Origin: a virus
IMG/VR virus record: IMGVR_UViG_3300048837_000652
Coordinates: 1 to 39,668 of that record
Reading direction: 5' to 3' (one strand)
Length of the DNA: 39,668 bases
A program made the translations under genes and the position numbers. The first letter of the stretch is position 1, and each line of letters opens with the position of its first letter. Shown here one piece after another: positions 1 to 39,668 of this stretch. The notes under the pieces were generated by a model. The model was not told where the DNA came from. It did not search any database and saw nothing but the letters and a program-made list of their open reading frames with translations.

Positions 1-127
1 GGGCGTACGCCCAGGTCGATGCGATCGGCGTCGGGGCCGGTGTCGTCGCCCGGCTGCGGGAACTCAAGGCGGACGCTCGGGCGTTCGTGGCGGGGGCCAA
101 GGCGCAGGGCAAGGACTCGTCCGGGGA
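1..127. repeat. Terminal direct repeat, left copy
   Basis: Bases 1-127 are identical to 39542-39668. An exact repeat of this length at both ends of a contig is what an assembler leaves when it closes a circular (or circularly permuted) molecule, and 127 is a common largest k-mer size. The large terminase reads through the junction without a break, which supports joining the ends. Confidence 0.97.
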
Positions 128-455
128 ACTCGAGTTTGTCAACCGGCGAGCCGAGGCTTGGTGGGGGATGCGCGAGCGGCTGGACCCCGGCAACGGGTCG
201 GCCGTCTGTCTGCCGCCGGACAGCGTGCTGCCGGGCGATGGGGACGCCTCGCTCGTCGGGGAGCTTGCCGCCCCACGCTGGCGGACGACGAGCGCCGGGA
301 AGGTGGCCATTGAAGAGAAGGCAGAGATCAGGAAACGGCTCGGACGGTCGACGGACCTCGCGGACGCAGTAGTGCAGGCGTTCGTGCGGGAAGGCCACGG
401 CCCAGCCGCAGCATCCGCCGTCCGCGTATCACGCGGGGCGGGACGAGGTTTCTGA
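1..455 (+). CDS. terL: Terminase large subunit, C-terminal part (continues from window end)
   Basis: This is the C-terminal portion of the packaging ATPase-nuclease, which pumps DNA into the prohead and cuts it. The frame runs in from the gene starting at 38503 across the circular junction, giving about 497 residues in total. The part here begins in the RNase H-like nuclease domain and continues through GELEFVNRRAEAWW, a stretch that resembles the late nuclease region of large terminases, followed by a charged tail. The stop TGA (453-455) overlaps the ATG of the next gene. The apparent truncation at base 1 is only the window edge. Confidence 0.9.
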   Translation, partial: AYAQVDAIGVGAGVVARLRELKADARAFVAGAKAQGKDSSGELEFVNRRAEAWWGMRERLDPGNGSAVCLPPDSVLPGDGDASLVGELAAPRWRTTSAGKVAIEEKAEIRKRLGRSTDLADAVVQAFVREGHGPAAASAVRVSRGAGRGF

Positions 456-718
456 TGGCGACCACCCGCTGCCCCCGCTGCGGGAAGCCGGTGGCCAGGG
501 TCAAGGGACGCCGTGTCATGCGCCACGTCCCCGAGCTCGATGAGGACCCATGCATCGAGCGGCGCGTCCACCTCACGCTCTTCGTCTGCCCGGCTCCGGC
601 CGGGTGCGGGCTGCGGTTCCTCGTCCCCGTCGTGGAGATCGCGCTGCCGGCCGAGGTGACCGAACTGCGCTACCTCGCGCCCGACGAAAGGATGTCCCGG
701 CGGGACAGGCGTAGATAG
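455..718 (+). CDS. Small zinc-ribbon protein
   Basis: An 87-residue protein of unknown function between large terminase and portal. It opens with CPRCGK (Cys6, Cys9) and has a second cysteine set at Cys33, Cys45 and Cys51 (CPAPAGC), so a structural zinc ribbon is likely. The tail is basic (RRDRRR). Its start overlaps the terminase stop (TGATG), so translation is probably coupled. A small accessory protein at this place could help packaging or bind nucleic acid, but nothing in the sequence shows that directly. Confidence 0.75.
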   Translation: MATTRCPRCGKPVARVKGRRVMRHVPELDEDPCIERRVHLTLFVCPAPAGCGLRFLVPVVEIALPAEVTELRYLAPDERMSRRDRRR

Positions 719-720
719 CT

Positions 721-742
721 AATCGGACCTCGCGCTCCGATT
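721..742 (+). other. Small hairpin before portal gene
   Basis: AATCGGA and TCCGATT form a perfect 7-bp stem around an 8-base loop, directly after the stop at 718 and just before the portal start at 753. There is no T-run, so a classical terminator is unlikely. It may mark an RNA processing site or modulate portal translation, since the portal start has no clear Shine-Dalgarno sequence. Confidence 0.4.
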
Positions 743-752
743 CTGGCGATGG

Positions 753-2285
753 ATGGGAACGTCCATTTTCGCCAGTCGCCTCCGTGCCGCGCTCGACGCG
801 CTCTCGGGGCGTCTCATCACCCCGTCCCGCCCCGACTTCCGCCCGAGGACATCGGTCGCCGCCATCACCGCAGCGCAGATCACCTCGGCTCTGTCGCAGG
901 CGGACAACGGAGACCTCCGACAGATCGCCGCCGTCTACGACCTGATCCCGGCGACGGACTCGCACGTTCGCGGCGTCCGGCGGCAACTCATCGCGGGCGT
1001 CCAGTCGCTGCCGGCCGAGGTTATCCCGGTCGACGAGACGCCCGAGGCGCTCCGCGTTGCGGAATACGTGCGCAAGGCTGTCGACTCCCCCGACGCAGGC
1101 ATCCGCGACGCCATCGGCGGGATCGTCGAGGGCGACCTCCGCGGCGCCTCGCTCGTCGAGATAATCTGGAACGACTCGGCCTCGGCCGCGCGGCGATGGG
1201 TCGGGTTCCGGACAGTCCCGCAGCAGCGGCTCCGGTACGACGCGGAGACCGGGGCGCTGCGGGTCGCGCTCGACCCGAACGACAGCAAGGGCCTGCCGCT
1301 GACAGACTTCCCAGGCAAGTTCCTCGTCACCGTCGTCGACCGCGACGTCCCGACGTTCTCGCTTCGCGGCGTCTTCCGCTCGATCCTTGGCGACTGGTTC
1401 GGGCGGCTGAACGTCGGGCAGTGGGAGCAGCAGGCGATCGAGCGGTTCGGGATGCCGGTCCCCGTCGGCAAGTACGGCCGCGAGCAGGATCGGCAAGTCC
1501 TCGAGTCCGCTTTCGCTGATTTCGGATCGGCCGGCTCGCTCGTCGTCTCTGAGGGAACGAGCGTCGAGTTCGCGTCGACATCCGTGCCGACGAACGGGGA
1601 GCTCGTCCACGAGACGTACTTGGAGAAGTCAGCACAGCGGATCTCGGTCGCGCTACTCGGCTCGCAGCAGACGGCGACCGTCGGGACGGACCAGGGCAGC
1701 AAGGTGAGCGCGGCGGTGCACGAGATGGTCCGGCGCGACGTGTTGTATGGACTCTGGCAGTTGATCTCGGAGGTCATCCGCCGCGACCTGTTCGTGCCGT
1801 TCGTCCGGATGAACCTCGGCGAGTCGTTCGTCAAGTACACGCCGCAGTACGTCCCGCAGTTCGACGACGCGGTGGACATGGCGACGACGGCGGCGGCGCT
1901 CCTGACGATCACGCGCGACCTCGGCCTGACGGTCGGGGAAGGCTACGCCCGCGAACTCCTGTCGGTCCCGGCTCCCGCGGAAGGGGAGGCGATTCTCGCT
2001 CCAGCACCGGCCGCACCCGCCCCTAACCCGTTTGCGTCGTTCGGGGCACAGCGCGCCGCTCGGGAAGAGCCTCCGAAACCGGCCTCTCCTCCGCGGGACG
2101 CCGGGGCCGAGATCACTGATCCGATCGCCGCGCTGCTCGACGAGGCGGGCGACCTCGAGTCATTCGCTGCCGCGCTCGACAAGCTCGGGGAGCCGGACGT
2201 GCCGGTGCTGACCGACAAGCTCGGGGCGGCGCTGGCGGATGCGTACCTCGGCGGGCGGGCCGGGGTGCGGGAGGCGAGGAAGTGA
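753..2285 (+). CDS. Portal protein, Mu gp29-like (DUF935 family)
   Basis: The 510-residue portal forms the dodecameric ring at the capsid vertex through which DNA enters and leaves. The length is close to Mu gp29. Family-like features include the stretch ALLGSQQTATVGTDQGS near residue 300, the counterpart of the LLGQTLT-type segment of DUF935 portals, followed by an HEMVRRD helix. The C-terminal 100 residues are rich in Pro and Ala and look flexible. ATG 753 was chosen because an overlapping ATG at 749 is out of frame. The stop overlaps the next gene by 4 bases (GTGAAG). The position after the large terminase fits a Mu-type head module. Confidence 0.9.
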   Translation: MGTSIFASRLRAALDALSGRLITPSRPDFRPRTSVAAITAAQITSALSQADNGDLRQIAAVYDLIPATDSHVRGVRRQLIAGVQSLPAEVIPVDETPEALRVAEYVRKAVDSPDAGIRDAIGGIVEGDLRGASLVEIIWNDSASAARRWVGFRTVPQQRLRYDAETGALRVALDPNDSKGLPLTDFPGKFLVTVVDRDVPTFSLRGVFRSILGDWFGRLNVGQWEQQAIERFGMPVPVGKYGREQDRQVLESAFADFGSAGSLVVSEGTSVEFASTSVPTNGELVHETYLEKSAQRISVALLGSQQTATVGTDQGSKVSAAVHEMVRRDVLYGLWQLISEVIRRDLFVPFVRMNLGESFVKYTPQYVPQFDDAVDMATTAAALLTITRDLGLTVGEGYARELLSVPAPAEGEAILAPAPAAPAPNPFASFGAQRAAREEPPKPASPPRDAGAEITDPIAALLDEAGDLESFAAALDKLGEPDVPVLTDKLGAALADAYLGGRAGVREARK

Positions 2286-3388
2286 AGCAGACCGACCTCT
2301 TCCCGACCAAGGCGATGGCGCTCTCCGATCCAGCGTGGGCTGCGATCGAGCCGAAGCGCGAGCTTGTCTTCCCCGTCGGCGAGCCTGCCGGTAACGATGA
2401 TCGCCGCTGGCGGTTCACGCCGGAGGATCTCGCAGCCGTAGCCGCTGACTTCGCCGGGCGGACCGAGCCGGCGCCCGTGCTCTACCGACACGGTGACGAC
2501 CCGGCGCGCGGCGGGATGGCGGCGGGATGGATCGACGGCGTGGACCTCGCGCCGGACGGGCTCTACGCGCTCATCCGCTACACGGAGCGGGCGCTGTCGG
2601 AGATCAAGGACGGGGCCTGGGGCTTCCGCTCGCCCGGCTTCGATGCGGAGCAGGACGAGGAGGGCTATTGGCGTCCGCGCCGGCTCTCCGAGGTGTCGCT
2701 CGTGAACGACCCGGCTATCGGCGGGATGCCTGCGTTGCAGGCGAAGCGACTCGAAACCGCGCCCGAGGGCGCACTAACCGCCGCGACCAACGGCGAACAG
2801 GAGGAACGCACCATGGGTGACTCCCAGACCGTCACCGCGGCGAAGAAGCAGTCGGCCGCATTCGACAAGCCGGGCATTCTCGCGCTGCTCCGCGAGACGT
2901 ACTCCATGCCCGAGGCCATCTCCGACGAGATGCTCGCCGAGATGCTGGCAAAGGCGCTCGCGGGGGCTCCCGAGCCGGAGATGGACCTCGAGAAGGAGGA
3001 CAAGCCGGCCGACCTCCCGAACCCGCTCGCCGAGGCCGCTGCCAGCGTCAAGCCGCGGATCGAGCTCGTGGAGGACGGGAGCGCCGAGAAGGCCGTCGCC
3101 GAAGCCGAGAAGGCCGGCAAGGTCACCGCCGCGATGCGGCCCGGCGCGCTGAAGTTCGCCTCTGCCGACCCGGCCGGGTTCGCGTCGTTCGTCGCGGCCT
3201 CGCCGGTCGTCGCCCCTGCCGCCGGGCAGATCGTCACGGCTGCGTCCGGCGACCGCACCGTCCAGAAGTTCACGACCGCCGATCTCGGCTCGCCCGAGAA
3301 GCGCGTCCAGATTTCGGCCGCTGCCCGCGCCGTCGCCGCGCGGGAGCACATCTCGATGGACGCCGCCTACGCGCGCGTCCTGGCGTGA
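2282..3388 (+). CDS. Mu-like prohead protease with C-terminal scaffold (I/Z type)
   Basis: A 368-residue head maturation protease fused to scaffold. Residues about 20-160 match the Mu gpI-like protease pattern: RWRFTPEDL, a GWIDGV segment, WGFRSPGF and the late SEVSLVNDPAIGGMPAL strand. After about residue 178 the chain becomes an acidic, Ala- and Glu-rich scaffold-type region. The protease would process scaffold and capsid during prohead maturation. Translation starts at GTG 2282 inside the portal stop. An in-frame internal start at 2813 with a strong ribosome site very likely also produces the scaffold alone, as in phage Mu genes I and Z. Confidence 0.88.
   Translation: MKQTDLFPTKAMALSDPAWAAIEPKRELVFPVGEPAGNDDRRWRFTPEDLAAVAADFAGRTEPAPVLYRHGDDPARGGMAAGWIDGVDLAPDGLYALIRYTERALSEIKDGAWGFRSPGFDAEQDEEGYWRPRRLSEVSLVNDPAIGGMPALQAKRLETAPEGALTAATNGEQEERTMGDSQTVTAAKKQSAAFDKPGILALLRETYSMPEAISDEMLAEMLAKALAGAPEPEMDLEKEDKPADLPNPLAEAAASVKPRIELVEDGSAEKAVAEAEKAGKVTAAMRPGALKFASADPAGFASFVAASPVVAPAAGQIVTAASGDRTVQKFTTADLGSPEKRVQISAAARAVAAREHISMDAAYARVLA
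2799..2815 (+). promoter_or_regulatory. Internal ribosome binding site for scaffold
   Basis: AGGAGG at 2799-2804, then 8 bases, then ATG at 2813, lies inside the protease reading frame exactly at the protease/scaffold boundary. It decides the start of the nested scaffold. Confidence 0.75.
2813..3388 (+). CDS. Nested in-frame scaffold protein (Z-like)
   Basis: ATG 2813 is in frame with the protease gene and is preceded by AGGAGG (2799-2804) at 8-base spacing, one of the best ribosome sites in the window. It would yield a 191-residue protein beginning MGDSQTV that consists of the helical, acidic scaffold region only. In phage Mu the scaffold Z is made from an internal start in protease gene I, so the arrangement matches a known design. 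The nested product is inferred from the initiation signal and the domain boundary, not from measurement. Confidence 0.75.
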   Translation: MGDSQTVTAAKKQSAAFDKPGILALLRETYSMPEAISDEMLAEMLAKALAGAPEPEMDLEKEDKPADLPNPLAEAAASVKPRIELVEDGSAEKAVAEAEKAGKVTAAMRPGALKFASADPAGFASFVAASPVVAPAAGQIVTAASGDRTVQKFTTADLGSPEKRVQISAAARAVAAREHISMDAAYARVLA

Positions 3389-3397
3389 GGTAAGCGA

Positions 3398-3982
3398 ATG
3401 GCGCTCTACAACAAGCCCGGAACTTCCATCTCGATCGCTGCCTCCGCGGCGATCACCGCGAACAAGCTCGTCACGCTCGCGGGCGCGCTTCCTGCGACGC
3501 CGGCCGACGCGCTTGGGGTCGTCCAGTGCGCCGCGGCGAGCGGCGACATGATGACCGTCATTCTCGATGGGGTCGTTCCGATCACGGCGGGCGGGACCGG
3601 AGTCACGGCCGGCGCGGCCGTCGAGGCGCTCGCCGCCGGCACCGTGCAGGACTACTCGTCCGGCACCGTCGTCGGAAGGGCGCTGACCACGGCGGCGGCT
3701 GGCGCCGATGCGTCCGTCCTCCTCAACCCCGCCGCGCGCAACCCCGGCGCGACCATCGCCGGCTATTTCGTCGAGACGGGGAAGGCGGTTCTCGTCGAGG
3801 GGACGGTCACCGTCACCGTGGCCGACATCGCGTCGACCGACCGCGTCTTCCTGACCCGGCAGGTCACCGGCGGCACGGTCGGTAACCTGACCGTCGGGAC
3901 GATCACGGCGGACACGTCGTTCGTCATCACGTCCGACAGCGCGACCGAGACCTCGACGATTTCGTGGGCCATCGTGAGGTAA
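3398..3982 (+). CDS. Capsid decoration (cement) protein, DUF2190-like
   Basis: A 194-residue protein just before the major capsid gene. Residues 1-115 show the low-complexity beta pattern of DUF2190-type capsid cement proteins (N-terminal YNKPGTSISI, a GALGVVQ-like turn, a GIVPITAGGTGVTAG-like stretch). From about residue 130 there is a separate beta-rich domain (VLVEGTVTVTVADI ... TISWAIVR) of a kind also seen on the ends of phage fibre and head proteins. It probably binds the outside of the capsid shell and stabilises it. GAGGTAAG lies upstream of the ATG. Family assignment is by pattern only. Confidence 0.72.
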   Translation: MALYNKPGTSISIAASAAITANKLVTLAGALPATPADALGVVQCAAASGDMMTVILDGVVPITAGGTGVTAGAAVEALAAGTVQDYSSGTVVGRALTTAAAGADASVLLNPAARNPGATIAGYFVETGKAVLVEGTVTVTVADIASTDRVFLTRQVTGGTVGNLTVGTITADTSFVITSDSATETSTISWAIVR

Positions 3983-3988
3983 CAAGAG

Positions 3989-4945
3989 ATGAGCAGCAAC
4001 TTCGGACACACCTCCGTCGCTCCCGACCCGATCCTGACTGACTTCGCCGTCCAGTACGGGGCCGGTGGCGGCTTCATCGCCGACAAGGTCGCGCCGATCG
4101 TCATGATGGCCGACCCCAACTTCAAGATCCCGACGTACAAGAACGCGGCGATCAACGACGACATCGTCGCGGCCATCGGCCCGCGCGATTCGGCGAACGA
4201 GATCAGCCGATACGCGCCGACCTTCGCCGCGTCCGCCTCGAAGCGGTACGCGCTGAAGCACGGCATCACGCGCGAGGTCAAGCTCGCCGCGCCGATGAGT
4301 CCGCTCGGGAACGAGCAGGCCACCGTCGAGGAACTGACCGGGAAGCTCCGGCTCGGCGCCGAGAAGCGAATCAAGACGCTCCTCGACGCGGCCGGGACCG
4401 CCGCCAGCGCCCCGTCGGTCAAGTGGGACGCGACGAGCGGGACGATCGTCATCGAGAAGGCGTTCGACAACGCACGCGAGGCGTTCGTCAAGCTCTGCGG
4501 GTTCGAGGCGAACGCCGTCGTGATCCCGTCGGAAGTCGCCAAAGCGATGAAGAGGGACACGACCATCCGCGACCTCCGCAAGTACACGGACCCGTCTCTC
4601 GTCGTCAACGGCGATCTCCCCGAGCGCCTCTGGGGGCTCGAGGTCATCATCCCCGGCGCGCTCAACAACACGGCCGCTCCCGGACTGACGCAGAGCATCT
4701 CGCGCGTCTGGTCCACCGACACGGTCTACCTCCTCCACCTCAACCCGTCCATCAGCGGCAACGGCGCTGCGATGACCGCCGCCGCGCAGTTCCGTTACGC
4801 GAACTGGGGATCGGCATTCCAGTCGTACATCTGGGACGACCCGGACCTCTCGGTCAAGGTCACTTGGGTTGCCGTCGAGGTCCACCAGGTCGAAGCGCTC
4901 GTCTGCGGAGACGCCGTCTACCGCATCCCCGACGTCCTCACCTAA
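3989..4945 (+). CDS. Major capsid protein
   Basis: A 318-residue protein, assigned as the main shell subunit by its length, its position after protease/scaffold and decoration genes, and its sequence. The early segment FIADKVAPIVMMADPNFKIPTY, an arginine-rich middle with the motif YALKHGITREVK, and a C-terminal beta region (FQSYIWDDPDLSVKVTW) fit HK97-fold capsid proteins of Mu-like and related siphophages. It follows the decoration gene by 6 bases and is followed by a strong hairpin, so its transcript probably ends or is processed there. The exact capsid family is not certain. Confidence 0.85.
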   Translation: MSSNFGHTSVAPDPILTDFAVQYGAGGGFIADKVAPIVMMADPNFKIPTYKNAAINDDIVAAIGPRDSANEISRYAPTFAASASKRYALKHGITREVKLAAPMSPLGNEQATVEELTGKLRLGAEKRIKTLLDAAGTAASAPSVKWDATSGTIVIEKAFDNAREAFVKLCGFEANAVVIPSEVAKAMKRDTTIRDLRKYTDPSLVVNGDLPERLWGLEVIIPGALNNTAAPGLTQSISRVWSTDTVYLLHLNPSISGNGAAMTAAAQFRYANWGSAFQSYIWDDPDLSVKVTWVAVEVHQVEALVCGDAVYRIPDVLT

Positions 4946-4955
4946 ATCCGCCACC

Positions 4956-4982
4956 GCCCGGGGGAGTGACCCTCCCCCGGGC
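4956..4982 (+). terminator. Strong hairpin after major capsid gene
   Basis: GCCCGGGGGAG (4956-4966) pairs perfectly with CTCCCCCGGGC (4972-4982) around a 5-base loop, an 11-bp all but one G:C stem. The following bases TTCAC are not a T-run, so it could be a partial terminator or an RNA stabiliser that keeps the abundant capsid message separate from the downstream genes. Confidence 0.7.
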
Positions 4983-4999
4983 TTCACATCGAGGGCAGC

Positions 5000-5347
5000 A
5001 TGAAGCGACTTCTCACGATCCTCGTCGCACTCCTCGTCGCGGGCTCGCTCTCGGCGGGAGTGACGACGATCCTCACTGGCGTCTCCGCGGCGTCCGGCAC
5101 GTCCGGCGTTGTCGACACCAGCGGCGCGCGGGTGCTCAACGTCCAGCTCTGCGGGACCGGATTCTCTGGGACCGTCTCGATCAAGCAGGGCGCGAAGGCA
5201 ACGACGCTCGTACAGACGAAGGCCGTAACGATGACGCTGAACTCGGATTGCACCGAGTATTACGCGCTCGTCCCGTCGGCATTCGTCGAGGTCTCGTACA
5301 CGCGCACGGCCGGCAGTCTCACGGCGTACCTGGAGTACGAGCAGTGA
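5000..5347 (+). CDS. Small exported protein with signal peptide
   Basis: A 115-residue protein with a clear Sec signal: MKRLL, a hydrophobic core of about 12 residues and a predicted cleavage after SLSA. The mature part is about 95 residues, beta-rich and Thr/Ser-rich with two cysteines (Cys51 and a later DCTEYY), which could form a disulfide outside the cytoplasm. No family is recognised. Its stop overlaps the GTG of the next gene, whose leader is very similar, so the two were probably duplicated or recruited together. A signal peptide is unusual for a gene beside the major capsid gene. Confidence 0.75.
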   Translation: MKRLLTILVALLVAGSLSAGVTTILTGVSAASGTSGVVDTSGARVLNVQLCGTGFSGTVSIKQGAKATTLVQTKAVTMTLNSDCTEYYALVPSAFVEVSYTRTAGSLTAYLEYEQ

Positions 5348-6996
5348 AGCGGCTCCTAGCTGCACTGCTCATCACGGTATGGCCCGCGTCGGCACAGCTT
5401 GCTGTGACGGGATCTCCGTGCAAAATGACTGACGGGACGTGCGGCGGTACGTACGCCCGCCTCCCCGCGCCCTCCGGCTGCACGACCGGCTCCATGGCTA
5501 CTTTCCTCGGCTCGCCGCTCGCGCTCGGGTGCGACGCGGGGCTCTCGTACAACGCGACGACCGACACGCTGACGACGGGCACGCTGGCGGCGCGGAACGT
5601 CGTGGTCACGGCGCTCCCGACGCCGGGCTCGATCACCGTCACGCCGACGCTCTCCCAGCTCGGCGGCATCACCGTCGTGGCGGGCGCGGCGCTGGCGGAC
5701 GGCGACGCGCTGTCGGTCGGGGACGGCACGGGAATCGTCCCGATCGAGTTCGACTTCGCGCCCGGCGACGGCACGACCGGCGGCGCGGTCCCGATCATCT
5801 TCGACGGCACGGAGACCGCCACGCAGATCCGCGACGCGGTGCGGGCGATCCTCGACGCTTCGGGCCGCGACTGGACGACCTCGGCGCAGGGTGCCGACGG
5901 GATCGGCCTCGTGCGCGCGACGCCGGGGGCGGCGGGCGGGGCGATCGCGGAGGACGTGACGGACGCCGGGTTCAGCGTCGCGGACTGGACGCCTCCGACC
6001 GCTGCGACGACCTACACGTACAGCTTGCAGGCGTGCGCGGCAGGTGGGGCGTGTACCGCCGCGGGCGCCGCGTCGAGCACGGCTGCGGGTGTGGCGACAC
6101 TGAGCGCCGCGCAGCTCAACCGGCTCTCGTGGTCCGCCGTCACGGGCGCCGCGTCGTACAAGATCCGCCGCGACGTGGGCGGCGCGACGCAGGGCGTGAT
6201 CTGGTCCGGGACCGCCCTGACCGTGGACGACACGGGGCTCGCGGGGGATTCGAGCGCGAAGCCGACGGTGGATGGGACGGGCAGAGTATCCGGCAGGGCG
6301 CTCGCGGCGACAGGGCTTACCAGTGGGCAAATCGCGGTCGCGGGCGATGGCGGGCTGCTCGGGGGGTCAACCGCGTTGCGGCTTGCCGGCACGAGCGCCT
6401 CTAACTGGACGTTCACCATCGCGGACTGGGTCGGTGTCTCAAGGTTCGCGCTCAGTTTCTTGCACCCAACGGCAAATATCTCTTGGTACTCGGGGTCAGC
6501 ATACGACATATCCATCAGCCGTGTCGGTGTGAACACGGTTGGAATAGGAACGAACCCGCAGGTCGCCACCGACGGGACGCTAAAGGGAGGGGCTTTCGCG
6601 GCCACTGGTAGCGGGGGCGCGGCGGCTACGCTAACGCAGTCGAGCGAGATCCTGTCACTCTCTACCGCCGAGACTACGACTGCGACGCTGACGTCGCTGC
6701 TTCCCGCGAACGCGCAGATCCTGTTCATCACGGGGCGCGTGACCACCGCGATCACGACGGCCGCAAGCTACACCGTGGCGCCGACCGGCGGCGCCGCGTG
6801 GGTTCTCTCGGGCACGGCGACAACGTCACTGACGGGCCTAGCAGCAGGCTCTACGTTCGTGCTCGTCCCTCCGTCCGGCGCGACCTACACGACCTCGACG
6901 GCGAACACGCTCACCGTCACGACGAACGCCAACCCCGGCGCTGGCGCAATCCGCCTCGTGCCCTTCTACGTGGCGATTACGCCACCGTCGAGTTGA
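5344..6996 (+). CDS. Exported fibre-like modular protein with signal peptide
   Basis: A 550-residue protein starting at GTG 5344, overlapping the previous stop. It begins MKRLLAALLITVWPASAQ, a Sec signal. The mature chain has a small Cys-containing head (CKMTDGTCGG), a repeat-like beta region resembling fibre necks, a fibronectin type III-like module near residues 215-300 (NRLSWSAVTGAASYKIRRD), and a C-terminal beta domain (SLSTAETTTATLTSLLPANA). These are typical surface or receptor-binding modules. The same frame stays open far upstream, but the leader and stop-start overlap fix the start. The TGA at 6994-6996 is followed in the same frame by an SGNH esterase, so this may be the front of a longer readthrough protein. 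Confidence 0.75.
   Translation: MKRLLAALLITVWPASAQLAVTGSPCKMTDGTCGGTYARLPAPSGCTTGSMATFLGSPLALGCDAGLSYNATTDTLTTGTLAARNVVVTALPTPGSITVTPTLSQLGGITVVAGAALADGDALSVGDGTGIVPIEFDFAPGDGTTGGAVPIIFDGTETATQIRDAVRAILDASGRDWTTSAQGADGIGLVRATPGAAGGAIAEDVTDAGFSVADWTPPTAATTYTYSLQACAAGGACTAAGAASSTAAGVATLSAAQLNRLSWSAVTGAASYKIRRDVGGATQGVIWSGTALTVDDTGLAGDSSAKPTVDGTGRVSGRALAATGLTSGQIAVAGDGGLLGGSTALRLAGTSASNWTFTIADWVGVSRFALSFLHPTANISWYSGSAYDISISRVGVNTVGIGTNPQVATDGTLKGGAFAATGSGGAAATLTQSSEILSLSTAETTTATLTSLLPANAQILFITGRVTTAITTAASYTVAPTGGAAWVLSGTATTSLTGLAAGSTFVLVPPSGATYTTSTANTLTVTTNANPGAGAIRLVPFYVAITPPSS
6970..6985 (+). other. Hairpin just before the TGA of the fibre gene
   Basis: GTGGCG and CGCCAC form a perfect 6-bp stem with an ATTA loop, ending 8 bases before the TGA at 6994. 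It lies in coding sequence. It may be chance, or it may affect ribosome passage at the stop codon that separates the fibre and esterase frames. Confidence 0.35.
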
Positions 6997-6999
6997 CTG

Positions 7000-7536
7000 G
7001 TGTCATTGGGTGATTCCAAAACCACCGTGGCATGGGCGTGGCCGTTACTCGTGAATCTCACGGTGGCCTCCCGTCTGCCATGGAGTCCCGCGAACGGAGG
7101 GGTTGGGGGGTCTACGGTCGCGAGCTATGCGCCCCTGCTCCAGTCGAAACTTGCGGAGTTCCCAACGGGTGAGCCTCCGGTCGTCAAGGTGCTCTGTAAC
7201 TGGGGCGTAAACGACATCAATTTCGGCCCCGTAGAGGCCACGTGGAAGGCCAACTACCTCGCAATCATCGATGGCGTATCTGCGAAGTGGCCGAACGCAA
7301 CGATGTACCTGACAAAGCCATGGCGGCGTGGGTACGCCGCACAGTGCGACACGCTGGCCGGCTGGATTGACGACATCGTCGCGGCACGCCCAGGGATCGC
7401 CACCGTTGGGGACGATGAGCGCATTTGGATGGAGGGCGGCGACGACGGGGCAACGATGACCTACGACGGCATCCACTACAGCGCGGCAGGGAACACCGAG
7501 AAGGCAGCACAAATGCTCACGGTGCTGGGCTACTGA
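7000..7536 (+). CDS. SGNH/GDSL-type esterase domain
   Basis: A 178-residue domain with all SGNH signature blocks: GDSK with nucleophile Ser6, a glycine of block II in GGVGGST (about 36), GVND (69-72) and the catalytic pair DGIH (Asp156, His159). Such enzymes remove acetyl or acyl groups, in phages usually from surface polysaccharide. The GTG at 7000 leaves only five residues before the nucleophile, too short for the usual first beta strand, and has no Shine-Dalgarno sequence. Two more codons (Leu, Val) and then the TGA at 6994 lie directly upstream in the same frame as the fibre gene. It is therefore probably the C-terminal domain of a fibre-esterase fusion, made by readthrough or broken by a stop mutation. 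Confidence 0.8.
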   Translation: MSLGDSKTTVAWAWPLLVNLTVASRLPWSPANGGVGGSTVASYAPLLQSKLAEFPTGEPPVVKVLCNWGVNDINFGPVEATWKANYLAIIDGVSAKWPNATMYLTKPWRRGYAAQCDTLAGWIDDIVAARPGIATVGDDERIWMEGGDDGATMTYDGIHYSAAGNTEKAAQMLTVLGY

Positions 7537-7540
7537 CATG

Positions 7541-7577
7541 AGGAGGACGGCCAATGCCAACCATCCGCCCTCCGTGA
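7541..7577 (+). other. Seven-codon mini-ORF with strong ribosome site
   Basis: AGGAGG (7541-7546) precedes ATG 7554 by 7 bases. The frame encodes MPTIRPP and stops at TGA 7575. The peptide ends Pro-Pro-stop, a combination known to slow termination, and a strong hairpin begins 2 bases later. This could be a regulatory leader peptide for the gene at 7630 or the remnant of a lost gene. Confidence 0.35.
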
Positions 7578-7579
7578 CT

Positions 7580-7604
7580 GCGACGCGGCGGGAGGCCGCC
7601 TCGC
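7580..7604 (+). terminator. Hairpin in intergenic gap
   Basis: GCGACGCGGC (7580-7589) and GCCGCCTCGC (7595-7604) pair as a 10-bp stem with one C-C mismatch and a 5-base loop. There is no T-run. It sits in the 93-base gap between the esterase and the next gene and may terminate or attenuate transcription. Confidence 0.5.
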
Positions 7605-7629
7605 ACGGACTGACGAGATAGGAGACCCA

Positions 7630-8289
7630 ATGTACGACGACCTCCTGACCCTCCTCCGCACCTCCTTCGGCTGGGACGTGGAGCCGAGCGCGCTGCCGTA
7701 CTGGCCGACCGTCGAGCGCGCGATCGCCGAGGGGCGGACGCCGGAGGCGATCTGCGCGGCCCTGAACGCTCAGGTGAACCGCGAGGCCCCGCCTCCGCCC
7801 GGGCACCCGCTTCCGAACGGGCTCTTCGGCTACAAGCTCAACCGCACGTTCGGCGGCGGCGCGCACTTCTCCCACCTCTCGACCGAGCAGGCGTTCGGCT
7901 ACCAGCCCCAGGACGCCCCCTTCCGGGGGAAGCCGCCGGCGCTGTACGCAGAGGACGCGCTCACGCTCATGCGCCACGGCTGGCGGTTCGACGGGCAGAG
8001 CCAGTTCCTCGACCTCTCGACCGAGTCGGGTCAGGCCGAGTACGACCGGCGCTACGCCTGGGCGATGGCCAACCTGCCGCGTCCGTGGAACGCGATCGAC
8101 CCGGACCTCTGGATCTACCTCGTGATGACGGGGGAAATCCCGTCGGCGTACCAGCCGTTCGGCTCGAAGCCGCACACGCCGTACGACCTCGTCTTCGGCC
8201 TCTCCTTCCAGAAGTACCTCGATAACCAGTGGGCCGTCCGACGGATGCAGCGGCTCCCGTGGCTCCCCGACGGCTCGGAGAACAAGTAG
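7630..8289 (+). CDS. Hypothetical protein
   Basis: A 219-residue soluble protein of no recognised family. It begins MYDDLLTLLRTSFGWD, has an alpha-helical N-terminal third with a Pro-rich stretch (EAPPPPGHPLPNG) and an aromatic-rich C-terminal half (WAMANLPRPWNAIDPDLWIY). No signal peptide or membrane segment is seen. The ribosome site is AGGAG upstream of ATG 7630. It lies between the exported fibre/esterase pair and the lysis genes, directly abutting the next gene with no gap. Neighbours suggest a late-expressed protein, but the role is unknown. Confidence 0.8.
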   Translation: MYDDLLTLLRTSFGWDVEPSALPYWPTVERAIAEGRTPEAICAALNAQVNREAPPPPGHPLPNGLFGYKLNRTFGGGAHFSHLSTEQAFGYQPQDAPFRGKPPALYAEDALTLMRHGWRFDGQSQFLDLSTESGQAEYDRRYAWAMANLPRPWNAIDPDLWIYLVMTGEIPSAYQPFGSKPHTPYDLVFGLSFQKYLDNQWAVRRMQRLPWLPDGSENK

Positions 8290-8676
8290 ATGTTCGGCCG
8301 CGGCTCCTCTCCCCGCGGATTCGGGCGGCGCTCGTATGCCCGCGCGCTGCCCGCCTTTTTCGTCATCGTCGTCCTCTCCGCGTGCTCCGGCATCCCCGCC
8401 CCGACCGTCTGCTATCAGGTCACGGGCGCCACGGTTCACGCCGTCGACACCGGCATGTCCGTCGCGGGCGACCTCTACAGAGACGGCAAGCTGAACGACG
8501 CGCAGAAGGCGAAGCTCGTTGCCGCGCATGACGTGTACCGTCCCGCCGCGCAGTCTGCCGTCGCCGGGTGCAAGGCCGTGCAGTCGCAGGGCGACGTAGA
8601 CAAGCTCGTCGCGCAGCTGAAGATCGCAGCCGACAAGCTCCTCGAAGCGCTCGTCGCGGCAGGGGTGATCCGGTGA
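8290..8676 (+). CDS. Lipoprotein of the lysis cassette
   Basis: A 128-residue predicted lipoprotein. An arginine-rich n-region is followed by a hydrophobic stretch (AFFVIVVL) and the lipobox LSAC at about residue 32, so the mature protein would be anchored by its N-terminal lipidated cysteine. The mature part is helical with two further cysteines. First gene of a cassette with holins and a transglycosylase, it could act at the outer membrane during lysis like an outer-membrane spanin, or in superinfection exclusion. It lacks the proline-rich character of Rz1 proteins, so the spanin role is only a possibility. Confidence 0.72.
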   Translation: MFGRGSSPRGFGRRSYARALPAFFVIVVLSACSGIPAPTVCYQVTGATVHAVDTGMSVAGDLYRDGKLNDAQKAKLVAAHDVYRPAAQSAVAGCKAVQSQGDVDKLVAQLKIAADKLLEALVAAGVIR

Positions 8677-8849
8677 GCGGCGTCGAGATCGCGCTCGGCC
8701 TGCTCCTGAAGTACGGCCCTGCCGTCTACGAAGTGGCGCGGAAGCTGCTGGCGAAGAAGGATCTCCCGACCGAAGCGGAGTGGAAGGAACTGGACGACAT
8801 CCTTCTGAAGACTGGCGAAAGCTACTTCGCGCCGAAGGTGCAGCCGTGA
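8673..8849 (+). CDS. Small amphipathic hypothetical protein
   Basis: A 58-residue protein from GTG 8673, overlapping the lipoprotein stop (GTGA) and preceded by AGGGGTGA. It has a moderately hydrophobic N-terminal helix (VEIALGLLLKYGPAVYEVA) and an acidic second half. The length and position just before a holin are common for small phage lysis-cassette proteins. No enzymatic motif is seen. A longer frame upstream is open but lacks a ribosome site. Confidence 0.62.
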   Translation: MSGVEIALGLLLKYGPAVYEVARKLLAKKDLPTEAEWKELDDILLKTGESYFAPKVQP

Positions 8850-9064
8850 GGGCGTGGACCGACTCCAAGACGGTCAAGTACCTGATTCTCACCTTCCTCG
8901 GGACCGTGCTGCTCCAGCTCGTACCGATGCTTCAGGCCCACGAGGTCGATTGGTGGGCTCTCGGAGCGCAGGCCGTCGGCACGCTCGCGGCGATCCTAAT
9001 CCGTGTCGCCCAGAACGACCTCAACGCGCCGATCTCCCTCCTCAACCGGGGGCCGAAGGAATGA
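8846..9064 (+). CDS. Holin-like membrane protein
   Basis: A 72-residue protein from GTG 8846 with two predicted membrane helices: about 12-31 (YLILTFLGTVLLQLVPM) and about 38-57 (WALGAQAVGTLAAILIRVA), joined by a short acidic turn. Size and topology fit small two-helix holins that make pores and time lysis. It overlaps its neighbours by 4 bases on each side, so the cassette is translationally coupled. The next gene is also holin-like, and which one sets the lysis time cannot be told from sequence. Confidence 0.68.
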   Translation: MRAWTDSKTVKYLILTFLGTVLLQLVPMLQAHEVDWWALGAQAVGTLAAILIRVAQNDLNAPISLLNRGPKE

Positions 9065-9573
9065 TCCTCGTCCGCCTCCGCACGCGCGCCGGGCTGTACC
9101 TCTCGGGCCTGCTGGTCTTCTGCGGGATCTCGCTCGCGGCGCAGGCGACGCAGGCCGTCACGCGCTCAGAGATGGAGGCGTTCGTCTACAGCACGCTGGC
9201 CGTCGCGGGGCTGGCGACGCTCGGCGGCGGGGCCGGAGTCATCGCGTGGATTCTCGCGCGGGATCGCTCGCTCCAGCGGGAGCACCTCGCGCAGATCATC
9301 ACGGCGATCTCGGAGCTTGCCACCGGCCTCAACCGGGCCGTCCGGGCGCTCGAACAGCACGACGACGATCCATACGCGCACCGGGCGGCGAGCGAGCATA
9401 ACCACGGCCCGATGGACAAGAAGCTGGACGCGCTCGACCGCAAGGTGGACGCGATCCTGCTCGACTGCGAGGGGCGCGCGTGCTCCGGCCGCGACCCGTC
9501 CGCCTCGCCCTCCCGCCGTCGCGCGACCGACCCGGACGGGGCGGACCCCACGCCGGAGAGGGGGAGCCGGTGA
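9061..9573 (+). CDS. Membrane protein with coiled coil, holin or inner-membrane spanin-like
   Basis: A 170-residue protein starting at ATG 9061. It has two predicted membrane helices (about 13-30 and 43-66, the latter LAVAGLATLGGGAGVIAWIL), then a heptad-patterned region (REHLAQIITAISELATGL and KLDALDRKVDAILL) and a charged, probably disordered tail. It could be a second holin/antiholin or an inner-membrane spanin partner of the lipoprotein at 8290. It overlaps the upstream holin and the downstream transglycosylase by 4 bases. Confidence 0.62.
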   Translation: MILVRLRTRAGLYLSGLLVFCGISLAAQATQAVTRSEMEAFVYSTLAVAGLATLGGGAGVIAWILARDRSLQREHLAQIITAISELATGLNRAVRALEQHDDDPYAHRAASEHNHGPMDKKLDALDRKVDAILLDCEGRACSGRDPSASPSRRRATDPDGADPTPERGSR

Positions 9574-10103
9574 CGGTCCTCGTCTCCGACGTTGCCGCCG
9601 CCGTCTCGGCCGCTGCCTCGCGGCACGGGCTCGACGCCTGCATCCTCGCGGCGCTGGTCGTCAAGGAGTCCTCCGGCGACCCGCTCGCCATGCGCGCCGA
9701 GCCGCGCTATCAGTGGCTCTGGGACGCCGACAAGTGGGAGCCGTTCCGGCGGCTGTCAGAGGAGGAGCGCCGGTCTGCGACGCCCCCGGCTGACTTCCGT
9801 GCGCCGGTCGGTGTGAGTGCCGCGACCGAATGGAGCTCCCAGCGGACGAGCTGGGGACTCTGCCAGGTGATGGGCGCGACGGCGCGCGAGCGCGGTTACC
9901 GCGGCCGGTTCCTCTCGGCGCTCTGCGAGCCGACGCTTGGGGTGGAGTACGGCGCGCGGCACCTCGCGCTGCTCATGGCCCGGTACGACGCGATGTCGGC
10001 GCTGAGCGCCTACAACGCGGGACGCCCGACCGACGCGAATGAGGAGAGCTACGTGCGGCCAATCCTGCGCTGGGCCGAGGAGTTCCGGAGGGACGGGTTC
10101 TAG
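9570..10103 (+). CDS. Endolysin, lytic transglycosylase (SLT domain)
   Basis: A 177-residue peptidoglycan-cleaving enzyme of the soluble lytic transglycosylase/lysozyme-like fold. The catalytic glutamate is Glu33 in the ES motif (LVVKESSGDP). The GLxQ motif appears as SWGLCQVMGATARERGY, and the AYNAG motif as SALSAYNAG. There is no signal peptide, so release depends on the holins upstream. The start is GTG 9570 overlapping the preceding stop. It closes the lysis cassette, which in this phage is embedded within the head genes. Confidence 0.88.
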   Translation: MTVLVSDVAAAVSAAASRHGLDACILAALVVKESSGDPLAMRAEPRYQWLWDADKWEPFRRLSEEERRSATPPADFRAPVGVSAATEWSSQRTSWGLCQVMGATARERGYRGRFLSALCEPTLGVEYGARHLALLMARYDAMSALSAYNAGRPTDANEESYVRPILRWAEEFRRDGF

Positions 10104-10105
10104 CC

Positions 10106-11614
10106 GTGAGCGACTTCCCGCTGCTCGACCGGATTCTCGCGCTTTGGATGAAGCGCCGACTCATCACGCCAGAGCAGGCCGCGCGTGTTGCAGATGCGCT
10201 ACGCGGACAGGTCTTTTCCCTCGCACAACAGTGGGAGGAGAAAGTCCTCGAGAAGGTACGTGATGTTCTCGGCAAGGCGATCGCCGAAGGCTGGTCCATG
10301 AAGGAGTTCAAGGACGCAGCCGCCGAGACGCTCGCGCGCTTCAATGACGGCAACTATGCCGAGGTCGTCTTCCGGACCAACGTCTCGAACGCAGCCGCAG
10401 CCGGGCGCTACGAGGAGATGTTCGCTCCGGAATACGTGGACGAGGCGCCGTATTGGGAGTTCGCCGCCGTCACCGATGCGCGGAACGACGCCGACGACGA
10501 ATGCCCGGACACGCGCTGCCGGTGGCTGAACGGGAAGACGTTCCGCAAGACCGACACGGCGGCGCAGGCATTCCTTCCGCCGCTCCACTTCCAGTGCTTC
10601 CCCGCCGGTACGCCGGTCCGCGGCCGATTCGATGGCGGGCTAAAAGCCCTTTACTCTGGGGAAGTCGTCGAGATGGTGACCCGGCGAGGGAATAGGCTTG
10701 CCGTAACCAGAAATCATCCCGTAGCGACGCCGCATGGACTCGTCCCGGCGTACACACTCCGCGAAGGCGATGCACTCCTGTGCTATCCGGGAGGCATCGA
10801 AGACCGGCTTGATTCGGACAGGGCGAACGTAGCGGTGTCGGCTGTCTTTGACCCTGATGATTCCAGACTGCCGGTCGTACGCCACTACGAACAGGACGGA
10901 CCATCCGAGATCGACAAGACGCTGGAGACGCTCGCGTTGATGGGCGACCTGCGTCGTACCGCGCCACGGGCTACCGATGATCTCTACGGCGACGCACGCG
11001 CCATCGATGGAGATGTCGAGGTTGTAACGCTCAACGGCGAGTTGTTGCGTCACAGCGGCCCCGAGCGAGCGGAGCGCGGCAGCGACCTCCTTCTCTCCGC
11101 GATGCACGAAGCGAAGGCGCTCGTATCGCGTGCGCGCCAGCTTCGCCATCGTATCGGCGGACTTTTCCTTCCCGGTAGCAGCCTTCCAGGCGGCACCGCA
11201 CTGGCGTTCGACGGCGGCGCGGTCCTTCTTCAGCGCAGCCCATTTGATGAACTCCGCTTCGGAGCGGCCACGCGGGGAGACGCCACGATCGAGAAGTCTC
11301 GCGCGGATCGCGCCGCGTGCGACCCCGAGCGAATCGGCGATTCGCTTCTCAGACTCCCCGGACTGGTAGCGGTTGACGATGTCATCCACGTCGAGAGCAA
11401 GCTTGTACGGCATCTCCCTGTCTATGACCTCCAGTCGCCTTACGGCTGGATTTTAGCAGGGAACATCTACGCTAGCAACTGCCGCTGCATGACGATCGAA
11501 CGGACCGAGATGGAACTGAAAGGCGCTGTCATGTCTGGTGATCGCATCCCGTTCTCTCCGGTTTCGGGATGGGGCGGCAACCGGCTCACGTCGCTCCTGG
11601 GAGGGCTCCTCTGA
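10106..11614 (+). CDS. MuF-like minor head protein interrupted by an intein
   Basis: A 502-residue precursor. Residues 1-163 and 459-502 make up a phage Mu gpF-type head morphogenesis protein of 207 residues: a helical N-terminus, then VFRTNVSNAAAAGRYEEM, WEFAAVTDARNDADDECPDTRCRWLNG and LPPLHFQ, which rejoins CRCMTIERTE to restore the family's LHxxCRC motif. Residues 164-458 are an intein. The mature F protein normally sits inside the head by the portal and helps assembly. The start ATG/GTG region overlaps nothing and follows the endolysin by 2 bases. The stop is immediately followed by the next gene. The opposite strand of the intein carries another gene. Confidence 0.9.
   Translation: MSDFPLLDRILALWMKRRLITPEQAARVADALRGQVFSLAQQWEEKVLEKVRDVLGKAIAEGWSMKEFKDAAAETLARFNDGNYAEVVFRTNVSNAAAAGRYEEMFAPEYVDEAPYWEFAAVTDARNDADDECPDTRCRWLNGKTFRKTDTAAQAFLPPLHFQCFPAGTPVRGRFDGGLKALYSGEVVEMVTRRGNRLAVTRNHPVATPHGLVPAYTLREGDALLCYPGGIEDRLDSDRANVAVSAVFDPDDSRLPVVRHYEQDGPSEIDKTLETLALMGDLRRTAPRATDDLYGDARAIDGDVEVVTLNGELLRHSGPERAERGSDLLLSAMHEAKALVSRARQLRHRIGGLFLPGSSLPGGTALAFDGGAVLLQRSPFDELRFGAATRGDATIEKSRADRAACDPERIGDSLLRLPGLVAVDDVIHVESKLVRHLPVYDLQSPYGWILAGNIYASNCRCMTIERTEMELKGAVMSGDRIPFSPVSGWGGNRLTSLLGGLL
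10640..11413 (-). CDS. Antisense homing endonuclease-like protein within the intein (HTH plus Vsr/EDxHD-like)
   Basis: The only convincing minus-strand gene: 257 residues, ATG at 11413. Residues about 8-48 form a resolvase-like helix-turn-helix (DIVNRYQSGESEKRIADSLG, then VARGAIRARLLDRG). Residues about 105-180 match the Vsr-like endonuclease pattern found in phage homing endonucleases: a conserved E.L.SLG helix, ERYNLDISIDG (Asp133), VAVEIIGSPW (Glu144, Trp150), HQRERLQRLVDLGWSVLFV. The core covers the intein's usual endonuclease slot but in reverse orientation; the C-terminal tail is antisense to intein block B. It would cut intein-less MuF genes to spread the intein. It has its own promoter-like sequence upstream. 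Confidence 0.82.
   Translation of the reverse strand: MPYKLALDVDDIVNRYQSGESEKRIADSLGVARGAIRARLLDRGVSPRGRSEAEFIKWAALKKDRAAVERQCGAAWKAATGKEKSADTMAKLARTRYERLRFVHRGEKEVAAALRSLGAAVTQQLAVERYNLDISIDGACVAVEIIGSPWRGTTQVAHQRERLQRLVDLGWSVLFVVAYDRQSGIIRVKDSRHRYVRPVRIKPVFDASRIAQECIAFAECVRRDESMRRRYGMISGYGKPIPSPGHHLDDFPRVKGF
11450..11478 (-). promoter_or_regulatory. Sigma70-like promoter for the antisense endonuclease
   Basis: Reading the minus strand, TTGCTA (11478-11473) and TAAAAT (11455-11450) are separated by exactly 17 bases, close to the TTGACA/TATAAT consensus. Transcription would begin near 11443, about 30 bases before ATG 11413. The leader contains GGAGGT (14 bases before the ATG) and GGGAG next to the ATG. 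The promoter lies across intein blocks F/G and the splice junction, so one DNA stretch serves both strands. Confidence 0.6.
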
Positions 11615-12063
11615 TGGCGAACGAATACGCTGCTGCGGCCGACGTGCTAGCAACGCTTGGAACTGATCTCCTCGACGATCTGGCGAAGGACTCCGACACG
11701 GTTGGCGCTACGGACCATACGCTCGCGCTTGTCGAGCAGTGCAGCCGCATCGTTGACGGGTACGTCGGGAGCCGGTATGTCGTCCCGCTCACAGCGGCGG
11801 CTGCCGTAGCAACCGTCCGGCCGCACGTCGTGAATATGGCCCGATGGATGCTACTGGAGCGGCGATTCTCGGGACGCTACGACACGGAAGGCGCGCGGTG
11901 GTTGTACGAGCAGTCGCTCGCGTGGCTGCGCGACGTGCGGGACGGGAAGGCCGACGTGACGGGCGCGACCTTGAAGGGCGACTCTGCCGCGACCTCGGCC
12001 GGGACGACCTCATGGACGAGCAACACCGTCATGTACCCGGTCGGGTACTCGCGGGGATTCTGA
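11614..12063 (+). CDS. Head-tail connector, Mu gp36-like (DUF1320)
   Basis: A 149-residue protein from ATG 11614, overlapping the MuF stop. The pattern (ANEYAAAADVLATLGTDLL, a helix with VEQCSRIVDGYVGSRYVVPL, then NMARWMLLERRF and WLRDVRDGKADV) is that of Mu gp36/DUF1320 proteins, which act as an adaptor at the head-tail interface. Its place between MuF and the G-like gene fits. The C-terminal end is Ser/Thr-rich (SAATSAGTTSWTSN). An in-frame extension upstream lies inside the MuF gene and has no ribosome site. Confidence 0.8.
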   Translation: MANEYAAAADVLATLGTDLLDDLAKDSDTVGATDHTLALVEQCSRIVDGYVGSRYVVPLTAAAAVATVRPHVVNMARWMLLERRFSGRYDTEGARWLYEQSLAWLRDVRDGKADVTGATLKGDSAATSAGTTSWTSNTVMYPVGYSRGF

Positions 12064-12064
12064 C

Positions 12065-12541
12065 GTGCCGGTCTTGATGCGCGCGACGGTAGCCGGGAAC
12101 GCAAAGCAGCGGCTATCGCTGGCCGCGAAGGGCATCGCGCCCGAAAGGATCACGTCGAGCGTCACGCGTGGGATGGTGCAGAGCTTCTTCCCGGACCTGT
12201 TCCGCGGGAACGCCTATCAGTGGCAGCGTCCTCTTCGCGGAGGTATGCCGCTCTGGGACACTGGCACGCACATCCTCTCTGCGTTCTCCTACGGAGCGTC
12301 CGGCGCGCTGGGCTGGATTCGCAACGGGTTCAAGTACGCGCACGTTCACGACAAGGGGATGACGATCAAGGCGAAGAACGCGAAGTATCTCCGCTTCAAG
12401 ATTCGCGGTGGCGGCTGGGCGCAGAAGAAGGAAGTCACCATCCCGCGCCGGCGCTTCCTGTTCTGGTCAGCGTCGGCCATTCGGTTCGCACGCGGGCGTG
12501 TTGAGAACCTCGTCCGCAGCGCGACGAAGAGGCACGCATGA
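12065..12541 (+). CDS. Virion morphogenesis protein, Mu gpG-like
   Basis: A 158-residue basic protein from GTG 12065 (ATG 12077 is an alternative). Features of the phage virion morphogenesis family are present: GNAYQWQRPLRGGMPLWDTG, the tyrosine/histidine segment KYAHVHDKG, and a C-terminal PRRRFLFWSA. In Mu, gpG has been linked to assembly and tail attachment. Similar small proteins act as tail-completion or head-closure factors. It overlaps the next gene by 4 bases. The match is by family pattern. Confidence 0.75.
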   Translation: MPVLMRATVAGNAKQRLSLAAKGIAPERITSSVTRGMVQSFFPDLFRGNAYQWQRPLRGGMPLWDTGTHILSAFSYGASGALGWIRNGFKYAHVHDKGMTIKAKNAKYLRFKIRGGGWAQKKEVTIPRRRFLFWSASAIRFARGRVENLVRSATKRHA

Positions 12542-12984
12542 GCAACATCGGCTCGATCCGCACCGGCATCCACGCGGCACTAGGCGCGATCGTCGGCCTC
12601 GAGACTGTTCAGCGGTACAACGCGGCCGACGAAACGCACGCGCTCGAGATCGCAAAGCGCCGGCCCTGCCTCGTCGTCGTCTCGCGCGGCCTTGCCAAGG
12701 GCAATGGGCCGCTCTCGCAACTGAAGAAGAACACCCTTCGCTATCTCTGGACGATTCTCGTCGTCACTGACGACATGCGCGACGCCGTCGGCGCGGTGGA
12801 GGAAGCCGAGACGCTCCTCGACCTCGTCCTCGAGATCCGTGAGGACGAGGTTCACACGATCGACGGCGAGCCCGTCCGGCTCCGGCTGGTCGAGGCCGCG
12901 CCGCAAGTCCCGCCGGATCGGCCCGTCGAGGCCGGCCCGTGCGTCTATCCCGTCAGATTCGAGACAACCGAGGTGCTGGCGTGA
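12538..12984 (+). CDS. Tail terminator-like protein, Mu gp37-like (DUF1834)
   Basis: A 148-residue alpha/beta protein with the layout of DUF1834/gp37-type proteins: an N-terminal helix (GSIRTGIHAALGAI), a central strand set (CLVVVSRGLAKG, LRYLWTILVVTDDM), a helical segment (VEEAETLLDLVLEI) and a C-terminal strand (CVYPVRFETTEVLA). Such proteins cap the end of the tail tube near the head. It directly precedes the tail tube gene, as expected for a tail terminator. It starts inside the stop of the G-like gene. Confidence 0.72.
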   Translation: MSNIGSIRTGIHAALGAIVGLETVQRYNAADETHALEIAKRRPCLVVVSRGLAKGNGPLSQLKKNTLRYLWTILVVTDDMRDAVGAVEEAETLLDLVLEIREDEVHTIDGEPVRLRLVEAAPQVPPDRPVEAGPCVYPVRFETTEVLA

Positions 12985-13007
12985 CCCGCACCCGCAAGGA
13001 GGACTAG

Positions 13008-14804
13008 ATGGCTCTGCGTGCTGCTCGCGGGTCCGAGGCGCTTCTGGGCATTGCCCTTGACGCAACGTCGGACACCTTCAACGTCGGCCAGCCGGCGCTC
13101 ACCAAGGCGGCGGACAACTACGGGTTTCGGTTCATGCGGCCGGACTCGTTCAACCTCGGCGCAACGTACGAAACGGTCGAGCCCAGCGAACTTAGCGGCT
13201 CCGCTTTCCGTGGCACCAACTCGCCCGGCGGCATCAACGTCGCCGGCACGATCACGGGGGCGATCCGCACCGGCTCCGTCGTCCCGGCCGCGTACGCCGC
13301 GTTCGGCGCGGCGACCAAGACCGAACTCGTGGCGGGCTACGCCTATCAGTACGTCTGGACGACGGCGGGCAAGAACACGCCGCGCAGCCTGACGGCACAG
13401 GTTCACAAGGGCGGCTCGCTCACGCCGGAAATGGTCTACGGCCTGTTCGCCACGCAGTGGCAGCAGTCCGTCGAGGGGGACACGCCGGGGACCGATACGC
13501 TCACGCTCCTCGGGCATCACCACACGACGAGCGGGGTCGGATACCAGGTGGCCGGGACCGGAACGTTCGCGGGCGTCCTCGCGGTCTACGGCATCCGGGC
13601 CGACTCTGCCGCGCTGACGGACGGGCTCTGGATCAAGGTCACGGACGCGCCCGGCACGGGGACCTTCGGCGTCAAGACGAAGGTCGGCAACGCGACGACC
13701 TACGACGGGACCGAGGTGACGTGCTACTACAACACGACCTCGGCAAAGCAGGCGCAGGGCGGCGGGCAGTTCACGGACCGGTTCATCGCCTACGACGAGA
13801 GCGACGAGCCGCTCGGCCTCGACGAGTGCTCCTCCAAGTCCGACGTCACGCTGCTCTTTACGGGCGGCGCGATCACGGACCTCGCGCTGAATGACGAGTT
13901 CTTCATCGCGCCCGCGCAACTCATCCCCGGCAGCTACACCGTCGCCAACCTCGCCACGAACGGCACGTTCACCGGCAACGCGACGGGCTGGACGCTCGGG
14001 GCGGGCTGGGCGTACGGGACGAACGACATCCTCCACACGGCGGGGAGCACGGAAACGGCCTCACAGAACTTCACCGCCGTTTCCGGCGTCCTCTACCGCC
14101 TCCAGTTCAGCGTCGGCGGCGCGGCCGGTACGCTGACCCCGAGCATCGGCGCTGTCAACGGCACGGCCGTCGCGGCGGGCGCCGGGGCGGTGACTCAGTA
14201 CCTCGTCGCGGGAGCGTCCGGTTCCATCGCGCTCGCGTTCACGCCGCACACGGATTTCGACGGCACGCTCGACTCCGTCGTCCTCGAGCCGCTCACCGGA
14301 ACGGGTGCAGTCGCCTACACGGGAGACGCGATCGACTACATCGCGGGGTGCAAGCTCACCGGCGCGCACGTCACGGTCAAGAAGGGTGGCACCGCGTTCG
14401 AGGTGATGTCCGCAGAGATCACGGTCACGACGCCGCATGAGAAAGTTCAGTCGCTCGGAGCGGGGCCGACCGGGACCGACATCGAAGGCACCGGCTTCTG
14501 GGGCCTCGAGGCGACGCTGACCCTGCGGCACCGGGATCGGACGTTCGAGCGCCTGCTCCAGAAGGGCGACCGCGTCACGTTCGCGGTCGAGATGGTCGGG
14601 CCGCTCCTCCTCGACGGGAGCAGCGTGTCCACCGGCTACCGCAACACCTACAAGTACGAAGCGAACCAGGCCGCTGTCATCTCGTCTTCGGCGCCTGTGG
14701 CGAACGAGAACACGGTGATCGAGACGGTCGTCATCCGTGTCGAGACCCCGGACAACGGCAGCGAGGCGCTCACCGTAACCGCGATCACCGCCGAGAACTA
14801 CTGA
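13008..14804 (+). CDS. Tail tube protein with inserted carbohydrate-binding-like domain
   Basis: A 598-residue major tail protein, preceded by AAGGAGG. The N-terminal part (GSEALLGIALDATSDTF, FRFMRPDSFNLG, SPGGINVAGTITG) and the C-terminal part (ITVTTPHEKVQSLGAG, FWGLEATLTLRHRDRTF, GYRNTYKYEANQA) form the tube-protein fold. At about residues 312-430 is a Gly/Thr-rich beta-sandwich-like insertion (LATNGTFTGNATGWTLG, GWAYGTNDI) resembling carbohydrate-binding modules displayed on some phage tails. The length is well above that of a bare tube protein. It is followed by the tape measure gene after 12 bases. Confidence 0.8.
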   Translation: MALRAARGSEALLGIALDATSDTFNVGQPALTKAADNYGFRFMRPDSFNLGATYETVEPSELSGSAFRGTNSPGGINVAGTITGAIRTGSVVPAAYAAFGAATKTELVAGYAYQYVWTTAGKNTPRSLTAQVHKGGSLTPEMVYGLFATQWQQSVEGDTPGTDTLTLLGHHHTTSGVGYQVAGTGTFAGVLAVYGIRADSAALTDGLWIKVTDAPGTGTFGVKTKVGNATTYDGTEVTCYYNTTSAKQAQGGGQFTDRFIAYDESDEPLGLDECSSKSDVTLLFTGGAITDLALNDEFFIAPAQLIPGSYTVANLATNGTFTGNATGWTLGAGWAYGTNDILHTAGSTETASQNFTAVSGVLYRLQFSVGGAAGTLTPSIGAVNGTAVAAGAGAVTQYLVAGASGSIALAFTPHTDFDGTLDSVVLEPLTGTGAVAYTGDAIDYIAGCKLTGAHVTVKKGGTAFEVMSAEITVTTPHEKVQSLGAGPTGTDIEGTGFWGLEATLTLRHRDRTFERLLQKGDRVTFAVEMVGPLLLDGSSVSTGYRNTYKYEANQAAVISSSAPVANENTVIETVVIRVETPDNGSEALTVTAITAENY

Positions 14805-14816
14805 GGATAGCCGCCC

Positions 14817-16475
14817 GTGTCTGAAGACCTCGAACTCAAGGTAAAGGCGGACACGGGCGAAGCCGTCGCCAATCTCCAGAAGACGGAGAAGGCGGTTGAC
14901 GGGGTTACGAAGGCGACGGAGAAACTCGGAGGTTCGCAGGCAAAGCTAGCCGGACAAGCGAAAGGGGCCGGCACCGCACTAGGTGCGCTCGAGAAGAATG
15001 CCGACGGTGTCGCGAAGCAGATGATCTCTGCGAGTGGCGTTGCTGGGCCATTCGCAGAGGTCCTCGACAAGCTCAAGGTCTCGAGCAATACAGCGGCCGG
15101 TAAGATAGCGGGGCTGGCGTTCAAAACAACGGCAGTCGTGGGAGCGTTCAAGGTCGGATGGGACGCTGGGACAAAGTTCAATAAGTTTCTGCAAGAGCAT
15201 GGGAACCATCTCGAGAAGACTATCGACAAGGTCGTCTCGCTCGGCAGCGCCTACGCCGGGATGAAGGCCAACATGACCGGCCTCGCGGCCGATATCGACC
15301 TCGAGAGCGCCGCGCTTACGGAGCACACGAAGAGCCTGCTCGCTCAGGTCGTGGCACGGGCCGCGGCACGGAACGCGACAAAGGAGGCCGACGAGGCGAT
15401 CAAGGCGGCCATCCCGGGATGGAAGTCCGCGGCCGACCAACAGAAAGAACTGAACACCACCATCGAGAACACAGCCCGGAAGTTCGCTGACCTCCAGAAA
15501 AACGGGGCCGACTGGAAGAAGGAGGTCGAGGCGAATCAGGAGCCGCTTGCGCAGTTCGTGGCGAAGCTGAACGAGCAGAAGGTCGCGATCGAGACACTCC
15601 CGGAGCCGCTTCAGCAGGCGATCAAATACCTCCAGGAGCTGAAGGCGGCAGCGGAAGGCGTCGGCGGCGCCGTCTCGGGGCTCGAAATGCTGAAGACGGC
15701 GATCGACGCGATCGGGAGCACGGACACCGCGGAGTCGATCAAGTCGGTCGCCGAGGCGCTGGCCTCAATCCGCGCCGAGGGCGGCAACATCGGCGAGGCC
15801 GTGGCCAAGAACAGCGAGGCATTCACGGCTTTGCGCGACAGCGCGAAGGGCAGTTACGACACCCTCGACGCATTCCGGAAACAGATCATGGACCAGATCC
15901 CCGCCTATCAGGCGAGCGCGATGGTCAACGAGGACTACGTAGGCGCGCTCGACAAGATGAACGATGCCTACGCGCGCCTTGAACAATCGCGACGTGCCGC
16001 CAACGACGCGGACCTCGAGGCAGGGGCCGCTATGGCAAGGCTGACCGAGGAGGCGACCCGCGCGTCACACGCGATCGACACCATCGGCGAGGCGTGGTAC
16101 CGGGCCACCGGGCAAGCCGCAGGGTTTACCGTCGAGGTCCGGACCGCCACGAAGGCCGTCGAAGAAACGAATCCGGGTTTCGAAAGCATGATCGAGGAGT
16201 TGGCTAAGGTCTCTGACGAGTACGGCCGGATGGTCCCGTGGATCGGGGCGCTTATCGCGCAGCTCGAGAAGGGGACGATCAGCGTCGAGGACTTCCTCGT
16301 CCAGATCGACGCGATGAACCGCGGATTCCTTCAGATCCAGGGGATGAGCGGGAACATGTTTGGCGACATCGGCTCTGAGGTCGCCAGCCTGACCAAGATC
16401 ATCAATGACTTCGTCGGCGACGAGCGCAAGCGCACGCGCGACTCGACGACTCGCGACTGGAGGAAGAAGCGCTGA
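14817..16475 (+). CDS. Tape measure protein (short)
   Basis: A 552-residue, almost wholly alpha-helical protein with long heptad-like stretches (DLELKVKADTGEAVANL, GVTKATEKLGGSQAKL) and a hydrophobic patch near residues 95-110 (GKIAGLAFKTTAVVGAF). This is typical of tape measure proteins that set tail length and exit during infection. GTG 14817 follows GAGGA. The length would fit a tail of roughly 80 nm if the usual 0.15 nm per residue holds. It has no peptidase motif. It overlaps the next ATG by one base. Confidence 0.8.
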   Translation: MSEDLELKVKADTGEAVANLQKTEKAVDGVTKATEKLGGSQAKLAGQAKGAGTALGALEKNADGVAKQMISASGVAGPFAEVLDKLKVSSNTAAGKIAGLAFKTTAVVGAFKVGWDAGTKFNKFLQEHGNHLEKTIDKVVSLGSAYAGMKANMTGLAADIDLESAALTEHTKSLLAQVVARAAARNATKEADEAIKAAIPGWKSAADQQKELNTTIENTARKFADLQKNGADWKKEVEANQEPLAQFVAKLNEQKVAIETLPEPLQQAIKYLQELKAAAEGVGGAVSGLEMLKTAIDAIGSTDTAESIKSVAEALASIRAEGGNIGEAVAKNSEAFTALRDSAKGSYDTLDAFRKQIMDQIPAYQASAMVNEDYVGALDKMNDAYARLEQSRRAANDADLEAGAAMARLTEEATRASHAIDTIGEAWYRATGQAAGFTVEVRTATKAVEETNPGFESMIEELAKVSDEYGRMVPWIGALIAQLEKGTISVEDFLVQIDAMNRGFLQIQGMSGNMFGDIGSEVASLTKIINDFVGDERKRTRDSTTRDWRKKR

Positions 16476-16765
16476 TGGCGACTCTCGCGGACATGATCGT
16501 TCGGCTCCAGCAGGTCGGCGAGGAGATGAGAGCCGTCGCCGGCGAGGCGCGGAGCGCGGCCGAAGAGGTCGAGTACCTCGGGCGCGTCGAGCAGGAGTAT
16601 GAGGCGCAGAGCGCCAATTTCGGCGTCGCCCGCGCCAAGGGCAGCCCTGCGGGGACGATGGGCTCCTCGTCCGGCGCGTCCGGTGGCGGGGCCGGGGTGC
16701 CGAAGGCCGTCACCGCGGCCGGCGCAATCGCCGCCCTCCAGATCACCCGGGGGAGGCTCCGCTAA
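16475..16765 (+). CDS. Small tail-region protein
   Basis: A 96-residue protein with a helical, probably coiled-coil first half (MIVRLQQVGEEMRAVAGEAR, then EEVEYLGRVEQEYEAQ) and a Gly/Ser-rich flexible second half (GSSSGASGGGAGV). It sits between tape measure and a tail-tip protein, with TGATG and TAATG overlaps on each side. No family is recognised. A chaperone or small tail-tip component is possible from position. Confidence 0.7.
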   Translation: MATLADMIVRLQQVGEEMRAVAGEARSAAEEVEYLGRVEQEYEAQSANFGVARAKGSPAGTMGSSSGASGGGAGVPKAVTAAGAIAALQITRGRLR

Positions 16766-17379
16766 TGGCACGACCCGGCATCATAGAGGCCGTCTACCTC
16801 AACGGCGTACCGTTCGACCGCGGGCCGTCCTCCGTCGAGCCGCAGATGACGACGGCGCAGTCCCGCGCGCGAGCGCGTGACGGTGCGTTGCACATCGACT
16901 CACTCCAGCCGGAGACGGGCTATCCGGTCATCACGGCCAAGCTCGACCTCTCGCTCGCGTGGGAGTCCATGTGCGCCGACGACATCCTCCGGGTGAACCG
17001 GATGATCGCCAAAGGCGGGCCGTTCGACGTGTGCTTCTGGCAGTACATCACCGAAGCCTTCTATCTCGCGGCCGGGGCGACACTCTCGGGCACGCTCGCA
17101 CGCCGTAACGCGCTCACCGTCGTCTCGCCGCTCCCGCCCTTCGCGGCTGCGAACTACCCGGTCATCGGCACGCGCGGCGACGGCAGCACGGCATTCACTC
17201 CGACGCTCGGCACGCCGGACGCTAACGGCCGAACGACGTGGACCAACGCGGCGACCTCGACGGGCGAGACCGTCACCGTGGACTACGTGCCGGTCTATCG
17301 GATGTACGTCGTAGCGGGCCAGCCGTCGTTCTCGATGCCGCACAGGCAGGGTCAGACGCTGCGACTCGAGGAGATGTAA
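16765..17379 (+). CDS. Tail protein, distal-tail-like
   Basis: A 204-residue protein between tape measure and the hub gene. It is beta-rich with segments IIEAVYLNGVPFDRGPSSVE, LDLSLAWESMCADDILRVN and a C-terminal YRMYVVAGQPSFSM. Gene order matches the distal tail protein that joins the tube to the hub in siphophages, but the sequence alone does not prove this. ATG 16765 and the stop overlap neighbouring genes by one base, so it is tightly coupled. Confidence 0.65.
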   Translation: MARPGIIEAVYLNGVPFDRGPSSVEPQMTTAQSRARARDGALHIDSLQPETGYPVITAKLDLSLAWESMCADDILRVNRMIAKGGPFDVCFWQYITEAFYLAAGATLSGTLARRNALTVVSPLPPFAAANYPVIGTRGDGSTAFTPTLGTPDANGRTTWTNAATSTGETVTVDYVPVYRMYVVAGQPSFSMPHRQGQTLRLEEM

Positions 17380-19388
17380 TGCCGGTCGCCTGGCTCGCCT
17401 CCGGCACGGCGGTCATCTCGCGCACGGAGACGGCGCTGCTCACGGGAACGGCGCGCATCGAGGACTTCCCAGCCGTCAAGGTCACCGGCACCGGCACGAT
17501 CGACCGGGCCAGCGTCGCGGCCTGGGGCGCGCAAGTCCGGCGCACGGCAACGCGGGTCATCCTGGGCGAAGAGGCCGAAGACCTTCAGCGGATCTCCGGC
17601 GTCGTCAACGTCAACCTCGATGAGCACGGGCTGATCGAGACGGCCAGCTTTACCGTCACCGATCCGCGCGCGGCCTACTTCGACGGCGCCTCGATCGTCG
17701 TCGGAGGGCTCCCGGTGTCGATCCGCTGCCGTATCTCGACCGACCTCGCGGAGACCGATGACGCCGTTTTCCGTGGCGTCACTGAGGCCGCGCCGTCTGC
17801 CGGAGCCTACGTCCCGACCGCGACGATCCAGTGTGCAGGCGAGGGCGCCGACTGGCTCACGCCGCAAGCGTGCCTCTCCGTCGCGGCGTTCGCCGGCTAC
17901 ACGCGGCTCGACATCCTCAAGGCGTACGCGCTCTCGGTCGGCATCACGGCGGATCGGATCGTCGGCGGCGAGACGTGGCGCGAGGTCCGGCAAGGGCTCG
18001 ATCTCTCGGGCCTGTCGCCGTACGACTTGGCGAAGCGGTTCGCGGAGATGGAAGATTGCTACGTCACCCTGCGCGGCGACGTGCTGCACATCCTCCCGGC
18101 CGCTGAGGTCGCCGGGCCTGCCGCTGCGGCCGTCTACGACTTCACGCAGGCGAACCTCTTCTCGGCCTCCGAGACGCCGCCAAACCGGCCCGTCTCGCGG
18201 CTCGTCCTCGCTGGCGTCGGTATCCCCGTCGAGGTCTATACCGGCAGCACGGAGGAGACGACGACGGCGCTCACGATCGAGACCGACCCGGCGGGCGTGC
18301 GAATCGAGACGCGCACCTACACGACGACGGTCAACGGCGTCCTCGTCGCGCGGCGCGTCGAGGAGTGGCGCGACGCGGCGATCCCCGGCGTCACGCCGTC
18401 GGCGGTCGCGTTCCGGCTCTGGAAGCTGACGGAGACCGAGACGACGTGGGACACGGTGACGATCTCCGGCGTCCCGCTCCCGACCGGCCGGATCGACCAG
18501 GAGCGTACGGTGACCACCGAGTGGTACAGCGCTCCGTGCCGGACCTCGTCGGGCTCTGTCTGGTCGGACGGCACGCGGCACATTGCAGCATCCGCAACGT
18601 GGCAGGTCACCGGCGACCAGATCACGACGTACGTTTATGACGCCGACTGCGCGCTCGTGGCGAAGACGACGAACGCGGGCGGCTGGTACTCGGAGATCGT
18701 CGCCAGCGGCCACGCTTACGACGATGGCACGCAGCGCGCCGACATCTCCTATCAGTGGATAGCGCCGACCGACACGCAGCCCTACGCGCGCACGACCGAG
18801 AGCAGCACGGAGGAGACCGGCTCGCTCACGACCTTGCAGCGCACCTACGGCTGGGACGGCGCGACGCCGGAAGCGTGGCGGCAAATCACCGGGCGAGACG
18901 ACCGCTGGGAGGGCACGCCCGGCAGCGGAACCGTCTGGCACGCCTCGACCGAATACCGCGAGGACGGCTCCCGGCTGGAGACGGCGCAACTCGAGACGGG
19001 CCAGATTCCGCAGCTACCGCGCGCGTCGGCCGACGTGCCGCAGTACCGCACGGAGCCGATCGTCCTCGAGGCGACGGCGGCGACCGGCGACGAGGTCGTG
19101 ACGGAAACGATCTGGGGCGCGGAGGATCACACGGACCTTGCCAACGTCGCGCGGCAGCGGTTCCGCATGGAGCGCAGCCCGCGCTACACCGTCTCGACGC
19201 GGGCCAACCCGGCGCTCCGGCAGTACGACGTCGTGACCGTCACCGATCCGACGTGGCAGCACGACGCGCGGGTTGGGTACGTGGCGGGCTATTCGCTCGC
19301 GCTCGACGCATCGACGACGGGCGCCTTGGATGCTGATTACACGATCGTCTTCCCGCTCGCGGCGTTCAACCCGGAGGTGACCGCATGA
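17379..19388 (+). CDS. Tail hub / baseplate-like protein
   Basis: A 669-residue protein from ATG 17379 (TAATG overlap with the previous gene; the frame is open upstream but that part is antisense-like). Residues about 60-260 have the alternating beta pattern of gp27/Tal-type hub proteins (VNVNLDEHGLIETASFTVTD, then LDILKAYALSVGITADRIVGG and LAKRFAEMEDCYVTL). The middle is Thr-rich with beta repeats, and the C-terminus (FRMERSPRYTVSTRANP, LRQYDVVTVTDP) resembles the late part of tail hub proteins. It is probably the central tail-tip component to which fibres attach. Confidence 0.68.
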   Translation: MPVAWLASGTAVISRTETALLTGTARIEDFPAVKVTGTGTIDRASVAAWGAQVRRTATRVILGEEAEDLQRISGVVNVNLDEHGLIETASFTVTDPRAAYFDGASIVVGGLPVSIRCRISTDLAETDDAVFRGVTEAAPSAGAYVPTATIQCAGEGADWLTPQACLSVAAFAGYTRLDILKAYALSVGITADRIVGGETWREVRQGLDLSGLSPYDLAKRFAEMEDCYVTLRGDVLHILPAAEVAGPAAAAVYDFTQANLFSASETPPNRPVSRLVLAGVGIPVEVYTGSTEETTTALTIETDPAGVRIETRTYTTTVNGVLVARRVEEWRDAAIPGVTPSAVAFRLWKLTETETTWDTVTISGVPLPTGRIDQERTVTTEWYSAPCRTSSGSVWSDGTRHIAASATWQVTGDQITTYVYDADCALVAKTTNAGGWYSEIVASGHAYDDGTQRADISYQWIAPTDTQPYARTTESSTEETGSLTTLQRTYGWDGATPEAWRQITGRDDRWEGTPGSGTVWHASTEYREDGSRLETAQLETGQIPQLPRASADVPQYRTEPIVLEATAATGDEVVTETIWGAEDHTDLANVARQRFRMERSPRYTVSTRANPALRQYDVVTVTDPTWQHDARVGYVAGYSLALDASTTGALDADYTIVFPLAAFNPEVTA

Positions 19389-21649
19389 TTCCGACCTCGT
19401 TCCTGTCCCGGCTCTCCCTCCCGTCGCCGCAGCAGACGGAGCGTGACCTGGCGCGGCTGATACACCGGACGATCGAGCTTGACCGGCGGGCGAACCGACA
19501 GCTTGGATATGCGGCGGTCAACATCGGCTGCGACGGGGTGCGGCGCGTGACGATGTTCGACGGGTCGAGCTGCCAGACGAGCGGAGATGTCTGTCTCGCC
19601 ACGCGCGAGGAGGGGATCACCGTGTGCCTCGACACGCCGAGCGGTGCCGGGCTCGCGTTTCAGCGGATCGCGTTCGCCGCGCCCGCCTGCGAGCCGGTGA
19701 CGGGATGGTGGATCGTTGACGCCGAGGGGTACATGTACAAGATCCCGGCCGGGCTCATCACGGCGGCGCCGTACTGGCCGATGTCGGCCGATCCGGCAGT
19801 CCCGGCGCCCGCCGTGACGCTCGTCCGCTCCGGGACGTGGGCCGCGCTCATGTGCGGGGCAGGGGTGGAGATTCCGCTGAATAGCGGAGGAGGGTCCGAG
19901 TGGTACATACAGGGTGAATGCGATTGGGCGCAAAAGCACGTCGCCGCCATCGGTGGCGCTGATGACAGGTGGGTAACGCTGCCGACGATCGAACTCACAT
20001 CGACCCCGCCGGATGCGGCTGTCGTATTCCCGGCTGGGTACTGGGTAACGGCAGAAGGCGAGGGCCGCATCCTCAACGGGATATTGCGATCCTACGATAC
20101 GTCGTCAATGGTCGCAGATACCGAGTACAAGGTCACGTTTTCGCTGAATACCGATGGCCTGTCGTTCTACGAGCAATTTGGCGATGTGGCGGCTACGGGC
20201 ACGTCTATCGCGCCGACCGTACCCAGTGGACACGTCCCGATAGCAGTAGTGACGGTGGCGGCAGGAGGGGTGATAAGCGGGTCTGTGACCGCGAGCTATG
20301 CCGACGTGATTAGGAGAGGGCTGGTCGCCAGTGCCGGTGCTGCGATCCTCTTGCGAGATAAATACGCGCCGAATCGTGGGTCACGGGTCGCTGAAGTGAC
20401 ACTTCCGTCCGCGGATTCATCTGTGGTCGCTGGGCCTGTGCGCGTGGCCTACGGCTACCCGTTTGGTGGCGCTGCCGACCGGACGTGTTTCGCGTCTCAT
20501 GGCGACTCGGCTCCGGCTCCGTGGGCGCGGCCCTCCAGTATGCCTCTGACCGGCAGGCATGAGGGAGACATGGCGCTGTGCTACCGGAGGTCATTGGGCG
20601 TCCAGTATGGCGACGCACACGTTTGCTTGGACGGCTCGGAGATCACTACTTATAACGACTATGTGCCGCTGGTAGAACTCGATTACACGCAAGGGCGGGC
20701 ACTAGATACTGAGGTGTCGGTAGTCGGGATGCCCGGCGGCGAGGTTGCGGTGTTCGGCGCGGGCGGCGCGCTAACGTCTGGGAAACGTTACCGCGTCAGG
20801 CCAGCACCGGCCGCAGCGCCGACGGTTGAGGTTGTGCGTACCGTTCCGGAGACATGGGGGGATGACGCAGATCCTTGGGTGAGAGAGGCGACTGCCTACG
20901 TCAACGAATGGATTTCACCTACGACGGAGTTCGAGGCCAGCGACGACCTATCCGATCTTGCAATATGGCCGGGTAGGGGAGTCCCGTGTGTCCTATGGTT
21001 TCAGCCGTCTGGGGAGGAGTTCACCTTCCTAACCGCGGCTTGGACCGTGTTCGGCAGTCTCGGCCCAACGGTCGCAGGGAAGACGACGATTCATGATGAA
21101 TACGGGGCGGCAATATCGTTGCCAGCTTATCCAGCCGAATTCGGGATGATGAACCTAACGATCATCGGGCCACAGCTATTCGTCGGGTACGGATGGACGT
21201 TCACGATCGATGGGGTGGAATCTGCGTTGTCCCCAATCGTCGGCCCGAACGCAACCGCCGGAGGGGACATGGTCCCATTCGATGCGCCAACCACGTTTGG
21301 GCTGAAGATCACCGTACCAGCGGGACCGCCAGCGACGGAGCAGCGGAGCGTTTACGGCATACGTGTTGACGCCGGGTCTACGTTGAAGGGGTATCCTAAC
21401 GCGGTCGGGGAATGGTCTTATTTGGGGAATCCTGGAGGCACGACGGGGGCCGTCTATGACAGGTCCGTCAAGCTAATTGCGGCTGTCGAGTCGAATCCGA
21501 ATATACCGACTGATCCGGTCGTTGTGTACGACACATCTACTGCGCTCTCGCGCTTCGGCACGCGTCCGCCGTCGCCGCTCGTCTACCTCGGGCCGATCGT
21601 CGTCGACGCGCCGCGGCCCGTTCACCTCTTGCAGCCGATGGAGTTGTAA
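19385..21649 (+). CDS. Large tail-tip / receptor-binding candidate
   Basis: A 754-residue protein. The first 160 residues share the high G+C coding style of the neighbours (ARLIHRTIELDRRANRQLGY, a Cys-rich GSSCQTSGDVCLAT), but from about base 19,880 to 21,530 base composition is distinctly lower in G+C and codons are more varied. The last 40 residues return to the normal style. The low-G+C body is beta-rich with many Gly/Pro turns and no catalytic motif recognised. This mosaic structure, next to the hub gene, suggests an exchangeable receptor-binding body between conserved ends. Confidence 0.65.
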   Translation: MIPTSFLSRLSLPSPQQTERDLARLIHRTIELDRRANRQLGYAAVNIGCDGVRRVTMFDGSSCQTSGDVCLATREEGITVCLDTPSGAGLAFQRIAFAAPACEPVTGWWIVDAEGYMYKIPAGLITAAPYWPMSADPAVPAPAVTLVRSGTWAALMCGAGVEIPLNSGGGSEWYIQGECDWAQKHVAAIGGADDRWVTLPTIELTSTPPDAAVVFPAGYWVTAEGEGRILNGILRSYDTSSMVADTEYKVTFSLNTDGLSFYEQFGDVAATGTSIAPTVPSGHVPIAVVTVAAGGVISGSVTASYADVIRRGLVASAGAAILLRDKYAPNRGSRVAEVTLPSADSSVVAGPVRVAYGYPFGGAADRTCFASHGDSAPAPWARPSSMPLTGRHEGDMALCYRRSLGVQYGDAHVCLDGSEITTYNDYVPLVELDYTQGRALDTEVSVVGMPGGEVAVFGAGGALTSGKRYRVRPAPAAAPTVEVVRTVPETWGDDADPWVREATAYVNEWISPTTEFEASDDLSDLAIWPGRGVPCVLWFQPSGEEFTFLTAAWTVFGSLGPTVAGKTTIHDEYGAAISLPAYPAEFGMMNLTIIGPQLFVGYGWTFTIDGVESALSPIVGPNATAGGDMVPFDAPTTFGLKITVPAGPPATEQRSVYGIRVDAGSTLKGYPNAVGEWSYLGNPGGTTGAVYDRSVKLIAAVESNPNIPTDPVVVYDTSTALSRFGTRPPSPLVYLGPIVVDAPRPVHLLQPMEL

Positions 21650-23044
21650 ATGTCAGACTTCGAGTTTGTAGATCCTACAACCGGCGCGGCAATCGGCGCG
21701 CACGCCTTCGGGACGGTCGCGGCCGGAACGTCGTCAACGCCCAAGGCGCTGCGACTCCGCTACAAGTACGGGCAGACGGGCAGCGGCGCTCCGAGCAACG
21801 CGCTCGTGATGCGCGTATCCGAGAACGGTGGCTCGACGTGGCGCGATGCGGTGACGGAGTTCACGCTGGCGATCACGGCCGTCAGCGCGCCCGATCCGCT
21901 GTTCACGGAACGCGCCCGCTCGCTCGGGCGCGGCACCCGCTGGCCGCTCGCTCCGTTTCGTGCGGGCTGTTACGCCGACCTGACGCTGACGTTCACCCCG
22001 GACAAGCGCACGGGCGCGGCCTCGACGCCGCTCTCCTGGGAGCTTGGCATCGACGAGTCTGTGTCGATTCCGGCTGCATTCGTGCCAGGTGCCCCATCCG
22101 GCGTCCTCTCGGGGATCGGCGACGAGTCACACTCGGAGTGGATCACAGCCCCGACGCTGGCGAACGGGACCGACAAGACGACGATGGGCGCGGCTGATTG
22201 GGTCCACGCCGGCATCCGGTACACGCTCGCGGGCGGCGACGTGGCGCTCAATCAGACGGACGGCGACGGCGCGACGCTGGCCTCCGGGCAGGAGTACGTC
22301 GCGGTGCAGTCGGTCGGAGCCGGTGCCCGAACGGTGACGAAGGGCAGCAAGGCAACAGCCGGCACGGCGCTCGCCCCGTCGATCCCGGCCGGGGAGCTAC
22401 CGGAGGCGACGGTGCGCGTGCCGTACGGCGGCGTCATCGTCACGTCCACGCTTCACGCGGCCTCGGGACGCTGCGCGGTCTCGGACGGGGGAGGGCTGGT
22501 CGTCAACGTCCAGCCGGGGCGCGTCGTCGGGCCGGGCTGGTTCGCCACACCGACGACGGTGCAGCAGATCACGGTGCCGGACGACGCGACGACGATTGTC
22601 CGGCTCGGCGCGACCGGCGTGCCGTCCGTGACGGACGGGGCGGCGCTGGCCGAGGTCGTCGCGGCGGCGGGGGACATCGTCTCCGTGACGGACGCCCGCC
22701 GGCTCCTCGGGCTGGACCTGGTCCGGCTCCGGCAGACCGGCGACGAGACGGCCGGGACCGCCGTCGACTCGGTCTATCTCCCGTATGCCTGGGCCGTCGA
22801 CTCCGGCGAGGCGCGGGTCCGGACGGCGTCGACCGGGGCGACCGGCTCGACGGACGTGGCCGTGGAGCTCGACGGGACGACGTTCGGCAGCGGGTCGATC
22901 GCGGCGCAGGGCAGCGCGGCGGCGCTGACTTTCACGACGTTCTCCGGCGCGGCCGGATGGCTCACGCTCGACGTGGCCGCGGTCACGAGCGGCGGCACGC
23001 GCGCAGCGGATCTGGAGCTCGTCCTGTGGATCGCCCGGCGGTAA
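21650..23044 (+). CDS. Tail fibre / baseplate-associated protein
   Basis: A 464-residue beta-rich protein starting directly after the previous stop (TAAATG). It begins FEFVDPTTGAAIGAHAFGTV; the middle has VRVPYGGVIVTSTLHAASGR and GGGLVVNVQPGRVVGPGWF, a strand pattern frequent in phage fibre proteins, and the C-terminus is a jelly-roll-like stretch (AGWLTLDVAAVTSGG). No enzyme motif is seen. The last gene of the large tail proteins, it is probably a fibre or fibre adaptor. Confidence 0.62.
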   Translation: MSDFEFVDPTTGAAIGAHAFGTVAAGTSSTPKALRLRYKYGQTGSGAPSNALVMRVSENGGSTWRDAVTEFTLAITAVSAPDPLFTERARSLGRGTRWPLAPFRAGCYADLTLTFTPDKRTGAASTPLSWELGIDESVSIPAAFVPGAPSGVLSGIGDESHSEWITAPTLANGTDKTTMGAADWVHAGIRYTLAGGDVALNQTDGDGATLASGQEYVAVQSVGAGARTVTKGSKATAGTALAPSIPAGELPEATVRVPYGGVIVTSTLHAASGRCAVSDGGGLVVNVQPGRVVGPGWFATPTTVQQITVPDDATTIVRLGATGVPSVTDGAALAEVVAAAGDIVSVTDARRLLGLDLVRLRQTGDETAGTAVDSVYLPYAWAVDSGEARVRTASTGATGSTDVAVELDGTTFGSGSIAAQGSAAALTFTTFSGAAGWLTLDVAAVTSGGTRAADLELVLWIARR

Positions 23045-23187
23045 TGACCGTCTGGCGCTGCTCCTGCGGCAAGACGGTCCGGGCCGTCGAGGCGCCGGTA
23101 TGCCACGGGCCGATGCGGGCGGTAGCCGTGGAGCGGCCGAAGCCGGTGCGGGCGCGGTGCTGCCTGGGGAGAAGGCGTGGACTCTGA
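23044..23187 (+). CDS. Tiny zinc-binding-like protein
   Basis: A 47-residue protein from ATG 23044 (TAATG overlap with the fibre gene). Cysteines at CSCGK (7, 9), CHG (about 20) and CC (about 39-40) suggest a small zinc finger, and the chain is strongly basic. Function unknown. It overlaps the next gene by 11 bases. It is too short for most gene finders but the start/stop overlap and cysteine spacing support it. Confidence 0.55.
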   Translation: MTVWRCSCGKTVRAVEAPVCHGPMRAVAVERPKPVRARCCLGRRRGL

Positions 23188-23437
23188 GACGCTGACCGTC
23201 GGCCTCGCCTCTGGCATCGTCGCCCTGACGCTCGCCCGAGGCCGGATATTCGACCCGCTGCGCGCCCGCCTGACCGGCTGGCGGGCCGAGCTGGCCGGGT
23301 GCTATCTCTGCCTCGGCCTGTACGTCAGCGGCGCCATGACGGCGTTGCAGGGCTCCGGCGGCTGGCTGGAGTGGCTGGCGTCCTGGGCCGTCTCGACGCT
23401 GCTCGCGGCGTCCGTGGACAGACTGGCGGGGACGTAA
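23177..23437 (+). CDS. DUF1360-like membrane protein
   Basis: An 86-residue membrane protein from GTG 23177. It has hydrophobic segments at about 6-22 (TVGLASGIVALTLARG) and 40-58, and a characteristic cysteine motif CYLCLGLYVSG at about 42-52, the pattern of DUF1360 proteins, in which a CxxC lies beside a membrane helix. Such genes are frequent at the end of phage tail modules, sometimes proposed as lysis or host-membrane accessory proteins. Its role here is unknown. It ends just before the early promoter. Confidence 0.66.
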   Translation: MDSETLTVGLASGIVALTLARGRIFDPLRARLTGWRAELAGCYLCLGLYVSGAMTALQGSGGWLEWLASWAVSTLLAASVDRLAGT

Positions 23438-23499
23438 ACGAAACCGCTTGACATCGTAAACGGTTCGCCCTAGATTTACGGCATGGCGAAACGTAAACA
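23433..23499 (+). promoter_or_regulatory. Operator-like CGTAAAC repeats around the early promoter
   Basis: CGTAAAC occurs at 23433, 23455 and 23492, and the inverted half TTTACG at 23475-23480. The copies at 23455 and 23475 form an inverted repeat across the -10 box, and the last copy lies in the first codons of the ribbon-helix-helix gene. This is the layout expected for auto-repression by that protein, whose family commonly binds short tandem or inverted half-sites. Confidence 0.65.
23448..23476 (+). promoter_or_regulatory. Consensus sigma70 promoter of early operon
   Basis: TTGACA (23448-23453) is a perfect -35 box, followed after 17 bases by TAGATT (23471-23476). Transcription should start near 23483, which is the A of the first ATG downstream, so the message would have little or no leader. 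It is the clearest promoter in the window and precedes the whole small-gene cluster. Confidence 0.8.
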
Positions 23500-23647
23500 C
23501 GGTGGCAGCAAGCGGGTCGTCGTCGCCGTCCGGATTTCGGAAGTCGCTCGGGATCAGTTCAGGGCGGTCGCCGGGGCGAACGGACGCGACCTCTCCGATG
23601 TGCTGCGTGAGGTCATCGAACGCGCAGCGGCGCGCCGGGCGGCCTGA
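23483..23647 (+). CDS. Ribbon-helix-helix regulator (Arc/CopG-like), probably leaderless
   Basis: A 54-residue protein. After a basic arm (MAKRKHGGSKR) comes a ribbon-helix-helix domain: strand VVVAVRI, helix 1 SEVARDQFRAVAGAN, turn GRD, helix 2 LSDVLREVIERAAARR. Such dimers bind operator half-sites through the strand pair. It is the first gene after the promoter at 23448 and has CGTAAAC repeats around its start, so auto-repression and control of the early operon are likely. There is no Shine-Dalgarno sequence before the ATG, and the predicted transcription start falls on the start codon. Confidence 0.82.
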   Translation: MAKRKHGGSKRVVVAVRISEVARDQFRAVAGANGRDLSDVLREVIERAAARRAA

Positions 23648-23648
23648 C

Positions 23649-23852
23649 GTGGCCTACTTCGTCCCCTGCTCCGACTGCTCCGGCACCAGCCTCCTCGACG
23701 GCGAGCCATGCATCTACTGCGACGGGCTCGGGGAGCGCCCGGAGCGGCAGCCGACGGACGCCGAGAGGCGCGCCGCGGTCCGCCGGATCGAGGCAGCGTT
23801 CGCCCAGATCGCCGCTACCGGTGACTACGTCGTCCGCGCAAAGGAGTCCTGA
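23649..23852 (+). CDS. DnaJ-type zinc-finger small protein
   Basis: A 67-residue protein from GTG 23649. Two CxxC units occur: CSDCSGTS (7-14) and CIYCDGLGE (21-29), the CxxCxGxG style of DnaJ zinc fingers. The rest is a charged helix (DAERRAAVRRIEAAFAQIAA). It may bind unfolded proteins or nucleic acid, but the family is found in many phage microproteins without known function. It follows the repressor by one base. Confidence 0.7.
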   Translation: MAYFVPCSDCSGTSLLDGEPCIYCDGLGERPERQPTDAERRAAVRRIEAAFAQIAATGDYVVRAKES

Positions 23853-23853
23853 C

Positions 23854-24069
23854 ATGCGCGTCACACACTGGACCCGCGATCTCCTCTCCGAGCGCGCCCG
23901 GCTCCACGAGGCCGCGCGATGGGAGGCCGAGGCGGAGATCACCGAGCTGGAGGCCGAGCTGCGCGACGTACAGGCGCGGCTGGCGAAGGCCGAGCGCAGG
24001 GCGCAGCGCCGCTGCGGCCTCGCGTACACGCTGCGCGGCTGGCGGGACGCCATGAGGGGCGCGGCGTGA
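23854..24069 (+). CDS. Small coiled-coil protein
   Basis: A 71-residue, highly charged protein from ATG 23854, preceded by AAAGGAG. Residues 12-50 form a continuous predicted coiled coil (EAEITELEAELRDVQARLAK). No other motif is seen. It overlaps the next micro-ORF by 4 bases. Possible roles are as an oligomerisation adaptor or an inhibitor, without direct evidence. Confidence 0.65.
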   Translation: MRVTHWTRDLLSERARLHEAARWEAEAEITELEAELRDVQARLAKAERRAQRRCGLAYTLRGWRDAMRGAA

Positions 24070-24143
24070 GCGCGCACAGCCGCCGCGTGTTGCCGGAGGT
24101 GTCGGGGCGACAGATCGACTTGTTCAAGCGGCTCGGGCTGTAG
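24066..24143 (+). CDS. 25-residue microprotein with beta-clamp-binding-like motif
   Basis: A GTG start overlapping the preceding stop (GTGA) gives MSAHSRRVLPEVSGRQIDLF plus five residues. QIDLF fits the bacterial sliding-clamp-binding pentapeptide consensus QL[SD]LF. Translational coupling and the motif suggest a real peptide that could dock on the host beta clamp, but the gene is very short and the motif could be chance. No other function is visible. Confidence 0.45.
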   Translation: MSAHSRRVLPEVSGRQIDLFKRLGL

Positions 24144-24167
24144 CCCGGCCAGAAAGGGAGAAGTCCC

Positions 24168-24437
24168 ATGACCACCAAGAAGAACGTCGGCACCCGTCCC
24201 CGCCCGAAGCAGCGCACCCCGGAGGAGCAGCGCCGCCACCGCGCCGAGCAGGCCGCGCGGGCGATCAAGGACGGGCGCGGCAACTGGGACGCCAACTGGG
24301 ACCGGATCGAGCGGCACCTCCGCGACTGCCCGAAGCAGTCCGACTTCATGGGGCTCGACATCCCGGCCGGCGCCGTGATGCGCCTCTGGCCCGAGCCGGC
24401 CCCGACCGAGTCCAGTCGGCCCGACACCGCCGCCTAA
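24168..24437 (+). CDS. Hypothetical basic protein
   Basis: An 89-residue protein with a very basic N-terminal third (KKNVGTRPRPKQRTPEEQRR), a helical middle (HRAEQAARAIKDG, DRIERHLRDCPKQSDFMG) and a Pro-rich tail. The ribosome site is GGGAGAAG before ATG 24168. The arginine-rich head suggests nucleic acid binding. It is not a recognised family. It is followed by a strong hairpin, so it may end a transcript segment. Confidence 0.72.
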   Translation: MTTKKNVGTRPRPKQRTPEEQRRHRAEQAARAIKDGRGNWDANWDRIERHLRDCPKQSDFMGLDIPAGAVMRLWPEPAPTESSRPDTAA

Positions 24438-24443
24438 ACGGAA

Positions 24444-24467
24444 CGGCCCGCGTTGCACCGCGGGCCG
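24444..24467 (+). terminator. Hairpin between two small genes
   Basis: CGGCCCGCG (24444-24452) and CGCGGGCCG (24459-24467) form a perfect 9-bp stem with a 6-base loop, followed by AAAGGAGAGG, the ribosome site of the next gene. With no T-run it may be a weak terminator or an RNA processing or stability element. Confidence 0.55.
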
Positions 24468-24481
24468 AAAGGAGAGGACCA

Positions 24482-24670
24482 ATGACCATGCGCATCTTCG
24501 CCCGATTCGCCCGGCGCCGCAAGCGCCTCCCGGCCGACACGGCGCAGTCCCGCGTCTACGGGTTCGCCCTCCGGCAGATCGAGGCCCGCCGCGCGCTCGG
24601 GCTGGTTTACCCCGACCAGTACCCGGACGAGCGGCACGACACGGACCGCTACCTGGGGAGGACGTCGTGA
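24482..24670 (+). CDS. Small basic hypothetical protein
   Basis: A 62-residue protein preceded by AAAGGAGAGG. The N-terminus is arginine-rich (MRIFARFARRRKRLP). The C-terminal half contains a tyrosine/proline segment (LGLVYPDQYPDERHDTDRY). No family is recognised. It overlaps the next gene by 4 bases, so it belongs to the coupled early cluster. Confidence 0.66.
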   Translation: MTMRIFARFARRRKRLPADTAQSRVYGFALRQIEARRALGLVYPDQYPDERHDTDRYLGRTS

Positions 24671-24903
24671 GCAGCCGCCATCCCGACATCACCGTGAGCC
24701 TGAACAAGCTCGACCGCGTAGACGTGGTCCTGACGGCCGACCGCGTCATCGAGGCGCTGCTCGTCTTCCGCGACCGCTCGGGCGTGCGGCTGACCGTGGC
24801 GCTCGATCCGGAGGACCTCGCGCGGATCTCGACGGCCTGCGCCGACGCGAGCAACCGATTCGACGACGAGATCGACCGGCGCGACGCGGAGAGTGCCGCG
24901 TGA
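24667..24903 (+). CDS. Small acidic hypothetical protein
   Basis: A 78-residue alpha/beta protein from GTG 24667 (GTGA overlap). The pattern of strand VDVVLTADRVIEALLVF, then VRLTVALDPEDLARISTAC, suggests a compact fold. There are no catalytic or zinc motifs. Its place between a basic protein and a zinc-ribbon protein suggests a role in early takeover, which is inference only. Confidence 0.66.
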   Translation: MSSRHPDITVSLNKLDRVDVVLTADRVIEALLVFRDRSGVRLTVALDPEDLARISTACADASNRFDDEIDRRDAESAA

Positions 24904-25091
24904 GCAGCCTGCGCGACGACGTGAACTCCCGCGCCTACGCGAGCGTGGCGCGCGGCGACCTCCGCGTCTGCCACTGCTCGGAATGCGACGCGGCGCCGGA
25001 GCCGGCGTGCTCCAAGTGCCGCGCCGACGACGTGCCGCTGGACGACGAGGGCTACTGCGCGATGTGCTGCCCGGTGGAGGTGGAGGAGTGA
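24900..25091 (+). CDS. Cysteine-rich zinc-ribbon protein
   Basis: A 63-residue acidic protein from GTG 24900. Seven cysteines occur, arranged CHCSEC, CSKC and CAMCC, consistent with two zinc-binding knuckles. The short acidic end is EVEE. It overlaps both neighbours by 4 bases. Early phage zinc ribbons often bind host transcription or modification proteins, but no specific partner can be read from sequence. Confidence 0.68.
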   Translation: MSSLRDDVNSRAYASVARGDLRVCHCSECDAAPEPACSKCRADDVPLDDEGYCAMCCPVEVEE

Positions 25092-25636
25092 AGAACGATC
25101 CCATGCGCTGGCCGCTAGTCATGGACAACGACCCAATGCCCCTCGACGAGATGTGCCCCGTGTGCGGCGGGGTGAGGGAAGACGAGTATCTGGTGCTCTG
25201 CGTCGGGTGTCGGCCCCTCGCGTGCGAGTGGGTCAGCGGCACGAAGAGATCACCCGAAGGAGAACCCGACGAGACGTACTACGCACGGCTGAACCGGCAG
25301 GCCTACGAGAGGGGCAGGGGGAAGAACGATCCCGATGGCCCGTTGCGTAAGCTGGCCGCAGCCGTCATCAAGGACGCAATCTACATCGTAGAGAACGGGA
25401 AGCCGTCCAGCCAGGCCTACGCCCAGGCGAGGGATTTCCTGTTTTGTAATGACCCGGGATCTGGCTGGGGGATGTCTAGGAGAATGTGGTGCATCCGTGC
25501 GGGCATAGACGAAGCGGCGATGAGAGAGCGGCTACCGCGCGAGATAGAGCGGCGTCGTGCGGAGAAGAAAGCCCGTCGGGCGGCACTTGCTGCTGAGAAG
25601 GCTGCGAGGGTCAGCAAGCGAAGGGCGAAGCCATGA
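25088..25636 (+). CDS. Phage zinc-ribbon and helical hypothetical protein
   Basis: A 182-residue protein (GTG 25088; ATG 25103 and 25121 are alternatives). Near the N-terminus is CPVCGG with a later CVGC. The middle (LAAAVIKDAIYIVENG, AQARDFLFCNDPGSGWGM, MWCIRAGIDEAAMRERL) resembles a helical module seen in other phage proteins, where a residue pair W-C precedes a G-[IL]-D turn. The C-terminus is a basic helix. Codon use and base composition are less G+C rich than the neighbours, suggesting a later acquisition. Function unknown. Confidence 0.66.
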   Translation: MKNDPMRWPLVMDNDPMPLDEMCPVCGGVREDEYLVLCVGCRPLACEWVSGTKRSPEGEPDETYYARLNRQAYERGRGKNDPDGPLRKLAAAVIKDAIYIVENGKPSSQAYAQARDFLFCNDPGSGWGMSRRMWCIRAGIDEAAMRERLPREIERRRAEKKARRAALAAEKAARVSKRRAKP

Positions 25637-25770
25637 CCCGCCCCTCCTGGACCGTCATCCTGACCGACGCCGGGTTCGAGGCGCTCCCGCTCGTCAAGGC
25701 GTCGCTCCGGCTCAAGGCGCTCCGCAAGGAGCACGCCGAGCGCTTCGGCCCCGGCGAGGTGGCGCAGTGA
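25633..25770 (+). CDS. Short hypothetical protein
   Basis: A 45-residue protein from ATG 25633 with 4-base overlaps to both neighbours. The chain is mostly one predicted helix (VKASLRLKALRKEHAERFG) after a short strand (WTVILTDAGFE). No family is recognised. The frame and coupling support it, although its size makes the call moderate. Confidence 0.55.
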   Translation: MTRPSWTVILTDAGFEALPLVKASLRLKALRKEHAERFGPGEVAQ

Positions 25771-26177
25771 GGCAGCTCGCCCTCCTCGCCACCATCACGC
25801 TCGGCGCCTGCACCATCGTCAAGGCCGCGCAAGTGAGCCTGACGCCCGAGACCTGGGCCGCGCTCGTCACCGTCGGCGAGCGGCTCCTCGCCTCTTCCGG
25901 CTTCGGCTTCCTCCTCGTCGGCACCGCCTGCGCGTTCCTCCTCTCCTGCGCCGCTGCGGCGTGGGAGCGGGCCGAGCGGGGCGACGAGCGCGACGCGGCA
26001 TCGGCTCGCGCACGCGCCGAGCTTGCCGCGAGGGGCTACACGGTCTGCTCGGCGAACCTCGACCCCTCCTCTCTCGCGGACGACTCCCAGCGCGGCCCGC
26101 TGCCCGAGACGTGGCGGGCTCCGTGTGGCGAACCGATCCGGTTCCCCTACAAGACTGACAGCGGCAACGCCGCTTAG
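25767..26177 (+). CDS. Membrane-anchored small protein with lipobox
   Basis: A 136-residue protein from GTG 25767. The start MRQLALLATITLGACTIV contains a lipobox-like LGAC, so it could be lipidated at Cys14. A second hydrophobic segment at about 46-66 (GFGFLLVGTACAFLLSCAAA) would span the membrane. The C-terminal 70 residues are polar with two cysteines. An early, membrane-located phage protein could serve in superinfection exclusion or membrane remodelling. Function is not shown. Confidence 0.62.
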   Translation: MRQLALLATITLGACTIVKAAQVSLTPETWAALVTVGERLLASSGFGFLLVGTACAFLLSCAAAAWERAERGDERDAASARARAELAARGYTVCSANLDPSSLADDSQRGPLPETWRAPCGEPIRFPYKTDSGNAA

Positions 26178-26185
26178 GAGAAGCC

Positions 26186-27613
26186 ATGGCAACCGTCGTC
26201 TTGATCGACCTCTCGTCGATCGCGCATCCCATCTGGCACATGAGCCAGGCCGACCCGGACCAGAACTCGACCTCGACGCAGACGGTGGCGAAGGTCCGCG
26301 CGCTCGCCACCGGACAGCCGCACGTCGCCGTGTGCTGCGATTCCGGCAAGTCGTTCCGCGCCGAGATCGACCCGACATACAAGGCCAACCGCGGAGAGCA
26401 CGACGCAGCCCTCATGCACCAGATCGAGGTAGCGAAGGAGCGGCTCGCTGGCGACGGGTTCCCGGTCTGGGCTCAGCCGGGCATGGAGGCGGACGACCTC
26501 ATCGCCACTGCGACGCAGCGCGCGACCGAGGCCGCGCACGAAGTCCTCGTGATCTCGGCCGACAAGGATCTCCTCCAGCTCGTCGGCCCGAAGGTGCGCG
26601 TCCGCTCGCCGCAGACCGGCACGGAGTACGACGCCGAGGCCGTCGAGATGAAGCTCGGCGTACCCCCGGAGAAGGTCCGCGACTACCTGGCCCTCGTCGG
26701 CGACGCATCCGACAACGTCAAGGGCGCGCCGGGCATAGGCCCAAAGAAGGCGGCGCTGCTCCTCTGGACGTATGGAGACCTCGAAGGGATCTATGCCGAG
26801 GCCGCTCGGCAGCCGTCCGCGCTGAAGCCCTCCGAGGCCGCGTCGCTGGCCAACTTCGCGCCGCGCATGGAGACGGTGCGGTCGCTCGTCTCACTCCGGT
26901 ACGACGCGGCGATTCCGTTCGATGAGCTATTCGCACCGCGCACGCCCAAGGAAGTCGAGACGTTCGTCCCCGAGGAGGAGGAGAGCGAGATGGAGACGCC
27001 CGAAGCGGAGAAGCCGACGCTCGCCCCCGTGACCGCGCTCGCCGTGCGCGAGGCCGACATCCTCGCCCCGGCCCCCGTCGAGTGGGAGCGGCAGCTCGAC
27101 CCGCGCTCGATGGACCAAGCGCGCAAGCTCGCCCGCGATCTCTTCGACTCGCGGATGTTCTCGGCGTATGGCACGCCTCAGGGAGTCCTCTCGACGATCA
27201 TGGTCGGCCGCGAGCTAGGGCTCCCGGCTATGGCCGCGCTCCGGTCGATCCACAACCTCGACGGCAAGCACACGCTTTCCGCCTCGCTCATGGCGGCGCT
27301 CGTTCTCCGGTCGGGGCTGGCCGAGTTCTTCGAGCCGGTCTCCTTCGACGCGACGCAGGCGACGTACGAGACGAAGAGGCGCGGCGCGCGTAATCCCGTG
27401 AAGCTGACGCACACGATCGAGATGTCCCGGCAGGCGTGGCCTAAGAGCGAGGATGCGTGGAACAAGAGCGGATGGGGCAAGAACCCGACCGATATGCTCG
27501 TCGCTCGCGCACAGGCCCGCCTCGCCCGCCTCGTGTACCCCGACCTGCTCGCCGGACTCTACACGCCGGAGGAGCTCGCCGAGATCCGGCAGGAGGTGGC
27601 GAATGCCGCTTGA
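26186..27613 (+). CDS. 5'-3' exonuclease (FEN/PolI-N type) fused to RecT-like annealase
   Basis: A 475-residue protein. Residues 1-245 are a flap/5' exonuclease: Asp8 in VVLIDLSS, Asp52 in CCDSGKS with YKANRGEHDA, EADDLIA (101-107), ISADKDLLQL (Asp126, Asp128) and the helix-hairpin-helix GDASDNVKGAPGIGPKKAA (172-190). An acidic linker (about 252-300) leads to residues 300-475 that match a RecT-like single-strand annealing protein: STIMVGRELGLPAMAAL, SIHNLDGKHTLSASLMAAL, WNKSGWGKNPTDMLVARAQA and PDLLAGLYTPEEL. It joins the two halves of an exonuclease/annealase recombination system in one chain. AGGAGAAG precedes ATG 26186. Confidence 0.82.
   Translation: MATVVLIDLSSIAHPIWHMSQADPDQNSTSTQTVAKVRALATGQPHVAVCCDSGKSFRAEIDPTYKANRGEHDAALMHQIEVAKERLAGDGFPVWAQPGMEADDLIATATQRATEAAHEVLVISADKDLLQLVGPKVRVRSPQTGTEYDAEAVEMKLGVPPEKVRDYLALVGDASDNVKGAPGIGPKKAALLLWTYGDLEGIYAEAARQPSALKPSEAASLANFAPRMETVRSLVSLRYDAAIPFDELFAPRTPKEVETFVPEEEESEMETPEAEKPTLAPVTALAVREADILAPAPVEWERQLDPRSMDQARKLARDLFDSRMFSAYGTPQGVLSTIMVGRELGLPAMAALRSIHNLDGKHTLSASLMAALVLRSGLAEFFEPVSFDATQATYETKRRGARNPVKLTHTIEMSRQAWPKSEDAWNKSGWGKNPTDMLVARAQARLARLVYPDLLAGLYTPEELAEIRQEVANAA
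26990..27613 (+). CDS. Possible nested start giving free annealase
   Basis: ATG 26990 (Met269) is in frame, in the acidic linker just before the annealase domain, and is preceded by GAGGAGGAGGAG (26972-26983), a strong Shine-Dalgarno-like run at suitable spacing. It would give a 207-residue protein with only the RecT-like domain. The run also simply encodes Glu residues, so the site may be accidental. Confidence 0.4.
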   Translation: METPEAEKPTLAPVTALAVREADILAPAPVEWERQLDPRSMDQARKLARDLFDSRMFSAYGTPQGVLSTIMVGRELGLPAMAALRSIHNLDGKHTLSASLMAALVLRSGLAEFFEPVSFDATQATYETKRRGARNPVKLTHTIEMSRQAWPKSEDAWNKSGWGKNPTDMLVARAQARLARLVYPDLLAGLYTPEELAEIRQEVANAA

Positions 27614-28025
27614 GACAGAGATCCTCGCTGCCCTCAAGTCCATTGATGCCTCGCTCAAGGCCATTGCCAACCGGACCGGTACCTCAGCGGCACCGACCGG
27701 ACCGTCCATCGCATCCGACGCGGACCTCGACGGGCAGTACGGCGACCCTGAGGTCAAGGCGAAAGACCCGCGCGACTGGACCGGCCCGACGATGCGCGGG
27801 AAGCGGTTCTCGCAGTGCCCCGCGGAGTACCTCGACATGGTCGCCGATCGGCTCGACTACTTCTGCTCGCAGAACGCGGGCGGCAGCGAGGACGAGCAGA
27901 AGAAGGCGAAGTACCAGCGCCTCGACGCAGCGCGCGCTCGCGGCTGGGCGAAGCGAATTCGCGCGGGCTGGAAGCCGCCCGCCCCGCCCTCCGATTGGGG
28001 CAACGGCCCCGACGACACGATCTGA
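27603..28025 (+). CDS. Hypothetical recombination-module protein
   Basis: A 140-residue protein from ATG 27603, preceded by GGAGGTGG within the end of the exonuclease-annealase gene (11-base overlap). It has a helical start (ILAALKSIDASLKAIANR), a disordered middle, the segment RDWTGPTMRGKRFSQCPAEY and a helical end with WAKRIRAGWKPPAPPSDW. Proteins of this style are often beside phage annealases. It may bind ssDNA or a host factor, but no motif proves this. Confidence 0.7.
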   Translation: MPLETEILAALKSIDASLKAIANRTGTSAAPTGPSIASDADLDGQYGDPEVKAKDPRDWTGPTMRGKRFSQCPAEYLDMVADRLDYFCSQNAGGSEDEQKKAKYQRLDAARARGWAKRIRAGWKPPAPPSDWGNGPDDTI

Positions 28026-28034
28026 GGATCAGTC

Positions 28035-28257
28035 ATGAGCGCCGCCGACGCACGGGACCACGCGGACAGGCCGGCAGCACCGGCCGAGCGAGTGTGGGAG
28101 GGGCTGCGGAATTCGGCCCCGAGCGGACGGGCTACCGGCGGCGCGCGTTTTCTTGTACCCGCCCGAATGGGTCGCGCTGCGAGCGCATCTACTGATTCGG
28201 CGCAATCCGGGGAGACCCGGCGGGCGGGCATTACCCGAGAGAGAGGTGACGCCTTGA
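28035..28257 (+). pseudogene. Small gene with probable reading-frame break
   Basis: ATG 28035 has a ribosome site (GAGGA), and the first 25 codons have normal G+C at codon third positions (MSAADARDHADRPAAPAERV). From about 28,130 the +1 frame is the one with protein-like sequence (ARVFLYPPEWVALRAHLLI) and typical third positions, and that frame ends at TGA 28255-28257, exactly overlapping the next TTG start as the neighbours do. The two halves are in different frames, so a frameshift mutation, a sequencing error or programmed shift is likely. The original frame happens to stay open into the next gene. Confidence 0.45.
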
Positions 28258-28805
28258 GCGAGATCGTCAACCACTACGGGCTGGGGGCTGTGCGGCTCTG
28301 CACGCACGGCTTGCCGAATCTGGACACCCGCTGCCCATACTGCGAGCGAGACGAGCTGTGGGCCGCGCTGGCGCAGCACCAGGAGCGCGCCGAGTCGCTC
28401 TCGCGCGAGCTGCTCGACGCGATCCGGGCGCGGGACAGCTACCGGGCGTCGGCCGACCTGCGCTTCGGGATGGGGCGCGAGTTCGAGGCGCTGCTCGGCT
28501 GCGGCGACACGACCGGCGACGCGGCGTTCGAGCGCGGGCTGATCCGGCTGCGGGAGCTGGTCGCGGGGGAGAAGGAGCTGGCCGAGTTCGGCGAGATCCT
28601 CAGCCGGCACAACCACGAGTGGAGCGAGCGGTGCGAGCTGGCCGAGTCCCGCGCGGAGCGGCTGGAGGAGGCGCTGCGGGAGATCGAGCGCAAGACCGGG
28701 CATTTCGGCGAGGCTCCTCCTCCGCCCGAGTGGATGCCGATGCTTTCGCTGATCGCGTGGGTCGGGCGATGCGCCCGCGCCGCGCTCGGGGAGGAGGGGA
28801 AGTGA
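28254..28805 (+). CDS. Zinc-finger and coiled-coil hypothetical protein
   Basis: A 183-residue protein. I chose TTG 28254 because GAGGTGA, a near-perfect anti-16S match, lies 4 bases upstream; ATG 28035 would add 73 poorly conserved-looking residues. The N-terminus (SEIVNHYGLGAVRLCTHGL, then DTRCPYCERDELW) has three cysteines and a histidine of a probable zinc finger. Residues 40-150 are largely coiled coil (HQERAESLSRELLDAIRAR, ELAESRAERLEEALREIER). The same head-plus-coil layout recurs in two genes downstream. Function unknown. Confidence 0.66.
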   Translation: MSEIVNHYGLGAVRLCTHGLPNLDTRCPYCERDELWAALAQHQERAESLSRELLDAIRARDSYRASADLRFGMGREFEALLGCGDTTGDAAFERGLIRLRELVAGEKELAEFGEILSRHNHEWSERCELAESRAERLEEALREIERKTGHFGEAPPPPEWMPMLSLIAWVGRCARAALGEEGK

Positions 28806-29248
28806 GCGACGAAGAGCCCACCTACGACACGTCCTGTCCGCAGTGCGGCGGGCCGTCCCGTGTCATCGAGGGGATCTACAAGTGCCGTTACGTGTCGGTC
28901 AGGGCCAAGGAGCGGCAGGACGCAACGATTGCCGCCCTCCGGCTCGCCCTCGACGCCGCCGAGAAGGAGCGGGATGAGGCGCACGCGAAAAACGCTGGGC
29001 TCATCTTGCGCGTCGCAGGGCTGGAGAATGAGCTGCGGGACACCATGGACGACGCCCAGACGAGCCTCCTCGCCGCCGCGGCCCGCGTGGCGGAGTTGGA
29101 GCGCACCGGCATCGAGTTCGCCTCGCAGTACGGCTCCGATGCGCTCAAGTGCCGATTCGACAACTCGTGCGACGACTCAGGGAGGGAACTGCCGTGTGTC
29201 CCGTGCGGATTCCGCCGCGCCCTCGCGCCGAAGGAGGAACGGGGATGA
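28802..29248 (+). CDS. Zinc-ribbon and coiled-coil hypothetical protein
   Basis: A 148-residue protein from GTG 28802 (GTGA overlap). It starts with CPQCGG (12-17) and CRY (about 28), continues as a coiled coil (RLALDAAEKERDEAHAKN, then RVAELERTGIEF), and ends with a second cysteine set (CRFDNSCDDS, CVPCGF). Zinc-binding ends joined by a coil suggest a dimeric adaptor. It is the second of three similar genes in a row. No known family is assigned. Confidence 0.68.
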   Translation: MSDEEPTYDTSCPQCGGPSRVIEGIYKCRYVSVRAKERQDATIAALRLALDAAEKERDEAHAKNAGLILRVAGLENELRDTMDDAQTSLLAAAARVAELERTGIEFASQYGSDALKCRFDNSCDDSGRELPCVPCGFRRALAPKEERG

Positions 29249-29538
29249 GCGACACGAAGACCTACTACATCGAGGTGAAGGCGTCGCAGTTCACCGGAGA
29301 CGACATCGCCGACTACATTGAGAACGGGCCGCTCTACCGCGACGACGAGGGGACGGCGGAAGACGCAACTTGCGAGATCGCCGCTCTCCGCGCCGAGAAC
29401 CAGAGGCTGCGCCGAATCGAGACCGCCGCCCGCGAGGCCCTCGCCGTCCTGACCCGGCTGGCGGACGCTGGCCTGCCGGTGCCGCTGGGCTCAGAGATCG
29501 ACGAGGCCAAGGCGCGGCTCGCGGCGGTGCTGCCGTGA
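29245..29538 (+). CDS. Small coiled-coil hypothetical protein
   Basis: A 97-residue acidic protein, preceded by AAGGAGG and starting at ATG 29245 inside the previous stop. Residues 10-30 (EVKASQFTGDDIADYIENG) form a small alpha/beta start, and residues 42-80 a coiled coil (EIAALRAENQRLRRIETAAR). No catalytic motif is seen. The function is unknown. Confidence 0.66.
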   Translation: MSDTKTYYIEVKASQFTGDDIADYIENGPLYRDDEGTAEDATCEIAALRAENQRLRRIETAAREALAVLTRLADAGLPVPLGSEIDEAKARLAAVLP

Positions 29539-29768
29539 CCCGCCCGCTCGACGACGCGAGGCGGGAGGCGGAGTCGGCGCTGCGCCGCGTGCTCGCCAAC
29601 GCCGCGACCATCGTCCGCCTGTCGTGGAGCGACGGCGCGACTCCGTCCGATTGCGCCAACATGGAGCGGATCAAGAGCGCCGCAGCGGACATCGCGCAGG
29701 ACCACAAGGTCCTCCGCGCCCTCCTCGCCGCCCTCTCCTCCGCCCGCGGCGCGCGAGGAGGCGAGTGA
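29535..29768 (+). CDS. Small helical hypothetical protein
   Basis: A 77-residue all-helical protein from GTG 29535 (GTGA overlap). Helix 1 is DDARREAESALRRVLANA and helix 2 covers CANMERIKSAAADIAQDHK. Size and position suggest a small DNA- or protein-binding factor of the early operon, but no family is recognised. Confidence 0.62.
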   Translation: MTRPLDDARREAESALRRVLANAATIVRLSWSDGATPSDCANMERIKSAAADIAQDHKVLRALLAALSSARGARGGE

Positions 29769-29953
29769 TGGTGACGCCCGCAGAACTGCACCGCCGCATC
29801 CTCGCACTACCGACCGACAAGCAGCTCCACGTCGCCGCCGATATGGTCGCGACCGGCAAGCCAGCGATCATCGCGACGGTCATCCCGCTGCTCGAATACG
29901 TCATCTGCGATCTCAAGCGCGTCACCCGCGCAGCGAAGGGAGGCGCCGAATGA
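29768..29953 (+). CDS. Small hypothetical protein
   Basis: A 61-residue protein from ATG 29768 (TGATG overlap). It is a two-helix protein: TPAELHRRILALPTDKQLHV and a more hydrophobic second half (IIATVIPLLEYVICDLKRVT), not long enough to be a sure membrane span. It overlaps the next gene by 4 bases. Function unknown. Confidence 0.62.
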   Translation: MVTPAELHRRILALPTDKQLHVAADMVATGKPAIIATVIPLLEYVICDLKRVTRAAKGGAE

Positions 29954-30156
29954 ACGCGCTGAAGCCGCTGCCGCCGTGCCCGGTGTGCGGCGACGCGCCG
30001 GAGCCCGACATCGAAATCTGGGCGCTCGAAGATTCAAGGTATCGGAGGCAATGCATGAATTCCGTGCCCGGCTGGTCGCACCAGATCATTGCGTATGGGC
30101 GCACTAAGGCCGAAGCGGATCGCAGGTGGCGGCGGATCGCAGGAGGTGCGCGATGA
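29950..30156 (+). CDS. Lar-like zinc-ribbon protein
   Basis: A 68-residue protein beginning LKPLPPCPVCGDAPEPDIEI, then a later cysteine (RRQCMNS) and a C-terminal helix KAEADRRWRRIAG. This is the layout of Lar-type proteins (CPxCG head, A..RWN.R end). Members of that family relieve type I restriction by stimulating host modification, but many phage relatives are uncharacterised. It overlaps its neighbours by 4 bases. Confidence 0.62.
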   Translation: MNALKPLPPCPVCGDAPEPDIEIWALEDSRYRRQCMNSVPGWSHQIIAYGRTKAEADRRWRRIAGGAR

Positions 30157-30368
30157 GCGCTGACCGCACGCGCCGCGACCCGCTCTCCGTACGTTGCCCG
30201 TTCGCCCGCTGCAAGCAAGGCCCCGGCATCCCGTGCGGTGAGATGGGGCCGTTCGAGTGGCTGGTGAGCAAACGTCCCCACCCATCTCGCGTCCGGCTCG
30301 CCAAAGCCAACGCCGAGAAAATGGCGAAGGTCTGTGCGGTTCTCAGCACGCCGGGGGTTGCGCTGTGA
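30153..30368 (+). CDS. Phage zinc-finger protein
   Basis: A 71-residue protein from ATG 30153, preceded by AGGAGGTG. The core VRCPFARCKQGPGIPCGEMG followed by HPSRVRLAKANAEKMAK matches the small zinc-finger pattern (CPxxxC, GxxC, HPxR) found in many phages with high-G+C hosts and thought to bind nucleic acid. It overlaps the next gene by 4 bases. Confidence 0.66.
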   Translation: MSADRTRRDPLSVRCPFARCKQGPGIPCGEMGPFEWLVSKRPHPSRVRLAKANAEKMAKVCAVLSTPGVAL

Positions 30369-30505
30369 CCCGCACGCTCTCCGAGATCGTCGCCGAGGTC
30401 GAGAGGCAGGCGCGGAGCTACCACACCGTGATCCTCCCCACGGACGACGCGATGCGACTCCTCGCCCTCGCCGCGCTCCTGTGCGCCGTGACGGGGTGGC
30501 GATGA
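30365..30505 (+). CDS. Short helical hypothetical protein
   Basis: A 46-residue protein from GTG 30365 (GTGA overlap). It contains EIVAEVERQARSYHTVILP and a hydrophobic end (LLALAALLCAVTGW) that might associate with the membrane. Coupling to both neighbours supports it. No function is seen. Confidence 0.5.
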   Translation: MTRTLSEIVAEVERQARSYHTVILPTDDAMRLLALAALLCAVTGWR

Positions 30506-30524
30506 GCGTATCCTTTGAAGATCC

Positions 30525-30560
30525 GGGCCGGGCCGACGCTATCAACGTCACGCCCGGCCC
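30525..30560 (+). terminator. Strong hairpin before a TTG-start gene
   Basis: GGGCCGGGC (30525-30533) pairs perfectly with GCCCGGCCC (30552-30560), and inside the loop GACG pairs with CGTC. A 30-codon frame (30502-30594, ATGA overlap with the previous gene) runs through it but its product is not protein-like, so the structure is more likely a transcription or processing signal within the early operon. Confidence 0.6.
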
Positions 30561-30590
30561 TTGTCCCGGTAACCTGAGAAGGAGGTCCCG

Positions 30591-30821
30591 TTGACTGACA
30601 CGAATTCTACCACGACCGGCTGCCCCGGCTGCGCCTTCCGCGACGAGCAGCTCGACATCATCGTCCGGGCGCGCGGCAAGCTGATCGAGGCGAACTTCGC
30701 TCTCGCCGCCCGCGTCGCACGACTCGAACGCGAGATCGGCCGCAGGGCAGAGGAGGACCGCCACCGCGCCGAGATGCTCGTCGGGCTGGCCGACTTGCAG
30801 CGGGTGGAGGTGGGGAAGTGA
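30591..30821 (+). CDS. Small coiled-coil protein with CxxC
   Basis: A 76-residue protein whose TTG start at 30591 is fixed by AAGGAGGT at 5-base spacing. The N-terminus has CPGC (11-14), and the remainder is a charged coiled coil (EANFALAARVARLEREIGRR). It follows the strong hairpin at 30525. Together with similar proteins upstream it suggests a family of CxxC-plus-coil microproteins. Function unknown. Confidence 0.66.
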   Translation: MTDTNSTTTGCPGCAFRDEQLDIIVRARGKLIEANFALAARVARLEREIGRRAEEDRHRAEMLVGLADLQRVEVGK

Positions 30822-30952
30822 GCGGCTCAACTCTCTACGTCTGGGTCCGGGCGGGCGACCGCCCGCCCGAAGGCTTCATCTACTCCGGCGTCGCGTCGTA
30901 CTGGCCCCACACGGGCACCGTGCGGGCGGAACTGTGGGAGCGGGCGGAATGA
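30818..30952 (+). CDS. Short hypothetical protein before helicase
   Basis: A 44-residue protein from GTG 30818 (GTGA overlap) that ends overlapping the helicase ATG. It is a compact aromatic chain (STLYVWVRAGDRPPEGFIYS, then VASYWPHTG). No family is recognised. Coupling at both ends supports it as a real gene. Confidence 0.55.
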   Translation: MSGSTLYVWVRAGDRPPEGFIYSGVASYWPHTGTVRAELWERAE

Positions 30953-32325
30953 GTGAGTACCTCGACCTCCTCGCGCGCAAAGCCGTCGCAGCTCCGCTGC
31001 GCGGGCTGCCATCCATCCCCGATCTGGCACCTCACCTCTTCCCGTTCCAGAGCGAGTGTGTCGCATTCGGCCTTCGCGCCGGCTGCGCAGGGATTTTCCT
31101 CGACACCGGGCTCGGGAAGACGCTCGTCGAGCTCGAATGGTGTCGGCACGCTGCGACCGCGTCGAACGGGAAGGCGCTCATCCTCACCCCTCTCGCCGTT
31201 GCCCGGCAGATCGAACGCGAAGCGAAGCGGTTCGGCTACGACGATGTCCGCGTCATCCGCGAGCAGTCGGATACGAAGCTCGGCACAAACATCTGCAACT
31301 ACGATCGGCTCGACAAGCTCGACCCGGCGGCCTTCGGAGCGGTCGCCCTCGACGAGTCGAGCGTGCTAAAGAACTTCACGGGGAAGACGACGCGGGCGCT
31401 CATCGGCATGTTCGAGGGTCACCGCTGGAAGCTCTCCGCCTCCGCGACGCCAGCTCCGAACGATCACATGGAGCTCGGGCAGCAGTGCGAGTTCCTCTCC
31501 GTCATGGCGTCGAACGAGATGCTCGCCCGCTGGTTCATCTCGGACCAGACGCAGATGGGCCGCTACAGGCTCCGCGGGCACGCCGTCGAGTCCTTCTGGG
31601 ACTGGATGGCGTCCTGGGCGCGCATGGCCGAGCACCCCCGCGACCTCGGCGACGACGTCGACGGGTTCGACCTCCCGCCCCTGCGCGTCATCCGGCACGA
31701 GGCTGAGGCCGCGACGGTCGAATCATGGGGCGACCTGTTCGACGCAGTGAGCGTCTCGGCGACGACCCTCCACGACGTCAAGCGCCGCACGGCAGGCTCG
31801 CGCGCCGCGACGGCCGCCGCCGTGGCGATGGCTTCCGGCGAACCGTGCGTGATCTGGTGCGACACCGACTATGAGGCCGACGCCCTCCTCGACGAGATCG
31901 GGGAGGAGCCAGGCGTGTCCGAGGTCCGCGGCTCGCATCCGATCGAGCGCAAGGAAGCTGCGCTCGCCGACTTCGCTGACGGCACGTCTCGCGTCCTGAT
32001 CTCAAAGCCCTCTGTTTGCGGCTACGGGCTCAACTGGCAGCACTGCGCGCGGATGGTCTTCATGGGCCGGTCCTTCTCGTACGAGAGCTACTACCAGGCC
32101 GTGCGGCGTTGCTGGCGGTTCGGCCAGAAGCGCCCGGTTGACGTTCACCTCGTCGTCGCCGATTCCGAGCAGCACATCGGCGACGTGATCGACAGGAAGG
32201 CCGCTGACCACGCTCGAATGAAGACGGCGATGGTCGGCGCGATGAAGCGCGCGATGGGGACGGCGTCATCCGTGAAGGCGCCCTACATCCCGACGCACGA
32301 AGGGAGGCTACCGGCGTGGCTGTAA
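30949..32325 (+). CDS. SNF2/SF2-type DNA helicase
   Basis: A 458-residue ATPase from ATG 30949. Motif I is DTGLGKT (52-58), motif Ia region ALILTPLAVARQ, motif II DESS in AVALDESSVLKN, motif III SASATPAPND, and the second lobe has IWCDTDYEADAL, RVLISKPSVCGYGLNWQ and the arginine motif YQAVRRCWRFGQ. It is a phage SNF2-like helicase that probably remodels or unwinds DNA during replication. It overlaps the methyltransferase gene by 10 bases, a pair often seen together in phages. Confidence 0.88.
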   Translation: MSEYLDLLARKAVAAPLRGLPSIPDLAPHLFPFQSECVAFGLRAGCAGIFLDTGLGKTLVELEWCRHAATASNGKALILTPLAVARQIEREAKRFGYDDVRVIREQSDTKLGTNICNYDRLDKLDPAAFGAVALDESSVLKNFTGKTTRALIGMFEGHRWKLSASATPAPNDHMELGQQCEFLSVMASNEMLARWFISDQTQMGRYRLRGHAVESFWDWMASWARMAEHPRDLGDDVDGFDLPPLRVIRHEAEAATVESWGDLFDAVSVSATTLHDVKRRTAGSRAATAAAVAMASGEPCVIWCDTDYEADALLDEIGEEPGVSEVRGSHPIERKEAALADFADGTSRVLISKPSVCGYGLNWQHCARMVFMGRSFSYESYYQAVRRCWRFGQKRPVDVHLVVADSEQHIGDVIDRKAADHARMKTAMVGAMKRAMGTASSVKAPYIPTHEGRLPAWL

Positions 32326-33206
32326 AGTGCCTTGGCGAGCATCACGGACAGAATTTCTCCGCCTACCATGGCGATTGCGTCGACGTCGTCTCGCAACTCC
32401 CCGACGCTTCGATCGGGTTCTCCGTCTTCTCCCCGCCCTTCGCCGGCCTCTACATCTACAACGACTCGGCCGCGGACATGGGAAACGTCGTCGACGATGA
32501 GGAATTCGGGCGTCAGTACGCCTTCCTCGCGCGCGAGCTCTACCGCGTCACGAAGCCGGGCCGACTCGTCGCCGTCCACTGCAAGGACCTCGTCTACTAC
32601 AAGACGCAGCGCGGGACGGCGGGCCTCCGGGACTTCCCTGGGCAGCTCATCCGGCTCCACACAGAGGCCGGCTTCGACTTCCATTCGAGGGTGACGATCC
32701 AGCGCTGCCCGGTCCGTGAGATGACGAAGACGAAGGCGCACGGGCTGCTCTACAAGCAGCTTCGCGCCGACTCGACGTTCTCGCGCCAGGGCCTCCCGGA
32801 GTACCTAGTCGTCTTCCGGAAGTGGGCGAAGGAGGGCGAGGACGTCGATCCTGTCACTCACACGCCAGAGGAGTTCCCCCTGGACCAGTGGCAGGAATGG
32901 GCGAATCCCGTTTGGAAGGACACTGACGAGTGCGACGTGCTCGAGGCGCGCGCGGCCCGAGCGCCCGGCGACGAGAAGCACATCTGCCCGATGCCGCTCG
33001 ACCTCTCGACGCGGGCTGTGATGCTCTGGTCTAACCCGGGCGACGTCGTCCTCTCCCCGTTCATGGGGATCGGCTCGGAGGGCTTCTCCGCGCTCCGGTG
33101 CGGACGTCGCTTCGTAGGCGTCGAGCTGAAGGAGTCCTACTTCCGGCAGGCGTGCCGTCATCTAGCGTCGGAGGACGCTCAGTCGCGCTTCTGGGGTGCC
33201 GCATGA
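32316..33206 (+). CDS. DNA methyltransferase (N6-adenine or N4-cytosine, beta class)
   Basis: A 296-residue enzyme from GTG 32316. Motif IV is SPPF (39-42) in GFSVFSPPFAGLY. The AdoMet motif lies near the C-terminus (GDVVLSPFMGIGSEGFSA, then GRRFVGVELKESYF), the motif order of beta-class amino-methyltransferases. It would methylate phage DNA, protecting it from host restriction or marking it for the adjacent helicase. No cognate restriction enzyme is visible, so it is an orphan enzyme. The target sequence cannot be inferred. Confidence 0.88.
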   Translation: MAVKCLGEHHGQNFSAYHGDCVDVVSQLPDASIGFSVFSPPFAGLYIYNDSAADMGNVVDDEEFGRQYAFLARELYRVTKPGRLVAVHCKDLVYYKTQRGTAGLRDFPGQLIRLHTEAGFDFHSRVTIQRCPVREMTKTKAHGLLYKQLRADSTFSRQGLPEYLVVFRKWAKEGEDVDPVTHTPEEFPLDQWQEWANPVWKDTDECDVLEARAARAPGDEKHICPMPLDLSTRAVMLWSNPGDVVLSPFMGIGSEGFSALRCGRRFVGVELKESYFRQACRHLASEDAQSRFWGAA

Positions 33207-33376
33207 CCTGGCTCGTCCTCCGCACCCCCACCGGCACCGCCCTCGTCCAGCCTAACCACGTCGTCGTCTCCCGCCACGCCAGCTACCCCGAGGCCGCAGG
33301 CGCGCTCGTCAAGTACCGCGAGCGGAGGGAGCGCGAGGAGCTCGAGGCGGCAGGGCAGGGGGAGCTGTTCCCGTGA
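33203..33376 (+). CDS. Small protein with C-terminal QGELFP
   Basis: A 57-residue protein from ATG 33203 overlapping the methyltransferase stop. A short beta start (WLVLRTPTGTALVQPNHVVV) and a charged helix lead to the very end QGELFP. A C-terminal QxxLF peptide resembles sliding-clamp-binding tails, which would suit a gene between a methyltransferase and a helicase. The resemblance is weak and could be chance. Confidence 0.6.
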   Translation: MTWLVLRTPTGTALVQPNHVVVSRHASYPEAAGALVKYRERREREELEAAGQGELFP

Positions 33377-34899
33377 GCGCCCCCACACTCCGCCCCTACC
33401 AGACCCGCGCCGTTGAAGCGATCGCCGAGGCGCGCTCCCGTGGCGTCAAGCGCTTGATCCTCGTCGCCCCGACCGGCGCGGGGAAGACCGAGATTGCCTC
33501 GGCGCTCTTCGCCGCGAACCTGCCCGCCCCCGGCCTCTTCCTCGTCCACCGCCTCGAACTCGTCGAGCAGGCCGCCGAGCGCTTCCGCCGGCACGGCATC
33601 CACGTCGGCGTCATCCAGGGCGACACGCCGCCAGACCCGTCCGCCCCGGTGCAGGTCGCCTCGATCCAGACGCTCGCGCGGCGCGCTCATCCCGAAGCCT
33701 CCCTCGTCATCACGGACGAGTCGCACCACGCCGTGGCCGGCACCTTCACCGACGTGATCGAGGCGTACCCCGAGGCGTTCCACGTGGGCGTGACCGCGAC
33801 GCCGTACCGGCTCGACGGCCGCGGACTCGGTACGCTATTCGAGGAGATCCTCGTTGCGGCGTACCCGCACGAGCTGGTAGAGCTGGGCTACCTCGTCCGG
33901 CCCCGGATCTACACCGCGCCACCGCCCGACCTCTCGGGCATCCGCAAGGTGGCCGGGGACTACTCGCAGGGGCAGCTCTCGGAGCGGATGACGTCGCTCA
34001 CGGGGAACGTCGTGGAGACGTGGCGGAAGCTGGCCGACAACCGGAAGACGGTCGCGTTCGCGGTCGACATCGCCCACTCGAAGGCGCTCGTCGAGCGGTT
34101 CCTCGAGGCGGGGATCGCGGCCGAGCATTTCGACGGCGGGGACGACCGGGACACGCGCCGCGCCGTCCTCGATCGCTTCCGGTCGGGCGAGACCACGGTC
34201 CTCTCAAACTGCTCGCTGATCTCCGAGGGCTTCGACCTGCCCGAGATCGGCGTGGTGCAGATGGCTCGGCCGACGGCGTCACGCGCGCTCTACAAGCAGC
34301 AGGTCGGCCGCGCGATGCGTCCGGCGGAGGGGAAAGTGGACTGCATCCTCCTCGACAACGCCGGGAACTTCTCGCGCTTCGGCGACCCGCTCGACGTCGA
34401 GGAGTACAGCCTGACGGACGAGGTCAAGGTGCCCCGGCCGCTCCCGGTCAAGACGTGCAAACAGTGCTTCGCCGTGATCCCGGCGGCGTCTCCCACGTGC
34501 CCGTACTGCGGTTACGCGCCGCCGGCACAGGTGACGCGCGTGACGGAGTCTGAAGACGAACTCGTTGAAGCGTCGTCGCTCGTGAGCCGCTACCAGCGGA
34601 TGGGGGAGGACGAGCGCGTGGACCTGTACCGGAAGCTACTCGCCGACGCGGAGAGCTTCGGTTACCGCCCAGGCTGGGCCGCGTACCGGTACAAGTCGAA
34701 GTTCGGGAACTGGCCCGAGCCAGAGGTCGTGGCCCGCGCCGATGCCGGCACGTCGCTCCCAATCGAGGCGCTCGCACGGTGGATGGTCACGGCTGCGGAG
34801 CGCGGCTACAAGCCGGGGTGGGCGGCGTGGCGCTTCAAGACGGTCTATGGACGCTGGCCGCGCGCGTCCGAGAAAGCGCTCGCGGAGCGTGCGGCATGA
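33373..34899 (+). CDS. DEAD/DEAH helicase, SSL2-like
   Basis: A 508-residue superfamily 2 helicase from GTG 33373. Motif I is APTGAGKT (32-39), motif II DESHH, motif III TATPYRLDG, and motif VI YKQQVGRAMRP. A zinc ribbon follows (CKQCF ... CPYCGY, about 355-380). The C-terminus contains two copies of GYxPGWAAxRxKxxxGxWP at 430-448 and 478-496. It probably unwinds or reanneals DNA at forks or recombination intermediates. It is the second helicase of the module. Confidence 0.88.
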   Translation: MSAPTLRPYQTRAVEAIAEARSRGVKRLILVAPTGAGKTEIASALFAANLPAPGLFLVHRLELVEQAAERFRRHGIHVGVIQGDTPPDPSAPVQVASIQTLARRAHPEASLVITDESHHAVAGTFTDVIEAYPEAFHVGVTATPYRLDGRGLGTLFEEILVAAYPHELVELGYLVRPRIYTAPPPDLSGIRKVAGDYSQGQLSERMTSLTGNVVETWRKLADNRKTVAFAVDIAHSKALVERFLEAGIAAEHFDGGDDRDTRRAVLDRFRSGETTVLSNCSLISEGFDLPEIGVVQMARPTASRALYKQQVGRAMRPAEGKVDCILLDNAGNFSRFGDPLDVEEYSLTDEVKVPRPLPVKTCKQCFAVIPAASPTCPYCGYAPPAQVTRVTESEDELVEASSLVSRYQRMGEDERVDLYRKLLADAESFGYRPGWAAYRYKSKFGNWPEPEVVARADAGTSLPIEALARWMVTAAERGYKPGWAAWRFKTVYGRWPRASEKALAERAA

Positions 34900-35246
34900 A
34901 GAAGTCCGAGGGCCAGATCCTCCGCGAGATCGAACTCGCGCTCTCCGCTCTCAGGCGGCCTGACGGAAGCCCCGTCTGCATCGTATGGCGGCAGCACGTC
35001 GGGAAGTTCATGGGCCAGTCCGGATATGTGACGAAGGTCGGTATCGAGGGGCAGGCAGACCTCGGCGGGGTGCTCTTCACCGGCAGGGCGATCCAGATCG
35101 AGGTGAAGTCCGAAACCGGGCGGCTCAGCGAGGCACAAGAGAGGTGGGGGGCAGCAATGCGGCGAATGAATGCGCTCTGGATGGTGGCGCGCTCGGCGGA
35201 TGAGGCGGTGGCGGCGGTGCGTGCAGAAATCCAGAGGGCCGCCTGA
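34896..35246 (+). CDS. VRR-NUC domain nuclease
   Basis: A 116-residue PD-(D/E)XK nuclease from ATG 34896 (an upstream extension belongs to the helicase gene). The conserved core is GQADLGGVL (catalytic Asp), then IQIEVKSETGRLSEAQ with the EVK pair and a following glutamine. Single-domain VRR-NUC proteins in phages are thought to cut branched DNA such as Holliday junctions. Its position between a helicase and the primase fits repair or resolution of replication intermediates before packaging. It overlaps the next ATG by one base. Confidence 0.85.
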   Translation: MKKSEGQILREIELALSALRRPDGSPVCIVWRQHVGKFMGQSGYVTKVGIEGQADLGGVLFTGRAIQIEVKSETGRLSEAQERWGAAMRRMNALWMVARSADEAVAAVRAEIQRAA

Positions 35247-37510
35247 TGCCCGACTCCCTCCCCCGCCCATCCCCGCCCACGATGCTCGACGCCGCTCTCT
35301 CCTACGCCTCCCGCGGCTGGCGCGTCCTGCCCGTCTGGCCGCTCCGCAACGGCCGGTGCGCATGCGGGAACGACGACTGCCCGAACGCTGGGAAACACCC
35401 TCTCTCCCCACTCGCCCCGAACGGCTGCCACTCGGCCTCGACGGACGCGGCCGTCATCACGGAGTGGTGGACGCGCTACCCCGACGCGAACATCGGCATC
35501 GCCACCGGGCAGGAGTCCGGCCTCTGGGCGCTCGACGTCGACCCGCGCCACGGCGGCGACGCAACCCTCGAACTCCTCGAAGCCAGGTACGGCCCGCTCC
35601 CACAGTCCCTCCGCGCGCGCACCGGCTCCGGCGGTAGCCACGTCCTGTTCGTCCACCCGGGCGACGGGCGGCTCTCCAACTCGGCCGGCCGGCTCGGGGC
35701 CGGGCTCGACGTGCGCGGTGACGGCGGCTACATCGTGGCCGCGCCGTCAACGCACGCCTCCGGCCGGAGCTACGCCTGGGAGGACGAGGACGAGTCCGTC
35801 CTCGAGCCCGCTCCGAACTGGCTCCTCGAGCTGATCGGCGAGCGGTACGCCGACGACACGGACGGGGAGCCGTTCGACGGCGAGGAGCTCGCGGAGGACG
35901 ACGCTCGCCGGGTCTGCAAGCGCAAGCTCACGAGGGCGTGCGTCCGCATCCGCGACGGCCTGTCCCGGCATCAGACCGCCGTGTGGCTGTTCCAGCAGCT
36001 CCGGGACAACCGGGTTCCGAAGGCTCTCGCACACGAGCTGATTGATTCACTCTACCGAGTCGCAAACGAGCGGAAGAACGACCGCGCCGTGACGAAAGCC
36101 GAATTCGCCAAGGCGCTTTCCTGGGCCTACAAGAAGCGCCCGCGCCAGCCGGACCCGGTCCCGACGTCCTCGATTCCCGTCGCCGAGCTCGCCGCGATCG
36201 AGTCAGACATCGAGCGCCACCGGGCGATGCGCGAGGCCGCCTCGCAGGCCAAGGTCCCGCTCCGGGCGGTACAGGCCGACGTGGCGCGCGCGCGATCCCC
36301 ACAGATCGACCCGGCCGACTGGCGGAACGCCCTCGTCATGCGCCGACTCACGGACGGCTCGGAAGTCCTCGAGAAGTGCCTCCACAACGCCGCGACGTTC
36401 CTCCGCTATCACCCGGCATGGGCCGGCCAGCTCTGGCAGAACACGTTCACGGGGGAGACCCACTGCTCGGAACCACCCATCGAGGCCCCGCCCGGGGCGT
36501 GGTCCGACCTGCACACGGCTCAGACGGCCGCGTGGCTCCAATCGCAGGTGCGGCTGATGGTCACGCCCGAAGTCGTCGACGCAGCCGTCCACGTCGCCGC
36601 GCATGCGACCGAGCGCCACCCGGTGCAGGAGTACCTCTCCGGCCTGGCCTGGGACGGCGAGGAGCGAATCGACGCCTGGCTCGAGGATCTCGCCGGCGTC
36701 ACCGGGACGACGGTCGCGCGCGCGATGGCCCGCCGCTTCCTGGTCGCCGCCGTGGCCCGGATCTTCGCCCCGGGCTGCAAGGTCGATCACGCGCTGATCC
36801 TCGAGGGGCCGCAGAACCTCGGGAAGTCCACGCTACTGAGCGTCCTCTTCTCGCCGTGGTACTCCGACGACATCGATGTCCTCGGCAGCAAGGACGCCGG
36901 GCTCCAGGTCCGCGGCGTCTGGGGCCTCGAGATCGCCGAGCTGGCCTCGGTCCACCGCTCCGAGGTCGAGCGCGTGAAGGCGTTCATGACCCGCCGCGAG
37001 GACCGCTTCCGCCCGCCCTACGGCCGCCGGGTCCAGACCTGGCCGCGGCAGCTCGTCTTCGTCGGCTCGACGAACCGGCAGGAGTACCTGATCGACGAGA
37101 CAGGCGGTCGCCGTTTCTGGGGCGTCCGCTGCACCGCGATCGACCTCGAAGGGGCCGCCTCAGTGAAGGACCAGCTCTGGGCTGAGGCCGTCCACGCCTA
37201 CCGCTCGGGTGAGAAGTGGTGGCTCGACTCCGACGACCTCCTGACCGCGGCGGCGGCCGAGCAGGAGGAGCGCTACCAGGCCGACGCCTGGGAGGAAGAG
37301 ATCGCAGAGGCGCTCGAGCCCCACAACTGGCAGAACCGTGGCGCGGTGACCGTCTCGAGGGTCCTCGATGCGATCCACGTCGAGACCGCTCGCCGCGACC
37401 GCGCTGCCCAGATGCGTGCGGCCGCGGGGCTGCGTCGGTTGGGGTACGAACTCGTCAGGAGGAAGCGTGACGGGCAGAACTTCCGCGAATACGTGAGGTC
37501 GACGCGGTGA
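35246..37510 (+). CDS. Primase-polymerase fused to VirE/D5-like helicase
   Basis: A 754-residue replication protein. Residues about 15-200 form an archaeo-eukaryotic-type primase/polymerase: a Cys/His zinc patch (CACGNDDCPNAGKHP), IGIATGQESGLWALDVDPRHGG with catalytic Asp pair, and the HVLFVHP and GLDVRGDGGYIVAAPS strands. After a helical linker, residues about 430-690 form a VirE-type helicase with Walker A LEGPQNLGKSTLL (about 520) and arginine-rich sensor FVGSTNRQEYLIDETGGRRFW. It should start DNA synthesis, probably at the iterons just downstream. No DNA polymerase gene accompanies it. Confidence 0.88.
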   Translation: MPDSLPRPSPPTMLDAALSYASRGWRVLPVWPLRNGRCACGNDDCPNAGKHPLSPLAPNGCHSASTDAAVITEWWTRYPDANIGIATGQESGLWALDVDPRHGGDATLELLEARYGPLPQSLRARTGSGGSHVLFVHPGDGRLSNSAGRLGAGLDVRGDGGYIVAAPSTHASGRSYAWEDEDESVLEPAPNWLLELIGERYADDTDGEPFDGEELAEDDARRVCKRKLTRACVRIRDGLSRHQTAVWLFQQLRDNRVPKALAHELIDSLYRVANERKNDRAVTKAEFAKALSWAYKKRPRQPDPVPTSSIPVAELAAIESDIERHRAMREAASQAKVPLRAVQADVARARSPQIDPADWRNALVMRRLTDGSEVLEKCLHNAATFLRYHPAWAGQLWQNTFTGETHCSEPPIEAPPGAWSDLHTAQTAAWLQSQVRLMVTPEVVDAAVHVAAHATERHPVQEYLSGLAWDGEERIDAWLEDLAGVTGTTVARAMARRFLVAAVARIFAPGCKVDHALILEGPQNLGKSTLLSVLFSPWYSDDIDVLGSKDAGLQVRGVWGLEIAELASVHRSEVERVKAFMTRREDRFRPPYGRRVQTWPRQLVFVGSTNRQEYLIDETGGRRFWGVRCTAIDLEGAASVKDQLWAEAVHAYRSGEKWWLDSDDLLTAAAAEQEERYQADAWEEEIAEALEPHNWQNRGAVTVSRVLDAIHVETARRDRAAQMRAAAGLRRLGYELVRRKRDGQNFREYVRSTR

Positions 37511-37776
37511 GGTCGGCACTCGCAACGTATTGCACCGAACGTTGTTACGGCAACGGTGCCGACCGCGTCGACCTTTCTGGCCTAGCCTCAACATCTCCAG
37601 AGGGTAATTTTGAAATGAAAAATCGTCGTCAACCGACCCTGTGGAAAACGCCCATTCTGCGTAGCCGTGTTCATTTCTACCCTATAGGTCGGCACCGTCG
37701 GCACCTTGTAGGTATCTATATGGTGGAACGTGACTTCTGCGGTGCCGACCTCGGTGCCGACCTCGGTGCCGACCTC
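37509..37776. repeat. Iteron array, candidate replication origin
   Basis: Seven copies of GGTGCCGAC(C) or its complement lie in this gap: reverse at 37509, 37687 and 37697, forward at 37555, and three perfect tandem 12-base copies GGTGCCGACCTC at 37741, 37753 and 37765. Between them is an A+T-rich stretch (about 37604-37725) and one DnaA-box-like TGTGGAAAA at 37640-37648, one mismatch from consensus. A short CGTTG/CAACG palindrome is at 37540-37555. This is the typical makeup of an iteron origin, next to the primase-helicase gene. Confidence 0.68.
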
Positions 37777-37808
37777 AGAGGTAGTCACCCCCAGCGGAGG
37801 GTCGCCTG

Positions 37809-38519
37809 ATGGCCGGACGACCAGGCCGGAAGCGGGGGATGCCCCCCAAGCTCGACAATCGCCCGGACGCCGCCGAGCTCCTCGAGGAGGTGCGTCAGCC
37901 TGGCGCGAATCTTTGTGCAATAGCTAGACGGCTCGGCGTCCACCGGAACACCGTTCGGGCCTTCCGTGACAAGCACCTGCCAAAGTCCGTACGGGATGCT
38001 GACGCCCGCCTCTCCCGCCTCCCGCGCCCAGACCTCCAGGTCTCCCAGCTCGAGCGACTAGACGCCGTGGCCTCGAAGCTGGACATGATGGCCGATGCGA
38101 TCGACCGCGCGCTCCGGGACCCTGAGGACCCGACCCGCTACAACCTCGACCCGAGGGCGCGGGAAATCACGGTCGTAGTCGAGGAGACGGTCGGCGATCG
38201 CCGGGTGCAGAAGGTGCGTAAGCTGGACGACCTCCTCGAGCGGGTGGAGGAGGGCCTCGGCGTCTCGGTCGTCCGGTGGGAGGTGAAGGCGGCCGACCTC
38301 AGGGTGCTGCTCAAGGATCTGGCCGTAGCCATCAAGCCGATCGCCGAACTCTTGGGGAAGACGAGGGGCGAGATCAAGCAGGACCCGGCAGCCCAGGTCA
38401 ACGTCTTCCTCGCCTCGAACGAGTGGCTCGGTTTCCGGGAGCGGATGTACGGCACGCTGATCCGGTTCCCTGACGCGCTGGCGGCCGTCGAGGAGGAGTT
38501 CCGTGCCGTCGGTCGCTGA
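37809..38519 (+). CDS. terS: Terminase small subunit
   Basis: A 236-residue protein. After a basic arm (MAGRPGRKRGMPPK) a helix-turn-helix is seen at about 34-58 (NLCAIARRLGVHRNTVRAFR). A helical middle follows (QLERLDAVASKLDMMADAID), and the C-terminus could contact the large subunit. Small terminases recognise the packaging site and feed DNA to the ATPase. It lies directly after the putative origin and overlaps the large terminase start by 17 bases. Assignment rests on the helix-turn-helix and on position. Confidence 0.8.
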   Translation: MAGRPGRKRGMPPKLDNRPDAAELLEEVRQPGANLCAIARRLGVHRNTVRAFRDKHLPKSVRDADARLSRLPRPDLQVSQLERLDAVASKLDMMADAIDRALRDPEDPTRYNLDPRAREITVVVEETVGDRRVQKVRKLDDLLERVEEGLGVSVVRWEVKAADLRVLLKDLAVAIKPIAELLGKTRGEIKQDPAAQVNVFLASNEWLGFRERMYGTLIRFPDALAAVEEEFRAVGR

Positions 38520-39668
38520 GGAGTGGGGGGCCTTCCTGGGGCAACGTGGCGCAAAAGCGGCCGTCTCCTCCCGCTACTGGTCCGACCCTGCTGCCTTTGC
38601 CCGCGACGTTCTCGGGGCGAGCCCCGCTACGTATCAGGCCGAGATCCTGTCCGCCCTGCACTCGAGGCGGCGCGTCTGCGTTCGCGGTCCGCACGGGCTC
38701 GGCAAGACGGCGCTCGTCGCCTGGGCTGCGATAGCGTTCGCGGCTTCGAGGGAGGCGCGTGGCGTAGGCTGGAAGGTCGTTGCCACGGCTGGCGGTTGGC
38801 GGCAGCTAGAGAAGTACCTCTGGCCAGAGATCACCCGCTGGTCCCGAGGCGCGAAGTGGCAGGCGGCCGGGATCGTCCCGTGGCGGGAGGGGCGGGAACT
38901 CCTAACGATGTCCATCAAGCTCCCTCACGGCGAGGCGTTCGCTGTGGCATCCGACCGGGCCGAGCTGATCGAGGGCGCGCACGCAGACGAGATCCTGTAC
39001 CTGATCGACGAGGGCAAGGCCATCCCCGATCCGACCTGGGATGCCATCGAGGGCGCGTTTTCGGCCGGGGAGGCGTACGTCCTGGCGACCTCGACGCCCG
39101 GCCAGCCGATCGGGCGCTTCCATGCGATCCACGCGCGCCGGCCCGGCCTAGAGGACTGGTGGCCGAGGCACGTCTCGCTCGAGGAGGCTATCGGGGCCGG
39201 GCGCGTCACGCGGGAATGGGCGGCTGCCCGTGCCCGGCAGTGGGGCGACGGGTCGAGCGTCTACCGCACGCGCGTCCTCGGGGAGTTCGCCGAGGAGGCG
39301 GACGGCGTCATCCCGCTGTCGTGGATCGAGGCGGCCGTCGAGCGGTGGCAGGAGTGGAAGGACGCAGGCACACGGCCCGGCCCGCAGACCTGTATCGGCG
39401 TGGACGTCGGCGGCGGGGAGATGGGCGGCGACCGCACGGTGCTTGCCGTCAGGCATGGGGACGTGCTGACCCAGCTCGACAGCTTCGCGCGGGGCGACCA
39501 GATGGAGACGGCCGGGCGTGTGATGCGGGCGCTGCACCCGGGGGCGTACGCCCAGGTCGATGCGATCGGCGTCGGGGCCGGTGTCGTCGCCCGGCTGCGG
39601 GAACTCAAGGCGGACGCTCGGGCGTTCGTGGCGGGGGCCAAGGCGCAGGGCAAGGACTCGTCCGGGGA
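38503..39668 (+). CDS. terL: Terminase large subunit, N-terminal and central part (continues at base 1)
   Basis: From GTG 38503, inside the small-terminase gene (GAGGAG upstream). Walker A is GPHGLGKT (62-69), Walker B is ILYLIDEGK (about 165-173), and a coupling segment YVLATSTPGQP follows. The nuclease domain starts with CIGVDVGGGEMGGDRTVL, containing the first metal-binding Asp, and AYAQVDAIGVGAG, the second. The frame passes over the terminal repeat and ends at 455 for about 497 residues. The right edge is a window cut, not a truncation. Confidence 0.93.
   Translation, partial: MPSVAEEWGAFLGQRGAKAAVSSRYWSDPAAFARDVLGASPATYQAEILSALHSRRRVCVRGPHGLGKTALVAWAAIAFAASREARGVGWKVVATAGGWRQLEKYLWPEITRWSRGAKWQAAGIVPWREGRELLTMSIKLPHGEAFAVASDRAELIEGAHADEILYLIDEGKAIPDPTWDAIEGAFSAGEAYVLATSTPGQPIGRFHAIHARRPGLEDWWPRHVSLEEAIGAGRVTREWAAARARQWGDGSSVYRTRVLGEFAEEADGVIPLSWIEAAVERWQEWKDAGTRPGPQTCIGVDVGGGEMGGDRTVLAVRHGDVLTQLDSFARGDQMETAGRVMRALHPGAYAQVDAIGVGAGVVARLRELKADARAFVAGAKAQGKDSSG
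39542..39668. repeat. Terminal direct repeat, right copy
   Basis: Exact copy of bases 1-127. It lies inside the nuclease-domain part of the large terminase gene. If the ends are merged the genome is 39,541 bp. A true packaged terminal redundancy cannot be excluded, but a short exact overlap inside a coding gene favours an assembly overlap of a circular map. Confidence 0.97.

Follow-up and report, generated by a model that had tools for sequence, protein, structure and literature searches.

How can an intein be mobile when it carries no endonuclease in its own reading frame, and what is the long open reading frame that faces it on the other strand? Both questions are raised by a locus within a viral stretch of 39,668 nucleotides (IMG/VR record IMGVR_UViG_3300048837_000652, hereafter the window). 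The window is a tailed-phage genome with portal, head maturation protease, major head protein and primase-helicase genes (753-4945 among the regions cited), and no near match to its first 24 kb was found in the phage collection. The MuF gene that concerns us lies ca. 5 kb after the major head gene and does not adjoin the portal gene. Farther along, the N-terminal half of the ORF at 26186-27613 (+) has a match to an exonuclease family and the C-terminal half to RecT-like annealing proteins, so that two recombination functions may be fused in one protein.

A first-pass annotation, made from the letters of the window alone, had proposed an intein on the plus strand of the MuF gene and a homing endonuclease gene nested in it on the minus strand. 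Both reading frames, the minus one with 257 codons and an ATG start, were recovered exactly where they had been placed (Table 1). We consider it very likely, with a probability of roughly 0.87, that this is a mobile intein with a separate homing endonuclease gene on the opposite strand. This reading draws on the two frames, on the families and folds predicted for their proteins, on selection in both directions, and on expression signals, empty insertion sites and horizontal exchange, from which we infer splicing, cutting and homing.

Table 1. Features of the intein-interrupted MuF gene and of the gene nested antisense within it (window coordinates)
Feature	Position	Strand	Basis
MuF-type minor capsid gene, intein-interrupted, 502-aa precursor	10106..11614	+	PF04233 E 1.4e-8; phrog_15127 head protein 2e-24
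N-extein, ending ...PPLHFQ	10106..10594	+	PF04233 6.1e-8 for the N-extein alone
Intein, 295 aa, Cys1 to Asn295, then Cys+1	10595..11479	+	Alignments with relatives
Block B of the intein, TRNH (T38-x-N40-H41), opposite the C-terminal end of the endonuclease	10706..10717	+	Family alignment
Intein blocks F and G (VYDLQ...NIYASN)	11420..11479	+	Alignment; high-confidence strands in the AlphaFold model
C-extein, first residues CRCM = conserved MuF C-R-C motif	11480..11614	+	Alignment
Endonuclease gene in antisense, 257 aa, position 2 of its codons opposite position 2 of the MuF codons	10640..11413	-	Homology, fold, family conservation
Helix-turn-helix (HTH), residues 11-52	11258..11383	-	PF19575 0.0018; three helices in the model
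Nuclease core, residues 107-174 (E107, Q124, N131, D133, E144)	10892..11095	-	PF18741 2.6e-8; fold match 3r3p
Shine-Dalgarno GGAGGT, 13 nt before the ATG (ca. 8 nt in most relatives)	11427..11432	-	Sequence; family pattern
Sigma-70-like promoter TTGCTA-17-TAAAAT, extended TG, within block G	11450..11478	-	Sequence; family-wide enrichment at the same place

The plus strand bears out the splicing blocks that had been read there: Cys1, block B and the Asn295|Cys+1 junction are all present, and the profile and fold matches are almost all inteins. Among the aligned inteins of the family Cys1 is invariant, as are N40 and H41 of block B, with T38 conserved in at least 90% of the 48 inteins aligned there. 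The residue before the terminal Asn is Ser in the window and His in many relatives, and the insertion point, ..N|C[RK]C, is common to most other inteins of the family. The window intein sequence alone has no Pfam match at 0.01; 47 of 48 intein relatives match PF14890, and the family profile (A7) matches solved inteins (2jmz, 4e-12). In the AlphaFold model of the intein, residues ca. 1-66 and 257-295 mostly have a pLDDT of 92-98, residues 188-242 and 249-255 fall below 50 and much of the middle is predicted to be disordered. The top PDB matches found by Foldseek for this model are nearly all inteins. Once spliced in silico, the window MuF aligns across the junction with intein-less MuF proteins. 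Profile searches of the 502-aa product matched MuF (PF04233) and found no endonuclease family; the in-frame endonuclease domain of a canonical homing intein is absent. The segment is, by sequence and model, an intein in a minor-capsid gene, with splicing predicted.

The endonuclease appears on the minus strand, and only there, when both strands are searched with profiles as the first-pass annotation had advised. The match of the window protein to PF18741 (MTES_1575), at 34.3 bits, lies under the curated cut-off of 38.2. Among 80 family sequences E107, N131 and D133 are invariant and Q124 and E144 are kept in at least 90%. The AlphaFold model, built with 80 family sequences, has a pLDDT of 88.8, and its four best Foldseek matches are 3r3p and Vsr, with probabilities of 0.99-1.00. 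The best in the PDB is I-Bth0305I (3r3p), with a modest E of 6.6e-3, a probability of 1.00 and a TM of 0.60 of the target. A PDB sequence search with the single window endonuclease returned only weak HMG or other noise; 3r3p (5.8e-7) emerged with the family profile, together with 3hrl (2.9e-7). By tblastn, the window protein found antisense ORFs in distant phages with E from 3e-22 to 7e-21. The HTH and Vsr-type core suspected earlier are thus both placed on this strand by profile and fold searches. The protein is an HTH protein with a Vsr/I-Bth0305I-type nuclease domain, for which the conserved residues predict nuclease activity.

The arrangement is far more widespread than the first-pass annotation had recognized, with well over a hundred distinct loci. 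Some of the phages that carry it can be propagated on common laboratory hosts. Searching the phage records by tblastn, we obtained 67 records with the window minus protein, many of the matches antisense under genes annotated as head morphogenesis or MuF, and 105 with its Aaphi23 homologue, 62 of them Salmonella phages, mainly Jersey-like. A family search led by the endonuclease, disregarding what the opposite strand encodes and covering viral and bacterial contigs, yielded 138 distinct loci of the endonuclease, which fall into 100 clusters at 60% identity. The loci fetched include Cronobacter phage ES2, Pseudomonas phage CF23a, the Gordonia phages Vivi2, Malisha, Angelicage and Fosterous, Aaphi23, Idiomarinaceae phage 1N2-2, Jersey-like phages, Edwardsiella phage MSW-3, Klebsiella phage KpTDp1, Vibrio phages, a Helicobacter prophage and a Chloroflexota plasmid. 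Only one fetched record, that of Acinetobacter phage BUCT629, in which MuF is intein-free, has the endonuclease annotated as a gene. The antisense endonuclease is almost never annotated in GenBank, a systematic error that arises when a gene caller retains one of two overlapping strands and discards its partner.

In 136 of the 138 loci the endonuclease lies antisense inside an intein, always with codon position 2 facing position 2. The frame facing it is free of stops over the whole endonuclease alignment in these same 136 (mean 249 codons, G+C 0.30-0.70), and the remaining two antisense frames have on average 18.6 and 8.8 stops. The related inteins were likewise examined for stops in the minus frame, which would have spoken against the earlier proposal, and none was found. 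Of these 136 loci, 117 have a block B and 125 have blocks F/G that simple patterns could detect. In 90 loci the start of the endonuclease lies opposite the intein codon found 21 residues ahead of the intein end; in 111 of the 117 loci with a block B, that block is overlapped by the endonuclease C-terminus. Among 94 N-exteins, 70 match Phage_Mu_F and 4 other minor-capsid-type families. A search led instead by the intein blocks found the antisense endonuclease, in the same phase, in 74/74 distinct loci; this sample is not fully unbiased, since it consisted of the best 80 by similarity to family members. Two IMG/VR contigs (L097 and L098) have the intein with its antisense endonuclease in a uracil-DNA glycosylase gene, at the junction HNTISC|HPPG, so that the element is not restricted to MuF; joining the exteins of L097 gave a glycosylase match of E 2.4e-18 vs 4.8e-5 for the N-extein alone. 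One MuF intein (L096) seems to sit at a second site, before a TWDSRTRDDH motif and not at C-R-C.

Both strands are under selection, as judged from codon choice and substitutions across the family. A TTA, CTA or TCA codon in the endonuclease is a stop on the MuF strand; given the Leu and Ser content of 94 endonucleases and the codon preferences of the exteins around each, 578 such codons would be expected, and there is none among 3358 (log10 P ca. -298). The converse test gave a log10 P of -388. Substitutions per codon at MuF positions 1/2/3, computed over separate pairs, were 0.28/0.23/0.51 in the N-exteins, 0.14/0.07/0.30 around block A, 0.13/0.04/0.17 in block B, 0.33/0.11/0.20 in the middle segment and 0.10/0.07/0.32 in blocks F/G. 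The excess is therefore at MuF position 3 in the exteins and blocks A, F and G, and at MuF position 1, which is endonuclease position 3, in mid-intein, i.e., over the nuclease gene the wobble position is that of the nuclease strand. This agrees with the earlier description of the plus-strand middle as a translated antisense shadow: its substitutions follow the endonuclease wobble and much of it is predicted to be disordered. Block B looks constrained from both sides. There, the C-terminal YGVIRGNGK of the nuclease faces TVTPNHP; we weighed whether the former is a mere antisense of block B, and the segment is not assignable to a single strand because its divergence is low and its position pattern mixed. 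The plus-strand motif DFHGD...EVEVV (ca. 10955-11030 in the window, and in relatives) is conserved opposite the nuclease core YNxD...VAVE, and its conservation is probably in large part a shadow of that core. Part of this segment has fair confidence in the intein AlphaFold model, and it may have an additional structural role in the intein.

The last ca. 25 codons of the intein also appear to carry, antisense, a sigma-70 promoter, a Shine-Dalgarno sequence and the ATG of the endonuclease, signals that the first-pass annotation had not noted. The block F peptide H-V-Y-[DN]-L-[QE] reads on the other strand as GGAGGTTATAAAC-ATG or near, that is, as Shine-Dalgarno, spacer and start. Its codons are biased accordingly, the His codon being CAT in 63/69 (background 0.43, P 4e-17) and the Leu codon CTC in 48/62 (background 0.20, P 4e-22). 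Antisense to block G, a perfect TTGACA-N17/18-TATAAT occurs in 8 of 90 loci vs 0.1 expected when codons are redrawn for the same peptide, and promoters with at least 10 of 12 matches in 26 vs 6.2 expected. Use of sigma-70 is suggested by this consensus. The promoter in the window is imperfect (9/12) and, given also the 13 nt from Shine-Dalgarno to ATG, translation of its endonuclease could be weak.

Two loci depart from the common architecture. In BUCT629 (L013:1465-2397) and in a second contig (L092:2992-3858), a free-standing endonuclease lies antisense just 3' of an intein-less MuF gene, the C-R-C (or C-K-C) site of which is intact. The strand opposite these endonucleases has 12 stops in the first and 5 in the second. 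Both are nested within the endonuclease tree, at two different spots, and hence two intein losses are the simplest derivation: probably the intein was lost, the endonuclease was retained and the opposite-strand stops appeared afterwards.

The element also seems to move. With joined flanks as query, and counting a match only when most of the uninterrupted site was found in one place, the site was uninterrupted in 303 of 367 Salmonella/Escherichia phage records and in 86 of 116 Gordonia records. Presence and absence at one exact site were seen among close relatives; in Escherichia phages, vB_EcoS_GZMU_E2010 (L010) bears the intein and its relative LotteLoewe_Bas71 is free of it. Divergence is discordant as well, in both directions: between L011 and L023 the inteins differ by ca. 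5% and the N-exteins by 29-31%, and L146/L150 have the reverse pattern, with the intein more divergent than the N-extein. Empty sites and discordant divergence are the pattern of a horizontally moving element, as homing would predict. It seems likely that we are dealing with an old and widespread two-sided phage element, with an intein on one strand and a complete HTH-nuclease transcription unit on the other in one fixed codon phase, in which block B and blocks F/G would be double-coded as the nuclease C-terminus and as expression signals. It would have reached at least one other host gene, that of uracil-DNA glycosylase, and given rise to two free-standing derivatives via intein loss.

Could the minus ORF be spurious overprinting, a frame that happens to be open in GC-rich DNA on the reverse of a real intein? 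The window alone is open to this doubt: it has 67% G+C, a composition at which stops seldom close a facing frame, this phase is the antisense one most readily kept open and the absence of TTA, CTA and TCA in this one gene is a weak signal (log10 P = -1.7). However, a chance frame would account neither for the nuclease and HTH homology with a high-confidence fold, nor for an arrangement kept in loci down to 30% G+C, nor for coding-type substitutions at third positions and the Shine-Dalgarno and promoter signals. Homology, stop avoidance and the substitution pattern across the family led us to reject this explanation, to which we give next to no credence. Only a little less improbable is that the plus strand holds no working intein, the endonuclease having been inserted antisense in MuF with the plus frame accidentally open or the gene inactivated. 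The largely disordered middle of the plus product would suit such a history, and splicing is a prediction. Yet Cys1, T-x-N-H, the C-terminal Asn and Cys+1 are conserved, blocks A, F and G evolve at codon position 3 as in a protein-coding gene, nearly all relatives match the intein domain, the exteins are intact capsid genes and no stop interrupts the frame in any of 136 loci. An inactive plus strand was discarded on the conserved splicing residues and this open frame.

A protein kept for another job, either regulation of MuF or the capsid through its HTH or action against competing phages, is unlikely, if the least far-fetched of these alternatives. HTH domains are prominent in the family, and an antisense transcript that runs through MuF could itself control the capsid gene. 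Against it, the nuclease core is preserved (E107, N131 and D133 without exception and E144 in at least 90% of the 80 sequences), and the presence/absence polymorphism and horizontal exchange fit homing, with which a second role would still be compatible.

The mobile intein with its own antisense nuclease gene would work as follows. The MuF strand would give a capsid-protein precursor, from which the terminal Hint blocks A, B, F and G would splice out the intein, the long segment between them being largely a by-product peptide tolerated in splicing. The other strand, from its own promoter, ribosome-binding site and ATG antisense in F/G, would give the HTH and Vsr/I-Bth0305I-type nuclease. In a co-infected cell the nuclease may cleave MuF genes that lack the intein, at their conserved C-R-C region, and repair of the cut MuF would copy the whole element.

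Several parts of this assembly have known counterparts. Dassa et al. in 2009 reportedly described fractured genes in which the two halves of a split intein are separate genes and a Vsr-like endonuclease gene stands free between them. That system shares with ours a free-standing Vsr-like endonuclease gene associated with a phage intein; the window intein, however, is one uninterrupted ORF with the endonuclease on the reverse strand. I-Bth0305I, of the EDxHD/Vsr-like type (3R3P), is the nearest solved nuclease by fold and also a profile match, and is similar in being a phage protein with a DNA-binding part and a nuclease, associated with a splicing element that interrupts a conserved gene. It is listed among the group I intron homing endonucleases (PMC3943268), whereas the window gene lies antisense within an intein, the coding blocks of which it overlaps. 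Canonical homing inteins (PI-SceI type, with an in-frame LAGLIDADG domain) likewise combine a splicing domain and a homing enzyme in one mobile element at a conserved site, but their nuclease and intein are translated together as one fusion (PMC3943268), whereas that of the window is encoded separately, from start signals of its own on the other strand. In the same capsid gene family, a MuF intein of a Methylococcus capsulatus Mu-like prophage was reported in 2004 to lack a recognizable endonuclease (PMC517821) and the Jerseyvirus capsid morphogenesis protein to contain an intein (PMC8425127); the intein passages of these two papers do not mention an antisense gene. Our search, which covered open papers and a minority of preprints, found no description of an antisense nested endonuclease in an intein. 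A recent preprint on actinobacteriophage inteins, the title of which is said to refer to a non-canonical architecture, could already describe part of the arrangement. The homing intein and the Vsr-like homing endonuclease are thus known, and the antisense double-coded assembly with built-in expression signals appears to be new.

If this reading is true, the homing enzyme of an intein can be encoded as a gene of its own on the reverse strand, and splicing and nuclease expression become separately controllable. The MuF inteins described as endonuclease-less may be explained in this way. It would also be an unusually clean example of long conserved antisense protein coding in bacteria and phages, a contested subject: loci that span 30-70% G+C are numerous, both strands are constrained, expression signals accompany them and two natural losses serve as controls.
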